Below are positions 1 through 64,000 of a DNA stretch of 64,000 nucleotides, one piece after another. The position numbers were made by a program, and so were the translations under genes. The notes below the pieces were generated by a model, which had not been told where the DNA came from, ran no database searches, and saw nothing but the letters and a program-made list of their open reading frames with translations. How positions within the stretch are numbered: the first letter of the stretch is position 1; every line of letters starts with the position of its first letter. Origin of the DNA: Conexibacter arvalis (GTDB taxonomy: Bacteria; Actinomycetota; Thermoleophilia; Solirubrobacterales; Solirubrobacteraceae); NCBI RefSeq assembly GCF_014199525.1, contig NZ_JACHNU010000008.1, positions 1 through 64,000 of the forward strand, given 5' to 3'.

Positions 1-38
1 CAGCACCTCCCCGACGACGCCGACCACGGCATCGTCTT

Positions 39-108
39 AAAGCCCCCGGACAGCACAAACCCCGGCCACAGGCCGGGGTTTGTGCGACACCCTCACTTGC
101 GGGGCTTT
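39..108 (-). terminator. Nested hairpin, probable terminator of the tRNA-Val transcript
   Basis: The inner stem is a perfect 14-bp inverted repeat (54-67 pairs with 71-84, arm CACAAACCCCGGCC) with a 3-nt loop. An outer 8-bp pair, AAAGCCCC at 39-46 with GGGGCTTT at 101-108, encloses it. It lies directly 3' of the minus-strand tRNA-Val and could also end a plus-strand gene leaving the window. No long U-tract follows the inner stem. Confidence 0.6.
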
Positions 109-116
109 CGAGGAGT

Positions 117-188
117 GGGCGATACTGGGCTCGAACCAGTGACCTCCGCCTTGTCGAGGCGGCGCTCTCCCAGCTGAGCTAATCGCCC
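117..188 (-). tRNA. tRNA-Val (anticodon GAC)
   Basis: The reverse strand folds as a 72-nt cloverleaf. It has a perfect 7-bp acceptor stem (GGGCGAT/ATCGCCC), a D-arm with GCTC/GAGC, a 5-bp anticodon stem CCGCC/GGCGG, and a T-arm ACTGG-TTCGAGC-CCAGT. The anticodon loop reads TCGACAA, so positions 34-36 (153-155 here) are GAC, which reads GTC, a dominant valine codon in this DNA. No CCA is encoded. Position 33 is C instead of the nearly universal U, which is odd for an otherwise perfect tRNA. Confidence 0.92.
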
Positions 189-313
189 TGGGAGATCGGA
201 AGCATACCGTGGCGCTTCCGTTCGTGCTGCCCGGCTGTGCTCTTGCGAGGCCCGGACGAGCGGAGCGGCATCCTAACCGAATCGCCGCCCGCGGCGCGCT
301 GCGGCGCCGGCGA

Positions 314-384
314 AGGCGACGACCGGAATCGAACCGGTGTACACGGCTTTGCAGGCCGCTGCGTAGCCACTCCGCCACGTCGCC
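314..384 (-). tRNA. tRNA-Cys (anticodon GCA)
   Basis: The 71-nt cloverleaf on the reverse strand has acceptor GGCGACG/CGTCGCC, discriminator T, T-arm ACCGG-TTCGATT-CCGGT and anticodon loop CTGCAAA. Positions 34-36 are therefore GCA (Cys). It lies 125 bp upstream of tRNA-Val in the same orientation, so the two may be co-transcribed. CCA is not encoded. Confidence 0.93.
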
Positions 385-489
385 AGGGAGGCGTAAGGGT
401 AGATGATCGGGGCCTCTCGCGGTCGGCTTGCCGTCAGCGCGGCGATGCGCCGGCCGCGCTGGTCGGGCCGGACGGGGCGGCGCGGCCGC

Positions 490-1176
490 TCACAGGCCGC
501 CCGCGGCGGCGACGAGCAGCTCGCGGGTGCGCTCGAGGTGGGTGCGCATCGCGGCGGCGACGGCGGCCGGGTCGCCGGCGCGGAGCGCCTCGACGATCGC
601 GACGTGCTCGTCGTAGATCGCGCGCAGGTCGCGGCCGCGGCCGACGGTGCTGGCGCCGCGGAGGCGGACGTGGTCGCGCAGGTCCGCGACGATCGCGGCG
701 AGGCGCGCGTTGCCGGCGGCGCGCAGGAGCAGCTGGTGGAAGTCGCGGTCGCGGGCCATGAAGGCGTGCTCGTCGGGCGGGTCGAGCTGGGCCTCCATCG
801 CCGCGAGCATCGCCTCGACCTCGCGCACCAGCGCGTCGTCGGCCCGCCGCGCCGCCTCCTTGGCGGCGGGGACCTCGAGCAGCAGCCGCAGCGCGAAGAC
901 CTCGTCGAGGTCGCGGGCGCTCGTCTCCAGCACGCGCGCGCCGCGGTTGCGCTCGAAGCGGACCATCCCCTGCCGCTCCAGCAGCAGCAGCGCCTCGCGC
1001 ACGGGCGTGCGCGAGACGCCGAGCCGGTCGGCGAGCCGGGCGACCGAGTACAGCTCCCCCGCTCTCAGGCGGCCGTCGACGATCGCCGAGCGCAGGGCGT
1101 CGGTGGCGCGGTCGGTCAGCGTCTCGCGCCGCTCCCGACCGTCCTCCCGGAGCGGATCGAGCGGCGGCCCGCTCAC
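490..1176 (-). CDS. GntR family regulator, FCD (FadR-like) subfamily
   Basis: This 228-aa protein has an N-terminal winged helix (about residues 20-85) with the GntR pattern LADRLGVSRTPVREALLLLE. A C-terminal all-helical FCD ligand-binding domain follows, with the metal-site type pattern D-x3-H in RDRDFHQLLL and a late H in HLERTRELL. FCD regulators usually bind small organic acids. The start overlaps the stop of the upstream transhydrogenase gene by 4 bp (ATGA), so it is translated from the same minus-strand transcript. The likely target is the palindrome at 2511-2527 between that gene and the divergent flavoprotein gene, implying autoregulated control of both transcripts by the pathway substrate. 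Confidence 0.9.
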   Translation of the reverse strand: MSGPPLDPLREDGRERRETLTDRATDALRSAIVDGRLRAGELYSVARLADRLGVSRTPVREALLLLERQGMVRFERNRGARVLETSARDLDEVFALRLLLEVPAAKEAARRADDALVREVEAMLAAMEAQLDPPDEHAFMARDRDFHQLLLRAAGNARLAAIVADLRDHVRLRGASTVGRGRDLRAIYDEHVAIVEALRAGDPAAVAAAMRTHLERTRELLVAAAGGL

Positions 1177-2447
1177 CAGTTCTCCAGGGAGGCGGTGAAG
1201 ATGTCGCGCAGGTCCTCGGCGCTCGGCTCGCGCGGCGCGATCACGAGCAGCCGCTGCTGCTTGAGCGCACCGTCGACGAGCGCCGGGACGTCGTCGGCGT
1301 CGTAGCCCAGCTCCGCGATCCCGCGCGCGGCGCCGACGTCGCGCATCAGCTCCCGCAGCGCGTTCGGCAGCGCCTCGGCGCCGGCCTGCTCGTCGCGCGA
1401 GCCGGTCAGCAGCCCGGTCACGTGGTGGTGGCGGTCGGGCATCGCCTCGTAGGTGAAGCGGAAGGCCGCGGGCGCCGTGACGATCACCGAGTGGCCGTGC
1501 GGGACGAACGGGTGGTCGGAGGGGTAGCCGGGCGGCTGGTAGAGGTGCTTGAGGCCGGCGATCGGATACGCGCAGGCATGCGGGATGTGGACGCCGGCCG
1601 AGCCGAAGCCGACGCCCGCGAGGCTGGCGGCGAGCATCATCGCGCCGCGCGCCTCCATGTCGTCCGGGTTCTCGACCGCGCGGCGCAGGTAGCGGCCGCC
1701 GTACTCGAGCGCCTTCGCCGACCAGACGTCGGCGACCGGGTTGGAGCCCTGGTAGGGCGGGCGGTCGTCGGGCGTGGCCGGGCGCGGGCGGGCGTCGAAC
1801 GGCTTGGAGAGGAACGACTCGGCGGCGTGGCAGACGACGTCGAGGCCGGCGGAGGCGGTCACCTCGGGCGGCAGCGTGCGCGTCAGCTCGGGGTCGACGA
1901 TCGCCTGCGCGGGGCGCAGGTAGCGGTGCGAGATGCCGCTCTTCACCCTCAGCTCCGGGATGTCGAGCACCGCTACGGTTGTCGCCTCCGAGCCGGTGCC
2001 CGACGTGGTGGGGATCGCGAGGTGGGGCATCAGCGGCGACGGCGGCTTGCGTCCGCCGCCGACCGGGGCGTTGACGTAGTCCATCACCGGCGCCGGGTGG
2101 CTGGCGACGAGGTTGGCGACCTTCGCGGTGTCGATCGCCGAGCCGCCGCCGATCGAGACGAAGCCGTCGACGCCGTGTGCGACGGCGACGTCGGCGGCCT
2201 GCTGGAAGGAGTCGAGCGTCGGCTCGACGCGGCTGTCTTCGAAGCGGACGACCTCGATCCCCTCCGCGGCGGCGAGCGCGGCGACGCGGTCGGGAAGGCC
2301 GAGCGCGGCGACTCCTGGGTCGGTGACGAGCAGGACGCGGCGGACGCCGAGCCGCTTCAGCTCCCAGCCGGCGTCCTCGACGGCGCCGGGACCGAACTTC
2401 ACCGGCGTCGCCTCCAACGTGAACACGGTCTCGCGGCCTGCGGCCAT
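1173..2447 (-). CDS. Iron-dependent hydroxyacid-oxoacid transhydrogenase (ADHFE1-like)
   Basis: This 424-aa group III (iron) alcohol dehydrogenase has a Rossmann-like N-terminal half with SIGGGSAIDTAKV near residue 98. The helical metal-binding half carries GLDVVCHAAESF (D203, H207), GVHIPHACAYPI (H287, H290) and VPHGHSV. The PYQGSNPVADVWSAKAL stretch and the insert after SFLSKPFDAR match the hydroxyacid-oxoacid transhydrogenase subfamily better than plain ADHs. That enzyme moves hydride from 4-hydroxybutyrate to 2-oxoglutarate, giving succinic semialdehyde and D-2-hydroxyglutarate. An in-frame start 69 nt upstream exists, but the ATG at 2447 has AGGAGG 9 nt before it and fits the family N-terminus. 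It is co-transcribed with the GntR gene. Confidence 0.85.
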   Translation of the reverse strand: MAAGRETVFTLEATPVKFGPGAVEDAGWELKRLGVRRVLLVTDPGVAALGLPDRVAALAAAEGIEVVRFEDSRVEPTLDSFQQAADVAVAHGVDGFVSIGGGSAIDTAKVANLVASHPAPVMDYVNAPVGGGRKPPSPLMPHLAIPTTSGTGSEATTVAVLDIPELRVKSGISHRYLRPAQAIVDPELTRTLPPEVTASAGLDVVCHAAESFLSKPFDARPRPATPDDRPPYQGSNPVADVWSAKALEYGGRYLRRAVENPDDMEARGAMMLAASLAGVGFGSAGVHIPHACAYPIAGLKHLYQPPGYPSDHPFVPHGHSVIVTAPAAFRFTYEAMPDRHHHVTGLLTGSRDEQAGAEALPNALRELMRDVGAARGIAELGYDADDVPALVDGALKQQRLLVIAPREPSAEDLRDIFTASLENW

Positions 2448-2510
2448 CGGGTGCAGCCTCCTCGATTCGTTCCGTGCGGCGGCGCCGGGGCGGTCGATCC
2501 CGCCGGTGAG

Positions 2511-2527
2511 TAGCATGCTACATGCTA
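2511..2527. promoter_or_regulatory. Candidate GntR operator between divergent genes
   Basis: TAGCATGCTACATGCTA is a perfect 7-bp inverted repeat (TAGCATG / CATGCTA) with a 3-bp spacer. It sits in the roughly 70-bp gap between the transhydrogenase start (2447, minus) and the flavoprotein start (2515 or 2527, plus). The size and symmetry suit a GntR/FCD dimer. It overlaps the start codon region of the plus-strand gene. Confidence 0.55.
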
Positions 2528-3900
2528 TGGGCCTCGCAGATGTGCTGCGCGACGTCGTCGGACCCGCTCACGTCCTCGACGACCCCGACACAACCGCCCC
2601 CTTCGAGCGCGACTGGACCGGCCGCTTCGGCGGGCGGGCGGCGCTCGTCGTGCGTCCGGCCGACACCGCGCAGGTCGCCGCGGTCGTCGCGGCGTGCGCG
2701 CGGGCCGGCGCGGCGATCGTCCCGCAGGGCGGCAACACCGGCCTGGTCGGCGGCGGCGTCCCGCGCGGCGGCGAGGTGGTCGTGTCGCTCGTGCGGCTGA
2801 ACGCGATCGGCGCGGTCGATCCGGCGCTCGGCGTCGTCGAGGTCGGAGCGGGCGCGACGCTCGCGGCGCTGCAGCAGACGGCCCGCGCCGCCGGCTTCGA
2901 CGCCGGGCTGGACTTCGGCGCGCGCGACTCGTGCACGATCGGCGGCGCGGTCGCCTGCGACGCCGGCGGGGCGCGGGCGCTGAGCCACGGGACCGCGCGA
3001 ACCCGGGTCGCCGGCCTGGAGGCGGTGCTGGCCGACGGGACGGTCGTGACACGGATGGCGGGCCTGGCGAAGGACAACGCCGGCTACGACCTGCCGGCGC
3101 TGCTGGTCGGGTCGGAGGGGACGCTCGGGATCGTGACGCGCGTGCTGTGGCGGCTGGAGCCGCGGTTCGACGCGCGCGTCGCGGCGCTCGTGCCGGTCGC
3201 GTCCGCGGACGCGGCCGCGGCGCTGCTGACGGCGCTGCGGGCGGAGGCCCCGACGCTCGAGAGCTGCGACTTCTTCCTCGACGACGGGCTGGAGCTGGTG
3301 CTGCGCTACCAGCGCAGAGCATCGCCGATCGAGCCGCGCGCCCCGTTCTACGTGCTCGCCGAGTGCGCCGGCCGCAGCGACCCGACCGACGAGCTGGCCG
3401 CGGCGCTGGAGCGGGCGGGGATCGAGGAGGCGCTGATCGCCGACGACACGCCCGGGCGCGACGGGCTGTGGGCGCTGCGCGAGCTGCACCCCGACGCGAT
3501 CAACGCCGTCGCGGTGCCGCACAAGCTCGACGTCGGGGTGCCGCTGGCGGCGCTGGGCCGCTTCCTCGACGCGGTGCCGCGGGTGCTGGCCGAGGCGGCG
3601 CCGGACGTGCCCGACGCGCGCGCGATCCTCTTCGGCCACCTCGGCGACGGCAACGTCCATGTCAACCTGCTCGGCCCATCGCCCGACGACGAGCGCGCGG
3701 ACGACGCCGTGCTGGAGCTGGTGCTCGCCTCCGGCGGCACGATCAGCGCCGAGCACGGCGTCGGCGTGGCGAAGGCCCGGTGGCTGGAGCGCGCCCGCGG
3801 CGCCGGCGAGGTCGCGGCGCTGCGCGCGCTCAAGCGGGCGCTCGATCCCGACGGCATCCTGAACCCGGGCGCGGTCCTTCCCTCCCCCGGCCTTCGCTGA
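2527..3900 (+). CDS. FAD-linked oxidase, GlcD / D-2-hydroxyglutarate dehydrogenase type
   Basis: This 457-aa flavoprotein has an N-terminal PCMH-type FAD-binding domain. Visible marks are VRPADTAQVAAVV, PQGGNTGLVGGG, the SCTIGGAVACDAGGAR loop and GSEGTLGIVTRVLW. A C-terminal FAD-oxidase domain follows with FGHLGDGNVHVN, where the histidines are typical metal/active-site residues, and SAEHGVGVAK before the DPDGILNPGAVL end. The family oxidises D-2-hydroxyacids (glycolate, D-lactate, D-2-hydroxyglutarate). Its place opposite a transhydrogenase that makes D-2-hydroxyglutarate suggests it returns that product to 2-oxoglutarate; substrate is inferred. An alternative ATG lies at 2515 inside the palindrome; neither start has a good ribosome site, so the mRNA may be leaderless. 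Confidence 0.85.
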   Translation: MGLADVLRDVVGPAHVLDDPDTTAPFERDWTGRFGGRAALVVRPADTAQVAAVVAACARAGAAIVPQGGNTGLVGGGVPRGGEVVVSLVRLNAIGAVDPALGVVEVGAGATLAALQQTARAAGFDAGLDFGARDSCTIGGAVACDAGGARALSHGTARTRVAGLEAVLADGTVVTRMAGLAKDNAGYDLPALLVGSEGTLGIVTRVLWRLEPRFDARVAALVPVASADAAAALLTALRAEAPTLESCDFFLDDGLELVLRYQRRASPIEPRAPFYVLAECAGRSDPTDELAAALERAGIEEALIADDTPGRDGLWALRELHPDAINAVAVPHKLDVGVPLAALGRFLDAVPRVLAEAAPDVPDARAILFGHLGDGNVHVNLLGPSPDDERADDAVLELVLASGGTISAEHGVGVAKARWLERARGAGEVAALRALKRALDPDGILNPGAVLPSPGLR

Positions 3901-3901
3901 G

Positions 3902-3955
3902 AGCGCCGCGCGATCGGGCCGGTCGGGCGGAACCGCGCCGCGCCGGCCCGGCGCT
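3902..3955. terminator. Nested hairpin between convergent genes, likely bidirectional terminator
   Basis: AGCGCC at 3902-3907 pairs with GGCGCT at 3950-3955, and GGGCCGG at 3916-3922 pairs with CCGGCCC at 3943-3949. The structure fills the gap between the convergent flavoprotein and peroxiredoxin genes exactly. There is no U-tract, as is common in very GC-rich genomes. Confidence 0.5.
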
Positions 3956-4422
3956 TCAGCCCGCGGCCGCCGGCAGCCCGGCGATCACCCGCTGCAGCTC
4001 GTCGACGGTGACGTAGGTGAGACCGACTGCGTGGACCTTCTTCCACACGACGGTCCCCGCCTCGTCGACGAGGAAGGTCGCGCGCTTGGTCCCCGTCAGG
4101 CGCGAGCCGACGCCGTAGAGGCGCGCGACGGCGTGGTCGGGGTCCGCGAGCAGCGGCACGGTCAGCCCGTGGCGGTCCCGGAACGCCTCCTTCTGGCGAC
4201 GTCCTTCCCGCTCACGCCGATCACCGTGACGCCGAGCGCGGACAGGTCGTCGGCCCGATCGCGGTAGGAGCACAGCTGTTTGGTGCAGACCATCGTCTCG
4301 TCGCCCGGATAGAACGCGAGCACGACCCGCTGCCCACGCAGCGAGGAGAGCGTGCACGGCCCGTTCGTCCCGTCGAGCGTAAAGTCCGGCGCCGGATCGC
4401 CGACCTGCGGTGTGGATGCCAT
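3956..4422 (-). pseudogene. Peroxiredoxin (BCP/AhpC-TSA type) interrupted by a -1 frameshift
   Basis: The first frame (from ATG at 4422) reads as a thioredoxin-fold peroxiredoxin: VGDPAPDFTL, then VVLAFYPGDETMVCTKQLCSYRD with peroxidatic and resolving cysteines spaced C-x4-C, then VTVIGVSGKDV. It then runs out of frame near 4200. The remaining part of the family (QKEAFRDRHGLTVPLLADPD, TFLVDEAGTVV) continues in another frame to the stop at 3956. One missing C at GACGTC|GCCAG (expected GTC-CGC-CAG) restores a single ORF of about 155 codons. Either the gene was recently inactivated, the base is a sequencing error, or a frameshift is tolerated. The intact enzyme would reduce peroxides using thiols. 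Confidence 0.8.
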
Positions 4423-4477
4423 CCGACAACCCTACGCACCGCCCCCGACCACGCCGCATCGCGCGACGAGTTCTGGC

Positions 4478-4483
4478 TATACT
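4478..4483 (+). promoter_or_regulatory. Candidate -10 element of tRNA-Gly
   Basis: TATACT lies 12 bp before the mature tRNA 5' end, in an otherwise GC-rich stretch, as expected for a stable-RNA promoter. I could not identify a convincing -35 box. Confidence 0.4.
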
Positions 4484-4494
4484 CGCCGGGCGTT

Positions 4495-4568
4495 GCGGAT
4501 GTAGCTCAGTTGGCTAGAGCGTCTGCTTGCCATGCAGAAGGTCGAGGGTTCGAGTCCCTTCATCCGCT
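4495..4568 (+). tRNA. tRNA-Gly (anticodon GCC)
   Basis: The 74-nt cloverleaf has acceptor GCGGATG/CATCCGC with discriminator T, anticodon stem TCTGC/GCAGA with loop TTGCCAT (GCC, Gly), and T-arm GAGGG-TTCGAGT-CCCTT. No CCA is encoded. An accessory island begins just downstream, so the 3' end is a plausible integration site. I found no second copy of the tRNA 3' end at the far side of the island. Confidence 0.95.
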
Positions 4569-4573
4569 TCACC

Positions 4574-4602
4574 CGAAAGCCCCGCTCCGGCGGGGCCTTT
4601 CG
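4574..4602 (+). terminator. Terminator-like hairpin after tRNA-Gly
   Basis: CGAAAG-CCCCG at 4574-4584 pairs with CGGGG at 4591-4595 and CTTTCG at 4597-4602, leaving a single bulged C. It begins 5 nt after the tRNA 3' end, the usual place for a tRNA transcript terminator. Confidence 0.6.
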
Positions 4603-4642
4603 GCGTTCTGGGGGTGCCGCACGCACTAGTGATGGGCGGAGT

Positions 4643-4664
4643 GGGTACCGGGTGCGGGTACCGG
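4643..4664. repeat. Direct repeat of GGGTACCGG at the island edge
   Basis: GGGTACCGG occurs at 4643-4651 and 4656-4664, 13 bp apart, each with a GGTACC palindrome. It lies in the 190-bp non-coding stretch between tRNA-Gly and the first island gene. The spacing would put two sites on nearly the same helix face, suggesting a protein-binding site, perhaps for an excisionase or repressor. No function is proven, and I see nothing else in this gap except a TTGACT hexamer at 4751-4756 that could be a -35 box. Confidence 0.35.
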
Positions 4665-4795
4665 ACGGTGGATTGACGGACCGTGCCTGCCCCGACTTAT
4701 GCGTTCGTATCGGCCACGCGGTGACCGGTGCGCATGCGCTCCACCATTCTTTGACTGACTCCGCTTGCGTCTGGTTCATGTGGGACGCTTCGGCT

Positions 4796-5659
4796 ATGGC
4801 CTATCGGCCGCTGTCAGCGCGCGGGCAGTCGAGCACGTCGTTCGACACCCTTCACGAGGGGATTCCTGCCTGGTTGCTGGAGCCAGTGCGCGCGTGGCTG
4901 CGTCCGTTCATCCGATCTCGCGCGACCACCGGCGGCCTCATCTACCACGCCGATTGGATGCGCAATCTCCAGGCACGGATGCACCTTGAGCCACCGTTGC
5001 CATGGCACTTCGCCATCTCGGATGTCGCGCACGCCTTGGAGGAACGCGTTGCGAGGAACAACGGCGAAGTCGGTCTCGACATCATCGATTACGTTCTCCA
5101 CCATCTTCCCGAGGCTCGCCGCTACGGGAGCGATGAAGCTGCGGAGGAGATAGCAGCGATCCTGCTCAGCGGCGGGTCGGCATGGGAAGTAACTCCGGTG
5201 GGGAATGACGGCAGCTACAGCCTCACACGACGAGCTGTCGGTCCCGTCCGCGAGGCCATCGACGAGATCATGCCGGTCGCGGAGCGAGCCGGACGCCATC
5301 TCACTGACGCTTGGAGATACCTCGCGAGTCGCGATCCGATTCCGGATCAGGCGTACTTTCAAGCGCTCATGGCGGTCGAAGCGGCAGCGAAACCGATTGT
5401 CTCCCCGAGAGATGGGGACGCAACCCTTGGGAAGATGCTTCGCGCGGTTCGGGACGCGCCCCAGAAGTTCAGATTTGTCCTGGGCGATGTGTCGACGGTT
5501 GTTCCGATGATGGAGGCCATGTGGACAACACATGTACGCCACGGCACGGACGATCGCGAAGCTCCGATGGGCATGTCGCAGGACGAGGCCGACGCCGGTG
5601 TGCACACGGCTCTCACGCTCGTTCGGTGGTTCGTCGGCGGCGCGATCACGCGGGATTGA
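4796..5659 (+). CDS. Hypothetical protein with HEPN/Abi_C-like C-terminus
   Basis: This protein of about 287 aa uses an ATG 45 bp after a TTGACT hexamer; an earlier ATG at 4778 is possible. I do not recognise the N-terminal part. The C-terminal 100 residues read as an abortive-infection C-terminal (HEPN-like) domain: AYFQALMAVEAAAKP, then TLGKMLRAV, then TTHVRHGTDDRE followed by the helix AGVHTALTLVRWFVGG. The RHG element resembles the R-x4-6-H type nuclease motif region of HEPN proteins, though the exact spacing is not classical. Its base composition is clearly lower in GC than its neighbours, consistent with horizontal transfer. A defence role is inferred from the domain and island context. 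Confidence 0.55.
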   Translation: MAYRPLSARGQSSTSFDTLHEGIPAWLLEPVRAWLRPFIRSRATTGGLIYHADWMRNLQARMHLEPPLPWHFAISDVAHALEERVARNNGEVGLDIIDYVLHHLPEARRYGSDEAAEEIAAILLSGGSAWEVTPVGNDGSYSLTRRAVGPVREAIDEIMPVAERAGRHLTDAWRYLASRDPIPDQAYFQALMAVEAAAKPIVSPRDGDATLGKMLRAVRDAPQKFRFVLGDVSTVVPMMEAMWTTHVRHGTDDREAPMGMSQDEADAGVHTALTLVRWFVGGAITRD

Positions 5660-5759
5660 GGTTCACCGACCGCAGGCTGGCCCCTGGACGATCGCAGCGG
5701 TGTCCGCCCTTGTTGCCTCGCTCGCTTCACGAAGCCGACTCTGCAAACGGCGTCGCGCC

Positions 5760-6083
5760 CTACACGTCGAAGCTGCCGCGCAAACGCTTGAGATTTCGCC
5801 AAGCGGTGTCAAACCCAGACAGGCTCTCGCTGAACAGCGCCCGCGCACGGGCGAGGTCGTAGGCGGGGAACTCGCCGGGGTCGGGGTCGAGCGCTTCTCC
5901 AAGGATCAGGATGGTCTGATCGGTCGGGCGGCGGTCGGGGTTGCGCTCCAGCGCCTCGATGCCTGACGGCGAGATGCCGGGGTCGCCGACGCTGCCGGTG
6001 CGGTGGGAGAGGACGCTGCGGCTGATGTCGCGCGCCTCGCGGACGCGGCGGAGCTGTGTCGCGAACGGTTCGTCTCTGGGCAC
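5760..6083 (-). CDS. XRE-family HTH regulator, short
   Basis: This 107-aa protein starts with GTG at 6083. The segment FATQLRRVREARDISRSVLSHRTG followed by GISPSGIEALERNPDRRPTDQTILILGEAL reads as an XRE helix-turn-helix with a slightly extended turn. A short C-terminal tail ending in WRNLKRLRGSFDV follows. The gene is divergent from the small ORF at 6243. The intervening 160 bp contain an 8-bp inverted repeat at 6103-6136 and a small CCGGG/CCCGG hairpin at 6086-6101 just before the start, consistent with autoregulation. The start is uncertain because the frame stays open further upstream. Confidence 0.6.
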   Translation of the reverse strand: MPRDEPFATQLRRVREARDISRSVLSHRTGSVGDPGISPSGIEALERNPDRRPTDQTILILGEALDPDPGEFPAYDLARARALFSESLSGFDTAWRNLKRLRGSFDV

Positions 6084-6102
6084 GCCCGGGATAAAACCCG
6101 GT

Positions 6103-6136
6103 ATGCCTACTCTTGACTACATACTGCGGTAGGCAT
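6103..6136. promoter_or_regulatory. Inverted repeat in the divergent XRE promoter region
   Basis: ATGCCTAC at 6103-6110 and GTAGGCAT at 6129-6136 are perfect inverted arms with an 18-bp spacer, so centres are 26 bp apart. A TTGACT hexamer (6113-6118) lies between them. It is a good operator candidate for one of the two XRE proteins encoded on either side. Confidence 0.45.
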
Positions 6137-6189
6137 CCCGTGGTTGCTCGGTGGGTTCGTTGCGGCGGCATCGCCGTCGTTAAGTAGGT

Positions 6190-6218
6190 GCCCCCGCGAC
6201 GCTGGAACGTCCGGGGGC
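6190..6218 (+). promoter_or_regulatory. Leader hairpin upstream of the small ORF
   Basis: GCCCCCG (6190-6196) pairs with CGGGGGC (6212-6218) and GACG (6198-6201) pairs with CGTC (6208-6211). It ends 10 nt before the AAGGAG ribosome site of the small ORF. It could be a terminator from upstream or a leader structure of the coupled genes. Confidence 0.4.
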
Positions 6219-6242
6219 GTGGCACCGAAGGAGTGATCTTCG

Positions 6243-6368
6243 ATGCGAATACACCGTATCGAGTGCATCGTCGTGTGCGCTGAGTTGATCGGCGCCGCCG
6301 CCCGACCGTGGCAGCGCGGAGCGCAACAGCTTTCGCGACGCTGCAGAGCGACGCAGGCGACCTCATGA
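6243..6368 (+). CDS. Small 41-aa ORF coupled to an XRE regulator
   Basis: ATG at 6243 follows AAGGAG (6228-6233) with 9-nt spacing, the best ribosome site in this part of the island. The ORF encodes 41 residues beginning MRIHRIECIVVCAELIGAAA. It ends at TGA 6366-6368, overlapping the downstream XRE start codons (TCATGATG). The peptide has a short hydrophobic segment, a basic C-terminal half and three cysteines; I recognise no family. Overlap suggests it is either a functional small protein or a coupling leader for the regulator. Confidence 0.5.
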   Translation: MRIHRIECIVVCAELIGAAARPWQRGAQQLSRRCRATQATS

Positions 6369-6646
6369 TGAGCCGTTCTCCTCAATCGCCGCAGTCGGCG
6401 GATCACGTCGCGCTCGGCGTCGCCGTCCGGGTGCAGCGAACCCGCGTGGGCTTCACACAGGAAGGTCTCGGCTTCGCGGCCGAGATGCACCGCAACTATG
6501 TCGGTGCGATCGAGCGTGGTGAGATCAACCCGTCGTTCGCGCTGCTGATGCGGCTCAGTCACGGCCTCGAGCTGCCGGTCTCGGAGCTGATGATGCGGTA
6601 CGAGGCCGAGGCAGCGCGGCGCGGGCAGACAAGCCGAGGCGCTTAG
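6365..6646 (+). CDS. XRE-family HTH regulator
   Basis: This 93-aa protein starts at ATG 6365 or 6368, in TGATG overlap with the small ORF. A complete XRE HTH is visible: GVAVRVQRTRVGFTQEGLGF, AAEMHRNYVGAIERGEINPS, FALLMRLSHGLELPVSELMM. A short acidic/basic tail follows. This is the arrangement of a cytoplasmic repressor acting as a monomeric HTH domain. With the divergent XRE at 5760-6083 it resembles the paired-regulator switch of an integrative element. Its target could be the inverted repeat at 6103-6136. Confidence 0.85.
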   Translation: MMSRSPQSPQSADHVALGVAVRVQRTRVGFTQEGLGFAAEMHRNYVGAIERGEINPSFALLMRLSHGLELPVSELMMRYEAEAARRGQTSRGA

Positions 6647-6655
6647 CGAACCGTC

Positions 6656-6895
6656 GTGCGCAGATTGCACACGACGACGGTGCGCTTCGACGCCGACGCC
6701 TGGGAGGCGATCTGCCGCGAGGCCGATCGCCTCGGCGTCGCGCGCTCGATGTTCATCCGCGAGGCGCCCACGGCACGCATCGCACGGTGCGAGCAGCGCT
6801 CGGAGCTACGCGACCTGGCCGACCGGGTCGAGCACATCGAGCGTCGCTTGGCGCTCGCCATCGTCGCGCTGCGTCGGCTGCTTCGTCGCGGATAG
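6656..6895 (+). CDS. Ribbon-helix-helix protein, MobC/CopG-like
   Basis: This 79-aa protein starts at GTG 6656, 10 bp after the XRE stop, so it is probably in the same transcript. The N-terminal pattern TTTVRFDADAWEAICREADRLGVARSMFIREA is a strand followed by two helices, typical of ribbon-helix-helix DNA-binding proteins and close in style to relaxosome MobC accessory proteins. An amphipathic helix (LRDLADRVEHIERRLALAIVALRRLL) ends it. No relaxase gene is present nearby, so a mobilisation role is not supported; an antitoxin or repressor role is possible. Confidence 0.6.
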   Translation: MRRLHTTTVRFDADAWEAICREADRLGVARSMFIREAPTARIARCEQRSELRDLADRVEHIERRLALAIVALRRLLRRG

Positions 6896-6933
6896 CGCCG
6901 GGATGCCCGCGGAGTCCATCGCGCTCCGTGCAT

Positions 6934-7368
6934 CTAGTCTGTCCTTGCTTCCTGAAGGCCAAGCAGCTCGCAGGCGGCGCGCGCATCGATCGCCGGCGGT
7001 CGCAGCTCGGGATGGTCGAGCAGATCGCGATCGCCCGTGACGATTGCGTCAGCCGTTGCCACGAGGGCGAGGGCGACGAGGAAGTCGTCGTTGGGGTCGC
7101 GCAGGATCGTCTTCGGTGACTCCGGATCCGGAAAGACCGTCGCGATCAGCTCCAACGCGTCGAGCAGCGAGTCGGCTTCCGCGGCGGTCACCCGTGAGCG
7201 GAAGTACGGCTTGGCGAGCCCGCGTCGAAGCTCCTCGAAGACCAGCGGGCAGGCGACCAGCTCGAACGCTCCCGTCCGTGCAGACGCCAGCAGCCGGCCC
7301 GGTGGGCTGCTCGATCCCGCGACAGCGCCAGAGAGCAGCACGCTTGTGTCCAGGACGAGCCGCGTCAA
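6934..7368 (-). CDS. PIN-domain toxin of a toxin-antitoxin pair
   Basis: This 144-aa protein starts with TTG at 7368, which overlaps the antitoxin stop as TTGA. PIN-domain acidic residues are visible: LVLDTSVLLSG (first Asp), a central VFEELRRGL (Glu), and the DPNDDFLVALALVATADAIVTGDRDLL block that carries the last acidic residues. This pattern is the PIN subfamily annotated as putative TA toxin component (COG1569 style). Such proteins are Mg-dependent endoribonucleases neutralised by the cognate antitoxin. The coupled antitoxin gene lies immediately upstream. Confidence 0.85.
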   Translation of the reverse strand: MTRLVLDTSVLLSGAVAGSSSPPGRLLASARTGAFELVACPLVFEELRRGLAKPYFRSRVTAAEADSLLDALELIATVFPDPESPKTILRDPNDDFLVALALVATADAIVTGDRDLLDHPELRPPAIDARAACELLGLQEARTD

Positions 7369-7586
7369 CGCCGCTCCGCGCGCACTTCGCGCACGGCGCG
7401 AACGGCGAGGTCGGTGGCCTCGTCTTCGCTCAAAGCGTTGCGACGCTGGACCTCACGCAAGGTCTCGAACCCCAGCTCGATTCGCGCCAGTTCCTCAAGC
7501 AGCGTCCGGTCGTCCTTCCCCGGACGGCGCGCCCGAAGCTTCGCGAGCAAGTCGCTGTCGAAGTCGATCTTCGTCGTCGCAGCCAT
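7365..7586 (-). CDS. Antitoxin partner of the PIN toxin
   Basis: This 73-aa protein starts at ATG 7586 (MAATTKIDFDSDLLAKLRAR). Longer in-frame starts upstream lie in a repeat-rich stretch and are unlikely. A strand-helix N-terminus followed by TLLEELARIELGFETLREVQRRN suggests a ribbon-helix-helix or similar DNA-binding antitoxin with a helical toxin-binding tail. Its stop overlaps the toxin TTG start by 3 nt. Upstream inverted repeats (a TGCTTCG/CGAAGC element near 7626-7640 and GTTGTCAC/GTGACAAC at 7668-7708) could be its operators. Confidence 0.75.
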   Translation of the reverse strand: MAATTKIDFDSDLLAKLRARRPGKDDRTLLEELARIELGFETLREVQRRNALSEDEATDLAVRAVREVRAERR

Positions 7587-7667
7587 AGTCCAAAGCGTAG
7601 CCTGGCCGGCGCCAAGCTCCAACACGCTTCGGCGAAGCATGGCGACTCGCAGCGCGGCGCAACCCTG

Positions 7668-7708
7668 GTTGTCACCGCGCCTCCGAGCCCTCACACACCG
7701 TGACAACT
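7668..7708. promoter_or_regulatory. Inverted repeat upstream of the first TA pair
   Basis: GTTGTCAC at 7668-7675 and GTGACAAC at 7701-7708 form perfect 8-bp arms with a 25-bp spacer. It lies about 80 bp upstream of the antitoxin start, a reasonable operator location. Confidence 0.35.
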
Positions 7709-7727
7709 CAGTTATCACGAGCCGCGT

Positions 7728-7895
7728 CCCGCTCCTGGCCTCCGGATCCGCCGTGTTTGCAGCGCCTTCGCGTTCGAGGAAGGGGGTCACCGCCCGCTCC
7801 CCCGGTGACCCCCTTCCTCGACCTGCACTTAGAAGAACCAGCTCGGGGAGATGAGGTGCGAAGGCGAAAGGAAGGGCCGGAGGCCAGGAGCGGGA
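7728..7895. repeat. 168-bp nested palindromic element in the gene-free stretch 7587-7952
   Basis: The outer arms are a perfect 19-bp inverted repeat: 7728-7746 with 7877-7895. A few more pairs (CCGC/GCGG) lie outside across one G-T mismatch. The inner arms are a perfect 18-bp repeat: CGAGGAAGGGGGTCACCG at 7775-7792 with its complement at 7803-7820, loop 10 nt. This fills much of the 366-bp region between the antitoxin start and the excisionase gene, which contains no supportable gene. It could be a mobile palindrome, a terminator, an origin/transfer site or a folded recombination site. Both halves look like diverged copies in inverted orientation. Confidence 0.75.
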
Positions 7896-7952
7896 TGCGG
7901 AACTCCATGACGGAAGTCGTGCAGCCAGCGGCCTGTGGCCCTGGTGCAGCTG

Positions 7953-8222
7953 ATGAGTGTTGAGCTGGGAGCGACGGGCGACGGAGGAAGCGGACTGGCG
8001 AGGCCGAGACGACGACCCGTCCCCGACAACGAGCGACCGGTCTCGAAGCGAGGCATCACGCGCGAGGATGTGCTGACGGCGGGCGAGGTGGCGGCGGTGC
8101 TCGCGTTGCCGAAGTCGACGGTCTACGAGCTTGCCCGACGCGGCGAGCTGCCGTGCGCGCGTCTCGGTCGTGCCGTCAGGTTCCTGCGCGACGACATCGA
8201 GGCCACTCTCCGCGACTGCTGA
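7953..8222 (+). CDS. Excisionase-like MerR/HTH_17 DNA-binding protein
   Basis: This protein of about 89 aa starts at ATG 7953, or GTG 7935. The C-terminal half is a clear excisionase/HTH_17 domain: VLTAGEVAAVLALPKSTVYELARRGELPCARLGRAVRFLRDDIEATL. These proteins bend DNA at integrase sites or act as small regulators. It lies tail to tail with the decayed integrase at 8240-9162, the expected xis/int arrangement. The N-terminal 40 residues are basic and low in recognisable structure, so the true start may be further in. Confidence 0.75.
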   Translation: MSVELGATGDGGSGLARPRRRPVPDNERPVSKRGITREDVLTAGEVAAVLALPKSTVYELARRGELPCARLGRAVRFLRDDIEATLRDC

Positions 8223-8239
8223 GCAGCCGACGTGGCCTC

Positions 8240-9162
8240 TCAGCCGGACGCTGGCACGTCAGCAGACGACGACTCGACAACGCCGAACGCCGCATTCACC
8301 GCGACGATGGCGGCCGGATCGATCTTGCTGTGCAGGTAGCGGTTCGTGGTGCGCAGTTCGGCGTGGCCGAGCACATCACGCACCGTCACCAGCGGCAGCG
8401 AGCGGGCAAGGACCGAGCCGGCGGCGTGGCGCAGACCGTGCAACTTCACGGGCCGCAGCCCCGCAGCCGCCGCCGCGCGCTTGTAGCGGCGACGAATCGC
8501 CGAGGGATCAAGCCGGGCGCCGTAGCGGTTGCAGAACACGTAGTCGCTCGGCCCGGTGAACTCGTCGCGCCGGCCGAGGCGGGCAAGCGCCTCCGCCGCA
8601 GGACGAGGCAGCGGGACCTGCCGGCCGCGTCTGCCCTTCGGTTCCTTCTCGACGCCCGCGCTCACCGCCCGCTCGACGTCGAGCACCGCGCCGGACAGGT
8701 CGGCCAGGAAATGCACGTGCCGTTATCTCAACGCGATCACCTCCCCCAACCGCACCCGCTGTAGAACTGCACGCGGAACAGCTCGGCGTCCTGCCGGTCC
8801 TCCAGCGAGCGCGCCGCCAGCTCGGCGTCGCCGATCGCGGCGAGGCGGCCTCTGTAGTTCGGCACCGACGCACGCTGCTCGCCGCGCTCGCACGCTCGCG
8901 CAAGCGCCTCGATTTCGTCGACCTCGTAGTGGTCGAGCGGCGCCGGCGGCTGCTCGTAGCGCTTGTCGATCCTGGTGACCGGGTTCGCGGCCAGCGCGTA
9001 CGTCTCCGGCTTCATCGCGTACGCGAAGACGGCGTGCAGGATCGAGCGGTGCAGGTTGACGTTCCGCGCCGACAGGCCCTCGGCGTCGAGGTCGCGCAGG
9101 AACGCCGCGACCTCCGCCGCCGTGATCTCGTCATGGGGCCGGTCGCCGAAGCGTTCCATCAC
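8240..9162 (-). pseudogene. Decayed tyrosine recombinase (phage-type integrase)
   Basis: The N-terminal piece (from 9162) holds the core-binding-like ERFGDRPHDEITAAEVAAFL and AELFRVQFYSG, then runs off-frame at 8740-8770. The box I arginine motif VRLGEVIALR continues in another frame (one base missing) and is followed by an in-frame TAA. The C-terminal piece from 8716 has the catalytic HGLRHAAG (H-x2-R), LGHAELRTTNRY (H and nucleophile Tyr). The first 60-70 residues expected for the family are also absent, because the sequence is replaced by the operator of the next TA pair at 9209. With N-terminal loss, a frameshift and a nonsense codon, this integrase is inactive. Confidence 0.85.
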
Positions 9163-9208
9163 GCGGCCCTTGACCTTCCCTCTGCCGCGCTTGTACCTCG
9201 AAAGGGCA

Positions 9209-9222
9209 TCAGATTTGTCTGA
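9209..9222. promoter_or_regulatory. Palindrome before the second antitoxin gene
   Basis: TCAGATTTGTCTGA is an inverted repeat of TCAGA with a 4-bp centre, 13 bp before the antitoxin ATG. The following TGATAC resembles a -10 box, which would make the transcript almost leaderless. This fits an autoregulatory operator. Confidence 0.5.
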
Positions 9223-9234
9223 TACGGTCGGAAC

Positions 9235-9495
9235 ATGGTCCGGCTCAGCGCTACCGACGTCGCTCGCAGCTTCTCGTCGGTCATGAACCGCGTCGACGCG
9301 GGCGAGGAGATCGAGATCGTCCGCAATGGCGTGCCGATCGCGGAGCTGCGCCCCGCACCGCGCCGTCGAACGATCTCCGCCGAACGGTGGCGAGAGCTGC
9401 TGGCCACCGCGCCAGCCGTCGACGACGACTTCGCCAGCGACGTCGCACGCGCGCGCGAGGCGACGGAACCAGCGGATGGCGCATGGCCGTCCTGA
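9235..9495 (+). CDS. Phd/YefM-family antitoxin
   Basis: This 86-aa protein begins MVRLSATDVARSFSSVMNRVDAGEEIEIVRNGVPIAELRPA, the classic Phd/YefM fold with the -A-R-x-F-s-x-v-l-n-r-v pattern and the NG-x-PIAEL strand. The C-terminal tail (ERWRELLATAPAVDDDFASDV) is the toxin-binding segment, ending in the acidic DDDFASDVARARE common to VapB/Phd partners of PIN toxins. The palindrome at 9209-9222 is a likely operator. The toxin start lies inside its last codons. Confidence 0.9.
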   Translation: MVRLSATDVARSFSSVMNRVDAGEEIEIVRNGVPIAELRPAPRRRTISAERWRELLATAPAVDDDFASDVARAREATEPADGAWPS

Positions 9496-9884
9496 TCGAC
9501 ACCTCGGCCCTCATCGACATCGAGCGTGGCCGCTCCGACCTCGATGCCGCTGCCGGCGACGAGGACCGCGCGATCAGCGCCATCACCGCGAGCGAGCTGC
9601 TCCATGGCGTCCACCGTGCCACCGACGAGCGCGTCCGGGCCCGTCGCCAGGCGTTCGTCGAGCACATCCTCGCTGCACTCGACCCGATCCCGATCGACGG
9701 TCGCGTCGCCCGCGCGCATGCCGCCGCATGGGCGCAGCTCGACGCGGCCGGAGCGCGGATCGGCGCGCACGACCTCTGGATCGCCGCCACCGCCATCGCC
9801 CACGGCCATGCCCTCGCGACCGCCAACGTCCGGGACTTCGCACGGGTGCCCGGGCTGGCCGTGGTGCAGCTGCGCCCCGGCTGA
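9483..9884 (+). CDS. vapC: VapC-type PIN toxin
   Basis: This 133-aa protein starts at ATG 9483, overlapping the antitoxin by 13 bp. PIN hallmarks are MAVLIDTSALIDIERG (Asp), ISAITASELLHGVHRA (Glu), GARIGAHDLWIAATAIAHG (Asp) and a late ATANVRDFARVPGL (Asp). It is a typical VapC ribonuclease, which usually cleaves tRNA or rRNA. The pair sits at the edge of the accessory island next to the broken integrase and may stabilise the island. Confidence 0.9.
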   Translation: MAVLIDTSALIDIERGRSDLDAAAGDEDRAISAITASELLHGVHRATDERVRARRQAFVEHILAALDPIPIDGRVARAHAAAWAQLDAAGARIGAHDLWIAATAIAHGHALATANVRDFARVPGLAVVQLRPG

Positions 9885-9903
9885 ACGACGAAGCCGGCAC
9901 CGC

Positions 9904-10800
9904 CTACCGCGGCGGCGGCTGCAGGCACGACCGCCGCGCCTGCGCGTCCGCGCCGGGTCCCGCCGCCATCGCAACGGCCCCCGCGCCGCCCCCGCTCCTC
10001 AACCGCCCCGCCGCTGCCCGCGCCGACCGCACGCGCCGCGCCCGCGCCGGCAGGGACGGCCGCACGCGCCGCACGACGACCGCGAACGCACGCAGCACCC
10101 GCTCCCGGCGCGGCGACCAGCGGACGCCCAGCTCATGCCGCAGCGGCTCCGGCAGGAGTCCGGCGGTCGGCAGGCCGCCGAGCGCGGCGAGCGGGGCGGC
10201 CGCCGGCGGCAGGCCGAGCGGGTTGAGCGCGAGCGCGGCCGCCTCGCGCGCGGCCGGCGTCGCCTCGAGCGTCTCGCGCACGACCTGCTCGACGTACGCG
10301 CGGAACGCGGGCAGCGTCGGCGGCACGGCTTCCGGCGGGACGCCGCACAGCTCGGCGAAGCGGCGCTGCTCGGCGTAGAACCGCTCCTGCTCGGCGGCGC
10401 TCAGACGCCCGACGAACAGCTGGAAGACGATCAGCGACGTGTCGACCAGCGTCGCCCACACCCACAGCACCAGCGCCGGGTCGGCGGCGTGGTAGGACGC
10501 TCCGGCCTCGCGCCCGGCCGGCACGACGCCGCGGTAGCGGACGTGGAGCCGCCGCATCCGCTCGGCGCTGCGGACAGCCGTCTCCGTGTCGCCGAAGAGG
10601 ATCTCGCCGACCGTTCTCAGCGTGTGTCTCAACCGCCCCCAGCGATCGTCGCGATAGCGCGAATGCTGCTCGACGGCGGCTCCGATGCGCGGGTGCGCCA
10701 TCTGCAGGATCAGCGCCCGACCGCCCCCAAGGATCATCGCCGTCTCCCCGTAGACGCGCCACGTGACCGACCCGGGGCCGAACAACCCGGCGGCGCTCAT
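9904..10800 (-). CDS. DUF2236 / MpaB-like oxygenase family protein
   Basis: This 298-aa protein starts at ATG 10800, with GGGGGTG 6-8 nt upstream; the longer frame upstream is not needed. DUF2236 signatures are visible: GPGSVTWRVYGETAMILGGGRALILQMAHPRIGAAV, then LRTVGEILFGDTETA, RRLHVRYRGVV, YHAADPALVLWVWATLVDTSL and ERFYAEQRRFAELCGVP. The family includes the MpaB and latex-clearing-like haem oxygenases, but most bacterial members are uncharacterised. The last 60 residues are Arg/Ala-rich and probably disordered. It is divergent from the PadR regulator at 11003 across a 202-bp gap. Confidence 0.85.
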   Translation of the reverse strand: MSAAGLFGPGSVTWRVYGETAMILGGGRALILQMAHPRIGAAVEQHSRYRDDRWGRLRHTLRTVGEILFGDTETAVRSAERMRRLHVRYRGVVPAGREAGASYHAADPALVLWVWATLVDTSLIVFQLFVGRLSAAEQERFYAEQRRFAELCGVPPEAVPPTLPAFRAYVEQVVRETLEATPAAREAAALALNPLGLPPAAAPLAALGGLPTAGLLPEPLRHELGVRWSPRRERVLRAFAVVVRRVRPSLPARARRVRSARAAAGRLRSGGGAGAVAMAAGPGADAQARRSCLQPPPR

Positions 10801-11002
10801 CGCCGCACCCCCTGGCTCGTGTGGACGAGCCAACCCTAGCCCGCCGGCGGGTCCGCATGCGCACGTGCCATCCCAAATCTGCGCACGCCCTCCTCGCCTC
10901 GCTCTAGGATTGCCGCAACGTGCCGATTTCGGGGGAGTGGGTCCGCCGGGGTGGATCTGCCGGGAGCGCCGCACGCGGATGCGGCGGAGGAGGCTCAGGG
11001 GA

Positions 11003-11596
11003 GTGTCGGTGAAACTGGCAGTGCTGGGGTTGTTGACCGAACGGCGTGGCTACGGCTACGACATCGCCAACCGCCTGCAGGAGCGGCTCGGGCCGAGCTT
11101 CAGAGCGGTCTCCGGCGCCGTCTATGTCTCGCTCGACCAGCTCGTCAGAGAGCGGCTGGCAGCCGAGGCCAAGCGGGTCGAGTCGCGCCGCCAGGTCAAG
11201 GTCTACTACGAGGCGACGGCGCAGGGGCGCGACCGCTTCTCGGCGTGGATGAGCCAGTCGCCGGCCCGCGAGCCGCTGCGCGGCGAGCTGTACCTCAAGC
11301 TGGCCGTCGCCCGCGGCCAGCACCTTCCCCTTCTCAGAGCTGAGCTGGAGCGGCTCGAGCGCGAGTGCATGACCGAGCTGCAGGCACAGACCAACACGAT
11401 GGCGCTCGGCCCGGGAGCCCACGACCAGGTCGGCTGGGAGGTCGCCGCGCGCTGGCTGACCGACGCGGCCGCGCTCGAGCGGCTGGGCGGAGACCTGCGC
11501 TGGATCCGCATGGCGCTGCGCACGATCGAGCAGACCGCCGACGACGGCTCGATCCCCACCGAGGCGCTGATGCGCGCGACCGCCGCCGGCCTCTGA
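11003..11596 (+). CDS. PadR-family transcriptional regulator
   Basis: This 197-aa protein starts at GTG 11003, chosen because GGAGGAGG lies 10 nt upstream; ATG 10979 is in frame. The PadR winged helix is clear: KLAVLGLLTERRGYGYDIANRLQERLG, FRAVSGAVYVSLDQLVRERL and KVYYEATAQGRDRFSAWM. The Vir-like C-terminal dimerisation helix region follows. It precedes three ABC-transporter genes on the same strand with short gaps, so it probably represses that export operon in response to a small ligand, as PadR proteins commonly do. Confidence 0.9.
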   Translation: MSVKLAVLGLLTERRGYGYDIANRLQERLGPSFRAVSGAVYVSLDQLVRERLAAEAKRVESRRQVKVYYEATAQGRDRFSAWMSQSPAREPLRGELYLKLAVARGQHLPLLRAELERLERECMTELQAQTNTMALGPGAHDQVGWEVAARWLTDAAALERLGGDLRWIRMALRTIEQTADDGSIPTEALMRATAAGL

Positions 11597-11612
11597 CGTC
11601 CCCGTCGATGCG

Positions 11613-12368
11613 ATGAGCGCTCCCCTCCTCTCGCTCGACTCGATCCGCGCCTCCCACTGGCGCGGCGCGCGCGAGGTGGTCGTGCTCGACGGGGCGTCGC
11701 TGACGCTGCACGCCGGCGACTTCGCCGCCGTCCTCGGCGAGCGGGCCGCCGGCAAGACGACGCTGCTCGAGATCGCCGCCGGCCTGCGCCGCCCCAGCGC
11801 CGGCCAGGTCCGCTACGCCGGTCTCGACCTCGCCGCCCTGGACGATCGCGCCCGCGGCCGCCTGCGCCGCTCCGAGATCGCCTGCGTCTGGAGGCGTGCG
11901 CTACCGACGACCCACGCCGGCAACGTGCTCGACCACGTGGCGCTCCCGCTCGTCAGCGCCGGCGTCCGCCGCGCCGAGCGCCGCCGCGCGGCCTCCGAGC
12001 TGCTGGAGCGCGTCGGCGCGACCGACTGCGCCCAGGCGCGCGTCGACGAACTCTCCGACGCCGAGCGGGCGCGCGTCGCGCTCGCCCAGGCCGGCGTGCG
12101 CCGGCCGCGGCTGCTCGTGCTCGACGAGATCACCGACACGCTCGACCTGGTCGAGCGCAACAGCGTGCTCGGCATCCTCCAGCGCTTCGCCCGCGACGGC
12201 GCCGCGATCCTCCTCACGGCCGCCGACGCCCACGGAGCGGCCGGCTCCAACCGGCTCTTCTCGCTCTCCGGCGGCCGCCTCGTCGGCGCCGCCGAGCCGA
12301 CGCCCGCCGACGTGATCGAGTTCCCCCGCCCCACCCCGCGCACCGGCGCGGGCGGCCGCTCCGGTTAG
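11613..12368 (+). CDS. ABC transporter ATPase subunit with degenerate catalytic motifs
   Basis: This 251-aa nucleotide-binding domain keeps Walker A (GERAAGKTT, residues 42-50) and Walker B (RLLVLDE, to residue 172). The other motifs are altered. The signature is LSDAE instead of LSGGQ/E, the Q-loop glutamine position reads CVWRRAL, and the H-loop has TAAD where TH is expected. It is followed 6 bp later by a fully canonical NBD gene and then a permease. The likely role is a partner half-site in a heterodimeric ATPase, with one consensus and one degenerate ATP site. It belongs to the LolD/MacB-type efflux NBDs. Confidence 0.85.
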   Translation: MSAPLLSLDSIRASHWRGAREVVVLDGASLTLHAGDFAAVLGERAAGKTTLLEIAAGLRRPSAGQVRYAGLDLAALDDRARGRLRRSEIACVWRRALPTTHAGNVLDHVALPLVSAGVRRAERRRAASELLERVGATDCAQARVDELSDAERARVALAQAGVRRPRLLVLDEITDTLDLVERNSVLGILQRFARDGAAILLTAADAHGAAGSNRLFSLSGGRLVGAAEPTPADVIEFPRPTPRTGAGGRSG

Positions 12369-12374
12369 CCGACG

Positions 12375-13100
12375 GTGCTCGAGTTCCGCGACGTCGTCAA
12401 GCACTACCGCAGCGGCGACTCCGTCGTGCGCGCGGTCGACGGCGTCTCGCTGGAGGTCGCCGCCGGGGAGCTCGTCGCCCTCTACGGGCCGAGCGGATCG
12501 GGCAAGACGACGATGCTGATGCTGGCCGCCGGCCTCGACCGGCCCGACCGCGGCGAGGTCCGCTGCGACGGCCGCTCGGTCGCCGGCATGTCGGCGGAGG
12601 AGGCGACCCGCTATCGCCGCACGCAGCTCGGCTTCATCTGGCAGCAGTTCCACCTCGCGCCGGGCATGTCGGCGCTCGACAACGCGGCGATGAAGCTGAT
12701 CGCCGAGGGGCTCGGCCGCCGCGCCGCGCGCAGACGAGCGGCGAGATGGCTGGAGCTGGTCGGGCTGGCCGAGCGCACGAGACACCCGCCGGAGCAGCTC
12801 TCGACCGGCGAGCGCCAGCGGGTCGCGATCGCCCGCGCGCTCGCGAACGAACCGCGCCTGATCCTCGCCGACGAGCCGACCGGCAACCTCGACACGACCC
12901 GCGGCCAGGCGGTGCTGACGCTGCTGGCCCAGATCACGCGCGACGCCGGCGTCGCGACCGTGCTCGTGACCCACGATCCGACGGCGGCCGCCTACGCCGA
13001 CCGCGTCCGCACGCTGCGCGACGGGATCCTGCTCGACGGCGCCGCGACCGCGGCCGAGGAGGTCGCCCGCGACGCGGCCGCCAAGGGCACGGCGCCGTGA
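12375..13100 (+). CDS. ABC transporter ATPase, LolD/MacB type
   Basis: This 241-aa protein starts with GTG. All motifs are canonical: Walker [11 protein letters not shown]-loop [10 protein letters not shown], signature [16 protein letters not shown], Walker [14 protein letters not shown]-loop VLVTHDP. The [11 protein letters not shown] wording is typical of NBDs that work with FtsX-like permeases. It lies between the degenerate NBD and the permease, and its stop overlaps the permease ATG by one base (TGATG), so the three are one operon controlled by the PadR protein. It energises export or mechanotransmission across the membrane. Confidence 0.95.
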
Positions 13101-15652
13101 TGCGCTACCTGTGGGATCTGCCGTGGCTGTGGTGGCTGCGGGCCCGCAAGCGCCCGGGCCAGGAGGCGCTGGCGATCGTCGGGATCGCGATCGGCGTCGC
13201 GCTGCTGTTCGCGGTCCAGATCGCCAACACGAGCGTCACCGGCTCGGTGCGCGAGCTGACGGAGGGCATCACCGGCTCGGCGTCGCTCGCGCTCGTCGCA
13301 CGCGACCCGCACGGGATCGACGCCGCGCACGCGACCGCCGCCCGCTCGGTCGAGGGCGTGACCGCCGCCGCGCCGGCGCTGTTCGTGCGCGCGAACGTCA
13401 GCGCGGCCGACGGCGGAGGCGAAGCCGCGCCGGTCCAGCTCGTCGGCGTCGACGACCGCTTCGCCTCGGTCGCCGGCCAGCTCGTGAAGGGCTTCGGCGG
13501 CCAGTTCGGCGTCAAGCTCCGCCGCGCGCTGCTGATGCCGCGCGGGCTCGCTGACCGGCTCGGCGTCGACACCGGCGACCGGCTGCGGCTCGCGGTCGGA
13601 GGCCGCTCGCACGAGGTCTTCGTCTCGACCGTCGTCGGCGCCGGGCAGGTCGGGCCGCTGGCGCAGAGCGCCGTCGTCGTCGCGCCGCTCGGCTACGCCC
13701 AGCAGCTCGCCGGGCTGCCGGACCGGCTGACGCACGTCCTGATCGCGACCGCCGACGGCCGCGAGGGCGCGGCCCGCGCCGGGCTCGCCGCGGTCGCCGA
13801 CGACCGCGCCGACGTCGTCGCGAGCGACCACGACGCGCGGCTGATCGAGCAGGCGGCCGGCCCCAACGAGCAGTCGACCGGGATGTTCGCGGCGATCAGC
13901 ATGCTCGTCGGCGTCCTCTTCACGTTCAACGCGATGCTGCTGACGATGCCCGAGCGGCGCCGCTTCGTCGCCGAGCTGCGGATGCAGGGCTTCGGCCGCG
14001 CGCAGCTCGCGACGCTCGTGCTGTTCGAGGCGCTCGCGATCGGCGTCGCCGGCTCGCTGCTCGGGCTGCTGCTCGGCGACCTGCTCTCGCGCCACGTCTT
14101 CCACGCCGAGCCCGGGTACCTCGCGTTCGCCTTCCCGATCGGGACCCAGCGGATCGTCAGCGCCGAGGCGGTCGCGCTCGCCTTCGCCGGCGGACTGGCC
14201 GCGACCCTCGTCGCCTCCGGCCGGCTGCTGGTCGACGCGATCGCATCGGTCCCGCTCGCCGCCGCCTACCGCAGCGCGGACGAGCCGGGCGAGGGCATCC
14301 CGCGCCGGCTGCGGCCGTGGCTCGCGGTCGCGGCCGGGGCCCTGGTCGCGTTCGCGGTCGCGATCTACCTGCTGGCGCCGGCGCTGACCGTCGTCGGCGT
14401 CGGCGCGCTCGGCGTCGCGGCGGTGCTGCTGCTGCCGGCCGCGATCGACGGCGCCCTGCGGCTGGCCGACCGTCTCGCCGACACGGGCGTCGGCGGCCTG
14501 CTGTCGATCTCGGTCTCGGAGCTGCGCGCCAACGCGACGCGGGCGGTCGCGCTTGCCGCGACCGGCGCGCTCGCCGTCTTCGGCTCGGTCGCGATTGAGG
14601 GCGCCCATCGCGACCTGCTGCGCGGCCTCGACGACATGCAGGGCTCCTACATCGGAACGGCCGACGTATGGGTGACCGCCGGCGGCGACGAGAACGTCCT
14701 GACGACGACGCCGTTCGCCGCCCCGGCGGCGCTGAGAGCGCTGACGGCGAGCCCGCTCGTCGCCTCCGTGCGGCCCTACCGCGGCGGCTTCCTCGACGTC
14801 GCCGGCCACCGCGCCTGGGTGATCGCGCGCGACGCGGCCGGCGGCGACCCGATCCCCGCGGGTCAGCTCGTCGCCGGCGAGCGGGCGCGAGCGGCGGCGG
14901 CGCTGCGCGACGGCGGCGCCGTCGTCCTCTCCGACGGGCTCGCCGACCACCTCGGCGTCGACGTCGGCGACGAGCTGGCGCTGCCGACGCCGTCGGGGAC
15001 CGAGCGCCTCCGCGTCGCGGCGACGACGACCAACCTCGGCTGGGCGCCGGGGACGCTGCTGCTCGGCGGCGACGACTTCCGCCGCGCGTGGGCGAGCGAG
15101 GACGTCAGCGGCGTCGAGGTCTCGCTCGCCCCGGGGGTCGCGCCGGAGCAGGGCCGCCGGCTGGTCGAGAGCGCGCTCCCCAGGGACGCTGCGCTGACGG
15201 TCGAGACGGCGGCCGAGCGGCTCGACCGCTTCCAGCGGCTGTCGCGCGCGGGCCTCGACCGCCTCAGCCAGATCTCGACCCTGATGCTGGTCGCCGCTGC
15301 GCTGGCGATGTCGGCCGCGATGAGCGCCGCGATCTGGCAGCAGCGCCGTCGCCTCGCCGTCCTGCGGATGCAGGGCTTCGACGTCGAGCAGGTGTGGGCG
15401 ACGCTCGTGCTCCAGAGCCTGATCGTGCTCTCGGTCGGCGCCGGTGTCGGCGCCGCAGCCGGGCTCGCCGGCCAGGTGCTCGCGACCCGCTGGGTGACGC
15501 TGACGACCGGCTTCCCGTCGATCTTCTCCCCCGCGCTCGCGCTCGCCGGCCTGACCTTCGCCGGCGTCGCCCTCGTCGCCACGCTGGTCGTCGCGATCCC
15601 GGGCTGGTTCGCCGCACGCGTCTCCCCGACCGCCAGCTTCCAAGGCGACTGA
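13100..15652 (+). CDS. FtsX-like ABC permease, two repeats, 850 aa
   Basis: A first transmembrane helix is near residues 24-40 (LAIVGIAIGVALLFAVQIA), followed by a large extracytoplasmic domain. A FtsX membrane unit follows at about 265-390 (FAAISMLVGVLFTFNAMLL ... RMQGFGRAQLATLVLFEALAIGVAGSLLG). Then come further helices at about 395-510 and a second extracytoplasmic domain. The final FtsX unit has IWQQRRRLAVLRMQGFDVEQVWATLVLQS and helices to the C-terminus. The paired RMQGF cytoplasmic loops are coupling helices for the two ATPases. The architecture matches a single-chain MacB/LolCE-type permease; the substrate is unknown. Confidence 0.9.
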   Translation: MRYLWDLPWLWWLRARKRPGQEALAIVGIAIGVALLFAVQIANTSVTGSVRELTEGITGSASLALVARDPHGIDAAHATAARSVEGVTAAAPALFVRANVSAADGGGEAAPVQLVGVDDRFASVAGQLVKGFGGQFGVKLRRALLMPRGLADRLGVDTGDRLRLAVGGRSHEVFVSTVVGAGQVGPLAQSAVVVAPLGYAQQLAGLPDRLTHVLIATADGREGAARAGLAAVADDRADVVASDHDARLIEQAAGPNEQSTGMFAAISMLVGVLFTFNAMLLTMPERRRFVAELRMQGFGRAQLATLVLFEALAIGVAGSLLGLLLGDLLSRHVFHAEPGYLAFAFPIGTQRIVSAEAVALAFAGGLAATLVASGRLLVDAIASVPLAAAYRSADEPGEGIPRRLRPWLAVAAGALVAFAVAIYLLAPALTVVGVGALGVAAVLLLPAAIDGALRLADRLADTGVGGLLSISVSELRANATRAVALAATGALAVFGSVAIEGAHRDLLRGLDDMQGSYIGTADVWVTAGGDENVLTTTPFAAPAALRALTASPLVASVRPYRGGFLDVAGHRAWVIARDAAGGDPIPAGQLVAGERARAAAALRDGGAVVLSDGLADHLGVDVGDELALPTPSGTERLRVAATTTNLGWAPGTLLLGGDDFRRAWASEDVSGVEVSLAPGVAPEQGRRLVESALPRDAALTVETAAERLDRFQRLSRAGLDRLSQISTLMLVAAALAMSAAMSAAIWQQRRRLAVLRMQGFDVEQVWATLVLQSLIVLSVGAGVGAAAGLAGQVLATRWVTLTTGFPSIFSPALALAGLTFAGVALVATLVVAIPGWFAARVSPTASFQGD

Positions 15653-15655
15653 GAC

Positions 15656-15671
15656 GCCGGCTCCAGCCGGC
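15656..15671 (+). terminator. Short hairpin after the ABC operon
   Basis: GCCGGC-TCCA-GCCGGC lies 3 bp after the permease stop. The stem is short and lacks a U-tract, so it is a weak terminator candidate. The rest of the 214-bp gap to 15866 shows no gene. Confidence 0.35.
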
Positions 15672-15866
15672 GGACCCCTAGCTCAGAGGAACGCGAGCGA
15701 GGGATGGCGGTCGCCGGAGCGGCGGCGTACGGTCTCCGAGAGGTCGCTCGCACTCCCCTTCCAGAGCGGCCCGACCGCGCCCCGCCGCGCGGCACGAGGC
15801 GAGGCCCGCCGCTCCACTCCCCCTTTCGAGCGGCGGCCTCGCTTCTTGCCACTATCGTTCCCGAGG

Positions 15867-16799
15867 ATGGCCGACCAACCGCCCAAGGACATGGTGTGGA
15901 TTCCGGGCGGGACCTTCCTCATGGGCTCGGACGACTTCTATCCCGAGGAGCGGCCGGCCCATCGCGTCGCCGTCGACGGCTTCTGGATGGACGAGCATCC
16001 CGTGACCGTCGCGGCCTTCCGGCGCTTCGTGAAGGCGACCGGATACCGCACCGTCGCCGAGCACGCCCCCGACCCGGCCGACTATCCGGACGCCGACCCG
16101 GCGCTGCTCGTGCCGGGATCGCTGGTGTTCCGCCAGACCGACGGGCCGGTCCCGCTCGACGACCTCCGACGTTGGTGGGCGTGGACGCCCGGCGCCGACT
16201 GGCGCCATCCCGAAGGGCCCGGCAGCACGACGCACGGCCGTGAACGGCACCCGGTGACCCACGTCGCCTATGAGGACGCCGCAGCGTATGCCGCATGGGC
16301 GGGCAAGGCGCTGCCGTCAGAGGCCGAATGGGAGCGGGCCGCGCGCGGTCTCCTCGAAGGCGCCGTCTACTGCTGGGGCGACGAGCCGCATCCGAGAGGC
16401 AAGATGATGGCCAACACCTGGCAGGGCGCGTTTCCGTGGAGAAACGACCTGACCGACGGCTACCTCGGCACCTCGCCCGTCAAGCGGTTCCCGCCCAACG
16501 GCTTCGGCCTCTACGACATGGCCGGCAACGTCTGGGAGTGGACCGCCGACCTGTTCGCCCCGCGCCATCGCGACGGCGCCGCCGGCAGCTGCTGCGTCCC
16601 GCGCAATCCGCGCGTCACCGACCACGGCGCGAGCGGCGACCGACCCGGCGCGCAGATCGCGCGCCGGGTGATCAAGGGCGGCTCGCACCTGTGCGCGCCG
16701 AGCTACTGCCTGCGGTACCGCCCGGCCGCGCGCCAAGGCGAGGCGGTCGACAGCTCCACCACCCACATCGGGTTTCGCTGCGTCATCCGCCCGGCGTGA
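15867..16799 (+). CDS. Formylglycine-generating enzyme (sulfatase-activating, SUMF1-like)
   Basis: This 310-aa protein starts at ATG 15867; an upstream TTG start is less likely. The FGE/C-type-lectin-like fold is complete: MVWIPGGTFLMGSDDFYPEERP, YRTVAEHA, HPVTHVAYEDAAAYAAWAG, LPSEAEWERAARG, NGFGLYDMAGNVWEWTADLF and THIGFRCV. The catalytic copper-binding cysteines are present as C276 and C281 in GGSHLCAPSYCLRYRPAAR. The enzyme oxidises the cysteine of a C-x-P-x-R sulfatase motif to formylglycine. The adjacent convergent gene encodes exactly such a sulfatase, 28 bp away. Confidence 0.95.
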   Translation: MADQPPKDMVWIPGGTFLMGSDDFYPEERPAHRVAVDGFWMDEHPVTVAAFRRFVKATGYRTVAEHAPDPADYPDADPALLVPGSLVFRQTDGPVPLDDLRRWWAWTPGADWRHPEGPGSTTHGRERHPVTHVAYEDAAAYAAWAGKALPSEAEWERAARGLLEGAVYCWGDEPHPRGKMMANTWQGAFPWRNDLTDGYLGTSPVKRFPPNGFGLYDMAGNVWEWTADLFAPRHRDGAAGSCCVPRNPRVTDHGASGDRPGAQIARRVIKGGSHLCAPSYCLRYRPAARQGEAVDSSTTHIGFRCVIRPA

Positions 16800-16827
16800 G
16801 CCGTCACGGATCGGCGCGGCGGCCGGG

Positions 16828-18756
16828 TCACGGCTTCGCCTGACCGGGCACCGATCCGGTGGAGGGCGTCTTCCGCTTCGCCGCGCGCTGCTGCTTGAGC
16901 GTCCGGCCCAGGCGCGTGAGCGTCACGCGCACCGCCGGATCTCTGCTGTGGACGAGGTTGTCCAGCTCCAGCGGATCGCGAGCGAGGTTGTAGGCCTCGA
17001 ACTGCTCCCGCGCCGGCCGGCGCTTGACCGTGGTGACCGCGGCCTTCCCGCCTCTGCGCTCGACGTTTCCGCGCAACAGGGTGACGACGTCCTTGCCGCC
17101 GTCCCTCCCTCTCCCGCCGCCGGATCCGGGGTCGCTCCAGTACTGCTCGGTGTCGTAGTAGCGGCTGTACTTCCACGTCTCCAGCGCCCCGCCCGGGCCC
17201 GTGCGCAGCTGCGTGACGATCGTCTCCACGTGGTTGGGCTGGACGACCGACTCGTACATGCGTCTGGAGATGCTCACCTGGTGCTCGCCCTGGCTGGGAT
17301 CGTCGTCCGTCATGAAGTAGACGGGATCGTCGACCGTCGCGGCGCCGGCCTTCCCAAGGATGAACTTCGACAGGTCGCGTCCGACGAGCGGATGGACCTC
17401 GGTGTGGGTCCGCTCGAGCTTCCCGCGCAGCTTGCCCTCATTCAGCCCGGCGAGCCCGAGCAGCGTCGGCAGCACGTCGGCGTGGCTGGTCAGGACGTCC
17501 GCTCTCTGGCGGCCGGAGAACAGCCGCGGGTTGTGGACGATGAATGGGACGTGCGTCGTCTCCTCGTAGGCCTGATGCCACTTCTGGTGCATCCCGCCGT
17601 GGGCGCCGAGCATGTCGCCGTGGTCGGAGGTGAAGATCACGATCGTGTCGGCCGCCATCTGCGGGTCGGCGGCGAGCTGGTCGAGGACCTTCTGGATCTC
17701 CCTGTTCACGTTCTGCATCAGCTGGTAGTAGAACCGCTGATACTCGAGCGTGTTGGGCGACGGCTGCAGCATCTTCGGGTACGTCGCGACGTAGCTGCGC
17801 TGGCAGGTCGGCTTGCCCCTCAGGTCCTCTCTGCTCGTGGCGGCGTACATCGCCTCGTCGAACAGGTCCGACGGCACGTCGGTCCCCTCGAGCTGCCCGG
17901 TCAGGTTCCAATCCGGCAGCCGCTTGGTGAACGATCCCCAGGCCGCGATGTCGTGCGGGTTGACGAACGAGCTGACGACGAGCCACGGCGCCTGCTGGCC
18001 TCTGCGCTTGCTGAGCGCGCGCAGCAGATCGACCGTCTGGCCGGCGTACTGCGCGTCGCGTCCGCCGGCCCCTCTCGCGGACGATCCCGAGTTGAGCGGG
18101 TCGTCGCCGTGCGGCTCGGGCCCGATCCAGCCGTCGAACCCGTATCCGTCGAGCCGGTTGGCGCGCAGATAGGTCCGCTCGGCTCTGGGGTCGCGCCGGC
18201 CCCGCTGGTCGTAGCTCGGCAGCGACTGGTGGGTGCCCGGGGTCGTCAGATCGGCGTGCGAGACGTGCCACTTGCCCTTGTAGTAGGTCTCGTAGCCGCC
18301 GGCGCGGAAGTAGTCGCCGAGCGTCGGCACGGTGTCGGGATCGAGCCAGTGCATGTCGCTGTCGGCGGCGCCCTTGGCGATGCCGTCGGTCTGCGACACC
18401 CCGTGCAGCGGCGGGTACTGCCCGGTGAAGAACGACGTGCGGCTGGGAGCGCACGCCGCGGTCATGATGTAGTGGCTGTTGAATTCCAGGCCGCTGTCGC
18501 GCAGCGTCTCCTCGGCCGTCAGGTGGCGCGAGCGGAACGCTCTCGTGGCCGCGGACTCGTAGGCCGGCGGAAAGCGGTACTCGTCGGCCATGATGACGAG
18601 GAAGTTCGGCCGTCGCGGGCGCCTGCCCGGCGGGGGCGGCGGAGCCGATCGTTCCCTCGCAGCGGCCTCCCCCGCTTGTGAGATTCCCACTGCCGCGACA
18701 CCGGCGCCCTGGATGAACCGGCGCCGCGAAACCGCGCGGTCGTCATGACCCGCCAT
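16828..18756 (-). CDS. Tat-exported arylsulfatase-family sulfatase, Cys type
   Basis: This 642-aa protein begins with a twin-arginine signal, SRRRFIQGAG (R11, R12), and a short hydrophobic stretch. The sulfatase core follows: PNFLVIMADEYR (metal Asp), then the modification motif C102-A-P-S-R106 in TAACAPSRTSFFTGQYPPLHGV. Other core marks are YYKGKWHVS, SSFVNPHD and IFTSDHGDMLGAHG, which carry the remaining calcium and active-site residues. The cysteine must become formylglycine, presumably by the neighbouring enzyme in the cytoplasm before Tat export. GGGAGG precedes the ATG. The substrate sulfate ester cannot be read from sequence. Confidence 0.93.
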   Translation of the reverse strand: MAGHDDRAVSRRRFIQGAGVAAVGISQAGEAAARERSAPPPPPGRRPRRPNFLVIMADEYRFPPAYESAATRAFRSRHLTAEETLRDSGLEFNSHYIMTAACAPSRTSFFTGQYPPLHGVSQTDGIAKGAADSDMHWLDPDTVPTLGDYFRAGGYETYYKGKWHVSHADLTTPGTHQSLPSYDQRGRRDPRAERTYLRANRLDGYGFDGWIGPEPHGDDPLNSGSSARGAGGRDAQYAGQTVDLLRALSKRRGQQAPWLVVSSFVNPHDIAAWGSFTKRLPDWNLTGQLEGTDVPSDLFDEAMYAATSREDLRGKPTCQRSYVATYPKMLQPSPNTLEYQRFYYQLMQNVNREIQKVLDQLAADPQMAADTIVIFTSDHGDMLGAHGGMHQKWHQAYEETTHVPFIVHNPRLFSGRQRADVLTSHADVLPTLLGLAGLNEGKLRGKLERTHTEVHPLVGRDLSKFILGKAGAATVDDPVYFMTDDDPSQGEHQVSISRRMYESVVQPNHVETIVTQLRTGPGGALETWKYSRYYDTEQYWSDPGSGGGRGRDGGKDVVTLLRGNVERRGGKAAVTTVKRRPAREQFEAYNLARDPLELDNLVHSRDPAVRVTLTRLGRTLKQQRAAKRKTPSTGSVPGQAKP

Positions 18757-18896
18757 CTCTCGACCTCCCTGACGAATGAGCGTGGCGACTGTATCGGAAC
18801 GGCTGGCGCAACCGCGCGCCCCTCCCGACGCCTCGGGGTCGGGCCGCCGTCGCCCGCCCGGTCCTCGCCGCCGCGCGCCCCGCTACGGTGAAACGC

Positions 18897-19784
18897 ATGA
18901 GAGTCGCCACCCACAACGGTTCATTCCACGCCGACGACGTCTTCGCGATCGCGGTCCTGCGACTGCTGCACGGCGACCGGCTCGAGGTCGTCCGCACGCG
19001 CGACCCCGAGCAGCTCGCGGCCGCCGACCTGCGCGTCGACGTCGGGCTGCGGAACGACCCGGCGACGGGCGACTTCGACCACCACCAGCGCGGCGGTGCC
19101 GGCGAGCGGCCGAACGGGATCCGCTACGCCTCCTTCGGGCTCGTGTGGAAGGCGTTCGGAGCGGAGATCTGCGGCAGCGACGAGATCGCGGAGGAGATCG
19201 ACCAGCTGGTCGTCCAGGGGATCGACGCCAACGACGTCGGCCAGACGATCGTCGAGCCGCTCGTCGGCTCGGTCACGCCGCTGACGGTCTCCCACGCGAT
19301 CGGGATGATGAACCCGAACTGGGACCAGGAGAACGGGGCCGCCGCGAAGGACGCCGCCTTCCTGCAGGCGGTCGGCTTCGCCGAGGGGATCCTTGGCCGC
19401 GCGATCGCCTCGGCGCAGGCGCAGGCGCGCGCCGCCGAGCTGGTCCGCGGCGCGATCGCGCGCGCCGAGGACCCGCGCCTGATCGAGCTCGACCGCGGCA
19501 TGCCGTGGCACCGGGAGCTGGTCGCCAACGCGCCCGAGGCGCTGTTCGTCGTCTACCCGCGCGAGCAGGACTGGGGCCTGCAGGCGGTCCCGCGCGTGCT
19601 CGGCGACTTCGCCAACCGCAAGGACCTGCCGGAGCGGTGGGCCGGGATGACCGACGCCGATCTCGCCGCCGTCACCGGCGTCCCGGACGCCCGCTTCTGC
19701 CACGCCGGCCGCTTCATGGCCGTCGCCGGCAGCCGCGACGGCGCGCTCGCGCTCGCGCGGCAGGCGCTCGCCGACGGCGGCTGA
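18897..19784 (+). CDS. MYG1 family protein (UPF0160, DHH-like exonuclease)
   Basis: This 295-aa protein uses ATG 18897; GTG 18888 is also in frame. It begins MRVATHNGSFHADDVFAIAVLRLL, the MYG1 signature with H and DD metal ligands. The motifs GDFDHHQRGGAGERPNGIRYASFGLVWKAFG, GIDANDVG and RFCHAGRFMAVAG follow. Eukaryotic MYG1 is a 3'-5' RNA exonuclease; bacterial members are little studied but keep the DHH metal site. It is divergent from the sulfatase gene across about 140 bp. Confidence 0.92.
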   Translation: MRVATHNGSFHADDVFAIAVLRLLHGDRLEVVRTRDPEQLAAADLRVDVGLRNDPATGDFDHHQRGGAGERPNGIRYASFGLVWKAFGAEICGSDEIAEEIDQLVVQGIDANDVGQTIVEPLVGSVTPLTVSHAIGMMNPNWDQENGAAAKDAAFLQAVGFAEGILGRAIASAQAQARAAELVRGAIARAEDPRLIELDRGMPWHRELVANAPEALFVVYPREQDWGLQAVPRVLGDFANRKDLPERWAGMTDADLAAVTGVPDARFCHAGRFMAVAGSRDGALALARQALADGG

Positions 19785-19823
19785 CGCGCCCGCGCCGCGG
19801 CGCGCGCGGCCGCCGCGCCGCGA

Positions 19824-20513
19824 CTAGTCGAGATCCCCGGCCGCCGCCGCGTGCAGCGGCCGCGGGCGGCGGCTGGAGCGACGGCCAAGGTGCTTGCCGT
19901 CGCCGTTGCCGGCCTGTCTGCCGTCCTCGGGCACGCCGGCGGCCTCGAACAGCATCAGCACGACCCCGCTCGGCATCGCGCTCTTGCCGTGCTCGTCGCC
20001 GGCGTCGCGCAGCCGCGCGGCGCTCTCGCCCTCGATCTGCTCCAGCTTCGACATCAGGTTCTCGAGCTCGCCGGCGAGATCTCTCCAGCCCTGCTCGTCG
20101 AGCGTCACGGCGCGACGGCTGAGATGGGCGTCGCCGCGATCGAAGCCGCCTCTGGCGGCGGCGGTGTTGACGTAGCCGGTCACCTGCTCCAGCGACGCGC
20201 CGACCATCGCGCGCTTGACGATCGACGGCGTCTCGGCCCAGCCTTCGTCGGTCACGACCGGGCGCGCCTTCGCCCGGTAGTGGTGCTCTATCGCGCCACG
20301 GCGCGGGGTCCGCTTGACCAGCTCCAGGAACCCGAGCGCGTGCAGACGGCGCACGTGGTAGCTCATGACGCCGAGCGACACGCCGAGCAGCTCCGACAGC
20401 TCGTTGGGGCTGGCCAGCTCCCGGTCCTCGAGGATCGCGAGGATGCGGATCCGCAGCGGATGCGCGAGCGCCTTGATCAAGCGCGGGTCGGTGATGTCGC
20501 TGTACGGCTTCAT
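19824..20513 (-). CDS. ArsR-type winged-helix regulator
   Basis: This 229-aa protein begins with ITDPRLIKALAHPLRIRILAILEDRELASPNELSELLGVSLGVMSYHVRRLHALGFLELVKRTPRRGAIEHHYRA, compressed here only as a domain of about residues 7-85: an ArsR/HTH_20 winged helix with beta-wing. A helical C-terminal half (about 100-180) and a basic tail RRSSRRPRPLH follow. The ATG overlaps the stop of the upstream ECF sigma factor gene (ATGA), so both proteins come from one transcript. I see no metal-binding cysteine pair, so a metal sensor role is unlikely. Confidence 0.85.
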   Translation of the reverse strand: MKPYSDITDPRLIKALAHPLRIRILAILEDRELASPNELSELLGVSLGVMSYHVRRLHALGFLELVKRTPRRGAIEHHYRAKARPVVTDEGWAETPSIVKRAMVGASLEQVTGYVNTAAARGGFDRGDAHLSRRAVTLDEQGWRDLAGELENLMSKLEQIEGESAARLRDAGDEHGKSAMPSGVVLMLFEAAGVPEDGRQAGNGDGKHLGRRSSRRPRPLHAAAAGDLD

Positions 20514-21043
20514 CGGGTCGTCTCGAGTTCCTTCCGCAGGCGTCCTCGGAGTCGGTGGAGTCGCACTTTCACGGTGCCCTCGGGAATGCCGAGTATCCGG
20601 GCCATCTCCGGTTGACTCAGATCTCCCTCATAGCGTAGAGCAAGCAAGCGGCGGTCATCAACGGAGAGGCGCTCGACGACCTGCCCGACCTGGAGCCGCA
20701 GCAGCAGCCCCTCGCGCTCCTCCTCCGCCTCTTCGTCGGCGACGGTCGCGAGGACCGACTCGTCGTCGAGCAGCTCCCGCTCGGAGCGCGTTCTGCGTCG
20801 CGCGAGCAGTCGCAGCGCCTCGTTGCGGGCGATCTGGCGCATCCACGGCACGCGGTCCTCGCTCCGGCAGGTGGCACGCCGACGCCAGGCGCGCAGCAGC
20901 GCCTCCTGAACGGCGTCGTCGATGTCTTGTGCTGCCGGGAGGAATCGTCGGGCCTCTCGCGACGCTGCGGCCCGCATGCGCTCCCAATCCCAATCCTCGT
21001 CTCCCGGCCTCTGCACGCGGATCCCCGCGACTGCTCGGGCCAC
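20510..21043 (-). CDS. ECF-type sigma-70 family sigma factor
   Basis: This 177-aa protein starts with GTG at 21043. Region 2 is visible as AAQDIDDAVQEALLRAWRR with PWMRQIARNEALRLLARRR. Region 4 follows as LSVDDRRLLALRYEGDLSQPEMARILGIPEGTVKVRLHRLRGRL, with the HTH in the last 30 residues. There is no region 3, as in ECF factors. Instead of an anti-sigma gene, the overlapping downstream partner is an ArsR-like regulator. The gene is divergent from the methyltransferase at 21121. Confidence 0.9.
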   Translation of the reverse strand: MARAVAGIRVQRPGDEDWDWERMRAAASREARRFLPAAQDIDDAVQEALLRAWRRRATCRSEDRVPWMRQIARNEALRLLARRRTRSERELLDDESVLATVADEEAEEEREGLLLRLQVGQVVERLSVDDRRLLALRYEGDLSQPEMARILGIPEGTVKVRLHRLRGRLRKELETTR

Positions 21044-21120
21044 AAGGCAAATATCGAGGTTTCGTCAAAGTTGGCGAAGTATGTGAAACGGTCGTGAGCG
21101 CTCAGCGGGTCTACGTGGTC

Positions 21121-21897
21121 ATGGAGACGACCACACCACCCGCGGCGCTGATCGCATATGAGCGGCTCGCCCCCGTCTACGACCGCTTCACCGACTCCTA
21201 CGACCACGACGGCTGGGTCGGGCGGTTGGAGGCGCTCGCACGCCGCCACGGCCTCGCCGGCCGCCGCGCGCTCGACGTCGCCTGCGGCACCGGCAAGAGC
21301 TTCCTCCCGCTCGTCGCCCGCGGCTACGACGTGTGGGCGTGCGACTTGTCGCCGGCGATGGTCGACCGGGCACGACGTGTCACCGGCGACGTCTCACCTG
21401 CGCGCGTCACGGTAGCGGACATGCGCCAGCTTCCGGCGCTCGGCTCCTTCGACCTCGTCACCTGCCTCGACGACGCCGTCAACTACCTGCTCGACGACGA
21501 CGGCCTGCGCGCCGCCTTCGCGAGCGTCGCGCGCCTGCTCGCGCCCGGCGGGATCTACCTCTTCGACGCGAACACGCTGGCGACGTATCGCGACGGCTTC
21601 GGCGCCCGCGCCACCTTCGAGCGCCCGCTCGCGGACGCGATCTGGCGCGGCGAGACGACCGGCCCGATCGTGCCGGGCGCGATCTGCTCGGCGTCGATCG
21701 AGATCGGCGGCCCCGCCGCCGCCGTCAGCCGTCACGTCCAGCGCCACCACCCCGAGGCGACGGTGCGCGCGCTCTTGGCGTCGGCCGGGCTCGACTGCCG
21801 GGCCGTGATGGGCCAGTCCCCCGGCGGACTCCTCCACGAGGAGCCCGACGAGGAGGCCCACACGAAGCTCGTCTACGTCGCGCGGCGACCGGTTTGA
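21121..21897 (+). CDS. Class I SAM-dependent methyltransferase
   Basis: This 258-aa protein uses ATG 21121; upstream GTG codons are also in frame and no clear ribosome site is present. Motif I is RALDVACGTGKSFLPLVARGYDVWACDLSPAMVDRAR in outline (GxGxG-like VACGTGKS, acidic D at motif II). It is followed by VTVADMRQLPALGSFDLVTCLDDAVNYLLD and LLAPGGIYLFDANT. This is the Methyltransf_25 family acting on small molecules; the substrate is unknown. The micro-ORF at 21939 begins 41 nt after its stop on the same strand. Confidence 0.9.
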   Translation: METTTPPAALIAYERLAPVYDRFTDSYDHDGWVGRLEALARRHGLAGRRALDVACGTGKSFLPLVARGYDVWACDLSPAMVDRARRVTGDVSPARVTVADMRQLPALGSFDLVTCLDDAVNYLLDDDGLRAAFASVARLLAPGGIYLFDANTLATYRDGFGARATFERPLADAIWRGETTGPIVPGAICSASIEIGGPAAAVSRHVQRHHPEATVRALLASAGLDCRAVMGQSPGGLLHEEPDEEAHTKLVYVARRPV

Positions 21898-21920
21898 CGC
21901 TTTCCCACCGCGACCACGGA

Positions 21921-21929
21921 GAGGAGGTG
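21921..21929 (+). promoter_or_regulatory. Near-perfect Shine-Dalgarno for the IIRP micro-ORF
   Basis: GAGGAGGTGA at 21921-21930 contains AGGAGGTGA, fully complementary to the 16S anti-SD sequence. It ends 8 nt before the ATG at 21939. This is the strongest ribosome site I saw in the window, which argues that the tiny ORF is translated. Confidence 0.7.
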
Positions 21930-21938
21930 AACCCAGTC

Positions 21939-21986
21939 ATGCAGATCATCCGTCCGATCATCCGCCCGGCGATCATCCGCCCGTAG
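21939..21986 (+). CDS. 15-residue IIRP-repeat peptide
   Basis: ATG at 21939 opens a 15-codon ORF encoding MQIIRPIIRPAIIRP, ending in TAG. The peptide is three IIRP units with one Ala spacer. It uses ATC for every Ile, CCG for every Pro and CGT/CGC for Arg. The ribosome site is near perfect. It follows a methyltransferase gene by 41 nt and precedes an 11-bp hairpin and a Crp/Fnr gene. Possible roles are a ribosome-arrest leader peptide (it ends Arg-Pro-stop), a tiny membrane or antimicrobial peptide, or a coupling leader. I know no family with this sequence. Confidence 0.6.
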   Translation: MQIIRPIIRPAIIRP

Positions 21987-22003
21987 CCGGGCGCGCTCCG
22001 GAC

Positions 22004-22040
22004 GGGCGCCGCCGAGCCGGGCAGACGGCCGGCGGCGCCC
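22004..22040 (+). terminator. Hairpin between the micro-ORF and the Crp/Fnr gene
   Basis: GGGCGCCGCCG at 22004-22014 pairs perfectly with CGGCGGCGCCC at 22030-22040, loop 15 nt. It starts 17 nt after the micro-ORF stop, close enough to interact with a ribosome stalled on the peptide. No U-tract follows, so it may be a terminator, an attenuator or an RNA-stability element. Confidence 0.5.
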
Positions 22041-22105
22041 GCCCTCCGGGCTCCGAGGAAATCCGGGAGAGCGATCCGCGCCGAACGGGTAGTGCAGGAG
22101 ACGGG

Positions 22106-22858
22106 ATGAGTGTCAGCGATACAACCACCCGCTCCGGAGACCGCTTCGTCTACGTGCTCGACCACGACGCCGGCCTGCGCAGCGTGCTCCAGGAGGCCGA
22201 TCGCGCCCGCTGCCGCCAGCACGCGGTCGCCGCGATCGCCGAGGTTCCCAGCGGGCCTTGGGATCCGCAGGCCAACCCGATGCCCGAGGCCGAGCTCGGC
22301 CTGCTCGTGCTCGACGGGCTGCTGATCCGCGACGTCACGGTCGCCGAGGCCCGCTGCGGCGAGCTGATCGGCCCCGGCACGATCCTGCGCCCGTGGGACG
22401 AGAGCGGGCTCGACGCGCCGATGCGCCACGAGGTCGACTGGCAGGTGATCGAGCCGCTGCGGGTCGCCGTGCTCGACCAGCACTTCCTGCGCGTCGTCGC
22501 CCACTGGCCGCCGCTGATCACGGCGCTGGTCGCGCGCGCCAACGAGCGCGCCCAGGATCTCGCCGTGATGGTCAGCATCCACAGCCTCAAGCGCGTCGAC
22601 GTGCGGCTGCTCGCCTTCTTCTGGCACCTCGCCGACCGCTACGGCAAGGTCACCTCCGACGGCGTGCTGGTGCCGCTGGCGCTCACGCATCGGCAGCTGG
22701 CCCTGCTGGTTGGCGCCCAGCGGCCGTCGGTCACCTCGGCGCTCGGCACGCTCTCCGAGCGCGAGCTGCTGCGACGCGACGACGACGGCAACTGGCTGCT
22801 GACCGGTGAGCCGCCCGAGGACCTCAGCGTGCTCGCGCCCAACGGGGTCGCGGCTTAG
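22106..22858 (+). CDS. Crp/Fnr-family transcriptional regulator
   Basis: This 250-aa protein has AGGAG 7 nt before the ATG. The N-terminal 150 residues fit a cyclic-nucleotide-binding-like beta roll (LLVLDGLLIRDVTVAEARCGELIGPGTIL). The long dimerisation helix (about 140-170) leads to a Crp-type winged HTH: VPLALTHRQLALLVGAQRPSVTSALGTLSERELLRRDDDGNWLL. The canonical cAMP-binding arginine motif is not evident, so the ligand is unclear. Its expression could depend on the micro-ORF and hairpin in its leader. Confidence 0.88.
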   Translation: MSVSDTTTRSGDRFVYVLDHDAGLRSVLQEADRARCRQHAVAAIAEVPSGPWDPQANPMPEAELGLLVLDGLLIRDVTVAEARCGELIGPGTILRPWDESGLDAPMRHEVDWQVIEPLRVAVLDQHFLRVVAHWPPLITALVARANERAQDLAVMVSIHSLKRVDVRLLAFFWHLADRYGKVTSDGVLVPLALTHRQLALLVGAQRPSVTSALGTLSERELLRRDDDGNWLLTGEPPEDLSVLAPNGVAA

Positions 22859-22945
22859 GTAGGAGGCCGCGTCCGACGACGCCGGGCCCGACGCCTTCCG
22901 GCGCCGGGTCTGCGTCGCCGTCTCCGGCGAGCGGCGTCGCCGCGC

Positions 22946-23515
22946 TCAGCCGAGATGGGAGGTGGCGGCGTGCGGCTTGTCGGCCGCGCGGCCGGTCCGC
23001 TTGGCGTCGCGCACCGTGCGCTCGTCGCGGCCCATCGCGAGCAGCTCGTCGACCAGCGCCAGCGCCGCCGCATGGGTGCGGTCGGTGTGGCGGCGGATCG
23101 AGCGCGCCGCGTACGTGCCGGCGGCGTCGAGCCCCAGCCGCCGGTCGACGACCGCGGGCGAGGCCCGTGTGACCCACCGCAGCGGCCTCGACCGCTCGCG
23201 CTTGCGCTCCTCGGCCCACTCGAGGCAGCGCTGCTCGCGTGCCCGTTCGATCTCCGCGCTGCCGCGCGAGCCGACGACCATCGAGGCGTAGCGGTAGAGG
23301 TCCTGCCTCCGCTCCTCGTCGATGCGGTCGTTGTACGCGCGCAGGAAGCCGCCGATGACCGGGCACGCCGCGGCCGGGCGGTCGCTGAACGGCTCGCCGG
23401 CGAGCATCGACGCCAGCTCCATCACACAGGCGCCTTCCGACGGCGCCGCGTGCTTGCCCTTGCTGAGGCGAATCGTCTGGTAGTTGACCTGCTGGGCCTC
23501 GCGCTGCTCCGACAT
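22946..23515 (-). CDS. Hypothetical protein, 189 aa
   Basis: The ATG at 23515 has AAAGGGG 7 nt upstream; a longer in-frame start lies 30 nt earlier. The first 75 residues (NYQTIRLSKGKHAAPSEGACVMELASMLAGEPFSDRP then ACPVIGGFLRAYNDRIDE, in outline) look like a conserved globular segment often seen in actinobacterial proteins of unknown function. The C-terminal half is Arg/Ala-rich and helical. It has no signal peptide or membrane helix. It is convergent with the Crp/Fnr gene. Confidence 0.7.
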   Translation of the reverse strand: MSEQREAQQVNYQTIRLSKGKHAAPSEGACVMELASMLAGEPFSDRPAAACPVIGGFLRAYNDRIDEERRQDLYRYASMVVGSRGSAEIERAREQRCLEWAEERKRERSRPLRWVTRASPAVVDRRLGLDAAGTYAARSIRRHTDRTHAAALALVDELLAMGRDERTVRDAKRTGRAADKPHAATSHLG

Positions 23516-23655
23516 TGGCAACCCCTTTCTGACGCTCAGCGCCATTTCGGGATACCCGCGAGTTCGTGCTGTCAGGCACGAGCGCGCGAAGCGGGCGGCT
23601 GGGCGTCATGATCCGGACGTCCGCTCAGCAGCGGCTGCGCGGTCGCCGCGGCCGG

Positions 23656-24057
23656 TCAGGCGAGGCGGTCGAGCGCGGCGTTGACGAGCGCGTCGGCCTC
23701 GGCGTTCTGCGCGCGCGGCACGGAGCGCACCGTCCAGCGCGCGAAGCCGCCCAGCGCCGCCGTCGCGGCCGCGTGCAGCGGTCTCATCGCGGCGTGCTTG
23801 ACGCGGTACTCGCCGTTGACCTGCTTGGCGACCAGCTCGGAGTCGTTGACCACCTCGACCTCGTCGGCGCCGAGCGCCCGCGCTCGCTCCAGGCCGAGCA
23901 GCAGCGCGCGGTACTCGGCGACGTTGTTGGTCGCCTCGCCGATCGCCTCGGCCCGCCGCTCCAGCACCGCGCCGTCCGCTCCCGCCACGACGACGCCGAT
24001 CGCGGCCGGCCCCGGATTGCCGCGCGCCCCGCCGTCGACGTGGACGACGAGCTTCAC
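23656..24057 (-). CDS. RNase H-like protein (ribonuclease HI family)
   Basis: This 133-aa protein has the RNase H fold: VVHVDGGARGNPGPAAIGVV (first Asp), TNNVAEYRALLLGLERA (Glu), VEVVNDSELVAKQVNGEYRVK (Asp), VPRAQNAEADALVNAALDR (last Asp). All four acidic catalytic positions are present, so it should cleave RNA in RNA-DNA hybrids. It is the short, basic-handle-lacking type common in actinobacteria. Its start overlaps the upstream small gene by 4 bp. The classic RNase HII gene is elsewhere in the window (39058). Confidence 0.92.
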   Translation of the reverse strand: MKLVVHVDGGARGNPGPAAIGVVVAGADGAVLERRAEAIGEATNNVAEYRALLLGLERARALGADEVEVVNDSELVAKQVNGEYRVKHAAMRPLHAAATAALGGFARWTVRSVPRAQNAEADALVNAALDRLA

Positions 24058-24284
24058 ACGCTGCCGTCGATCCGGGGCAGCGGGAGACGGTCGATCGCGG
24101 CGCGCTGGCGCCGGTCGCGCAGTGCGCGCGCCTGCTCGCCGCCGTTGGAGCGGGCGCCGCGGCCGCGACGCTCGCCTCTGCGGCGATCGACGATCACGGT
24201 GACGTTCTCGTCATCGGCGTAATACGCCGTCAGCTTGTCGTAGAGCTCGTCCTCGAGCTCCACGGGCACAACGCAGTAGATCAA
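24054..24284 (-). CDS. Conserved hypothetical, 76 aa, coupled to RNase H
   Basis: The protein begins MIYCVVPVELEDELYDKLTAYYADDENVTVIVDRRRGERR, in outline a beta-alpha-beta unit with a VIVDRRRGERR strand, then an Arg/Gly-rich tail. The VTVIVDRRRGERRG wording is commonly seen in short actinobacterial proteins of unknown function. It overlaps the RNase H start by 4 bp (ATGA) and is probably co-translated. No catalytic motif is visible. Confidence 0.7.
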   Translation of the reverse strand: MIYCVVPVELEDELYDKLTAYYADDENVTVIVDRRRGERRGRGARSNGGEQARALRDRRQRAAIDRLPLPRIDGSV

Positions 24285-24343
24285 TGGTCCTCGCCGGTCT
24301 CGACGACCTTGTCCGAGCGGATCCTAGTCGACCGGCGCGACGG

Positions 24344-25048
24344 CTACGCCGGCGTCAGCAGGCCGTACTCGTCCGCCGCGGCGTTCGCCTCGACGCGGTC
24401 GGCCGGCTCGAGCTCCTCGAGCTCGTAGCCCTGGCCCGCGGTGCGGACCGAGCCGCCGTCGAGGTCGACCTCGTAGCGGTACCAGCACAGCTCCCAGGAG
24501 ACGACGATCGTGACGATGCTGGTCGACTCCTCGACGGCGCGCGCGACGACAACCGGTGCGCCCAGCGAGCGGGCGACGCCGGCGACGGTGCGCGGGTGCT
24601 CGCTCTGGTTGAAGCGCTCGATCGCGGTCGCGGTGCGCTGCTCGATGCTGGTCGGCACCGCCTTGACCTGGCGCAGCTCGCGCTGCGGCTCAATCCGCTC
24701 GACGCGCTCGACCCGCTCGACGCGCGAGGAGCCCGCGCGCGCCTGCTGCTCGTGGACGTGGTCGTCGTGGCCGTTGGAGGGAGCGGCGGCGTCGTCGTTG
24801 CGCGGCCGGCGCAGGCGGCTCAGCAGCGAGCGGCGGCGCTCGCCGGGCGCCGAGCGCGTGCCGCGCTCGAGCACCGCGTCCTCGCGGACCCAGCCCTCGT
24901 GCAGCGCACGCGGCTGGCACAGCTCGCAGACCTCGCGACGGGTGCCGCCGGCGATGTACGTCTCCGCACGCTCGCCGCGCAGCAGGGTCCGGCCGCACAC
25001 GTCGCACGAGACATGCGCCTGCGTCGTCCGGATGTCCTTCGTCGTCAT
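24344..25048 (-). CDS. Zinc-ribbon hypothetical protein, 234 aa
   Basis: The N-terminus has two CxxC knuckles, VSCDVCGRTLL and REVCELCQPRAL (residues about 15-45), typical of a zinc ribbon. A low-complexity, charged linker (about 55-130, repeated VERVERVERIEP) follows. The C-terminal domain (RTVAGVARSLGAPVVVARAVEESTSIVTIVVSWELCWYRYEVDL, about 145-215) contains a beta-rich stretch with WELCWYRYEVDL. I do not know its function. It lies between EF-G2 and the RNase H genes on the same strand. Confidence 0.75.
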   Translation of the reverse strand: MTTKDIRTTQAHVSCDVCGRTLLRGERAETYIAGGTRREVCELCQPRALHEGWVREDAVLERGTRSAPGERRRSLLSRLRRPRNDDAAAPSNGHDDHVHEQQARAGSSRVERVERVERIEPQRELRQVKAVPTSIEQRTATAIERFNQSEHPRTVAGVARSLGAPVVVARAVEESTSIVTIVVSWELCWYRYEVDLDGGSVRTAGQGYELEELEPADRVEANAAADEYGLLTPA

Positions 25049-25100
25049 GAGGCCGCCGAGGGTAGCAACCCCCGACAGCCGTCAGGAACCAGGAGCGGTG

Positions 25101-27173
25101 CTATCCGTGGACCGCGGCGGCCTCCTCGCGCGCCTGCTCGACCACTCTCCCGGCCAGGTGGGGCGGCAGCTCCTCGTAGCGCAGGAACTCCATCGAGAAC
25201 TCGCCCTGACCGCCGGTGATCGCACGCAGATCTGGCGCGTAGGAGAGCATCTCCGCCATCGGCACCTCGGCGCGGACCTCGGTCATCCCGCCGGCCGGCT
25301 CCATCCCCAGCGGTCGCCCGCGGCGGCTGTTGAGGTCGCCGATCACGTCGCCGACGGAGTCCTCCGGGACGGTCACGGTCACCTGCATCACCGGCTCGAG
25401 CAGGACCGGACGCGCCTGTTCCAGCGCCTCTCTCATCGCAAGCGAGCCCGCGACCTTGAACGCCATCTCGGAGGAGTCGACCGAGTGGTACGCGCCGTCG
25501 ACCAGCCGCACCCGCACGTCCTTGACCGGATAGCCGGCGACGGCACCGTGCTCCATCGCCTCGACGACCCCTCTCTCGACCGCCGGGATGAAGCCGCCGG
25601 GGATCGCGCCGCCTCTGATCTGGTTGACGAACTCGAACCCCTCGCCGGGCGCGAGCGGCTCGACCTCGATCCGGCAGTCGCCGAACTGGCCGCGACCGCC
25701 GCTTTGCTTCTTGTGGCGGCCATGGGCCTTCGCGCCGGCGCGGATCGTCTCGCGGTAGGGGACGCGCGGCGGCTTCAACGTGACCTCGGCGCCGAACCGC
25801 TCGCGCAGCCGCGCGATCACGACCTCGACATGGATCTGCGACAACCCCGCGACGATCTGCTCCCCGGTCTGCTCGTCGCGGTGGAGGTCGATCGTCGGGT
25901 CCTCCTCCTGCAGCCGTCTCAGCGCCGTGAACACCTTCTCCTCGTCGCCCTTCGTCTTCGGCTCGATCGAGAACGCCATCACCGGCGCCGGCAGCGGGAT
26001 CGCCGGCATCGAGATCGGCTCGTCGCGGGCCGCCAGCCAGTCCCCCGCGCGCGTCTCCTTCAGCTTCGCGACGGCGCCGACGTCGCCGGGGCCGAACGCG
26101 TCGGCGTGGACCGTCTCGCGCCCGTTGAACGTCAGCAGCTGGCCGATCCGCTCCTTCGCGTGGGCGCGCGTGTTGAGCACGTGGCTGTCGTGTTCGATCA
26201 CGCCCTGGTAGACGCGGAAGAGGTTGATGCGGCCGGCGAACGGGTCGGCGCGCGTCTTGAAGACGTAGGCGTAGAGGTCGGCCTCCTCGTCGGGCTCCAG
26301 CGTCATGCCCGCGACCTCGAGGCCGCCGTGCTTGACCGGCGACGGCAGGTCCTCGACGATCGCGTCGAGCAGGCGATTGGTCGCCAGGTTGCGGGTCGCG
26401 ACGCCGCAGGTGACGGGGAACAGCGCGCCGTGGTTGGTGCCCTCCTTGAGCGCGTCGACGATCTCCTGGTGGGAGATCTCGTCGCCCTCGAGGTAGCGCT
26501 CCATCAGCGCGTCTGAGTTCTCGGAGACCTCGTCCATCAATCTCTCGCGGTAGGCCTGCGCCTCGTCGGCGAGCTCGGCGGGGATCGGGATCTCGCGGCA
26601 GTTGTCGCGGCCGTCGCCGTCGTAGGCGTACGCCTTCATGTCGACCAGGTCGATCACGCCGCTGACCTCGTGCTCGCGGCCGATCGGGATCTCGGTCGCG
26701 ACGACGTGCGGCCCGAAGGCGGCCTTGAGCGCGTCGAGCGTGCGGGCGAAGTCGGCCCGCTCGCGGTCGAGCATGTTGACGAACAGCAGCCGCGCGAGGT
26801 CGAGCTCGGCGGCCCGCTGCCACAGCCGCGTCGTCGAGACCTCGACGCCCATCACGGCGTTGACGACGAAGATCGCCGACTCGCAGACGCGCAGGGAGCC
26901 GAGCGCGTCCGCCACGAAGCTCGGCTCGCCGGGGGTGTCGATCAGGTTGACCTTGCGGTCCTGCCACTCGAAGCTGGCGAGCGCGGCCGAGATCGACATC
27001 TGCCGCGCCTTCTCGTCCGGGTCGGCGTCGGAGAACGTCGTCCCCTCGGTGACCTGGCCGAGCCGGTTGACGGCGCCGGCGGTGAAGAGCAGAGCCTCGT
27101 GCAGCGAGGTCTTCCCGCTGCCGCGGTGTCCGACGAGGGCGACGTTCCGGATCCTGCCGGCGGACTTGTGCAT
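25101..27173 (-). CDS. fusA2: EF-G-like translational GTPase (EF-G2 / FusA2)
   Basis: This 690-aa protein has the EF-G domain order. The G domain has P-loop GHRGSGKTS (15-23), switch II DTPGE (79-83) and NMLD (133-136) in the NKxD position. Domains II-V follow, including GGRGQFGDCRIEVEPL and the C-terminal PEDSVGDVIGDLNSRRGR. The catalytic His of canonical EF-G (DTPGH) is replaced by Glu, the mark of the EF-G-like paralogues of actinobacteria. It may act in a ribosome step other than standard translocation. The ribosome site lies in the stem of a 25-nt hairpin just before the ATG (27177-27201). Confidence 0.93.
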   Translation of the reverse strand: MHKSAGRIRNVALVGHRGSGKTSLHEALLFTAGAVNRLGQVTEGTTFSDADPDEKARQMSISAALASFEWQDRKVNLIDTPGEPSFVADALGSLRVCESAIFVVNAVMGVEVSTTRLWQRAAELDLARLLFVNMLDRERADFARTLDALKAAFGPHVVATEIPIGREHEVSGVIDLVDMKAYAYDGDGRDNCREIPIPAELADEAQAYRERLMDEVSENSDALMERYLEGDEISHQEIVDALKEGTNHGALFPVTCGVATRNLATNRLLDAIVEDLPSPVKHGGLEVAGMTLEPDEEADLYAYVFKTRADPFAGRINLFRVYQGVIEHDSHVLNTRAHAKERIGQLLTFNGRETVHADAFGPGDVGAVAKLKETRAGDWLAARDEPISMPAIPLPAPVMAFSIEPKTKGDEEKVFTALRRLQEEDPTIDLHRDEQTGEQIVAGLSQIHVEVVIARLRERFGAEVTLKPPRVPYRETIRAGAKAHGRHKKQSGGRGQFGDCRIEVEPLAPGEGFEFVNQIRGGAIPGGFIPAVERGVVEAMEHGAVAGYPVKDVRVRLVDGAYHSVDSSEMAFKVAGSLAMREALEQARPVLLEPVMQVTVTVPEDSVGDVIGDLNSRRGRPLGMEPAGGMTEVRAEVPMAEMLSYAPDLRAITGGQGEFSMEFLRYEELPPHLAGRVVEQAREEAAAVHG

Positions 27174-27176
27174 GCC

Positions 27177-27201
27177 CGATCTCCTCTGCTCGTGGAGATC
27201 G
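27177..27201 (-). promoter_or_regulatory. Hairpin that sequesters the EF-G2 ribosome site
   Basis: On the minus strand CGATCTCC - 9 nt - GGAGATCG forms a perfect 8-bp stem. The right arm contains the GGAG of the Shine-Dalgarno AGAGGAG, which ends 7 nt before the ATG. Folding would hide the ribosome site, so translation could respond to temperature, a ligand or a helper protein. Confidence 0.55.
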
Positions 27202-27218
27202 GACCCTACCTGCGGCCT

Positions 27219-27240
27219 CCAGCCCCCGCCAGGGGGCTGG
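27219..27240 (-). terminator. Hairpin between the sigma factor gene and EF-G2
   Basis: CCAGCCCCC (27219-27227) and GGGGGCTGG (27232-27240) form a perfect 9-bp stem with a GCCA loop. It lies downstream of the sigma factor stop on the minus strand, separating it from the EF-G2 leader. No U-tract is present. Confidence 0.55.
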
Positions 27241-27293
27241 TTCGCACGGTGTCACGGCATGTTTCAGACGCGCCGGCGGCGCGCCGGGGCGGC

Positions 27294-28085
27294 CTACAGG
27301 CCGGCCTGGGCGTCCTCGCTCTGGAGCCTCGAGCGCAGCCGCAGCACGGCCTTCGTGTGCAGCTGCGAGATCCGCGACTCCGTCACCCCGAGCACCTCGC
27401 CGATCTCGCGCAGCGTCAGGTTCTCGTAGTAGTAGAGGGCGATCACGAGCTTCTCGCGCTCGGGCAGGCGGGCGATCGCGTCGGCGACGCGATCCTTCAG
27501 CTCGCTGGCGTCGACGATCTTCTCCGGATCCGGGGCGTCCGGGTCCTGGAGCGTGTCGAGCAGCGATATCTGGTCGCCGCTGGCATCCGAGACGGTCCAC
27601 AGCTCGTCGAGCGCGGCGATCGTCGAGTTCGAGATCTGGATCAGCGCGTCCTGGAACTCGTCCATCGACATGTCGAGCTCGTGCGCCATCTCCTCGTCGG
27701 TCGGCGCGCGCTGGAGTCTGTGCTCCAGCTTCGCGTTCGCCCGCTCGATCTCCCGCGCCCGCGCCCGCACCGAGCGGGGCACCCAGTCGAGCGAGCGCAG
27801 CTCGTCGATGATCGCCCCGCGGATGCGCGGGATCGCGTACGTCTCGAACTTGATCTCGCGCCCCAGGTCGAAGCGCTCGATCGCGGAGATCAGGCCGATC
27901 AGGCCGTATGAGATGAGATCGGCCTCTTCGACGTGCGCCGGCAGTCCCGAGGCCATCCGCCCCGCGACGTACTTCACCAGCGGTGAATAGGCCACGACCA
28001 GTCGCTCGCGCGCACGTCCATCACCGCTCGCCTTGTAGCGGCGCCAGAGATCCTTGAGCTCGATCGCTTTGACGTTCGTTTCCAG
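27294..28085 (-). CDS. FliA/WhiG-type sigma factor
   Basis: Sigma-70 regions 2-4 are clear: YSPLVKYVAGRMASGLPAHVEEADLISYGLIGL in outline, IKFETYAIPRIRGAIIDELRSLDWVPRSVR, region 3 NAKLEHRLQRAPTDEEMAHEL, and region 4 ALYYYENLTLREIGEVLGVTESRISQLHTKAV. It is the FliA/WhiG class; no flagellar genes are here, so a developmental or stress role is likely. The first GTG (27995) would remove the conserved N-terminal LWRRYKASGDGRARERLV, which is in frame upstream. No ATG/GTG/TTG precedes that segment, but CTG at 28085 has AGGGGG 5 nt before it, so I chose it. It follows xerC on the same strand. Confidence 0.9.
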   Translation of the reverse strand: METNVKAIELKDLWRRYKASGDGRARERLVVAYSPLVKYVAGRMASGLPAHVEEADLISYGLIGLISAIERFDLGREIKFETYAIPRIRGAIIDELRSLDWVPRSVRARAREIERANAKLEHRLQRAPTDEEMAHELDMSMDEFQDALIQISNSTIAALDELWTVSDASGDQISLLDTLQDPDAPDPEKIVDASELKDRVADAIARLPEREKLVIALYYYENLTLREIGEVLGVTESRISQLHTKAVLRLRSRLQSEDAQAGL

Positions 28086-28098
28086 CGCCGCCCCCTCG

Positions 28099-29025
28099 CT
28101 ATGCCCGAGGATGGCTCTTGGCGTATGCCGACCTCAGCCTCGCGGACTCTACCCGAGTGTAGACCTGCGTCGTAGAGATGCTTGCATGGCCGAGCAATTC
28201 TTGGATGGACCGGAGATCCGCTCCATTTTCCAGCAAATGCGTCGCGAAGGAGTGTCGCAGAGCATGCGGGGAGACCGCGCCGACGGTCGAGACGCTCGCG
28301 GCCTGACGTGCCCAGACGCGCAGCCGTCGGCGCACGTCGGAGGTCGACAGCCGCCGCCCGGACTTCGACAGGAACAGCGCGCGGTCGCTGTCGACGGTCG
28401 CCAGCGCCCCTCGCGCCTTCTCCAGGTAGCGCGCGATCGCCGCCATCGCCGGCTCCCCGGTCGGCACGATCCGCGTCTTGGAGCCCTTGCCCTCCACGCG
28501 CACCAGCTCGCCGTCGAAGTCGACCGACTCGACGTCGAGCGTCACCAGCTCCTCGGCGCGCAGCCCGGAGGCGTAGGCCAGCTCGAACAGCGCCCGGTCG
28601 CGCAGCGACAGCGCCGTGTCGGCCGGGATGCGGTCGAGCAGCGCGGCGACCTCGGCCGGCTTGAGCACCTGCGGGAGCTTCTGCGCCTTGCGCGGCGCCG
28701 ACAGCAGGTCGGCGGGGTTCTGCTGCAGCTCGCCGTGCTCGACGAGCGTGCGGAACAGCGACCGCAGCGACGCGAGCTTGCGCGCGACCGTCGTCGGCGC
28801 CTGTCTGGCCTCGGTCAGGCCGGCGGCATAGCGGCGCAGCGCGCGCGGCGTGACGCCGGCGGGCTCCAGCCCGTGGCGGTCGGCCCAGCGCACGAACTGG
28901 AGCGAGTCGACGGCGTAGGCGTGGCGCGTCTTCTCCGCCGCGCCGCGACGGCGCAGGTCCTGCTCCAGCAGCCCGAGCGCCCTGCGCCAGGGATCGCTCA
29001 CCGGCGCGCTAGGCTGCGGAGCCAT
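28099..29025 (-). CDS. xerC: Tyrosine recombinase XerC/D
   Basis: This protein of about 308 aa starts at ATG 29025; an in-frame GTG at 29052 also exists. The N-terminal core-binding domain (LLEQDLRRRGAAEKTRHAYAVDSLQFVRW) is followed by the catalytic domain. The full set of active residues is visible: ELAYASGLRAEELVTL (Arg), VEGKGSKTRIVPT (Lys), SPHALRHSFATHLLENGADLRSIQELLGHASISTTQVYTRV (H-x2-R, H, Tyr). It resolves chromosome dimers at dif. Pairing with a FliA/WhiG-like sigma gene is a known actinobacterial arrangement. The start codon overlaps that of the divergent gene at 29024. Confidence 0.93.
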   Translation of the reverse strand: MAPQPSAPVSDPWRRALGLLEQDLRRRGAAEKTRHAYAVDSLQFVRWADRHGLEPAGVTPRALRRYAAGLTEARQAPTTVARKLASLRSLFRTLVEHGELQQNPADLLSAPRKAQKLPQVLKPAEVAALLDRIPADTALSLRDRALFELAYASGLRAEELVTLDVESVDFDGELVRVEGKGSKTRIVPTGEPAMAAIARYLEKARGALATVDSDRALFLSKSGRRLSTSDVRRRLRVWARQAASVSTVGAVSPHALRHSFATHLLENGADLRSIQELLGHASISTTQVYTRVESARLRSAYAKSHPRA

Positions 29026-29326
29026 GGCGTTGTTCTTCATCGACACCGGCACCGGTCAGGTCGCCACTCGCAGACAGCTGGTCGAAGCCGGCCTCGCGAC
29101 CGAGGCCGACGGGCCGGAGCGGCCGTGGTTCCGCATCCAGGGGACCGACGACGCGACGACCCTCTGGTATGCGGTGATGCGGAAGCGAACGCGGGGAATC
29201 TTCATCGGCGCTCTCGCTATTCGCCACAGCGACCATCATGCCTCTTTGCTGAATGAAGGTTGGGAGGAAGTCGTGGTCGAGGAGCTGCGCGAGGGGCCGT
29301 CCAGCGGCAGCGCTCAGGCGATGTAG
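29024..29326 (+). CDS. Hypothetical protein, 100 aa
   Basis: This protein begins MALFFIDTGTGQVATRRQLVEAGL and has a compact alpha/beta composition with TTLWYAVMRKRTRGIFIGALAIRH in the middle. I do not recognise it. The ATG (29024-29026) shares two bases with the divergent xerC ATG (CATGG), so their promoters must lie inside each other's coding regions or be leaderless. It ends 13 bp inside the convergent L,D-transpeptidase 3' end. Codon use near the end is less GC-rich, so the gene could be recent. Confidence 0.5.
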   Translation: MALFFIDTGTGQVATRRQLVEAGLATEADGPERPWFRIQGTDDATTLWYAVMRKRTRGIFIGALAIRHSDHHASLLNEGWEEVVVEELREGPSSGSAQAM

Positions 29327-30351
29327 ATCGGCGCCCCGACCGGCGTCCTGTCGTACAGCTCGATCACGTCCGGGATGGCCATGCGCACGCAGCCGTGCGA
29401 CGCCGCGGTGCCGAGCGAGTAGACGGCGTCGGTGCCGTGTATACCGGCGCCGTCGTATATCCCCATCCAGCGTGACTTGATCGGGTTCGACGGCCCGGGC
29501 GGGATCACCTGGCCGGCGAGGTCGCCGGCCCAGGCGCTGTTCGGCACGCTCCACGCCGGGTCGACGGCCTTGTTCTGGATCTCGTAGAGACCGGCCGGCG
29601 TGTCGAGCCCCACCTGGCCGATGGCGATCGAGTAGCTCTTCTCCAGTCTGAGGTTCTTCCACAGATGGAGCCTGAAGGCGGCGCGGTCGACGGTGATCAC
29701 GGTCGGATACCGCTTCGCCAGCTGCGCGGTCGTGACCTTCGGCGCGACCCGTCTGACGCGGGCCGGGACGGTGCGGTCGCCGTCGACCGAGCGCAGCGCC
29801 CGGCCGACCGCGCGGCGCAGGCGCCGTCTCTGCAGCGTGATCCCGTCGTGGCCCTCGACCGCCCCCAGCGAGCTGCCGGCGAAGGCGACCGTCGCGTCCT
29901 TCGGCGACCGGTCGAGCCTCGCCGCGACGCGCGCGACGAAGCGGTCGACGGCGCGCCGGTCGAACGCGACCTCCGGCTGCACGTCGGCGTCGACCGTGCC
30001 GCCGGTCAGTCCGCGGCCCAGGCGCGTGAAGATCGTCCCCTCGCGGCTGCGCGCGAGCGCCTCCTCGACCATCGCGTCGTAGTCGACCTCGACGCCGGCT
30101 CTCCGCGGCGACAGCGGGAAGCGCCGGCGCTCGAAGGTGACGACGACCCGCTCGCGCAGCGGCGCTCTCAGCTCGGCGGCGAGCTTGGCGCGCGCCTCCT
30201 CCGCCTTCAGGCCGCCCAGCTCGACGCCGCCGACCTCGACGCCGTCGGCGATCGTGTCGCGCTGGCTGCGGTCGACGGCGTAGGCGCCGACCGCCCCGAC
30301 CAGCAGGACGGCGGCCAGAATCCCCGCGACGATGGCTCGACGTGTGCGCAC
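29314..30351 (-). CDS. L,D-transpeptidase with N-terminal PG_binding_4-type region
   Basis: This 345-aa protein has an N-terminal signal anchor (AIVAGILAAVLLVGAVGAYAV). A repeat-type substrate-binding region follows (GVEVGGVELGGLKAEEARAKLAAEL and FPLSPRRAGVEVDYD), as in VanW/PG_binding_4 proteins. A C-terminal YkuD domain completes it: LHLWKNLRLEKSYSIAIGQ, DTPAGLYEI, GIHGTDAVYSLGTAASHGCVRM. The catalytic Cys is 321 and His 319 in SHGCVR. The enzyme makes 3-3 peptide crosslinks in the cell wall outside the membrane. Confidence 0.92.
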   Translation of the reverse strand: MRTRRAIVAGILAAVLLVGAVGAYAVDRSQRDTIADGVEVGGVELGGLKAEEARAKLAAELRAPLRERVVVTFERRRFPLSPRRAGVEVDYDAMVEEALARSREGTIFTRLGRGLTGGTVDADVQPEVAFDRRAVDRFVARVAARLDRSPKDATVAFAGSSLGAVEGHDGITLQRRRLRRAVGRALRSVDGDRTVPARVRRVAPKVTTAQLAKRYPTVITVDRAAFRLHLWKNLRLEKSYSIAIGQVGLDTPAGLYEIQNKAVDPAWSVPNSAWAGDLAGQVIPPGPSNPIKSRWMGIYDGAGIHGTDAVYSLGTAASHGCVRMAIPDVIELYDRTPVGAPIYIA

Positions 30352-30479
30352 CCCGGTCTCTCCCGGCGAGCGATTCTACGGGTGCGCCAGGCGGAATCGC
30401 CGCGATGCACAGGTTCTCGTAGCGAAGCTGACGGCGAACCGCGCGACAGGCGCGTCGGCGTCGGCGTCGGTGTCAGCGC

Positions 30480-31052
30480 TCAGCCGCGCGGCGCGGCGGA
30501 GCCGTCTATGACCGGCGCGAGCAGCTTGCCCAGCTCCGCCCAGTCGGCGGCGGCGATCACGCCCTCCTCCTCGACCAGCTCGCGGTTCCACGGGTGGAGG
30601 ATCGTCGCGGGCACGATGCCGGCCTCCTGCGCGCGGAGGATGTTGTCGGGGCTGTCGTCGATCAGCACGTCGATCGCGATCTCCGTGCAGCGGGAGATCT
30701 TGTCGAAGGAGCAGTAGAGCTCGTCGTAGGGCAGCCCGACCCGCTCGAGCCACTGCGCGGTCGGCTCGTGCGCCTCCTGCGCGCGGTGGCTGGTGATGTG
30801 GATGAAGTGGCCGGCCTCCTTCCACGCCGCGACCGTCTCGACGGCGCCCGCGTACGGGACGGCGTCGAGCACGTGCTCGGCGGCGTGGCTCTCGGCGGTG
30901 AGCGCGGCGACCTGCTCGGGACGCAGCCGGTCGATCTCGTAGGTGATCTGGTGCTCGTAGTCGAGCGTGACGCCGAAGCGCTTGCGCGCGAGCCGCGAGA
31001 ACAGCTGCCAGTAGTCGTGGAGGGTGGAGTCGATGTCGATGGCGATGCGCAT
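30480..31052 (-). CDS. 5'(3')-deoxyribonucleotidase-like HAD hydrolase
   Basis: This 190-aa protein starts at ATG 31052, with the rest of that frame upstream being antisense to other genes. HAD motif I is DIDSTLHDYW (D-x-D). Motif II is ITSHRAQE (Thr/Ser), and motif IV is VLIDDSPDNI (DD). The NT5C-type pattern and length fit a deoxynucleotidase that removes phosphate from dNMPs. It is divergent from the hydrolase gene at 31077, separated by 24 bp. Confidence 0.85.
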   Translation of the reverse strand: MRIAIDIDSTLHDYWQLFSRLARKRFGVTLDYEHQITYEIDRLRPEQVAALTAESHAAEHVLDAVPYAGAVETVAAWKEAGHFIHITSHRAQEAHEPTAQWLERVGLPYDELYCSFDKISRCTEIAIDVLIDDSPDNILRAQEAGIVPATILHPWNRELVEEEGVIAAADWAELGKLLAPVIDGSAAPRG

Positions 31053-31076
31053 TGGTCGAGGTAGGGTAGACGGGCG

Positions 31077-31985
31077 ATGAGGCGGGCGACGGCAGCCGCG
31101 GCGGGGCCGCGCGGGGAACGTGTGCGGGGCGTCGATCCGCCCGCGTGGATGGCCGTCGACTGGCGCGAGCACGCCCGCTGGCTCCGCGTCGACGATCGCT
31201 GGGTCAACGTCGTCGAGCTCGGCGCGGGGCCGCCGATCCTGTTCGTGCACGGGCTCTCCGGCTGCTGGCAGAACTGGCTCGGCCAGCTGCCCGTCCTCGC
31301 CGACCGCCATCGCGTGATCGCGGTCGACCTGCCGGGCTTTGGCGGCTCCGAGCTGCCGGCGCGCGAGATCACGATCGCCGGCTACGCTGCCTTTCTCGAC
31401 CGCCTCTGCGACCTGCTCGGGGTCGACGAGCCGCTGACGGTCGTCGGCAACTCGATGGGCGGCTTCGTCGCCGCCGAGCTCGCGATCGCCGTTCCCGAAC
31501 GGGTCGAGCGGCTCGTGCTCGTCTCGGCGGCCGGGATCTCCTCGGACCGCCTCAGACACCAGCCGGCGATGACGGTCGCGCGCGCGGTCGGGATCGTGAC
31601 GGCGTGGGCGGCGTCGCGGCACGAAGCGCTCGCGCGCCGCCCGGGGCTGCGCCGCGTCGCGCTCAGCCTCGTCGCGCGCCACCCCGAGCGGCTGTCGGCG
31701 CCGCTCGCCTTCGAGCTGATGCGGGGGTCGGGCAAGGCCGGCTTCCTGCCGGGGCTGGCCGCGGTGATCGGCTACCCGCTGCGCGATCGCCTGGAGCGGA
31801 TCGCCTGCCCGACGCTGATCGTCTGGGGCGAGGACGACCGCGTGGTCCCCGTCAGGGACGCGGGCCGCTTCGAGCGGCTGATCCCGAACGCCCGCGCCGT
31901 GGTCCTCCCCGACACCGGCCACGTCGCGATGATCGAGCGGCCCACGATCTTCAACGGCCTGCTGGAGAGCTTCCTGGCCGAGTGA
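31077..31985 (+). CDS. Alpha/beta hydrolase
   Basis: This 302-aa protein has all elements of the fold: oxyanion loop HGLSGCWQNW, nucleophile elbow GNSMGGFVAAE (Ser), acid in WGEDDRVVP (Asp), and histidine in DTGHVAMIERP. A cap helix region (about 165-225) is present. The start is ATG 31077, or a later Met at about residue 25 if the Arg-rich beginning is not translated. The family includes esterases, haloperoxidases and epoxide hydrolases; the substrate is unknown. Confidence 0.88.
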   Translation: MRRATAAAAGPRGERVRGVDPPAWMAVDWREHARWLRVDDRWVNVVELGAGPPILFVHGLSGCWQNWLGQLPVLADRHRVIAVDLPGFGGSELPAREITIAGYAAFLDRLCDLLGVDEPLTVVGNSMGGFVAAELAIAVPERVERLVLVSAAGISSDRLRHQPAMTVARAVGIVTAWAASRHEALARRPGLRRVALSLVARHPERLSAPLAFELMRGSGKAGFLPGLAAVIGYPLRDRLERIACPTLIVWGEDDRVVPVRDAGRFERLIPNARAVVLPDTGHVAMIERPTIFNGLLESFLAE

Positions 31986-32131
31986 GCGCAGGCGCGCGCG
32001 TTGGCGCTGGCCCCGGGCATGGCCGCGCCGCGGCTCTTCTCTCCGACCGCTTGACACGGCTCGGCACACGGGGCCGCCGGCGGCGCCGCGGCTCCTCGCC
32101 CGACCGCTTCTCGGCGGCCGGCCTGCGCCGC

Positions 32132-33820
32132 TCAGTGCGTGACGGCGCCCTTCGAGGCGCTGCCGACGAGCTTCGCGTACTTGCGGATCGCGACCTCGAT
32201 CTCGCCGTCGCGGCGCGGCGGCGGCGCGTAGTCGCGCAGGCGCGCCGCGAGCTCGTCGTCGGCGAGGTCGACGTCGATCCGACGGGCGTCGACGTCGATC
32301 GTGATCGTGTCGCCGCTGCGCAGCGCCGCGATCGGCCCGCCGTGGACCGCCTCCGGCGCGACGTGCCCGGCCATGAATCCGTGGCTGGCGCCGGAGAAGC
32401 GGCCGTCGGTGATGAGCGCGACGCTCTCGCCGAGCCCCGCGCCGATGATCGCGGCGGTGACGGCGAGCATCTCGCGCATGCCGGGGCCGCCGGCCGGCCC
32501 CTCGTTGCGGATCACCACGATGTCGTCGGCGACGACCTCGCCGGCGAGCACCGCCCGCATCGCCGCCTCCTCGCCGTCGAAGACCTTCGCCGGCCCGACG
32601 TGGCGGCGGCGCTCGTGGCCGGCGAGCTTGATCACGCAGCCGTCGGGCGCCACGTTGCCTCTCATGATCGCGAAGCCGCCGGTCGGCTTCAGCGGCTGCT
32701 CCAGCGGCCGCACGACGCGTTGGCCGGGCGTCTCGCTCGCGGCGTCGGCGATCTCGCCGGCGGTCTGGCCGGTGACGGTGATCGCCGACTGGTCGAGGCG
32801 GCCGTGCTCCCGCAGCCGCTTGAAGACGAGCGGCACGCCGCCGGCGGCGTACAGGTCGACGGCGTTGTACCTGCCGCCGGGCTGGAGGTCGCACAGCAGC
32901 GGCGTCGCCTCGCTGATGCGGTCGAACTCGTCGATCTCCAGCGGGACGCCCATCTCGTCGGCGACCGCGAGCAGGTGGAGGATCGCGTTGGTCGAGCCGC
33001 CGCTCATCGCGACGGCGGCGATCGCGTTCTCCAGCGCCGGCTTCGTGATCACGTCACGCGGCCGCAGCCCGCGCCGCAGCACGTCCATCACCAGCCGCCC
33101 GCAGTCGCGCGCGACCTCCCGCTTCCTGCCGTCTTCGGCCGGCACCATCGACGAGCCGGCCGGCGAGATGCCGAGCACCTCGAAGGCCATCGCCATCGTG
33201 TTGGCGGTGAACTGGCCGGCGCAGGCGCCGGCGCCCGGCGAGGCCGCCTCCTCCAGCTCGCGCAGCTCGGCGTCCGTGATCCGTCCGACGGCGTGGGCGC
33301 CGACCGCCTCGAAGACGTCGAGGATCGTCACGTCGCGCTCTCTCCAGCGGCCGGGCCGGATCGACCCGCCGTAGAGCATCAGCGACGGGAGGTCGAGCCG
33401 CGCCAGCGCCATCACCGTGCCGGGGATCGTCTTGTCGCAGCCGCTGATGACGACGAGCGCGTCGAAGTGGTGTGCGCTCGCGACCAGCTCGATCGAGTCG
33501 GCGATCAGCTCGCGCGAGACGAGCGAGGCGCGCATGCCGGAGGTCCCCATCGTGATCCCGTCGGAGATCGCGATCGTGTTCAGCTCCATCGGCGTGCCCC
33601 CGGCGGCGCGGATCCCCTCCTTGACCGCGGCGGCGAGCACGCGGTTGTTGAAGTTGCACGGCATCGTCTCGATCCACGAGTGCGCGACGCCGACGATCGG
33701 CTTGGCGAGGTCGTCGGCGCCGTAGCCGATGCCGTGGAGGTAGGCGCGCGCGGCGGCGCGCTCCGGACCGTCGGTCAGCGCACGGCTGCGGTGCTTCAGG
33801 TCGACCGCGCCGTCGCTCAC
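32132..33820 (-). CDS. ilvD: Dihydroxy-acid dehydratase
   Basis: This 562-aa protein starts with GTG at 33820 (GTGA overlap with the upstream gene's stop); the frame extends further but the family N-terminus begins here. Signature residues are GIGYGADDLAKPIVGVAHSW in outline, the cluster cysteines in PCNFNN, SGCDKTIPG and GACAGQFTANTMA, and the C-terminal ALITDGRFSGASHGFMAGHVAPEA. The enzyme is the penultimate step of valine, leucine and isoleucine synthesis, converting dihydroxyacids to 2-oxoacids with an iron-sulfur cluster. It is last of a three-gene minus-strand string with two small unknown proteins. Confidence 0.97.
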   Translation of the reverse strand: MSDGAVDLKHRSRALTDGPERAAARAYLHGIGYGADDLAKPIVGVAHSWIETMPCNFNNRVLAAAVKEGIRAAGGTPMELNTIAISDGITMGTSGMRASLVSRELIADSIELVASAHHFDALVVISGCDKTIPGTVMALARLDLPSLMLYGGSIRPGRWRERDVTILDVFEAVGAHAVGRITDAELRELEEAASPGAGACAGQFTANTMAMAFEVLGISPAGSSMVPAEDGRKREVARDCGRLVMDVLRRGLRPRDVITKPALENAIAAVAMSGGSTNAILHLLAVADEMGVPLEIDEFDRISEATPLLCDLQPGGRYNAVDLYAAGGVPLVFKRLREHGRLDQSAITVTGQTAGEIADAASETPGQRVVRPLEQPLKPTGGFAIMRGNVAPDGCVIKLAGHERRRHVGPAKVFDGEEAAMRAVLAGEVVADDIVVIRNEGPAGGPGMREMLAVTAAIIGAGLGESVALITDGRFSGASHGFMAGHVAPEAVHGGPIAALRSGDTITIDVDARRIDVDLADDELAARLRDYAPPPRRDGEIEVAIRKYAKLVGSASKGAVTH

Positions 33821-34617
33821 GAACGGACTCTGCTGTCCCCGGCGGCAGCGCCCGCGCGGGCGCGCTCGCGCTCCCATTGGCGCAGGCGCCAGAGGTCGCG
33901 CTTGACCTGGCGCGGGTCGATCTGCCGGCCGGGCAGGTGCATGTTGGCCGAGTCGAGCAGACGCTGCTCGTCACCGGTCAGCGCCATCCACTTCGCGAGC
34001 ACGTCGTCGGAGTCGGGCAGGCGGGCGCTGCCGTACGGGCGCGTCTCGTCCGGGAACTCGACGCAGTGCTCGCTGAGCAGGCGGCCGGTCTGCGGCACGA
34101 ACGCGAGGATCGGCTTGTGGGGGTAGATCAGGTAGGCATACGGCGCCTCCCCCGCTCCTCCGCCGACACCGCGCCGACGCAGCTCCCAGCGGCGGCCGCG
34201 GCTCCGCGCCGCCGGCTCGACGATCCCCTCCAACTCGTCCCACAGCGGATCGTGCTCGGCGGCGCCGGGCTCGTCGCAGGCGCTGTCGCCGTCCGCGCCC
34301 GCCCCGGTCTCACCGACCGCGCCCGCCGCCGCCGCGCCGGACGCACCGGCCGCGGGACGGCCGGCCTCGATGCTCCAGACGCGGATGAACCCGAGGTCGC
34401 GGTACATCTCCCACTCCTCGTCGTTGACGCACGACTTCAGCAGCAGGCGCGCCCGCGCCTCGGCCCGGCGGTCGCGCCCGGGGTCGAACTCGGCGGTGAC
34501 GGGGAGGCGTCGCCGACGGGCGCGGAAGCGGCCGACCGCCTCGTCGATGCGCGGCAGCAGCATCTCGCCGAGCAGCGCGGCGATCACGATCCCGGTGGCG
34601 GCGAGCGCGAGGACCAT
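33817..34617 (-). CDS. Membrane-anchored hypothetical protein, 266 aa
   Basis: The ATG at 34617 has GGGGG about 8 nt upstream. An N-terminal transmembrane helix (VLALAATGIVIAALLGEMLL) is followed by a cytoplasmic region with RARLLLKSCVNDEEWEMYRDLGFIRVWSIEAG and a linker rich in Ala/Gly. A conserved-looking C-terminal domain follows: YAYLIYPHKPILAFVPQTGRLLSEHCVEFPDE and SDDVLAKWMALTGDEQRLLDSANMHLPGRQIDP, both split here for clarity. I do not know its function. The stop overlaps the ilvD GTG. Confidence 0.75.
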   Translation of the reverse strand: MVLALAATGIVIAALLGEMLLPRIDEAVGRFRARRRRLPVTAEFDPGRDRRAEARARLLLKSCVNDEEWEMYRDLGFIRVWSIEAGRPAAGASGAAAAGAVGETGAGADGDSACDEPGAAEHDPLWDELEGIVEPAARSRGRRWELRRRGVGGGAGEAPYAYLIYPHKPILAFVPQTGRLLSEHCVEFPDETRPYGSARLPDSDDVLAKWMALTGDEQRLLDSANMHLPGRQIDPRQVKRDLWRLRQWERERARAGAAAGDSRVRS

Positions 34618-34628
34618 CGGCCGGCCCC

Positions 34629-34880
34629 CTACTGCCCGCCCGCGGCGCGTGGGAAGAAGATGACGCGCTCGGCGTCGCGCGGGACCTCCTCGAAGCTGCG
34701 CGCCATCTGCGCCTCGCGGCGGCCGGAGCGATCGTCGACGACCGGCACGGCCGCCCACATCCCGCTGTCGAGCTGCCGCCTGAACTCGGCGATCAGCAGC
34801 TCTTCCTCCGCGCGCACGTCCACGTCCCCCTCGGCGATCAGCACCTCGCCGTGACCTGGTCTCATGCGAAGGAACCTCAT
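34629..34880 (-). CDS. Conserved hypothetical, 83 aa
   Basis: The protein begins MRFLRMRPGHGEVLIAEGDVDVRAEEELLIAEFRRQLDSGMWAAVPVVDDRSGRR in overall style: a beta-strand start, a helix with EEELLIAEFRRQLDSG, then VPVV and a short charged end. The pattern is known from actinobacterial proteins that bracket a catalytic or sensor gene, but no function is assigned. It ends 12 bp before the next gene on the minus strand, consistent with an operon leading to ilvD. Confidence 0.7.
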   Translation of the reverse strand: MRFLRMRPGHGEVLIAEGDVDVRAEEELLIAEFRRQLDSGMWAAVPVVDDRSGRREAQMARSFEEVPRDAERVIFFPRAAGGQ

Positions 34881-34958
34881 GGCCGGATTATGCCACGGGG
34901 TTATGTCCCGCCAACCCCGCCGGGCGGTCGCCCCGCCTGCCGCACCCTGGGTACTCGT

Positions 34959-35094
34959 CTACCGCTCCCGGGCCGATCGTCTACCGCTCCCGGGCCGATC
35001 GCCTACGGCGCCGCTGGCCGCTCGCCTACCGCGCTGCTGGCCGATCGCCTACCGCGCCGCCGGCCGATCGCCTACCGCGCTGCTGGCCGCTCGG
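34959..35094. repeat. Six-copy 22-23 bp tandem repeat at the 3' end of thiD
   Basis: Units beginning CTAC (CTACCGCTCCCGGGCCGATCGT, 22 nt, then 23-nt variants such as CTACCGCGCTGCTGGCCGATC plus GC) run 34959-34980, 34981-35002, 35003-35025, 35026-35048, 35049-35071 and 35072-35094. The first copy on the minus strand carries the thiD stop, so the array is the 3' tail of thiD and its flank. Each unit has a CGATCG or CGCTCG palindrome. Confidence 0.85.
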
Positions 35095-35887
35095 CCGCGC
35101 CTGCGCGGATGCCGAGCGCGTCGACCGGACCGGCCCCCTGGCCGATCTCGCGCAGCCCGTCCCGCACGGCACGGGCGGCCACCTCCTTCGCGGCGCGCGC
35201 GGCGTCGGCCGGATCGAGACCGAGCGCGAGATGGGCCGCGAGCGCCGACGAATGGGTGCAGCCGGAACCGTGCGCGGCGCCGTCGGGAAAGCGCTCCCCG
35301 GGGATCTCGGTCGTCGTCTCGCCGTCGAAGAGGACGTCGGTCGCCTGCTCGCGATGGCCGCCGGTGACGAGCACGTAGCGCGGGCCGAGCCGGTGGATCG
35401 CCCGCGCAAGCTCGGGCGCGTCGTCGTCGCTGCCGACGATCGTGCGCGCTTCCGGCACGTTCGGCGTCGTGACGGTCACACGGGGGAGCAGCAGCTCGAC
35501 CAGCGCGGTCCGCGCGTCCGGGGCCAGCAGCGGCGCGCCGGACTCGGAGACCATCACGGGGTCGAGCACGACCGGCGTCCCGTCGTCGAGCTCGTCGAGC
35601 GCCGTCGCGACCGCCTCGATCGTCGCGACCGTGCCGAGCATCCCGATCTTCACCGCGTCGACGCCGATGTCGCGCGCGACCGCCCGCACCTGCGCGACGA
35701 TCATCTCGGGCTCGATCGCCAGGACCGCGTCGACCCCGACGGTGTTCTGCGCCGTCAGCGCCGTGATGGCGGTCATGCCGTGGACGCCGCACGCAGCGAA
35801 CGCCTTCAGGTCGGCCTGGATCCCTGCCCCGCCGCCGGAGTCCGAGCCGGCGATCGAGAGGACGGCCGGAATCGCTCTTTCAGTCAC
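35072..35887 (-). CDS. thiD: Hydroxymethylpyrimidine/phosphomethylpyrimidine kinase
   Basis: This 271-aa protein starts with GTG at 35887, 10 bp after the dprA stop; an ATG at 35914 would overlap dprA. The ThiD ribokinase fold is clear: AVLSIAGSDSGGGAGIQADLKAF, GVHGMTAITALTAQNT, IGMLGT, VVLDPVMVSESG, TPNVPEART and the anion hole GAAHGSGCTHSSALAAHLALG. It phosphorylates HMP and HMP-P in thiamine synthesis. The last residues and the stop are inside the tandem repeat at 34959-35094. Confidence 0.96.
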   Translation of the reverse strand: MTERAIPAVLSIAGSDSGGGAGIQADLKAFAACGVHGMTAITALTAQNTVGVDAVLAIEPEMIVAQVRAVARDIGVDAVKIGMLGTVATIEAVATALDELDDGTPVVLDPVMVSESGAPLLAPDARTALVELLLPRVTVTTPNVPEARTIVGSDDDAPELARAIHRLGPRYVLVTGGHREQATDVLFDGETTTEIPGERFPDGAAHGSGCTHSSALAAHLALGLDPADAARAAKEVAARAVRDGLREIGQGAGPVDALGIRAGAAERPAAR

Positions 35888-35897
35888 GGCCCTGAGC

Positions 35898-37019
35898 TTA
35901 CGACAGACGTGCATAGCGCCCTCCCGCGGTCCGGCGGATCCGCCCGCGCAGCTCCAACTGGGAGAGCCCCGCGAGGACGGCGTCGAGCCCGCTGCCGCCC
36001 GCCACCAGCGCCCCGACCGTGTCCTGCCCGGCTCCGACCCGCTGCAGCAGCTCCCACAGGTCCGCCGGCAGGTCCTCGTGCCCGCTCTCCCGCCGCGCCG
36101 CCTCCGCCGCCTCCGCTCCCAGCAGCGCCTCCAGCACGTCCTCCGGTCCGCGCACCAGCCGTGCGCCGTCGGCGATCAGCGCGTTCGTGCCGGCCGCAAG
36201 CGGCGACGTCACCAGCCCGGGCACGGCCGCCACCTCGCGACCGAGGTCGAGCGCGAGCGCGGCCGTGATCAGCGAACCCGACCGCTCACCCGCCTCGACG
36301 ACGACGGTCAGCCTCCCGAGCGCGGCGATGACGCGGTTGCGGGCCGGGAAGCCCCAGCGGTGGGCGCGTGCTCCCGGCGGCAGCTCCGAGACGACGGCGC
36401 CGCGTGCCGCGAGGTCGGCGTGCAGCTGTCGCTTGCTCGGCGGATACGGCCGTTCCGGGCCGCCGGCGAGCACCGCCAGCGTCGGACCGCCCGCATCGAG
36501 CGCTCCGGCGTGCGCCGCGGAGTCGACGCCGAGCGCCATCCCGCTGACGACCGAGATGCCCGCTGTCGCGATGCCGCGCGCCAGCCGGCGCGCCTGCGCC
36601 AGGCCGTACGGGGTGGCGCGCCGCGCCCCGACGACCGCGACGCATTCCCCGGCGACCATCCGCTCGAAGCGGGCCACGTCGCCGTAGACGTGCAGGACCG
36701 CCGGAGCGTCCGGGAGCTCGCGCAGCCGCTGCGGATAGCGGCCGTCGCACGAGCAGACCGGGATGACGGAGGTCGCCCGGCAGAAGCGAAGCGCGGCATC
36801 GGCGTCGAAGCGCTCGTACTCGTTCTCGACCCGCTCCCGCTGCGTCCCCGCCAGCGCCGCGACCAGCTCGTCGTCGGGCAGCGCCAGCACGGCCGGCAGC
36901 GGACGGCGCGCCAGCCACGCCCGCTCGATGTGGCCCCCCAGCCGGGCGATCAACCAGGCCCGACGCAGGCAGCCGCGGCAGGCGCCCGGTCCCGCTTCGC
37001 TCTCGTCCAGCACGTTCAC
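35898..37019 (-). CDS. dprA: DNA processing protein DprA
   Basis: This 373-aa protein has the N-terminal region with CLRRAWLIARLGG, the Rossmann core VAVVGARRATPYGLAQARRLARGIA and SGMALGVDSAAHAGAL, VLAGGPERPYPP, and FPARNRVIAALGRLTVVVEAGERSGSLITA. The last 60 residues form a winged-helix-like C-terminal domain (GSGLDAVLAGLSQLELRGRIRR). DprA loads RecA onto incoming single-stranded DNA in natural transformation. It overlaps comM by 4 bp, the conserved comM-dprA pair. Confidence 0.95.
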   Translation of the reverse strand: MNVLDESEAGPGACRGCLRRAWLIARLGGHIERAWLARRPLPAVLALPDDELVAALAGTQRERVENEYERFDADAALRFCRATSVIPVCSCDGRYPQRLRELPDAPAVLHVYGDVARFERMVAGECVAVVGARRATPYGLAQARRLARGIATAGISVVSGMALGVDSAAHAGALDAGGPTLAVLAGGPERPYPPSKRQLHADLAARGAVVSELPPGARAHRWGFPARNRVIAALGRLTVVVEAGERSGSLITAALALDLGREVAAVPGLVTSPLAAGTNALIADGARLVRGPEDVLEALLGAEAAEAARRESGHEDLPADLWELLQRVGAGQDTVGALVAGGSGLDAVLAGLSQLELRGRIRRTAGGRYARLS

Positions 37020-38542
37020 GCCGCGATCTCCCCTTCCAGCTCGTCCTGGGTCCTGAACGAGATCGCCGCCATCACGTCGGCCACCTCGACGCGGTCGCGA
37101 TCGTCGAGGTCGGCGATCGTCCGCGCGACGCGCAGGACCCGGTCGTGTCCGCGTGCGCTGAACGATTTCGCGTCGTATGCGTCGCCGAGCGCCCGGCGGG
37201 CCTCATCGGTCGGCAACACATGGGAGCGCACCAGCCGCGCGTCCAGCTGGCCGTTGCACCGCGCATCGGTCCCCGCCAGGCGGTGCTGCTGGCGCTCCCG
37301 TGCCGCCAGCACGCGCTCCCGCATCTCCGCCGTCGAGGTGCGCGCGGGGGCGCGCAGCTCCGCCGCGCTCGGCCGCGACACCGTCGTGCGGACGTCGAGC
37401 CGATCGAGCAGCGGACCGCTGAGGCGGCGGCGATGGCGCGCCAGCTCGCTCTCGCCGCAGGAGCAGTGCCGGTCGCTGCCGGCGAAGCCGCACGGGCAGG
37501 GATTCGTCGCCGCGACGAGCGTGAAGCGCGTCGGGAACAGGAGGGCGCGCTGGCCACGGACGACGGCGACCCTTCCATCCTCGATCGGCTGCCGGAGCGC
37601 TTCGAGGCTCGGACGCGAGAACTCCGACAGCTCGTCGAGGAACAGCACGCCGTTGTGCGCGAGGCTCGCCTCGCCCGGCATCGGCACCTGACCGCCGCCG
37701 ACCAGCCCGGAGGCGGAGATCGTGTGGTGGGGCGCCCGGAACGGTCGCGACGCGACGAGACCGCCGCGGCGATGGATGCCCGCGACGCTGTGGATCCGCG
37801 TCACTTCGAACGCCTCGTCGCGGGAGAGCGGCGGGAGCAGCGCCGGCAGCCGCCGCGCGAGCATCGTCTTGCCCGAGCCGGGCGGCCCCTCCATCAGCAG
37901 GTTGTGCCCGCCGGCGGCCGCGACCTCGAGTGCGCGCAGCGGGAAGGCGTGCCCGCGGACGTCGGCGAGATCGGGGAGCGTCTCCGCGGCGACCTCGGGA
38001 CCGGCGTCCGGGACGGGCGGCCGCGGCGGGTCCTCCCCGTCGAGCAGGCGGGCGGCGCCGCGCAGGCTGTCGACCGCCGCGACGGTGATGTCGTCGACGA
38101 GCGCCGCCTCGCCCGCACGCTCGCTCGCGACGATCAGGCCGGTGAGGCCGTGACGCCGCGCGCCCTCGGCTGCCGCGAGCAGCCCGCGGCACGGCCGCAG
38201 CTCGCCGCCGAGCGAGAGCTCGCCGAAGATCGCCCAGCGCTCGAGCGCCTCGGCTCTGCACTGTCCGCTGGCGGCGAGCAGGCCGATCGCGAGCGCGGCG
38301 TCGAAGCCGGGACCGAGCTTCGGGAGGCTCGCCGGCGCGAGATTGGCGGTGATGCGTCGCGCGGGGAACTCGAAGCCCGAGTTGAGGATCGCCGCGCGAA
38401 CCCGCTCCCGTGCCTCGCGCACCGCCTTGCCGGCCATGCCGACGACGTGGAACGCCGGGAGGCCCGGGCGGATGTCGACCTCGACCCACACGGGCCACGG
38501 GTCGATGCCGTCGATGGCGAAGGTGGCGACTCGACTGAGCAT
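37016..38542 (-). CDS. comM: ComM/YifB family Mg-chelatase-like AAA+ helicase
   Basis: This 508-aa protein has the N-terminal Lon-like domain (VRAAILNSGFEFPARRITANLAPASLPKLGPGFDAALAIG in outline). It is followed by the AAA+ module: Walker A GPPGSGKTMLA, Walker B VLFLDELSEF, and FTLVAATNPCPCGFAGSDRHCSC with a zinc-type cysteine cluster, then GPLLDRLDV. The C-terminal part has SFSARGHDRVLRVARTIADL. ComM is a branch-migration helicase for transformation, and here it is co-transcribed with dprA by 4-bp overlap. It is divergent from yraN across 145 bp. Confidence 0.95.
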   Translation of the reverse strand: MLSRVATFAIDGIDPWPVWVEVDIRPGLPAFHVVGMAGKAVREARERVRAAILNSGFEFPARRITANLAPASLPKLGPGFDAALAIGLLAASGQCRAEALERWAIFGELSLGGELRPCRGLLAAAEGARRHGLTGLIVASERAGEAALVDDITVAAVDSLRGAARLLDGEDPPRPPVPDAGPEVAAETLPDLADVRGHAFPLRALEVAAAGGHNLLMEGPPGSGKTMLARRLPALLPPLSRDEAFEVTRIHSVAGIHRRGGLVASRPFRAPHHTISASGLVGGGQVPMPGEASLAHNGVLFLDELSEFSRPSLEALRQPIEDGRVAVVRGQRALLFPTRFTLVAATNPCPCGFAGSDRHCSCGESELARHRRRLSGPLLDRLDVRTTVSRPSAAELRAPARTSTAEMRERVLAARERQQHRLAGTDARCNGQLDARLVRSHVLPTDEARRALGDAYDAKSFSARGHDRVLRVARTIADLDDRDRVEVADVMAAISFRTQDELEGEIAA

Positions 38543-38615
38543 GAGCGATCACGGTACGGGCCTCCGAGTTGCGTGTGGCGCGCGGTTCGCAACGATTCTC
38601 AGGCGTCGTCTCTCG

Positions 38616-38641
38616 GCGCAGAAATCCCTGCATATCTGCGC
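38616..38641. promoter_or_regulatory. Inverted repeat in the comM/yraN divergent region
   Basis: GCGCAGA at 38616-38622 and TCTGCGC at 38635-38641 are 7-bp inverted arms with a 12-bp spacer. It lies 74 bp from the comM start and 47 bp from the yraN start; the only lower-GC stretch of the gap surrounds it. Confidence 0.35.
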
Positions 38642-38687
38642 AATCTCGGGGTGCGCCGCCGCGGTCGCCGCGGCTAGCGTCCCGGCC

Positions 38688-39056
38688 ATGTCTGATGACC
38701 CGCGCCACCAACTTGGACGGCTCGGCGAGCAGCTCGCCGCCGCGCATCTCGAACGCCGTGGCCTCGCACTGCTCGCTCGCAACTACCGGACCCGCTGGGG
38801 CGAGCTGGACATCGTCGCGGGCGACGAGCGGCGGCTCGTCTTCTGCGAGGTCAAGACCCGTCGCGTCGGCTCGTCGCAACCGCTGGAGGGTCTGCGGGAG
38901 AGCCAGCAGCGGCGCATCCGCAAGATGGCGCTCGCATGGCTCGCGGACCAGCCGAACCGGGGCTTCGCGCCCGAGCTGCGGTTCGACGCGATCGGCGTGA
39001 CCTTCGACCCGACCGGCCGGCTGGTCGAGCTGGAGCACCTCGAGGGTGCCTTCTGA
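38688..39056 (+). CDS. YraN family protein (UPF0102 endonuclease-like)
   Basis: This 122-aa protein starts at ATG 38688; the longer frame upstream is antisense to comM. The restriction-endonuclease-like core is present: LGRLGEQLAAAHLERRG, LLARNYRTRWGELDIVAGDE (the Asp of the PD-x-E/DxK core), and LVFCEVKTRRVGS (E-x-K). The family is often found near dprA/comM and rnhB, as here, and may act in DNA repair or uptake; the function is unproven. It ends 1 bp before the convergent rnhB. Confidence 0.9.
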   Translation: MSDDPRHQLGRLGEQLAAAHLERRGLALLARNYRTRWGELDIVAGDERRLVFCEVKTRRVGSSQPLEGLRESQQRRIRKMALAWLADQPNRGFAPELRFDAIGVTFDPTGRLVELEHLEGAF

Positions 39057-39057
39057 G

Positions 39058-39732
39058 TCAGAGCGTCAGCTGCTGGTAGGCCGCCGACTGGAACGACATC
39101 CGATGCAACGGCGTCACTCCCAGCCGTTCGATCGCCTCGCGATGCTCCCTCGTCGCGTAACCGACATGCGAAGCGAAGTCCCAGCCGGGATGGAGTGCGT
39201 CGGCGCGCATCATGTAGCGGTCGCGCGTGACCTTCGCGACCACCGAAGCCGCCGCGATCGCGGCGCTGCGGCCGTCGCCGCCGATGACCGCCTGCTGCGC
39301 GCAGCCGAGATCCCTGACGGGGAAGCCGTCGCTCAGGCAGATGCAGTCCTCCCGGGCGACGCGGGCGAGCGCGTCTCGCAGCGCGGCGAGGTTGGTGACG
39401 TGAAGCCCGCGGCGATCGATGCCGGGCGCGCAGCGCGAGACGACCGCGACGCGGGTCGCGACGCGGAAGATCACCGGATACAGCTCCTCGCGGCCCCTGG
39501 CGGTCTGCTGCTTGGAGTCGTTGAGGGCGCTGAGCGCGCGGAGGTCGGCGCGGCTCAGCCGTTCGTAGTCGAACAGCACCGCGGCCGCGACGAGCGGTCC
39601 CGCGAGACAGCCGCGCCCCGCCTCGTCGGCGCCGGCGACGAAGCGGGCGCCAAGCGCGCGGTCGAACGCGAACAGCCTCCGGCCCGGAGGGCGCTTGCGT
39701 CTTCTTCTCGTCGAACCGGCCGTTGCGCTCAT
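39058..39732 (-). CDS. rnhB: Ribonuclease HII
   Basis: This 224-aa protein starts at ATG 39732, after removing an unlikely upstream start. The N-terminal basic region is RRRRKRPPGRRLF. RNase HII motifs follow: FVAGADEAGRGCLAGPLVAAAVL (DEAGRG), NDSKQQTARGREELY, SDGFPVRDLG, and AAIAAASVVAKVTRDRYM. The enzyme removes RNA primers and embedded ribonucleotides. It lies between lepB and yraN; lepB is immediately upstream on the same strand. Confidence 0.96.
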   Translation of the reverse strand: MSATAGSTRRRRKRPPGRRLFAFDRALGARFVAGADEAGRGCLAGPLVAAAVLFDYERLSRADLRALSALNDSKQQTARGREELYPVIFRVATRVAVVSRCAPGIDRRGLHVTNLAALRDALARVAREDCICLSDGFPVRDLGCAQQAVIGGDGRSAAIAAASVVAKVTRDRYMMRADALHPGWDFASHVGYATREHREAIERLGVTPLHRMSFQSAAYQQLTL

Positions 39733-39795
39733 GGTCGCGTCGCGCGTTCGCGTGACCGCCTCATCATCGCGCACGGCACGGCCGGACGCCTCGTC

Positions 39796-40428
39796 TCACA
39801 AGGTGCCGATGCGCTTCGGCGGCCAGTAGCTGGCGAAGGCTCCGCCGATCACCCAGTCGCGATCGATCGGCCCCCAGAAGCGGCTGTCGTCGGAGGCGCC
39901 GCGGTTGTCGCCCATCATGAAGTAGTGGTCTCTCGGCACCGTGATCTCGCCGAGATTGCACTCCGACCCCTCGCCGCAGGCGTTGATGAACGGCTCACTC
40001 TGCAGCTCGCCGTTGCGGATGACATGGCCGTCGCGTATCTCGATCCGGTCGCCGGGGCCGCCGACCACCCGCTTGATGAAGTTCTGGTCGGAGCGCTGCT
40101 GCGTCGGGCGGGTGCAGGGGATGCGGCTCCTCGGCCCGTCGTAGAACGGCCCCTGGCCGGGGACGCCGCATTTGTTCGCGTCGCTGTCTGCACCGGCCGG
40201 CGGGTGGAAGACGAGTATGTCCCCCACCTTCGGGTCGGAGAAGTTGTTGCCGATCCGGTTGACGAGCACGCGCTCGCCGATTACGAGCGTCGGCTCCATC
40301 GAGCCGCTCGGGATCTTGTACGGCTTGACGATGAACGCCTGGATCCCGAGCGCGAGACCAAGGGCGATGGCCACGATGAAGACCAGCTCCAGCAGAGAGC
40401 CGGAGGCGGACTTCGGCTTGACCCTCAC
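39796..40428 (-). CDS. lepB: Signal peptidase I
   Basis: This 210-aa protein has one N-terminal transmembrane helix (LVFIVAIALGLALGIQAFIV). The catalytic Ser is S43 in KIPSGSMEPTL, and Lys is K119 in FIKRVVGGPGDRIEIRDG. The remaining boxes are VGDILVFHPPAG and YFMMGDNRGASDDSRFWGPI. It cleaves signal peptides of exported proteins on the outer face of the membrane. It follows rplS at 40450 by 21 bp in the ribosomal/processing operon. Confidence 0.97.
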   Translation of the reverse strand: MRVKPKSASGSLLELVFIVAIALGLALGIQAFIVKPYKIPSGSMEPTLVIGERVLVNRIGNNFSDPKVGDILVFHPPAGADSDANKCGVPGQGPFYDGPRSRIPCTRPTQQRSDQNFIKRVVGGPGDRIEIRDGHVIRNGELQSEPFINACGEGSECNLGEITVPRDHYFMMGDNRGASDDSRFWGPIDRDWVIGGAFASYWPPKRIGTL

Positions 40429-40449
40429 CCTTGCGGCTCGATGTCTGCG

Positions 40450-41031
40450 CTACTTGGCGTCGTCGGCCTTCGGCTCTTCAGAGCCGGCAGCCGCGTCGCC
40501 CGCAGGCTCGGACGACGCCTCGGCCTCGGGAGCGGCCGCCGCGTCGGCGGTCTCCTCGGCCGGAGCCTCAGCGACCGGCTCATCGGCGGGCGCGCCGTCC
40601 TGCACGGCGGCCTCCGCCTGGTCCGGCGCGGCCTCCTCTTCGAGGCCGGTGTGCAGCAGCTCGCGCTCGATCGCCTCCTCGGGCCCGATCGAGCGGCGCT
40701 CGCGGACGCGAGCCCGCTTGCCGATGCGGCCGCGGAGGTAGTAGAGCTTCGCGCGACGGACGTCACCGCGGGCGGCGACCTCGATCTTCTCGATCTTGGG
40801 CGAGTGCACGGGGAACGTGCGCTCGACGCCGACGCCGAACGACTGCTTGCGGACGGTGAACGTCTCGCGGACGCCATGGCCCTGGCGCTTGATGACTATG
40901 CCCTCGAAGACCTGCGTACGACGCCGGGTGCCCTCGATGACCTGGAAGTGGACGCGCACACGGTCGCCCGCGTCGAACTGCGGCGCTCGGCGGAGCTGCT
41001 CGCGCTCAAGTTTTTCGATAACAGTGCTCAT
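40450..41031 (-). CDS. rplS: 50S ribosomal protein bL19 with acidic C-terminal extension
   Basis: This 193-aa protein starts at ATG 41031. Residues 1-115 are a standard bL19: [65 protein letters not shown] in outline, and [20 protein letters not shown]. About 75 further residues form an Ala/Glu/Asp/Pro-rich tail ending KADDAK, absent from most bL19 proteins (about 115-120 aa). It belongs to the rpsP-khpA-rimM-trmD-rplS string, as in other bacteria. The tail could be an actinobacterial elaboration. Confidence 0.96.
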
Positions 41032-41112
41032 GGCAAGAGAAAAGCGCGGGGCCATCGGGGCCACGCGGCTCGGGAATGGTAGCGGACTGCCTGCCTGCGT
41101 GAGGCGAGACCC

Positions 41113-41841
41113 TCAATCCTCCGGTCGGTCGCCGGCCGCGGGGCGCTGCGCGGCGTCGCGCGACGCCGCGGCGCGGGCGCGCTCGCGGCTCTGCTCCAGG
41201 CGCCAGTCGTGGATCCGTCTGTGGTGGCCCGACAGCAGCACGTCCGGGATGCGCCAGCCGCGGTACTCGGCCGGGCGCGTGTAGTGCGGGTACTCCGGCG
41301 CGCCCTCCAACGCCGCGCTGAACGACTCCTCGTGCGCCGAGTCGACGTGGCCGAGCGCGCCGGGCAGCTTGCGCAGCACCGCGTCGGCGACCACCATCGC
41401 CGCGAGCTCGCCTCCAGCGAGGACGTAGCGGCCGATCGAGATCGCGTCGGAGGCGAAGTGCTCGACGATCCGCTCGTCGAAGCCCTCGTAGCGGCCGCAC
41501 AGCAGCGTGACCTCGGGCTCGGCGGCAAGCTCGTCGACGAGCGGGTCGTCGAGCTGGCGGCCGCCCGGGGTCAGGACGATCACGCGCCGGCGCTCGCGCA
41601 GCTCGACGGGGTCGCAGCCGTAGCGCGCGCGCAGCGCCGCCTCGACGACGTCGACGCGCAGCACCATGCCGGCGCCGCCGCCGAACGGCGTGTCGTCGAC
41701 CTGACCGCCGCTCAGCGGCGTCGTGTCGCGGTAGTTGACGCAGTCGAGCGTGTGGCCGAGCCGCTTCGCGTTCTCGACGTGGCGCTGGGTCCGGAACCAG
41801 TCGAACCACTGCGGGAAGAGCGTGAAGACGTCGAGCTGCAT
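41113..41841 (-). CDS. trmD: tRNA (guanine37-N1)-methyltransferase
   Basis: This 242-aa protein starts at ATG 41841, overlapping the rimM stop by one base (TGATG). SPOUT features are visible: MQLDVFTLFPQWF, DDTPFGGGAGMVLRVDVVEAAL, VIVLTPGGRQL, LLCGRYEGFDERIVEH, SIGRYVLAGGELAAMVVADAVLRKLPG and HYTRPAEYRGW with VLLSGHHRRIHDWR. The trefoil knot residues match TrmD exactly. The enzyme methylates G37 to prevent frameshifting. It belongs to the conserved rpsP-khpA-rimM-trmD-rplS operon. Confidence 0.97.
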   Translation of the reverse strand: MQLDVFTLFPQWFDWFRTQRHVENAKRLGHTLDCVNYRDTTPLSGGQVDDTPFGGGAGMVLRVDVVEAALRARYGCDPVELRERRRVIVLTPGGRQLDDPLVDELAAEPEVTLLCGRYEGFDERIVEHFASDAISIGRYVLAGGELAAMVVADAVLRKLPGALGHVDSAHEESFSAALEGAPEYPHYTRPAEYRGWRIPDVLLSGHHRRIHDWRLEQSRERARAAASRDAAQRPAAGDRPED

Positions 41842-42506
41842 CAGGGGCCGGGGTCGTCGGCGGACGGGGCGGCGGGGTCGGCGGCCGGCGGAGCCGCGGG
41901 GTCGTCGGCGGACGGGGCGGCGGGGTCGGCGGCCGGCGGAGCCGTGGGGTCGTCGGCGGACGGCGCCGCCGGCTCCTCGCCGAGGAAGACGAGGTCGACG
42001 TCGATCTCGCGCGCTTCGACGTCGACCGACCGGACGGCGTCGCGGATCAGCGGCACGAGCAGGTCCTCGGCGCCCTCGCGGGCGACCTCGAGCACATCGC
42101 AGGAGGGCAGCGGGCGCAGCGAGCGGACGACGCCGACCTCGCGCTCGCCGTCGCGGACGCGGCAGCCCTCGAGCTCCTCGGGCCACCACTCGTCCTCCTC
42201 CAGCTCCGGGGCGTCGGCGCGAGCGACGAGCAGCTCTCTCCCCCGCAGCGACTCCGCCTGGGTGCGGCTCGTGCAGGAGGCGAGGCGGATGATCGGGCGG
42301 GAGTCGGTGCCGGCGCGGCGGACGATCTCGTCGTCGCGGCCGTCGACCCGCAGCACGCGGCCCTGCTCGAGCAGCGCGACGCGCGGCTGCGTCACGTGCA
42401 CGGAGCCGTCGAGGCCATGGGGCCGGCCGATGCGGCCGGCGTGGAGCCACCGCTCCCCGTCGCTGTTCTCAGCGTCCGGCGAGCGGCGAGCCGGATCGGG
42501 GCTCAT
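41841..42506 (-). CDS. rimM: Ribosome maturation factor RimM with repetitive tail
   Basis: This 221-aa protein has the N-terminal beta-barrel (LHAGRIGRPHGLDGSVHVTQ) and the PRC-like C-terminal barrel (VGVVRSLRPLPSCDVLEVAR, LLVPLIRDAVRSVDVEAREIDVDL). RimM assists 30S head assembly and binds uS19. Residues 178-221 are a Pro/Ala/Asp tail encoded by 48-bp tandem repeats (41850-41967) that is not part of normal RimM (about 170-180 aa). The gene ends 4 bp before khpA's stop region on the minus strand and overlaps trmD. Confidence 0.93.
   Translation of the reverse strand: MSPDPARRSPDAENSDGERWLHAGRIGRPHGLDGSVHVTQPRVALLEQGRVLRVDGRDDEIVRRAGTDSRPIIRLASCTSRTQAESLRGRELLVARADAPELEEDEWWPEELEGCRVRDGEREVGVVRSLRPLPSCDVLEVAREGAEDLLVPLIRDAVRSVDVEAREIDVDLVFLGEEPAAPSADDPTAPPAADPAAPSADDPAAPPAADPAAPSADDPGP
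41850..41967. repeat. 48-bp tandem repeat in the rimM 3' end
   Basis: Two full units (41850-41897 and 41898-41945) differ by one base at the end (C/T), and a third partial copy runs to about 41967. They encode the PAAPSADDPxAPPAAD 16-residue unit of the RimM tail in frame, so unit length is a multiple of three and copy-number change would not break the gene. Confidence 0.9.
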
Positions 42507-42509
42507 CGC

Positions 42510-42743
42510 TCAGTCGACGATGTCCACCAGGACGCGGCGGTTGTCCTTGACCGCCGCGGCCTTCACGACGAGGCGCAGCGCGTTGGCGGTGCGACCGCCG
42601 CGCCCGATCACCTTGCCGTAGTCGTCCTCGGCGACGGCAAGCTCGAGCACGAGCGTGCCGTCGTCCTCCTCGAACTCCTCCACCTCGACCTCGTCGGGGT
42701 GGTCGACGAGCTGACGGGCGAGGTATTCGAGCAGCTCTCTCAT
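42510..42743 (-). CDS. khpA: KhpA-type KH-domain RNA-binding protein
   Basis: This 77-aa protein starts at ATG 42743 (MRELLEYLARQLVDHPDEV); an in-frame ATG 9 nt earlier exists. The single KH domain carries the GxxG loop in DYGKVIGRGGRTANALRLVVKAAA. KhpA usually pairs with KhpB to bind small RNAs and influences cell division and envelope stress. It lies between rpsP and rimM, the conserved position. Confidence 0.94.
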   Translation of the reverse strand: MRELLEYLARQLVDHPDEVEVEEFEEDDGTLVLELAVAEDDYGKVIGRGGRTANALRLVVKAAAVKDNRRVLVDIVD

Positions 42744-42772
42744 CGGATGCACGCGCCGCCGACCGGCGACGG

Positions 42773-43018
42773 TCAGGCGGAGATGCCCTGCGTCTTGAGG
42801 AGCTTCTTGACGGTCGTGCTCGGCTGGGCGCCCTTCGAGAGCCAGGCGCGGACCTTCTCCTCGTCGAGCACGATCGTCGACGGCTCGGTCTGCGCGTTGT
42901 AGTGGCCCAGCGTCTCGAGCACACGGCCGTCGCGCTTGGAGCGCTGATCTGTGGCGACGACACGCCAGATCGGATTCTTCTTGGCGCCCACGCGGGTCAG
43001 CCGGATGCGAACTGCCAC
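42773..43018 (-). CDS. rpsP: 30S ribosomal protein bS16
   Basis: This 81-aa protein is a standard bS16: [45 protein letters not shown] and [23 protein letters not shown], shown in parts. It starts the rpsP-khpA-rimM-trmD-rplS string and is preceded on the minus strand by ffh, a common arrangement of ribosome assembly and export functions. Confidence 0.97.
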
Positions 43019-43088
43019 AGTTCCCTTTCGAGAGATTTGAGGTGAGACCGACGAAGGAGGGTAGCGGATGCGCGCGGCGCGCGGGCGC

Positions 43089-44423
43089 TCAACGGCCCTG
43101 CCGCATCAGCGCGCCGATGTCCGGCATCTTGCCCGACTGCATCGACTTCATCAGTCTCTGCATCTGGCCGAACTGTCTGATCAGCGCCTTCACCGCCTGG
43201 ACGTTCGTGCCCGACCCTCTGGCGATCCGGATGCGGCGCGAGCCCTTGATGATCTCCGGGTTGCGGCGCTCCTCCGGCGTCATCGAGGTGATGATCGCCT
43301 GGATCCGGTCGAACTCGCGCTCGTCGACTCTGAGGTTGCGCAGCTGGTGGCCGCCGAGGCCGGGGATCATCCCCAGCAGCGACTGCAGCGGGCCGAGTCT
43401 GCGGATCTGCCTGAGCTGCTCGAGGAAGTCGTCGAGCCCGAACTCCGATCTGCGGATCTTGCGCTCGAGCTCCTTCGCCTGCTGCTCGTCGAACTGCGAC
43501 TCGGCCTTCTCGATCAGCGTCAGCACGTCGCCCATGCCAAGGATCCGCTGCGCCATCCGGTCCGGGTGGAAGCGCTCGAACTGGTCGAGCTTCTCGCCGG
43601 TGGAGGCGAACAGGATCGGCTTGCCGGTGACCGACTTGACCGACAGCGCCGCGCCGCCGCGGGCGTCGCCGTCGAGCTTGCTCATCACGACGCCGTCGAA
43701 CTGGACGACCTCGGCGAACTGCTCGGCGACGTTGACGGCGTCCTGACCGGTCATCGCGTCGACGACGAGCAGGATGTCGGTCGGGCTCGTCGCGCGCTTG
43801 ATCTCGGCGAGCTCCGTCATCAGGTTCTCGTCGACGTGGAGGCGGCCGGCGGTGTCGATGATGAGGACGTCCTTGCCCTCGCGGCTGGCGCGGTCGAGCG
43901 CCCACTTGGCGATCGCGACCGGGTCGGCGTCGGTCCCTCTCTCGTAGACGTCGGCGCCGGCCTGCCCGCCGACGGTCACGAGCTGGTCGACGGCGGCCGG
44001 GCGGTAGACGTCGCAGGCGGCGACGGCGACCGACGATCTGTGCTGCTCGCGCAGGTAGCGCGCCAGCTTGGCGGTCGCCGTCGTCTTGCCGGAGCCCTGC
44101 AGGCCGGCCATCAGGATCACGGTCGGCGGGCTGGAGGAGAACTTCAGCTCCTCGGACTCGCCGCCCATCAGCGCCGACAGCTCGTCGTTGACGATCTTGA
44201 CGACCTGCTGGCCGGGGTTGAGCTGTCCGATCACGTCGCTGCCGAGCGCCCGCTCCTTGACCGCGTTCGTGAATCTCTTCACGACCTTGAAGTTGACGTC
44301 GGCCTCGAGCAGCGCGAGGCGGATCTCGCGCATCGCGGCGTTGACGTCGTCCTCGGTCAGGGTGCCGCGCCCGCGGACGTCGGCGAGCGTGGCCTGGAGC
44401 TTCTCGGCGAGTGAGTCGAACAT
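43089..44423 (-). CDS. ffh: Signal recognition particle protein Ffh
   Basis: This 444-aa protein has the N domain, the GTPase domain with [15 protein letters not shown] (P-loop), [35 protein letters not shown] and TKLD-like SKLD. The Met-rich M domain ([20 protein letters not shown] and [20 protein letters not shown]) follows. It binds 4.5S RNA and nascent signal sequences and docks with FtsY, encoded at 48815. Downstream on the minus strand are rpsP and the ribosome maturation genes. Confidence 0.97.
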
Positions 44424-44511
44424 GGACCTCAGAGCCTACCTGGACGGGCGATCCGGCCGGGCGGGAGCGCCGGCGCGGGCGACGAGGACGGGAGCGGAGC
44501 CGCCGCGGGGC

Positions 44512-45495
44512 TCAGGCGGCCGGCGGCTCGGTGCCTCTCGGCGGCTCCGGCAGGGCGCGCGGCTCGGCCGGCTCCTCCTGCTCGGGCTCGCCGCCGTGCG
44601 CGCCGGGGGCGGGCTGCTGCGCCCCGCCGATCGCGCCGCCGATCGCGTTGCCGATCCCGCCGAGCGCCTGCGTGAACTCCGACGGGATCACGAACACCTT
44701 GCTCGCCTGCCCCTCGGCCAGCCGCGGCAGCATCTGCAGGTACTGGTAGCTGAGCAGCCCGTGGTCGGGGCGGCCCTCGTGGATCGCGCCGAAGACCGTC
44801 TCGATCGCTCTCGCCTCGCCCTCCGCTCTGAGGATCGCGGCCTCGCGCTCGCCCTGCGCTCTCAGGACCGCCGCCTGCTGCTCGCCCTGGGCGGTGAGGA
44901 TCTGCGACTGCTTGATGCCCTCGGCGTTGAGGATCGCGGCGCGACGGTCGCGCTCGGCGCGCATCTGCTTCTCCATCGCCTCCTGGATCGTGCCCGGCGG
45001 GTCGATCGACTTCAGCTCGACGCGGTTGACGCGGATCCCCCACTTGCCGGTCGCCTCGTCGAGCACGACGCGCAGCTGCGAGTTGATGTTGTCGCGGCTG
45101 GTGAGCGCGTCCTCCAGCGTCAGGCCGCCGATCACGTTGCGCAGCGTCGTCACCGTCAGCTGCTCGATCGCCTGCAGCGGGTTGGCGACCTCGTAGGTGA
45201 CCGCCTTCGGGTCGGTGACGGTGAAGTAGAGGACCGTGTCGATCTGGACGACGAGGTTGTCCTCGGTGATGACCGGCTGGGGCGCGAAGGAGATCACCTG
45301 CTCGCGCAGGTCGACCAGCGGCTTCACCTTGTCGATGAACGGCACGATGATCGTCAGGCCGGGGTTGAGCGTGCGGCTGTAGCGGCCGAGCCGCTCGACG
45401 ACGCCCGCGCGCGCCTGGGGGATGATGCGGATCGTCCGCGCCGCTACGAACAGCACGAACAGCGCGATGACGCCGAGGACGATGAGGCCGGCCAT
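44512..45495 (-). CDS. SPFH/stomatin family protein (paraslipin/QmcA-like)
   Basis: This 327-aa protein has an N-terminal membrane anchor (MAGLIVLGVIALFVLFVAARTI). The SPFH domain follows: IPQARAGVVERLGRYSRTLNPGLTIIVPFIDKV in outline, LREQVISFAPQPVITEDN, and the helix AILNAEGIKQSQILTAQGEQ. The C-terminus is acidic/Pro-rich. Such proteins form large membrane scaffolds and work with NfeD and proteases. The NfeD gene is directly upstream (45548), giving the classic pair. Confidence 0.94.
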   Translation of the reverse strand: MAGLIVLGVIALFVLFVAARTIRIIPQARAGVVERLGRYSRTLNPGLTIIVPFIDKVKPLVDLREQVISFAPQPVITEDNLVVQIDTVLYFTVTDPKAVTYEVANPLQAIEQLTVTTLRNVIGGLTLEDALTSRDNINSQLRVVLDEATGKWGIRVNRVELKSIDPPGTIQEAMEKQMRAERDRRAAILNAEGIKQSQILTAQGEQQAAVLRAQGEREAAILRAEGEARAIETVFGAIHEGRPDHGLLSYQYLQMLPRLAEGQASKVFVIPSEFTQALGGIGNAIGGAIGGAQQPAPGAHGGEPEQEEPAEPRALPEPPRGTEPPAA

Positions 45496-45547
45496 GTAGA
45501 GGTCTCCTAGCTCGTTTGGGTTCGAGCGTCCGGGTTCCCCGACGCGC

Positions 45548-45979
45548 TCACTCTGACACGAGCGCCGTCGCGCCCCTGATCTCGATCACCTGCACCGGGG
45601 TCCCGGCCTCTATGACGTCGTCGTCGTCGTAGGCGCGCGCCGTCCAGACCTCGCCGTCGATGCGCACGCAGCCGACCGCCTCGTCGTTGGAGATCCGCTC
45701 GATCACCATCGCGCGGCGCCCGACGAGCGCGGCGGCCCCGGTCCGGATCTGCGCCGGCGTTCTGAGGTGCGCCCGCGCGATCGGGCGCACGAACAGCAGC
45801 AGCAGGACCGACACGAGGATGAAGACGGCGGCCGCCGCGACCGCTCCGCCGCCGAGCGCGGCGACGATCGCCGCGACGACCGCGCCGAGCGCGAACGGGC
45901 CGAGGAAGAAGCTCGTGCTGGCGATCTCTCCGACGCCGAACAGGCAGGCGACGATGATCCAGATGACCCAGGCGTCCAT
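45548..45979 (-). CDS. NfeD family membrane protein
   Basis: This 143-aa protein has three or four transmembrane helices (AWVIWIIVACLFGVGEIAS, LGPFALGAVVAAIVAAL, AAAAVFILVSVLLLLFVRPI). A C-terminal OB-fold follows (LVGRRAMVIERISNDEAVGCVRIDGEVWTARAYDDD in outline), with VIEAGTPVQVIEI. It is the short NfeD without a protease domain, and partners the SPFH protein 53 bp downstream. Together they are thought to maintain membrane microdomains. Confidence 0.93.
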   Translation of the reverse strand: MDAWVIWIIVACLFGVGEIASTSFFLGPFALGAVVAAIVAALGGGAVAAAAVFILVSVLLLLFVRPIARAHLRTPAQIRTGAAALVGRRAMVIERISNDEAVGCVRIDGEVWTARAYDDDDVIEAGTPVQVIEIRGATALVSE

Positions 45980-46067
45980 CAGGCCGCGAGCTTACCGCGA
46001 GCGCGGGCGACTGCGAAGCGGGCGGGGTCGGCTCGCTCCGGCGCGCCGCCGGGCTCGCCGGCCTCGG

Positions 46068-48668
46068 CTACGGCGCGGTCGCCGCGCCCTCGCCATGCGC
46101 AGGCGGCGGCACGGAGGCCGTCTCGACCAGCCGGTCGACCGCGGTCAGGTGCAGCACGCGGTCGACCTGCGTCCCGTCGTCGCGCACCACCACGACCCGT
46201 CGACGGGCGCGGCGCGCCCGCTGGTGCGCGCCGACCAGCTCGCCGATCGCGCTCGAGTCGAGGAACGTCGCCCGCCGCAGGTCGATCACCAGCGTGCTCG
46301 CGTCCCGCTCCGCGCCGGCGATCCGCTCGCGGAACTCGGGGGCCGTCGCGAGGTCGAGCTCGCCCGCGACCGCCAGCGACACGCGCCCGTCGCCGCGCGA
46401 GAGGTCGAACGACAGCCGTCTGCCCGGCGGGCCGTCGAGCGCAGCTCCGGCCGCCGCGGCGGCCAGCGCCGGCGCCCGCTCGGCGCGCGCGGTCTCCGGC
46501 GAGACGCGCGGCAGCCACTCCAGCCAGCTCGGCAGGTACCAGTTCCAGTCGCCGAGCAGCTTCATGCTCGCGGGCAGCAGCACCGCGCGCACGATCGTCG
46601 CGTCGATCAGCACCGCCAGCGACAGCCCGACGCCCATCATCTTGAAGTCGATCGAGCTGAGCGTCGCGAAGATCGCGAAGACGCCGACCATCACCGCCGC
46701 CGCGCAGGTGACGACGCCCGCCGTCGCGCGGATGCCGTGCGAGACCGCCTCCTCCGTGCTCATCCCGTGGTCGTAGCCTTCGCGCACGCGGCTGAGGATG
46801 AAGACGTGGTAGTCCATCGACAGCCCGAACAGGACGACGAACAGAAACAGTGGCAGCCACGAGGTGATCCCGCCGATCGAGGTGAAGCCGAACAGCGACT
46901 CGAGGTGCCCGTTCTGGAAGATCCACACGAGCACGCCGTACGCGGCCCCGACCGACAGCAGGTTGAGCACGATCGCCTTCGCCGGGATGACGATCGAGCG
47001 GAACGTGACCATCAGCAGCAGGAACGCGAGCGAGAGCACGAACACGAACACCCACGGCGCCCGCTCCTTCATCAGCTGGTTGAAGTCGTAGGACATCGCC
47101 GTCATGCCGGTGACCGGCGCCTCCGCGCCCGGCAGCTGGCCGAGCGTCGCGGGGATCAGCGAGTCGCGCAGCTGCAGCAGCGCGCGGTCGGAGGCGTCGT
47201 CGGTGCCGTTGCCGACCAGCGGGATGTCGATCGCGGCGACCGTTCCGTCCGAGCTCGGGGTGACGACGATCGGCTCGCGCATCAGCCCCGTCGCGACCGC
47301 GCGCTCGCTCAGCTCGGCGATCCGCGCTCTGACCACGGGCGCCGTCACGTCGGTCGTCTTCAACGCGACCGTCGCCGCGATCGGCTCGCCCGGGAAGGCC
47401 GCCTGGATGCGGTCGTAGGTCTGCATCACCGACAGGTCGCGCGGCAGCCCCTGCACGCCCGAGTTGACCGTGTGGAGGCTCAGCGTCGGCACCGCGAGCA
47501 GCAGCAGGAGGCCGGCGGCGAGCACGAGCGACAGCGCGGGGCGGCGCAGGACGCGGCCGACGATCGCGGCCCAGAAGCCCGCCTCGGTCCCCTGCCGGCG
47601 CAGTCTCGCCACGAACGGGACGCGCCCCTTGTCGATGCGGTCGCCGAGCAGCGACAGCAGCGCCGGCAGCACCGTCACCGATCCGACCATCGCGACGGCG
47701 ACGACCAGGATCGTCCCGGTCGCGAAGCCCTGGAAGGTCGCGTTGCCGGTGATGTACATGCCGGCCATCGCGACCATCACGGTGCAGCCGGAGACGAGCA
47801 CGGCGCGACCGGAGGTCGCCGCAGCGAGATCGAGCGCCGCCTCCTTCCCGCGACCGGCTCTCCGCTCGTCTCGCTCGCGGCGGATGTAGAAGAGCGAGTA
47901 GTCGACCCCGACCGCCAGGCCGATCAGCAGGATCACCGAGCTGATCGCCTCGTCGACCGGGAACAGCTGGCTGACCGGCGCCACCAGGCCGAGCGTGATC
48001 GCCACCGCCGAGAGACCGAGCAGCAGCGGGATCCCGGCCGCCACGAGCGCGCCGAAGGCGACGACGAGGATCGCCAGCGTGACCGGCAGCGACAGGAACT
48101 CGGCCTTGCGGAAGTCGTCCTCGAACGCCTGCGACAGCGCCTTGTCGGCGCTCGCGTCGCCGAACTCCTCGATCCGCAGCAAGGGATGGGCGTCGTCGAC
48201 CGCGGCGACCGCGTCGAGGATCGGGCCGACGCGGTCCTCGGCGAGGTCCTCGTCGCCTCTGACGTCGAACTGGACCAGCGCCGAGCTGCCGTCTCTGGAG
48301 ACCAGCTGGGCGTTGCCGGGCCGCAGCGGCGAGCGGACGTTGACGACCGACGGGAAGCGGTCGAGCCGAACGATCACGTCGCGGACGCCGGTTCTGAAGG
48401 CCGGGTCGGCGACCGTCAGCGCGCCGGTCGGCGACTGGACCAGGATCTCCTCGGCGGCGCGGTCCGCGAAGCCGGCGTCGGCGAGGATCTGGTCGGCCTG
48501 GCGCGACTGGCCGTTGCCGAGGTCCTCCTGAGCGAGGTGCTGGGTGCCGACGGCGCCGCCGACGAACAGGGAGACGAGCACGAGCGCCAGCCAACCAAGG
48601 ATGGCGATCCGCCGATGGTCGGCGCTCCACCGTCCCGCACGCTGCGCCAGATTCGGGCGAGCAGCCAT
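46068..48668 (-). CDS. MMPL/RND-type transporter fused to a C-terminal STAS domain
   Basis: This 866-aa protein has two MMPL halves, each with one N-terminal helix, a periplasmic/extracytoplasmic loop and five further helices. Visible are LAILVVAFGALVAAGIPLLL, VDYSLFYIRRERDERRAGRG with the RND acidic GxxxDY signature, and LFGLSMDYHVFILSRVREGYD with the second one. After the last helix and a linker, residues 750-852 form a STAS (anti-anti-sigma) domain. It includes VSLAVAGELDLATAPEFRERI and LVIDLRRATFLDSSAIGELV, with D804-S805-S806 at the phosphorylation position. MMPL proteins export lipids; a fused STAS domain suggests regulation through sigma-factor signalling. No partner kinase is nearby. 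Confidence 0.92.
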   Translation of the reverse strand: MAARPNLAQRAGRWSADHRRIAILGWLALVLVSLFVGGAVGTQHLAQEDLGNGQSRQADQILADAGFADRAAEEILVQSPTGALTVADPAFRTGVRDVIVRLDRFPSVVNVRSPLRPGNAQLVSRDGSSALVQFDVRGDEDLAEDRVGPILDAVAAVDDAHPLLRIEEFGDASADKALSQAFEDDFRKAEFLSLPVTLAILVVAFGALVAAGIPLLLGLSAVAITLGLVAPVSQLFPVDEAISSVILLIGLAVGVDYSLFYIRRERDERRAGRGKEAALDLAAATSGRAVLVSGCTVMVAMAGMYITGNATFQGFATGTILVVAVAMVGSVTVLPALLSLLGDRIDKGRVPFVARLRRQGTEAGFWAAIVGRVLRRPALSLVLAAGLLLLLAVPTLSLHTVNSGVQGLPRDLSVMQTYDRIQAAFPGEPIAATVALKTTDVTAPVVRARIAELSERAVATGLMREPIVVTPSSDGTVAAIDIPLVGNGTDDASDRALLQLRDSLIPATLGQLPGAEAPVTGMTAMSYDFNQLMKERAPWVFVFVLSLAFLLLMVTFRSIVIPAKAIVLNLLSVGAAYGVLVWIFQNGHLESLFGFTSIGGITSWLPLFLFVVLFGLSMDYHVFILSRVREGYDHGMSTEEAVSHGIRATAGVVTCAAAVMVGVFAIFATLSSIDFKMMGVGLSLAVLIDATIVRAVLLPASMKLLGDWNWYLPSWLEWLPRVSPETARAERAPALAAAAAGAALDGPPGRRLSFDLSRGDGRVSLAVAGELDLATAPEFRERIAGAERDASTLVIDLRRATFLDSSAIGELVGAHQRARRARRRVVVVRDDGTQVDRVLHLTAVDRLVETASVPPPAHGEGAATAP

Positions 48669-48814
48669 GACCTTCCTCCTCCCGCTCGAGGACCGGGGCC
48701 TGGTCGTCGCCGGAGGCTACTGGCGGCCCGGGGGCGAGCGGGTGCCAACAGCGCCCGCCGGGCGCCCCGACGCGGCAGCGCCGCCCGCCCGGAGCGGCGC
48801 CCACGCTGCTCAGC

Positions 48815-49807
48815 TCAGCTCAGCAGCGCCTTGGCGAAGTCGTCGGGATCGAACGGGCGCAGGTCCTCGAGCTGCTCGCCGATGCCGATCAGCTTCACTG
48901 GGATCCCGAGCTCTCTGGCGATCGCGAGCGCGATGCCGCCCTTCGCCGTCCCGTCGAGCTTCGTCAGCACGATGCCGGTCACGTCGACCGCCTCGGCGAA
49001 CAGCTTCGCCTGACGCAGGCCGTTCTGGCCGGTGGTGGCGTCGACGGTGATGAGGATCTCGTGCGGCGCGTCGGGGATCTGCTTGGCGATCACCCGCCGG
49101 ACCTTCGCCAGCTCGGCCATCAGGTTGTCCTGCGTGTGGAGGCGGCCGGCGGTGTCGACCATCACGACGTCGGCGCGATCGCGGACACCCTGGGCGACCG
49201 CCTCGTAGGCGACCGAGCCCGGGTCGGAGTCCGGCGGTCCTTTCACGAAGTCGACGCCGGCTCTGCGCGACCACTCCTCGAGCTGCTCGACGGCGGCGGC
49301 GCGGAAGGTGTCGGCGGCGCCGAGCACGACCTTCTGGTCGAGCTCCTTGCGCAGGTGCCAGGCGATCTTGCCGACCGACGTCGTCTTGCCGGTGCCGTTG
49401 ACGCCGACCATCAGCAGCACGGTCGGCCCGGCGGTCAGGTCGATGCGGCTGTCGCCGACCCGCGCGACGTTCGCGAGCAGCTCGGTCAGACGGGCGGTCA
49501 GCTGCTCGCCGCCGGTCAGCTCGCCGCGGTCGGCCTCCTGCTCGAGCTGCTCGACGATCTCCGCGGTCGTGCGGGCGCCGACGTCGGCGGCGATCAGCGC
49601 CTCCTCGAGCTTCTCCCACGTCTCCTCGTCGAGGTTCTCGAACAGCGTCGAGCTGATCTCGCTCGTGAGCGCCTCGCGCGTCTTGCGCATGTTCTCGCGC
49701 AGGCGCTTGAAGAAGCCGCGCCGCTTCTCCTGCTGCTGCGGCTCGTCCTGAACGGCGGCCGAGGAGCCGTCGCGGGTGATGAAGAGGTCCTGCCAGTCGC
49801 GTGCCAT
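48815..49807 (-). CDS. ftsY: Signal recognition particle receptor FtsY
   Basis: This 330-aa protein starts at ATG 49807. An acidic/basic N-terminal A region (EKRRGFFKRLRENMRKTREALTSEI) leads to the NG domain: GVNGTGKTTSVGKIAWHL (P-loop), DTFRAAAVEQLEEW, DTAGRL, TKLDGTAKGGIAL and FGIGEQLEDLRPFDPDDF-like end. It is the membrane docking partner of Ffh for co-translational insertion. Its start codon overlaps that of the divergent GNAT gene at 49806. The ftsY-smc-rnc order on the minus strand is a conserved actinobacterial synteny. Confidence 0.97.
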   Translation of the reverse strand: MARDWQDLFITRDGSSAAVQDEPQQQEKRRGFFKRLRENMRKTREALTSEISSTLFENLDEETWEKLEEALIAADVGARTTAEIVEQLEQEADRGELTGGEQLTARLTELLANVARVGDSRIDLTAGPTVLLMVGVNGTGKTTSVGKIAWHLRKELDQKVVLGAADTFRAAAVEQLEEWSRRAGVDFVKGPPDSDPGSVAYEAVAQGVRDRADVVMVDTAGRLHTQDNLMAELAKVRRVIAKQIPDAPHEILITVDATTGQNGLRQAKLFAEAVDVTGIVLTKLDGTAKGGIALAIARELGIPVKLIGIGEQLEDLRPFDPDDFAKALLS

Positions 49808-50348
49808 GAGGATCGGCGACGATACCAGCGTGCACACCTCCCCCATCCGGTTCCGGCGCACCAGCCCCGACACGCCCGAGGCCGTCCGGCTGCTGCGCGC
49901 CTACGGCGCCGAGCTGGTCGGGCGCGGCCGACCGTTCTCGCCGGTCGAGCCGCCGGCCGGGAGGCGGCCCGGGATCTGGGTCGAGCCGCACGAGCTGGAG
50001 CCGCCCGGCGGCGCCTTCCTGCTGGCCGAGGATCGCGGCGTCGCGGTCGCCTGCGGCGGGCTGCGCACGCTCGCGCCCGGCCTCGGCGAGGTCAAGCGGA
50101 TGTACGTCGTGCCGGGAGCGCGGCGGCGCGGCATAGCCCGCACGATCCTGTTCGAGCTGGAGCGGATCGCCCGCGAGCTGGGACACGGCCGGGTGCGGCT
50201 CGACACCAACGCCGTCCAGCCCGAGGCGGTCGCGCTCTACCACGCGACCGGCTACCGCGAGATCGCCGACTACAACGGCAACCCGTTCGCGACGCACTGG
50301 TTCGAGAAGGACCTGAACGCCGCCGGGCAGGCGCCTCGCCGCGCCTGA
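49806..50348 (+). CDS. GNAT-family acetyltransferase
   Basis: ATG 49806 shares two bases with the ftsY ATG (CATGAGG); GTG 49830 is an alternative start. The GNAT fold is clear: PIRFRRTSPDTPEAVRLL, FLLAEDRGVAVACGGLRTLAPGLGEVKRMYVVPGARRRGIARTILFELERIARELG in outline with the acetyl-CoA-binding RRxxG loop (GARRRGIA), then ALYHATGYREI. The substrate cannot be told. Being nested back to back with ftsY and just before smc, it may simply be squeezed in; neither start has a strong ribosome site. Confidence 0.8.
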   Translation: MRIGDDTSVHTSPIRFRRTSPDTPEAVRLLRAYGAELVGRGRPFSPVEPPAGRRPGIWVEPHELEPPGGAFLLAEDRGVAVACGGLRTLAPGLGEVKRMYVVPGARRRGIARTILFELERIARELGHGRVRLDTNAVQPEAVALYHATGYREIADYNGNPFATHWFEKDLNAAGQAPRRA

Positions 50349-50363
50349 GGGCGGGCGATCGGG

Positions 50364-53300
50364 TCAGGCCGCGCTGCCGGCCGTCTCGGCCTCGGCCGCC
50401 TGCTCGGGCGGCAGTCTGCGCGAGATCACCTTCGAGATGCCGTCGCCGCCCATCGAGACGCCGTAGAGGCTGTCGGCGGCCTCCATCGTGCGCTTCTGAT
50501 GGGTGACGACGATGAACTGCGCGTGCTCGCGGTAGGAGCGCAGCAATCTCAGGAAGCGGTCGATGTTGAGGTCGTCGAGCGCCGCCTCGACCTCGTCGAG
50601 GATGTAGAACGGGCACGGCTTCGCGAGGAAGACGGCGAACAGGAAGGCCAGCGCCGTCATCGACTTCTCGCCGCCCGACAGCAGCGTGAGGCGCTTCATC
50701 GACTTGCCGGCCGGCGTGATCTCGATCTCGACGCCGTGGAGGTCCTCGTCGTCGCGCTCCTCCACGTCGGCGTCGGCCTCGGCGGCGTCGGCGGCCGCCT
50801 CGGCCTCGCTGGCGTCGGCGCTCTGGCCGCCCAGGACGGGGCGCGGGCCGGCGTCTTCGCGCACCAGCCGCAATCTGCCGCGCCCGCCGGGGAAGACCTG
50901 CTGCGCCAGCTGCTCGAAGTTTCTCGCCGCGGCCGCGAAGGTCTCCTCGAAGGTCTCGCGGATCTGGCGGTCCGTGTCCTTGATCAGCGTGTTGAGCTCG
51001 CGCAGCGCCGACTCGAGGTCGTTGCGCTGGCGCTCCAGCTCCTCGACGTGGGCGAGCGCCTCCTCGTACTCGTCCTTCGCGAGCGGGTTGACCGGCCCGA
51101 GCTGCTCGCGCCGTCTCGTCAGCCTCGCGATCCGCTGGGCCAGCGCCGTGCGCTCCTCGTCGGGCAACGGCTGCTCGGCCGGCTCCGGCGCGAGGCCGAG
51201 CCGCTCGGCCAGCTCGCGCAGCTCGCCCTCGGCCTCCTGCGAGCGGTCGCGCGCCTGCTGGGCGCGGACCTCCGATCCGGTCACCGCCTCGCCGTCGCGC
51301 TTCAGCCGGCCCTGCAGATCGGCCTCCTCGCGGGCGCATGCGCGCAGCTCGACTGCGACGTGCTCGCCGGCGGCGCGGTGGGCGGCCAGCTCGGCGTCGA
51401 AGACCTCGACCTGGGCGGCGATCGCGCGCTCCAGCTCGGCGAAGGTCGCGACCAGCCGCTCGGCCTGCGGGACGAGCGCCTGCTCGGCGGCGAGCCGCGC
51501 CTGCGCCAGCTCGATGCGGCCGGCGCGCTCGGCCCGCTCGCGCTCGGCGCGCTCCGCGAGCCGCCGCTCGGCGGCCAGCTCGGCCTCGATCTGCGCTCTG
51601 CGGACCGCACCGGGACCGGCATCCTCGGCCTTGCGGCGCTGCTCGATCAGGAGGCGGGCGCGGTGCTCGGACTCGACCGCCTCGTCGAGCGCGCGGACGG
51701 CCTCGCGCTGCGCTCTCTCCGCCTCGTCGCGGGCTGCGTCGACGGCGCCGATCCCGCTGCTCGCCGCCTCGACCGCCTGCAGCGCCTCGTGCTCGGCGCG
51801 GGCGGCGGCCTCGCTCTTGGCGATCAGCGCGTCGCGGCGGTTGCGCTCGGCGAGGACCCGCTCGGCGCCACCGGCCGGGACCTGGCGCAGCACGCGCCAA
51901 GCGCCGATCCAGACGTGGCCGTCGGCCGTCACGGCGGTCCCGCGGAAGTCGTCGCCGACCGCGTCGAGCGACGCGACGACCCACGTGTCGGCGAGCAGCG
52001 GCCGCGCGAGCGCGAGCGTCGCGTCGGGGCCGCGGACGTGGTCGAGCAGGCGCGTCGCTCCGTCGCACGGCGGCGTGGAGGCGTCGTCGGCCGCCGGCCC
52101 GGCGCCGTCGGGCCAGGCGACGAGCGCGCTGCCGCCGTCGCGACCCGATCTCGCCAGCAGCGCGGCGCCCTCGGCGCGGTCGGCGACGACCGCGGCGCGC
52201 AGGCGGCCCTCCAGCGCCGCGGCGAGCGCCAGCTCGAAGCCCTCGTCGACCTGCAGTCTGTCCGCGAGCGCCGGGGCGCCGCCCGGTGCGCCGGCCTGCG
52301 AGCGCAGGAACTGGTTGGCCGCGGCCAGCTCGCCGCCGATCCTCGCCGCCTCGCGTCGCGCCGTCTCGACGACCTTCTCCGCCTCCCGGCGTGCTGCCCG
52401 CGCGGCGTCGGCTCTCTCCTCGGCCGCGACGAGGGCGGCCTTGCGCTCCTCGACGACCGCGCGCAGCCGGGCGACCTCCTCGGCCGCCGCGGCCCGTCTT
52501 GTCTCCAACTCGGCCAGCTCGCGCTCCAGCGCCGCTCTGCGGTCGCGCTCCAGCGTGGCCAGCTCGTCGTGGAGCGCGGCGATCCGTCTCTCGGCCTCGG
52601 GATCGGCGACGTCGGCGGCCGCCTGCTCTCGCAGCGCGGTCAGCTCGGCCTCGTGGCGGACGATCCGCTCGCCCAGCGACGCGGCGGTCGCGCGAATCGC
52701 CTCCAGCCGCATGCCGACGCGCTCGGCCGCCGCACGGGCGCGGTAGGCGCGGCCCGACAGCTCCTCGCGCTGCTCGCTGCGCTGCTGGAGTGCCTGCTCG
52801 GCCTCCTCGCGGCGCTTCGCGACGCCGGCGAGCGCCTGCTCGGCCTCCTCGCGGCGGGCGCGGGCCGTCTTGACGGCCTCCTCGGCCAGGGTCAGCTCCA
52901 GCCGCGTCGCTCGGACCGCGTCGCGGCCCAGCTCCCAGCGCGCCTCGACCATCTGGCGCTCGAGCCGCTCGTGCAGCTCGGCCGCCTCGGCCTGCCGCTT
53001 CAGCGGCCGCAGGCGCGAGCGCGCCTCCCGCTCGACGTCGAGTGCGCGATCGAGGTTGTCCTGCGTCCTGGCGAGCTTCAGCTGTGCCCGCCGGCGGCGC
53101 TTGCGGTGCTTGCCGAGCCCGGCCGCCTCCTCGATCAGCAGGCGCCGGTCCTTCGGCTTGGAGGTGACGATCGCCTCGACCCGCCCCTGCGAGATGACCG
53201 AGTGCGACTCCTTCCCGAGGCCGGTGTCGGAGAGCACCTCCAGCACGTCGGCGAGACGGCAGCGGGCGCCGTTGAGGCGGTACTCGCCGTCACCGTTGCG

Positions 53301-53615
53301 GTCGAGCCGCCGCATGATCGAGACCTCGGCGAACTCCATCTCGAGCGTGCCGTCGGAGTTATCGAGCACCAGCTCGACCTCGGCGCTCTGGCTGGCCTTG
53401 CGGCCGTGGCCGCCGCCGAAGATCACGTCCTGCATCGACTGGCCGCGGATCGCCAGCGGCGACTGCTCGCCCATCGCCCACAGGACGGCGTCGGTCACGT
53501 TCGACTTGCCGGAGCCGTTGGGTCCGACGACGACGCTCACGCCAGGGCCGAACGCCAGCTTGGTCCGGTCCGGAAACGACTTGAAGCCCTTCAGCGTGAG
53601 CGACTTCAGGTGCAT
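50364..53615 (-). CDS. smc: Chromosome partition protein SMC
   Basis: This 1083-aa protein has the N-terminal head (KGFKSFPDRTKLAFGPGVSVVVGPNGSGKSN, in outline P-loop GPNGSGKSN) and VFG-type RGQSMQDVIFGG. A first coiled coil follows, then a hinge around residues 470-590 (ALADRLQVDEGFELALAAALEGRLRAAVVADR). The second coil and the C-terminal head have signature LSGGEKSMTALAFLFA and Walker B FYILDEVEAALDDLN. It is about 90 residues shorter than typical SMC, so the coils are shorter. An acidic insert (SADASEAEAAADAAEADADVEERDDEDL) sits in the C-head before the signature. It organises and segregates chromosomes with ScpA/ScpB. Confidence 0.96.
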   Translation of the reverse strand: MHLKSLTLKGFKSFPDRTKLAFGPGVSVVVGPNGSGKSNVTDAVLWAMGEQSPLAIRGQSMQDVIFGGGHGRKASQSAEVELVLDNSDGTLEMEFAEVSIMRRLDRNGDGEYRLNGARCRLADVLEVLSDTGLGKESHSVISQGRVEAIVTSKPKDRRLLIEEAAGLGKHRKRRRRAQLKLARTQDNLDRALDVEREARSRLRPLKRQAEAAELHERLERQMVEARWELGRDAVRATRLELTLAEEAVKTARARREEAEQALAGVAKRREEAEQALQQRSEQREELSGRAYRARAAAERVGMRLEAIRATAASLGERIVRHEAELTALREQAAADVADPEAERRIAALHDELATLERDRRAALERELAELETRRAAAAEEVARLRAVVEERKAALVAAEERADAARAARREAEKVVETARREAARIGGELAAANQFLRSQAGAPGGAPALADRLQVDEGFELALAAALEGRLRAAVVADRAEGAALLARSGRDGGSALVAWPDGAGPAADDASTPPCDGATRLLDHVRGPDATLALARPLLADTWVVASLDAVGDDFRGTAVTADGHVWIGAWRVLRQVPAGGAERVLAERNRRDALIAKSEAAARAEHEALQAVEAASSGIGAVDAARDEAERAQREAVRALDEAVESEHRARLLIEQRRKAEDAGPGAVRRAQIEAELAAERRLAERAERERAERAGRIELAQARLAAEQALVPQAERLVATFAELERAIAAQVEVFDAELAAHRAAGEHVAVELRACAREEADLQGRLKRDGEAVTGSEVRAQQARDRSQEAEGELRELAERLGLAPEPAEQPLPDEERTALAQRIARLTRRREQLGPVNPLAKDEYEEALAHVEELERQRNDLESALRELNTLIKDTDRQIRETFEETFAAAARNFEQLAQQVFPGGRGRLRLVREDAGPRPVLGGQSADASEAEAAADAAEADADVEERDDEDLHGVEIEITPAGKSMKRLTLLSGGEKSMTALAFLFAVFLAKPCPFYILDEVEAALDDLNIDRFLRLLRSYREHAQFIVVTHQKRTMEAADSLYGVSMGGDGISKVISRRLPPEQAAEAETAGSAA

Positions 53616-53622
53616 CCGTCGC

Positions 53623-54300
53623 CTATGCCCCCATCGCGTCCAGCGCCGTTCGCGCCGCTTCCTGCTCCGCGTCCTTCTTGCTGCGTCCGCGGCCAGAGCC
53701 GACCGCCCTGCCCGCGACCTCTGCGACGACCTCGAAGATGCGGTCGTGCGGCGGCCCCTCCTCGGAGGCGACCGAGTACGCGACGACGTCGCCGCGGCGG
53801 GCGAGCCGCTCCTGCAGCGCCGACTTGAAGTCGACCGGGTGCTCGAGCGCCGTCTCGATCTCGGGCTCGAACGCCTCGACGACCGCCGCGGCCGTCCCGT
53901 CGTAGCCGTTGGTCAGGTAGCAGGCGCCGATCACCGCCTCGATCACCGAGGCGAGCACGCGCTCGGTGCGGACGAGCGCCTCGGCGTTCTGGCCGACGCC
54001 CTGCGGCGCGGCGGCGCGCAGCCGCTCCGGCACGCCGAGCCGCTCGGCGACCGCCATGCACGAGCGGCCCGAGACCGCCTGGGCGCGGATCTTCGTCAGG
54101 CGGCCGGCGCCGAACCTCTCGGCCTCCAGGCGCGGGTAGAGGTGGGTCGTGACGGCGAGCCCGAGCACGCTGTCGCCGAGGAACGCCAGCCGCTCGTAGG
54201 ACTCCGAGCGGCGGTCGGTCCAGGAGGAATGCGTGAAGACCTGCTGGGCGAGATCGTCCGGCAGGGCGTCGAGCAGGTCGGCGAGCTTGCGCAGGGTCAG
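53623..54300 (-). CDS. rnc: Ribonuclease III, probable CTG start
   Basis: This protein of 225 aa has the RNase III signature ERLAFLGDSVLGLAVTTHLY, with the second acidic set in VLASVIEAVIGACYLTNGYDG. A C-terminal double-stranded RNA-binding domain follows (DFKSALQERLARRGDVVAYSVASEEGPPH and SGRGRSKKDAEQEAARTALDAM, in outline). The open frame has no ATG, GTG or TTG near the family start; only far-upstream ones inside acpP exist. CTG at 54298-54300 overlaps the acpP TGA as CTGA, like the usual ATGA coupling, and gives the expected length. It cleaves double-stranded RNA and processes rRNA. Confidence 0.9.
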   Translation of the reverse strand: MTLRKLADLLDALPDDLAQQVFTHSSWTDRRSESYERLAFLGDSVLGLAVTTHLYPRLEAERFGAGRLTKIRAQAVSGRSCMAVAERLGVPERLRAAAPQGVGQNAEALVRTERVLASVIEAVIGACYLTNGYDGTAAAVVEAFEPEIETALEHPVDFKSALQERLARRGDVVAYSVASEEGPPHDRIFEVVAEVAGRAVGSGRGRSKKDAEQEAARTALDAMGA

Positions 54301-54560
54301 CTCCCGGAGTCGCGGCTCGCGACCCCAGAGGCCAGCACGAAGTCGACCGCCTGGCCGACCGTCAGGATTCTCGCGGCCTGCTCGTCGGACATCTTCACGC
54401 CGTAGGTGTCCTCGAGCTCCTGCACGAGCGTGTAGAGGTCCAGCGAATCGGCCTCCAGGTCCTCCCGGAAGCGGGTGCCCTCCTCGATCCGACCGGGCTC
54501 GATCGCGAGCTCGTCGGAGAGGTGGTTGCGGATGAGGGTGAGAATCTCCTCGCGGGTCAT
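54297..54560 (-). CDS. acpP: Acyl carrier protein
   Basis: This 87-aa protein has the ACP fold with the phosphopantetheine serine in EDLEADSLDLYTLVQELEDTYGV (DSL motif). Helices LTLIRNHLSDELAI and ARILTVGQAVDFVLAS flank it. It carries growing acyl chains in type II fatty acid synthesis. It overlaps plsX by 4 bp and rnc at its stop, giving a tightly coupled plsX-acpP-rnc string. Confidence 0.95.
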   Translation of the reverse strand: MTREEILTLIRNHLSDELAIEPGRIEEGTRFREDLEADSLDLYTLVQELEDTYGVKMSDEQAARILTVGQAVDFVLASGVASRDSGS

Positions 54561-55591
54561 GTCGACTGGACGCTAGCCGGGGCATCGGACGATGGAGCCT
54601 GACGGAGCGCGCCGGCCGCGTCGAGCGCCGCCAGCGTGCGGCCGACGACGTCCTCTCTGACCGCCCGCTCTGCGACCTCGATCGCGCGCGCGAAGCCGGT
54701 GCGGGTGAAGCGGCCGTGCGCGACGACGCCGGTCCGCCTGAGGCCGAGCATGTACGCGCCGCCGGCCAGCTCCGGGTCGATCGTCTCGCGCAGCGACTTG
54801 AGCGGCCGCCGCAGCAGCAGCCCGCCGAGCCGGCCGCGCGGGCTCTTCACGGCGGTCTCTCTGATCGACCGCATCAGCTTGCTGGAGACGCCCTCGATCA
54901 GCTTCAGCGTGACGTTGCCGGTGAAGCCGTCCATCACGACGACGTCGGCGACCCCCTCGGTCACCTGGTTGCCCTCGACGTTGCCGATGAAGTTGATTCT
55001 GCCGCCGGTCTCGACGAGGCGGGCGTGGGCGCTGATCACGTCGGGCGTGCCCTTGCCCGGCTCGGCGCCGTTGGACATCAGGCCGACGCGGGGCGCGGCG
55101 ACGCCGAGCACGGCCTGTGCGAAGGCGGCGCCCATGAAGGCGAACTGGACGAGGTGCTCGGGGCGGACCTCGGGGCTGGCGCCGACGTCGAGCAGCAGCA
55201 CGGGCGCGCCGGGGACCGGCATCGGCAGCGCGAGCGCCGGCCGGTAGATGCCGCGGGCGCGGCGGATGTTGAAGAGGCCGGCGGCGAGCGCGGCGCCGGT
55301 CGAGCCGCCGGAGACGAGCGCGTCGGCGCGTCCCTCGGCGACCGCCTTGGTCGCGAGCACGATCGAGGCGTCCGGGGTCCCGCGTACGGCCAGCGCGGGA
55401 TCGGGTGCCTTCGCGATCGAGAGCGGAGCGTCGACGACCTCGACGCCGTCGGGCGTCGAGCCGATCTGCTCAGCGGGGCCGAACAGCAGCACGCGCGTGC
55501 CGCGTTCGGCTGCGATGGCTGCACCGGCGGCGACCTCGGCAGGCCCGAGGTCGGCACCGTTCGCGTCCACGGCGACCGTGATCGGCGGCAC
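54557..55591 (-). CDS. plsX: Phosphate acyltransferase PlsX
   Basis: This 344-aa protein has the PlsX fold with ITVAVDANGADLGPAEVAAGAA, DALVSGGSTGAALAAGLF, PMPVPGAPVLLLDVGASPEVRPEHLVQFAFMGAAFA in outline, and the long GLMSNGAEPGKGTPDV and FIGNVEGNQVTEGVADVVVMDGFTGNVTLKLIEG elements. It converts acyl-ACP to acyl-phosphate, the first step of membrane phospholipid synthesis. The stop overlaps acpP, its substrate carrier, by 4 bp; rpmF lies 14 bp upstream. Confidence 0.97.
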   Translation of the reverse strand: MPPITVAVDANGADLGPAEVAAGAAIAAERGTRVLLFGPAEQIGSTPDGVEVVDAPLSIAKAPDPALAVRGTPDASIVLATKAVAEGRADALVSGGSTGAALAAGLFNIRRARGIYRPALALPMPVPGAPVLLLDVGASPEVRPEHLVQFAFMGAAFAQAVLGVAAPRVGLMSNGAEPGKGTPDVISAHARLVETGGRINFIGNVEGNQVTEGVADVVVMDGFTGNVTLKLIEGVSSKLMRSIRETAVKSPRGRLGGLLLRRPLKSLRETIDPELAGGAYMLGLRRTGVVAHGRFTRTGFARAIEVAERAVREDVVGRTLAALDAAGALRQAPSSDAPASVQST

Positions 55592-55605
55592 GGTTGGCGA
55601 GCTGC

Positions 55606-55800
55606 TCAGGCGGCGTCGTCGCCGCTGGTGGCCGTGACCACCTCACGCCCGGCGTACGTGCCGCAGACCGGGCAGACGCGGTGCGGCCGCCGGGGGCTGT
55701 GGCACTGCGGGCACGCCTGCGTCGAGGGCGCCGAGATCTTGTGCTGGGAGCGGCGCTTGTTCGTGCGCGCGTGAGATTGCTTCTGCTTCGGGACGGCCAT
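55606..55800 (-). CDS. rpmF: 50S ribosomal protein bL32
   Basis: This 64-aa protein is bL32: MAVPKQKQSHARTNKRRSQHKISAP in outline, with the zinc ribbon CPQCHSPRRPHRVCPVCG (C-x2-C and C-x2-C). The zinc-binding form is kept, so the protein does not belong to the zinc-independent paralogue class. The rpmF-plsX adjacency is a widely conserved bacterial feature. The upstream gene encodes the YceD protein thought to couple rRNA maturation. Confidence 0.97.
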   Translation of the reverse strand: MAVPKQKQSHARTNKRRSQHKISAPSTQACPQCHSPRRPHRVCPVCGTYAGREVVTATSGDDAA

Positions 55801-55845
55801 AGAGCGGTGGAATGTACCAGGGATCGGGGCGGTGGCGCGCCGTCG

Positions 55846-56370
55846 TCATTCCTGCGGGAGCTGCAGCTCCCGCAGCTTCGCCCAGCGCGGATCGGGCGCC
55901 GCCTCGTGGGCGTGATCGGGCGACTCGTTGAGGTTCGCGCCGCACTCGGCGCAGAGGCCGGCGCAGTCGGCTCTGCACAGCAGCTGCGGCGGCAGCGTCA
56001 GCGACAGGGCGTCGTTGACCCATCTGGCGACGTCGACGACCTCCTCCTCGACATAGGGGCTGTCCAGCTCCTCGTCGGCCGCCCCCGGCTGGTCGACCTC
56101 GCGCGCGTCGACGGCGAAGGTCGAGCGCGACGGCTCCAGGCAGCGCATGCACGGCCCGGCGAGCGTCGCCTCGAAGCGCAGTCGCAGCGCGTAGCCGTTC
56201 GCGGTCGTGCGCGAGACGTCGAGCCGCACCGGGACGACCGAGGGCTCGACCGGGTAGGTCTGGCCGCTGAGGTCGAACGGCTCGATCGCGACCTCGAGCT
56301 CGGCGGTGTGACCCTGGCCGGAGCTGAGCCGCAGCGGAGCGAGATCGATGGTGTCGGCGCGCGTGGACAT
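55846..56370 (-). CDS. YceD/DUF177 family protein
   Basis: This 174-aa protein starts at ATG 56370 (MSTRADTIDLAPLRL), the longer frame being spurious. Features are VVPVRLDVSRTTANGYALRLRFEATLAGPCMRCLEP in outline, with cysteines CMRC and a later pair LLCRADCAGLCAECGANL, a zinc-binding-like cluster of the DUF177 family, then an acidic C-terminus. In many bacteria this gene precedes rpmF and may act in 23S rRNA maturation. It forms an operon with rpmF and plsX. Confidence 0.92.
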   Translation of the reverse strand: MSTRADTIDLAPLRLSSGQGHTAELEVAIEPFDLSGQTYPVEPSVVPVRLDVSRTTANGYALRLRFEATLAGPCMRCLEPSRSTFAVDAREVDQPGAADEELDSPYVEEEVVDVARWVNDALSLTLPPQLLCRADCAGLCAECGANLNESPDHAHEAAPDPRWAKLRELQLPQE

Positions 56371-56545
56371 ACCGTCGAGAGTAGCGAGCGCAGGCGGTCG
56401 ACCGCCTGCGCCGCGTGGAATCGATTCTGAGGTGCAGATCGTCGTGGCTGGCAAGGACGCAGCGAGCGCTGCGGGCGCCGGTCCGCGAGCGCGCGAGGAG
56501 GCCGTGGGCACCGCGGACGAGGTCCGCGGTGCGGCGAGATGCGCC

Positions 56546-58144
56546 TCAGCGCAGTTCGCGCTTGAGGACCTTGCCGGTGGCGTTGCGCGGCAGCTCGTCG
56601 ACGAAGACGACCTCGCGCGGCACCTTGTAGCCGGCGAGGTTCGCGCGCACGAACGCCTTCAGCTCGTCCTCGCCGCACGCGGCGCCGGGGTTGAGCGCGA
56701 CGACGGCCTTCAGCCGCTGGCCCCACTCCTCGTCGTCGACGCCGACGACGGCGACCTCGCGCACGTGCTCGTGGCCGGCGAGCAGGTCCTCGACCTCCGA
56801 CGGGAAGACGTTCTCGCCGCCGCTTATGATCATGTCGTCGTCGCGGCCGTCGACGAACAGGCGTCCGGCGGCGTCGAAGTGGCCGACGTCGCCGGAGGAC
56901 ATCAGGCCGTCGATGATCTCCTTGCTGCCGCCGCCGGTGTAGCCCTCGAACGGCAGCTCGTTGCCGACGAAGATGCGACCCGGCTGGCCCTGCGGGACCT
57001 CGCGGCCGTCGTCGTCGAGCAGGCGCACGCGCGTGCCGACCGGCGGGCGGCCCGCGGTGCCGGGCGCGGCGCGCATGTCCTCGGGGGTCGCGATCGTCGC
57101 CCACGCCACCTCGGTCGAGCCGTAGGTGTTGTAGAGGACGTCGCCGAAGCGGTCCATCACCTGACCCGAGAGCGGCCCGGGCAGCGCCGAGCCGCTGGCG
57201 GCGATCACCCGCAGCGACGAGGTGTCGTGCTTGGCGAAGACCTCGTCGGGCAGCTCGAGGATCCGCTGCAGCATCACCGGCACGACGACCAGCGCCTTCG
57301 CTCTGTGACGGGCGACGGTCTCCAGCGTCCCCTCCGGGTCGAAGCGGCGGCGCAGCACGATCGTCGAGGCGAGCGGCACGCCGAGCGTGAAGTGGGCCAG
57401 GCCCCAGGTGTGGAACAGCGGCGCGGCGATCAGCGTCGTCCCGCGCGCCTTCAGCGGCATCTTCGACAGCAGCGCCGCGGCGGCGCCGAGCGTCGCCGCG
57501 CTGCGACGAGCGCCCTTCGGCGTGCCGGTCGTGCCGGAGGTCAGGATGATCACGCGGCCCGGCTCCTTCGGGACCGGGACGCCGGCCGGGTCGCCCGCGG
57601 CGATCATCTCCTCGATCCGACGGTCGCCGTCGGCGGCCTTCCCCTCGTGCCAGGCGACGAAGCTCTTGCGGCCGGCCCGCACCGGCTCGACGAGGTTCGC
57701 GAACTCCTCGTCGTAGATGATCGCGGCCGCTCTCTCGCGCTCGACGACGGCCTGCAGCTGCGGGCCGGCGAACGCGGTGTTGAGGTAGAGGACGTTCGCG
57801 CCCAGGCGCGAGATCGCGAGCGTCGCGTCGACGAAGCCGCGGTGGTTGCGGCACATCACCGCGACCGGGTCGCCCGGGCGGATCCCCTCGCCGGCGAGCG
57901 CGCTCGCGAGCGCGTTACCGCGGCGGTGCAGCTCGCCGTAGCTGATCGTTCCCAGCTCGTCGACGATCGCGGGCTGGTCGGGCCTTCTCGCGGCGGTGAC
58001 GGCGATCGCTCCGGCCGAGGTGGTGCCCCACTTCTTGAGCGCGAGGCCGGCCTTCGCGAGGCGGTCGGGTCGGGTCGGGCCGAGCAGGCCTGAACCGAAC
58101 AGGGTCTTGGCGACGAAGGCCTGATGTGACACTTGACTCAACAC
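56546..58144 (-). CDS. AMP-forming acyl-CoA synthetase/ligase
   Basis: This 532-aa protein starts with GTG. ANL-family boxes are all present: VIILTSGTTGTPKGA (P-loop), YNTYGSTE, MSSGDVGHFD, RDDDMIISGGENVFPSEVE and LPRNATGKVLKREL with the catalytic Lys at the end. It activates a carboxylate as acyl-adenylate and then thioesterifies it to CoA. The exact chain length or substrate is not evident; the medium/long-chain or fatty-acid CoA ligase group is likely. A divergent 97-bp gap and a gene of unknown function lie upstream. Confidence 0.92.
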   Translation of the reverse strand: MLSQVSHQAFVAKTLFGSGLLGPTRPDRLAKAGLALKKWGTTSAGAIAVTAARRPDQPAIVDELGTISYGELHRRGNALASALAGEGIRPGDPVAVMCRNHRGFVDATLAISRLGANVLYLNTAFAGPQLQAVVERERAAAIIYDEEFANLVEPVRAGRKSFVAWHEGKAADGDRRIEEMIAAGDPAGVPVPKEPGRVIILTSGTTGTPKGARRSAATLGAAAALLSKMPLKARGTTLIAAPLFHTWGLAHFTLGVPLASTIVLRRRFDPEGTLETVARHRAKALVVVPVMLQRILELPDEVFAKHDTSSLRVIAASGSALPGPLSGQVMDRFGDVLYNTYGSTEVAWATIATPEDMRAAPGTAGRPPVGTRVRLLDDDGREVPQGQPGRIFVGNELPFEGYTGGGSKEIIDGLMSSGDVGHFDAAGRLFVDGRDDDMIISGGENVFPSEVEDLLAGHEHVREVAVVGVDDEEWGQRLKAVVALNPGAACGEDELKAFVRANLAGYKVPREVVFVDELPRNATGKVLKRELR

Positions 58145-58240
58145 GTGGCGTATCCAACCACGATCGTTGGACGCGCGTGTCAGTTTGCCGGCGAGGGTGA
58201 CAACGGACGCGGTCAGACCGGCCGCTCCGGGAACGGCGCG

Positions 58241-59191
58241 CTACGGCAGGTCGAGGCCGCGCGGGGCCTCGCCCCGCTCCACCAGCGCGTGGATGTCGGC
58301 CGCGCGTCTGGGGTTGAGGAAGACGTGGCGCTGGCCGACGCTCGGCTTCTCCAGCAGCAGGCCGGCGTCGAGCAGGCGCTCGCCGATCGCCAGCGCGAGC
58401 GCCCGGTCGTGACCGGCGAAGCCGCGCGCCAGGTGGCTGATCTCGGTGTGGTAGCCGCCCCACTTGCCCATCCCCATCAGCCGCTGCAGGATCCGCCGCG
58501 CGACCCGGCGGCCGCGGTCGGCGTCGTCGTGGGGCCGGGCGACGTCGGTCGTCGGGTCGAGCACCGCGATCACGTCCTCGTCGTGGGAGCGGACCGAGTC
58601 GGCGTCGGCCGGGTGGCCGCCGAACCGCGCGACGGCCTCGGCGATCCGCAGCGGGTGCAGCTCGCCGATCGGCGCGCGCAGGTCCTCGACGTCGGCGAGC
58701 ACGTCACCGGGGACCCCGTAGGCGACCGCTCTCAGCCGGTCGACGTGCTCGAGCTGGTACGGGAACAGCTCGACCGCGTACTCGACGTGGTCGAACGGGT
58801 CGCCGGCCTCGAACGGGAACGACAGCGCCAGCCAGCTCCCCCACGTCCCGGCGACGAGCGCGAGATCCTCCGCGGCGGCGGCGGCCATCGCCTCGGCGCC
58901 GTCGACGAGCGTGCCGACGACCGCGGCGGTGAGGATCCACGCGCGCTCGACGACCGCGTCGGGGTCGGCGCGCAGGGCCGGCTCGACCGGGAGCGCCGCC
59001 ACCAGGCTGCGCTCGTGCGCGGCGATCGCGACGGGGACCGGGTCGGCCGGCGGATAGCCGGAGCGGCTCTGCGCCAGCTCGTGGGCGCCGTCGGCGAGCG
59101 CGTCGAGCAGCTCGGAACGGAGCTGCGCCGCACGCTCGCGCGGCGCGCGGACACCCCCTGCATCCGCGATCACGCTGCCGAGTCTCGTCAT
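58241..59191 (-). CDS. Uncharacterised protein with possible winged helix, 316 aa
   Basis: The N-terminal half is helix-rich with a long run of Ala and Glu (AWILTAAVVGTLVDGAEAMAAAAAEDLALVAGT in outline). The C-terminal 80 residues (MGKWGGYHTEISHLARGFAGHDRALALAIGERLLDAGLLLEKPSVGQRHVFLNPRR in parts) resemble a DNA-binding winged helix: helix, helix, helix, then the wing VGQRHVFLN. I do not recognise the family. It is divergent from the region before the RodZ-like gene and upstream of the acyl-CoA synthetase on the same strand (gap 96 bp). Confidence 0.65.
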   Translation of the reverse strand: MTRLGSVIADAGGVRAPRERAAQLRSELLDALADGAHELAQSRSGYPPADPVPVAIAAHERSLVAALPVEPALRADPDAVVERAWILTAAVVGTLVDGAEAMAAAAAEDLALVAGTWGSWLALSFPFEAGDPFDHVEYAVELFPYQLEHVDRLRAVAYGVPGDVLADVEDLRAPIGELHPLRIAEAVARFGGHPADADSVRSHDEDVIAVLDPTTDVARPHDDADRGRRVARRILQRLMGMGKWGGYHTEISHLARGFAGHDRALALAIGERLLDAGLLLEKPSVGQRHVFLNPRRAADIHALVERGEAPRGLDLP

Positions 59192-59342
59192 CCGGCCGCG
59201 AACCCTAACGGTCGCGATCCGGCGGGCGGGGTGCGCCGCGGGCCGGGGAGGTGCCGGGCTCGCCAGGCAGGGCGCGCGGGCGGGAGCCGGGTCGGCCGGG
59301 CGGGCGCGCGCGGGGCAGGGCCGGCTTACCGGGCCGGAGGCC

Positions 59343-60698
59343 TCAGCCGGTGGCGGGCGGGGCCGACGGCTCGCCCGCGGGCGGGGCCGCCAGCGCCGCG
59401 CCGCAGACGCGCGCGTCGCCCGGCAGCTCCCTGATCCCGCGCGGCGTCAGCTCGAAGGCGCCGGGCGCCTTCGTCACGCGGACCGCTCTGCCGTTGGCGG
59501 TGATCCGCGCGGTCGCTACGCCGACGCGGATGGTCAGCTTGCGCTTGCGGGCCGTGTACGGGCCGGTGAGCATCCCCTCCCAGACCGTGGCGCCGGAGCC
59601 GTCCGCGATGCAGACGTACGACTCCTCGCTCGGCACGATCCGCAGCGTGACGGCTCTCGGCGACGGGCGGCTGGAAGGCGCGGTGGCCGGCGGCGCGGTC
59701 CCCCTGCCGCGCGTCGTGCTCGCGACGTGGGGCGTCGCGGTGGCGCGAGAAGGTCTGCGCGCGGGTGCGGCGGGGGTCGTCGCGGTCGGGCGCGCCTGTC
59801 TCCCGCCGGAGGCCGCGGGGCTCGTCGCGGTCGTGCGCGAAGGTCTGCGCGCGGGCGCGGCAGGGCTCGTCGCGGTCGTGCGAGCGGGTCTACGCGCGGG
59901 TGCGGCGGGGGTCGTCGCGGTCGTGCGCGATTGTCTCCCGTCGGAGGCCGCGGGGATCGTCGCGGTCGTGCGGGGCGGTCTCCCATCCGGGGACACGGTT
60001 GCGGTCGTGCGAGCCGGCGTCGTCGGGGCCGGCGCCGACGCGGTCGTGTCGGCGGCGGCGTGCGGCTCTGGCGGGAGCGCGCTCGCCGCGCGGTCGCCGT
60101 CGTCGGTCATGCCGCGCAGCGCGACCGCCAGCACGATCACGACCGCGAGCGCCGCGAGACCGGTCGCGCCCGCGGCCAGTCTGCGGTCTCTCGCGATCGG
60201 TGCGCTCGGCGCGAACCGCGCGGCGACGCGCTCGGCGGCCGGCCGCGGCCGATCGGGCGCCACGGGAGGCGACGTGGGCGCAGGCGAGTCGGCGCCGCGA
60301 GCGGCTGTCGACCTGTGCGAGCTGCCGCCGCCGGGATCAGCAGTGTCGGCGACGGCGGCCGGCCGCCCGCCGTCGTGCGCGGGCGGCGCGACGGCCTCGA
60401 TGCGGCGGAGTTGGATGAACTGAGCCGGCTCGGCGTCGGTCAGCGGCGGGTCGGCGGCGATGCCGGCGGCGGCGAGCGCGACGGTCGCGCGGCGGCGCTC
60501 CTCAGCGCCGGTCCCGCCGAACGACGCGAGCAGCTCGGCGGCCGGCCGGCGGTAGCCGAACGGCGTCGCCGCCTCCCGCGCGAGCGCGGCGGCGGCCGCC
60601 GCGTCGGCGGGCGGGACGGCGGGAGCGGGTGGCGGTGGCGGCGCGCTCGGCGCTCCGCGGCCGAGGCGCGCGAGCAGGTCGCGCAGCAGGTCAGCCAT
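59343..60698 (-). CDS. RodZ-tail (DUF4115-like) membrane protein with TTAT-Pro repeats
   Basis: This 451-aa protein starts at ATG 60698. It has a cytoplasmic N-terminal part (1-170, Pro/Ala-rich, no HTH), one transmembrane helix (about 176-195, GATGLAALAVVIVLAVALRG) and an extracytoplasmic Thr/Pro/Ala spacer. The spacer contains five exact-length 15-residue units starting R(T/P)TAT (243-317). A C-terminal beta domain (350-415: VTLRIVPSEESYVCIADGSGATVWEGMLTGPYTARKRKLTIRV, in outline) resembles the DUF4115 tail of RodZ. It may tether a beta-domain to the cell wall. It overlaps rmuC by 8 bp. Confidence 0.75.
   Translation of the reverse strand: MADLLRDLLARLGRGAPSAPPPPPAPAVPPADAAAAAALAREAATPFGYRRPAAELLASFGGTGAEERRRATVALAAAGIAADPPLTDAEPAQFIQLRRIEAVAPPAHDGGRPAAVADTADPGGGSSHRSTAARGADSPAPTSPPVAPDRPRPAAERVAARFAPSAPIARDRRLAAGATGLAALAVVIVLAVALRGMTDDGDRAASALPPEPHAAADTTASAPAPTTPARTTATVSPDGRPPRTTATIPAASDGRQSRTTATTPAAPARRPARTTATSPAAPARRPSRTTATSPAASGGRQARPTATTPAAPARRPSRATATPHVASTTRGRGTAPPATAPSSRPSPRAVTLRIVPSEESYVCIADGSGATVWEGMLTGPYTARKRKLTIRVGVATARITANGRAVRVTKAPGAFELTPRGIRELPGDARVCGAALAAPPAGEPSAPPATG
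59748..59972. repeat. 45-bp tandem repeats in the RodZ-like gene
   Basis: Five in-frame units of 45 bp code for RTTATxPAAxxxRxx (15 residues each), with related sequence on both sides. The repeat length keeps the reading frame. The Thr/Pro/Ala composition suits a wall-spanning or glycosylated linker. Confidence 0.8.
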
Positions 60699-61947
60699 CG
60701 CGCGCCTCCCGCAGCGGTCGTGGATCGGGGAAGGCCGCCGTGCCGGACGCGGCGGCGTCGTGCCGGTTCGCGCCGCCCGGGAGGGCCGCCGCTCCTTGCG
60801 CGGCGGCATCGTCGCGGCGGCCCGCGCCATCCAGGACGGCCGCTGTGCCGGACGCGGCGGCGTCGGGGGCGAACCGGCCCGGGCCGGGCTCCGCGGCGTC
60901 GCGGAGCGGCGCGCGCAGCTCGGGGGCGTGGAGCTCGCGGGCGGCGAGGTCGACCGGGGCGACGTCGGACAGCTCGCGCTCCGGGCCGACGACGCCGTGG
61001 CGGGCCAGCGAGCGGGCGCTCGGCAGGACGCGGCTGTCGAACGAGCCGACGGCGTCGTTGTAGGCGCCGACCGCCCCGCGCAACCGCGCGCCGACCCGGT
61101 CGAGATGGGCGCCGAAGGTGCTCAGGCGGTGGTGCAGCTCGCGCCCGAGCGCGGCGACCTGACGGGCGCTCTCGGCGACCCGCTCCTGCTGCCAGCCGTA
61201 CGCGACGGCGCGCAGCAGCGCGATCAGCGTCGTCGGCGTCGCGATCAGGACGCCGTCGCGGACGCCGTCCTCCAGCAGCGACGGATCGGCCTCCAGCGCC
61301 GCCGAGTAGAAGTGCTCGCCCGGGAGGAAGAGGAAGACGAAGTCGGGTGCCGTCTCGAACTGGGCTGCGTAGCCCTTCGCCGACAGCCTGCGGACGTGCT
61401 CGCGCAGGAGGCGCGCATGCTGGGCCAGCTCGCGCGTGCGGGTCGTCTCGTCGCGCGCCTCGTAGGCGTTGAGGAAGGCGTGCAGCGGCGCCTTCGCGTC
61501 GACGACGACGTTGCGCCCGCCGGGCAGGTGGATCACCATGTCGGGCCGCAGCAGCCGCTCGTCGGCGGCGACGCTCGCCTGCTCGGCGAAGTCGACGTGG
61601 TCGAGCATCCCGGCCAGCTCGACGACCCGCCGCAGCTGCAGCTCGCCCCAGCGCCCGCGCGCCTGCGGCTGACGCAGCGCGGAGACGAGCGCGCCGGTCT
61701 CCCCGCGCAGCCGCTCCTGCGCCTCCACCAGCTGGCGGATCTGCTGCTCCAGCGCGCCGCGCTGGTGGGCGCGGTCGCGGTCGAGCGCGGCGAGCTGCTC
61801 GTCGACCCGTCTCAGCTGGGCGTGGATCGGCTCGACGAGCTGGTCGACCGACCGCGCCTTGCGCTCGGTCGCCGCGCGCGAGCGCAGCGCGAGCAGGACG
61901 GCGGCCGCGCCGAGCAGGAGGCCGATGAGGAGCCACAGTGCGGACAT
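60691..61947 (-). CDS. rmuC: RmuC family DNA recombination protein
   Basis: This 418-aa protein has an N-terminal hydrophobic anchor (SALWLLIGLLLGAAAVLLAL). A coiled coil follows (LEQQIRQLVEAQERLRGE), and then the RmuC core: ARGRWGELQLRRVVELAGMLDHVDF, RPDMVIHLPGGRNVVVDAKAPLHAFL in outline, DFVFLFLPGEHFYSAAL and IATPTTLIALLRAVAYGW. A disordered Ala-rich tail ends it. RmuC limits inversions at short repeats, perhaps as a nuclease. It is the first gene of the rmuC/RodZ-like pair on the minus strand; the acylphosphatase is divergent. Confidence 0.93.
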   Translation of the reverse strand: MSALWLLIGLLLGAAAVLLALRSRAATERKARSVDQLVEPIHAQLRRVDEQLAALDRDRAHQRGALEQQIRQLVEAQERLRGETGALVSALRQPQARGRWGELQLRRVVELAGMLDHVDFAEQASVAADERLLRPDMVIHLPGGRNVVVDAKAPLHAFLNAYEARDETTRTRELAQHARLLREHVRRLSAKGYAAQFETAPDFVFLFLPGEHFYSAALEADPSLLEDGVRDGVLIATPTTLIALLRAVAYGWQQERVAESARQVAALGRELHHRLSTFGAHLDRVGARLRGAVGAYNDAVGSFDSRVLPSARSLARHGVVGPERELSDVAPVDLAARELHAPELRAPLRDAAEPGPGRFAPDAAASGTAAVLDGAGRRDDAAAQGAAALPGGANRHDAAASGTAAFPDPRPLREARDG

Positions 61948-62082
61948 GGGTGCGTGAAGCGTCCCGCGCGATGCGGACGGAACCCGGCGGCGCGGAGGCG
62001 GCCCGACCGCGCCGCCGACCGGCGGCTCGGCGCGCGCCGCGACGAGCCGTCCTCCCGGTCATCGACCGGGAAGACTGCCGGC

Positions 62083-62361
62083 ATGAGTCGAGAGGTCATC
62101 AGACGGCGCGTCCGCGTCCACGGACTGGTCCAGGGCGTCTTCTTCCGCGCCTCGACGCACGACGCGGCGCGGGAGGCCGGCGTCGCCGGCTGGGTCCGCA
62201 ACCACCCCGACGGGTCGGTCGAGGCGGTCTTCGAAGGGGACGCCGAGCCGGTCGAGCGGATGGTCGCGTGGGTCGGCGAGGGTCCGCCCCACGCTGCCGT
62301 CGAGCGGGTCGAGGTGCTCGAGGAGGAGCCGGAGGGGCTGCGCGGCTTCGAGGTCCGCTGA
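62083..62361 (+). CDS. acyP: Acylphosphatase
   Basis: This 92-aa protein is a compact acylphosphatase: RVRVHGLVQGVFFRASTHDAARE (the phosphate cradle with Arg), then GWVRNHPDGSVEAVFEGDAE (the catalytic Asn region) and WVGEGPPHAAVERVEVLEE. It hydrolyses acyl phosphates such as acetyl phosphate. The ATG at 62083 matches the family start. It stands alone on the plus strand between two minus-strand groups. Confidence 0.95.
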   Translation: MSREVIRRRVRVHGLVQGVFFRASTHDAAREAGVAGWVRNHPDGSVEAVFEGDAEPVERMVAWVGEGPPHAAVERVEVLEEEPEGLRGFEVR

Positions 62362-62409
62362 GCGCGAGCGAGCGGGTGGCGCGGCGGCGAGCGGCGTCGC
62401 CGCCCGCGC

Positions 62410-62874
62410 CTAGCCGACCTCGGCCGGCTCGTCCTTGCCCTGCAGGCGCTCGCGCCCGCGCTGGACGGCCGCGATGAACTTCGAGAGGTTGACCTCGAGC
62501 GTGTTGAGGATCTCGTCGGCGTAGTCCTCGGCGCCGAGCCGGATCTCGCGCTCGCGGGCGCGGGCGTCCTCGATGATGTCCTCGGCGCCGCGCTCGGCCT
62601 GCTTGGTGACCTCCTCCTCGGAGATCAGGCGCTCCTGGCGCTCGCGCGCCTCTCTCAGGATCCGCTCCGCCTCCCGCTTGGCCTCGGCGAGCATCTCCTG
62701 ACGCTCCTTGACGATCCAGCGGGCCTGCTTGATCTCCTCGGGGATCGTGGCGCGCATCTGATCGAGGAGGTCGTAGATCTCCTCCTTGTCCACGCGGACC
62801 TGATCGGTCAGCGGGACCGGCTTCGCGTTGTGGACGAGATCGTCCAGCTTGTCGATCAGGACCAGGACATCCAT
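62410..62874 (-). CDS. SepIVA-like DivIVA/coiled-coil protein
   Basis: This 154-aa protein has an N-terminal DivIVA-like start (MDVLVLIDKLDDLVHNAKPVPLTDQVRVDKEEIYDLLDQMRATIPEEIKQARWIVKERQEM in outline) and a long coiled coil of Glu/Arg/Ala heptads (ILREARERQERLISEEEVTKQAERGAEDIIEDARARE, in parts). In mycobacteria the SepIVA gene, a regulator of septation and polar growth, is of this type. It precedes coaD-rsmD transcription on the minus strand only by position, being downstream of coaD by 16 bp. Its role here is inferred. Confidence 0.8.
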   Translation of the reverse strand: MDVLVLIDKLDDLVHNAKPVPLTDQVRVDKEEIYDLLDQMRATIPEEIKQARWIVKERQEMLAEAKREAERILREARERQERLISEEEVTKQAERGAEDIIEDARAREREIRLGAEDYADEILNTLEVNLSKFIAAVQRGRERLQGKDEPAEVG

Positions 62875-62890
62875 CAGAACCTCTGTTTCG

Positions 62891-63388
62891 TCAACGGCCG
62901 ATTTCTTCCTTCAAGCGCGTTGCCACATAGTCGGGAACCAGATCTGTGATGTTCCCGCCGAACGTCGCGAGCTCCTTGACGCCGCTGGAACTCAAGAAAC
63001 TGTACTGCGACGAGGCCATCAGATACACGGACTCGATGTCGGGCGCCTGGCGGCGGTTGAGCTGGTGCATCTCCAGCTCGTACTCGAAGTCCGAGATCGC
63101 GCGCAGACCCTTCACGATCGCCGTCGCGCCAAGCTCTCTGGCGAAGTCGACGAGCAGGTTGGAGAACGCCTCGGCGCGCACGTTCCCGAGATGCTCGGTC
63201 GCACGTGAGATGAAACTGATCCGCTCGTCGGTCGTGAAGAGCGTCTTGCCCTTGCGGATCGGCAGGTTGACGACGCCGACGACGACCTCGTCGAAGATCC
63301 TCGACGCGCGCGATATGACGTCGAGGTGCCCGTTCGTGACGGGGTCGTAGGAGCCCGGGCAGACGGCGATGCGGTTATTCGAGTTCAT
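62891..63388 (-). CDS. coaD: Phosphopantetheine adenylyltransferase
   Basis: This 165-aa protein has the nucleotidylyltransferase T-x-G-H site in PGSYDPVTNGHLDVISRAS. VVGVVNLPIRKGKTLFTTDERISFI, ATAIVKGLRAISDFEYELEMHQLNR and SSQYSFLSSSGVKELATFGGNITDLVP follow, in outline. It makes dephospho-CoA, the penultimate step of CoA synthesis. It overlaps rsmD by 14 bp, the conserved rsmD-coaD pair. Confidence 0.97.
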   Translation of the reverse strand: MNSNNRIAVCPGSYDPVTNGHLDVISRASRIFDEVVVGVVNLPIRKGKTLFTTDERISFISRATEHLGNVRAEAFSNLLVDFARELGATAIVKGLRAISDFEYELEMHQLNRRQAPDIESVYLMASSQYSFLSSSGVKELATFGGNITDLVPDYVATRLKEEIGR

Positions 63389-63917
63389 GGATGCGAATGA
63401 GTGTGTCGCCGTAACGGCGTTCGTCGGTCAAGGGCAGGTCGAGCACGAGCGGCGAACGACGGTCGCTCTCGCACACGATCCTGCCGTCCGCGGCGGTCAG
63501 CTCCGCGAGCGCCGGCGAGAGCTCGCGTCCCAGCCCGGGCGCGAGGCGGTATGGAGGGTCGAGAAGCACGAGATCGTATTCACGCCGGGCCGCCCGTGCC
63601 GCACGGGCGAATGCAAGCGCGTCCTGGCGCCGCAGCGCGTACGCCTCCCGCGGGACCCGCAGCGCCGCCAGGTTGGCCTCGATCGCCCGCGCCGCCGGCG
63701 CCGCCCGCTCGACGAAGGTGACGTGGCCGGCGCCGCGCGACAGCGCCTCCAGGCCCAGCGCGCCGGTGCCGGCGAAGAGGTCGAGCACGCGCTCGCCGTC
63801 GAGCGGGCCGAGGATCGAGAAGAGCGCCTCGCGCACGCGGTCGCTGGTGGGCCGCGTCGCCTCGCCGCTCGGCGCGACCAGGCGGCGACCGCCGTAGAGG
63901 CCCGCGACGATCCGCAT
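63375..63917 (-). CDS. rsmD: 16S rRNA (guanine966-N2)-methyltransferase RsmD
   Basis: This 180-aa protein starts MRIVAGLYGGRRLVAPSGEATRPTSDRVREALFSIL in outline, the RsmD beginning. SAM motif I is VLDLFAGTGALGLEALSRGA and the catalytic motif is YDLVLLDPPYRLAPGLG (DPPY). It methylates G966 of 16S rRNA. Stop overlaps coaD start. The upstream gene, only partly in the window, is probably recG, a commonly linked partner. Confidence 0.95.
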   Translation of the reverse strand: MRIVAGLYGGRRLVAPSGEATRPTSDRVREALFSILGPLDGERVLDLFAGTGALGLEALSRGAGHVTFVERAAPAARAIEANLAALRVPREAYALRRQDALAFARAARAARREYDLVLLDPPYRLAPGLGRELSPALAELTAADGRIVCESDRRSPLVLDLPLTDERRYGDTLIRIHELE

Positions 63918-63919
63918 CG

Positions 63920-64000
63920 TCAGGCCGCGATGGGGGCCATCGCGTCGGGGCCGAAGACGCGCGCGAGCGCGTCGCGCAGCAGCGCGTGCTCTGGCGCCTC
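63920..64000 (-). CDS. C-terminal end of an upstream gene, possibly recG
   Basis: The last 26 codons (EAPEHALLRDALARVFGPDAMAPIAA) end in TGA at 63920-63922, 2 bp before the rsmD start. The gene enters from the right edge. recG (branch-migration helicase) often lies directly upstream of rsmD-coaD in actinobacteria, and a LLRDALARVFG-like end is compatible. No motif is visible, so this is an inference from position. Confidence 0.4.
   Translation of the reverse strand, partial: EAPEHALLRDALARVFGPDAMAPIAA

What the first reader, a model, noticed from the sequence alone, without database searches (positions are those of the whole stretch)
21921..22105. 15-codon IIRP-repeat ORF with an ideal Shine-Dalgarno upstream of a Crp/Fnr gene
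MQIIRPIIRPAIIRP is three near-identical IIRP units, preceded by AGGAGGTGA (8-nt spacing) and followed by an 11-bp hairpin 17 nt after the stop. The C-terminus Arg-Pro-stop is the kind of end at which ribosomes can stall. A ribosome held there would sit beside the hairpin and could set expression of the Crp/Fnr gene 120 nt downstream. An alternative is a tiny secreted or membrane peptide linked to the methyltransferase upstream. I know of no described family.
Basis: partly seen in the sequence, partly recalled or inferred. Interest (0 to 1): 0.78.

Follow-up and report, generated by a model that had tools for sequence, protein, structure and literature searches.

The report
Tetrapeptide-repeat microgene behind a methyltransferase
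The 15-codon reading frame is a real, conserved gene for a tiny peptide built of repeated four-residue units; across the bacterial order it goes with the methyltransferase gene before it, not the regulator gene after it, which points to a very short precursor of a modified peptide rather than a ribosome-stalling leader.

Summary
Observation confirmed: at 21939-21986 lies MQIIRPIIRPAIIRP-stop with AGGAGGTGA 8 nt upstream, and an exact 11-bp hairpin starts 17 nt after the stop. It is not chance. All six Conexibacter-genus genomes with an intact contig carry it at the same place, as (IIRP)n, (IIKP)n or (FIRP)2 with 2-4 units. Every difference between units of one gene is synonymous.

The constant partner is the upstream methyltransferase (MT). 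In other genera of the order, MT homologues are followed at once by micro-ORFs with strong Shine-Dalgarno sites: MTIRP, MIIQP, MIVGP, MEIIAP, MICRPICRPICRPICRP. A second class (~20 aa) is followed by an RRE/E1-like (ThiF) RiPP enzyme. MT and micro-ORF sit behind a conserved ECF-type promoter (TGAAAC-N17-GGGTC), divergent from an ECF sigma gene. The gene after the micro-ORF differs by genus. In Conexibacter, Crp/Fnr has an invariant GGGTA box beyond the hairpin.

Best reading: a RiPP-like precursor microgene whose unit is a tetrapeptide ending in Pro, modified by the MT (0.6). Product and chemistry are untested. I found no description of this family in the searched literature.

The parts
21084..21111 (+). 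ECF-type promoter TGAAAC-N17-GGGTC for the MT + micro-ORF unit
   Evidence: Only match in the 64-kb window, chance 0.03; the same motif lies just upstream of most MT homologues with a divergent ECF gene across the order. Promoter activity itself is inferred.
21121..21897 (+). class I SAM-dependent methyltransferase, constant upstream partner of the micro-ORF
   Evidence: Pfam PF13649; intact DVACGTGKS motif, 14-member alignment A1; NCBIfam best match daptide_MTase, below cut-off; structural neighbours PsmD, TylM1, CypM, CgnL.
21922..21930 (+). Shine-Dalgarno AGGAGGTGA of the micro-ORF, 8 nt before the ATG
   Evidence: Sequence; strong SD conserved in all six genus members.
21939..21986 (+). 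micro-ORF MQIIRPIIRPAIIRP + TAG: three IIRP tetrapeptide units
   Evidence: Orthologues in six genomes with 2-4 units and synonymous-only differences between units; analogous micro-ORFs after MT homologues in other genera.
22004..22040 (+). 11-bp GC hairpin after the micro-ORF, probable transcription terminator (no U tract)
   Evidence: 98.5% of cells paired in six species, two pairs with compensatory change; hairpins follow many of the micro-ORFs in other genera too.
22087..22091 (+). invariant GGGTA box, likely -10 of a separate Crp/Fnr promoter downstream of the hairpin
   Evidence: Invariant in six species. Assignment to a SigB/SigF-type -10 rests on my knowledge of actinobacterial promoters, not on a test.
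20510..21043 (-). ECF sigma factor gene, divergent from the MT
   Evidence: Pfam Sigma70_r2 and r4_2; TIGR02937; conserved next to MTs that carry micro-ORFs.
19824..20513 (-). ArsR-like HTH regulator gene next to the ECF gene, third member of the conserved cassette
   Evidence: Pfam HTH_20; conserved neighbour.
22106..22858 (+). Crp/Fnr-type regulator gene; downstream neighbour in this genus only, probably not part of the unit
   Evidence: HTH_Crp_2; the downstream gene differs in other genera.

Best explanation
The micro-ORF encodes the peptide substrate of a minimal RiPP-like pathway. SHOWN by sequence: a methyltransferase gene and a micro-ORF sit behind a conserved ECF-type promoter motif and are followed by a strong hairpin; the peptide consists of one to four tetrapeptide units of the form [I/F/T]-[I/C/V]-x-P (IIRP, IIKP, FIRP, ICRP, TIRP, IIQP, IVGP, IIAP) ending at the stop codon; selection acts on the amino-acid sequence; relatives of the same cassette carry a ~20-aa peptide plus an RRE/E1-like RiPP enzyme in the same position. 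INFERRED: the divergent ECF sigma factor switches the unit on, the hairpin ends the transcript, the short peptide is made in excess (perfect SD against a near-leaderless MT start), the MT methylates it (on a backbone or N-terminal amine or a side chain), and the units may be released as small peptides, one to four per precursor. In Conexibacter the E1 step seen in relatives is absent, so the product would be only methylated and/or proteolysed.
For: Orthologous micro-ORFs with unit number 2-4 in six genomes. 33 synonymous, 0 nonsynonymous differences between units, with all 13 minimal changes at third positions. Micro-ORF after 23/67 MT homologues against 2/508 control genes. P-ending tetrapeptide micro-ORFs after MTs in four further genera, including an independent fourfold repeat MICRPICRPICRPICRP. 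About 20-aa variants followed by E1-like enzymes that pass the TIGR03882 cut-off (TOMM leader-binding) and hit ThiF. Micro-ORF presence tracks ECF gene + promoter (25/33 against 4/34, p = 1e-7). The MT's nearest NCBIfam model is the daptide RiPP methyltransferase, below cut-off, and its fold neighbours include the RiPP methyltransferases CypM and CgnL. MFS exporter directly after MSIIRWG; SBP_bac_5 binding proteins beside three ~20-aa loci. In G002 the MT frame runs in frame into FIRPFIRP.
Against: No leader region, RRE, peptidase or transporter was found next to the Conexibacter unit, and no RiPP-type E1 exists in the genus (one search finds only MoeB/MoeZ-like matches). The MT resembles small-molecule and sugar methyltransferases at least as closely as peptide ones, so its substrate is open. 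AlphaFold did not place the FIRPFIRP tail of the natural fusion (pLDDT about 50). No product is known. Several MT homologues, including most of the clade of genera g33/g45/g46, lack a micro-ORF.
Confidence: 0.6

Rival explanations
1. The peptide is not a natural-product precursor but a short regulatory partner of the methyltransferase, a pseudo-substrate or tiny subunit that binds and controls it.
For: Strict linkage to the MT, the natural in-frame MT-FIRPFIRP fusion in G002, and the absence of other maturation genes in Conexibacter.
Against: Sequence varies strongly between genera while the MT stays about 45-55% identical; repeat units vary in number; relatives swap the peptide for ~20-aa RiPP-like ones with E1 enzymes. 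The tail is not docked in the AlphaFold model.
Confidence: 0.17
2. The micro-ORF acts in cis on the operon's own mRNA: a ribosome ending or pausing at the Pro-stop near the hairpin affects transcript 3'-end stability or termination. The peptide product itself is irrelevant.
For: Strong SD, Pro before the stop in this genus and others, and a hairpin 17 nt downstream.
Against: Endings without Pro in other genera (MSIIRWG, MLVKLR, MFIGSG, and MMLPDWKE in a probable Streptomyces). A cis role at the stop would not need 2-4 conserved upstream units. Hairpin-to-stop distances vary.
Confidence: 0.13
3. One reading: a leader peptide whose arrest at Arg-Pro-stop controls the downstream Crp/Fnr gene through the hairpin.
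For: Micro-ORF, hairpin and Crp/Fnr gene are adjacent and co-directional in this genus.
Against: The MT, not Crp/Fnr, is the partner elsewhere, and other genes follow the micro-ORF. An invariant GGGTA promoter-like box lies between hairpin and Crp/Fnr. Arg/Lys exchange and varied endings argue against one arrest motif. No alternative antiterminator pairing was demonstrated (one search gives only one minimum-energy fold).
Confidence: 0.05

Closest known systems
Microcin C-type RiPPs (MccA heptapeptide MRTGNAN, MccB ThiF-like enzyme; PMC12250964)
   Same: Micro-gene of a few codons as precursor; in related Solirubrobacterales cassettes a ThiF/E1-like enzyme follows; one relative has an MFS gene right after the micro-ORF.
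   Different: No E1 in the Conexibacter unit; C-terminal Pro instead of Asn; tandem units; constant partner is a class I MT under an ECF promoter.
Enterofaecin / GRC RiPPs with RRE-ThiF enzymes (PMC12250964)
   Same: About 20-aa precursors next to a protein with an RRE-like N-terminal region and an E1 domain resemble the ~20-aa cassettes of the same MT family.
   Different: Different phylum, no WWIVI motif or radical SAM genes; the window's own locus lacks the E1.
Daptides (daptide methyltransferase; PMC10036551)
   Same: MT's best NCBIfam match is the daptide methyltransferase.
   Different: 70 bits against a cut-off of 175; peptide lacks C-terminal Thr; no aminotransferase, decarboxylase or DUF-RRE seen next to it.
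Cypemycin CypM and crocagin CgnL methyltransferases
   Same: RiPP methyltransferases of the same fold among the closest structures.
   Different: About 21-23% identity, no better than sugar N-methyltransferases TylM1/DesVI; partner genes differ.
Regulatory arrest/leader peptides (RAPP-type and others, PMC10951233)
   Same: Short ORF with Arg-Pro near its end, followed by a hairpin.
   Different: No RAPP motif, no conserved downstream target gene, endings not conserved between genera.

Membership tests
RiPP precursor | ribosomally encoded short peptide under selection on the protein level | tested here: met
   Synonymous-only differences between units; six orthologues.
RiPP precursor | adjacent intact modifying enzyme, conserved linkage | tested here: met
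   MT with intact SAM motif; linkage 23/67 against 2/508. That it acts on the peptide is not shown.
RiPP precursor | leader sequence with RRE or other recognition partner | tested here: not met
   Peptide is essentially all units; no RRE/E1 RiPP enzyme in the Conexibacter genus. Present only in the ~20-aa relatives.
RiPP precursor | modified peptide product observed | not testable with these tools
   Needs mass spectrometry.
Microcin C type | MccB-like ThiF enzyme next to the micro-gene and C-terminal Asn | tested here: not met
   No E1 at the locus; C-terminus is Pro.
Daptide | methyltransferase above the NF041820 cut-off and C-terminal Thr precursor | tested here: not met
   70 bits against 175; no C-terminal Thr.
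Regulatory leader/arrest peptide for the downstream gene | conserved association with the regulated downstream gene | tested here: not met
   Downstream gene differs between genera.
Regulatory leader/arrest peptide for the downstream gene | ribosome stalling at the peptide end | not testable with these tools
   Needs toeprinting or ribosome profiling.

The most novel reading that the evidence does not exclude
A family of leaderless micro-gene RiPPs whose mature product is a Pro-ended tetrapeptide (IIRP, IIKP, FIRP, ICRP, TIRP, IIQP, IVGP, IIAP) encoded in one to four tandem copies by genes as short as five codons. One dedicated methyltransferase modifies it and a dedicated ECF sigma factor switches it on; an E1-dependent ~20-aa branch in the same order may represent a related or ancestral state.
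Probability: 0.4. Interest if true: 0.88.

Novelty: new variant of a known kind. Interest (0 to 1): 0.74.

Why it matters
Genes of 5-20 codons are missed by gene finders. If these peptides are made and methylated, they would be among the shortest ribosomal precursors known, with the product encoded as tandem tetrapeptides and no leader. That challenges how RiPP enzymes are thought to recognise substrates. The fixed cassette (ECF sigma, HTH, MT, micro-ORF, conserved promoter) gives a simple rule for finding more of them, and a synthetic 4- to 15-residue peptide makes the enzyme test easy.

Tried and rejected
Crp/Fnr attenuator: rejected because the downstream partner is not conserved and an invariant promoter-like box lies beyond the hairpin. 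Chance ORF or simple DNA-repeat slippage: rejected because units differ only at synonymous third positions. Longer ORF starting at the MT stop (TTG/GTG/ATG overlapping TGA): open in some species but broken in G004, so not the conserved frame. Known RNA elements: Rfam finds only tRNAs in the window. Sigma-70/U-tract scans near the locus: nothing. Pattern searches for more IIRP micro-ORFs in the order, phylum and GTDB contigs found only the genus members plus unrelated matches inside longer genes or by chance. Folding the G002 MT-FIRPFIRP fusion: catalytic domain confident, tail unplaced. Literature searches for Conexibacter/Thermoleophilia RiPPs and for short-precursor RiPPs gave no matching family. 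One search's gene finder picked the wrong strand for some E1 genes (its cluster 13); corrected by direct translation. The first attempt at aligning the hairpin region used wrong coordinates for some rows and is replaced.

Full report
The window carries AGGAGGTGA (21922-21930), ATG (21939), fifteen codons reading MQIIRPIIRPAIIRP, TAG (21984-21986), and an exact 11-bp stem at 22004-22014 / 22030-22040; the Crp/Fnr ATG is at 22106. Rfam finds only tRNAs in the window.

The frame is conserved. Six of seven genomes have the micro-ORF at the same place, between methyltransferase and Crp/Fnr: MQIIRPIIRPAIIRP, MQIIRPIIRPIIRPAIIRP, MTIIRPIIRPIIRPAIIRP, MSIIKPSIIKPSIIKP, MGIIKPIIKPIIKP, MFIRPFIRP. The seventh contig ends before it. 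Units vary from two to four, Arg exchanges with Lys, and all three stop codons occur. Between units of the same gene there are 33 synonymous and no nonsynonymous differences over 28 pairs in seven genes, counting one gene from another genus; the 13 minimal changes are all at third positions, about 6e-7 if position did not matter and changes were independent. Independence is not strict, because two of the species share states. Selection therefore acts on the tetrapeptide, not merely on the SD or the RNA.

The partner is the methyltransferase. I collected 67 homologues of it in the order. Directly after, or overlapping, the MT stop are micro-ORFs with strong SDs. Class A ends in Pro: MTIRP (G103), MIIQP (G052, G226), MIVGP (G193), MEIIAP (G138), MICRPICRPICRPICRP (G192). 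Other short ones are MSIIRWG, MLVKLR (two species) and MFIGSG. Class B is about 20 aa (for example MLKIVKIEEETLPVASLVKNG, MIKITPIEEPTMPVAGYVKQG, MKPQEIKKPATPRSAIQKGG) and in most loci is followed, about 80-180 nt after the MT stop, by a protein that hits ThiF in Pfam and passes the TIGR03882 'TOMM precursor leader peptide-binding' cut-off where tested. A strong-SD micro-ORF of at most 25 codons follows 23 of 67 MT genes but 2 of 508 other predicted genes (p = 2e-21). A rare MT in a genome of a large-genome actinobacterial genus (probably Streptomyces, judged from genome size and gene content; G471) is followed by MMLPDWKE, a hairpin and genes on the other strand. The two other homologues found in that genus lack it.

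A conserved cassette surrounds it. An ECF sigma gene and an ArsR-like HTH gene lie divergently upstream in most micro-ORF loci. Between ECF and MT is a motif TGAAAC-N17-GGGTC seen across the order; in the window it occurs once, at 21084-21111, with 0.03 expected. Micro-ORFs occur in 25 of 33 MT loci with both ECF gene and motif and in 4 of 34 others (p = 1e-7). The MT tree groups 27 of 29 micro-ORFs in one well supported half and needs 5 label changes against 12.5 in shuffles. The MT start lies 9 nt after the motif, so its message is probably near-leaderless, while the micro-ORF has a perfect SD; more peptide than enzyme would be made (inference).

The hairpin keeps 98.5% of its pairs in six species, with two compensated pairs. 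With only six sequences the covariation is modest: 29 of 500 shuffles reach it. Strong hairpins follow many of the micro-ORFs in other genera too, with different genes beyond. I read it as a U-tract-less terminator. Between it and Crp/Fnr, GGGTA at 22087-22091 is invariant, most likely that gene's own -10 box. This, and the changing downstream genes elsewhere, removes most support from the attenuation model.

What the MT does is open. Its nearest NCBIfam model is the daptide RiPP methyltransferase, but below cut-off. Structural neighbours are C-methyltransferases of the PsmD type, sugar N-methyltransferases (TylM1, DesVI) and the RiPP methyltransferases CypM and CgnL, all at about 20-27% identity. 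The genus has only MoeB/MoeZ-like E1 matches. In G002 the MT stop is lost and the MT frame runs into FIRPFIRP, a natural fusion or an assembly error; AlphaFold gives pLDDT about 50 for that tail. Three class B loci carry an SBP_bac_5 oligopeptide/solute-binding protein next to the HTH gene.

Conclusion: a real micro-gene family is shown; a RiPP-like precursor role is the best-supported mechanism (0.6), and translation, modification and product remain to be tested. It does not meet the membership tests for microcin C, daptides or downstream-gene leader peptides, and it lacks the leader/RRE feature of a canonical RiPP. I found no description of this family in the searched open-access literature, which does not cover most subscription journals.

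Noticed in passing
L086:669-1505: In G002 the MT reading frame continues in frame through the SD into FIRPFIRP, an apparent MT-peptide fusion; the genome is a 77%-complete, fragmented assembly, so an error is possible.
   Followed up: partly
L090, L094, L096, L097, L100, L101, L104, L135, L138, L143, L147: An unnamed RiPP-like cassette in Solirubrobacterales: MT, ~20-aa peptide with ...KG-x ending, protein with an RRE-like N-terminal region and E1/ThiF domain, divergent ECF sigma and HTH genes.
   Followed up: partly
window 21084-21111: Order-wide ECF-type promoter TGAAAC-N17-GGGTC; the size of its regulon in the genome is unknown.
   Followed up: partly
window 22058-22091: Block GGAAATCC...GAGCGA...GGGTA conserved before the Crp/Fnr gene; the GGAAATCC part is near-palindromic and could be an operator.
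   Followed up: no
L100:8704-10476, L101:8718-10466, L090:8538-10286: SBP_bac_5 (oligopeptide/solute-binding) lipoprotein genes next to three class B cassettes.
   Followed up: partly
L207 around 7817-7900 (also L196): A probable Streptomyces genome with the MT carries an 8-codon ORF MMLPDWKE with AAAGGAGGTGA and a hairpin after the MT; its two homologues in the genus lack it.
   Followed up: partly
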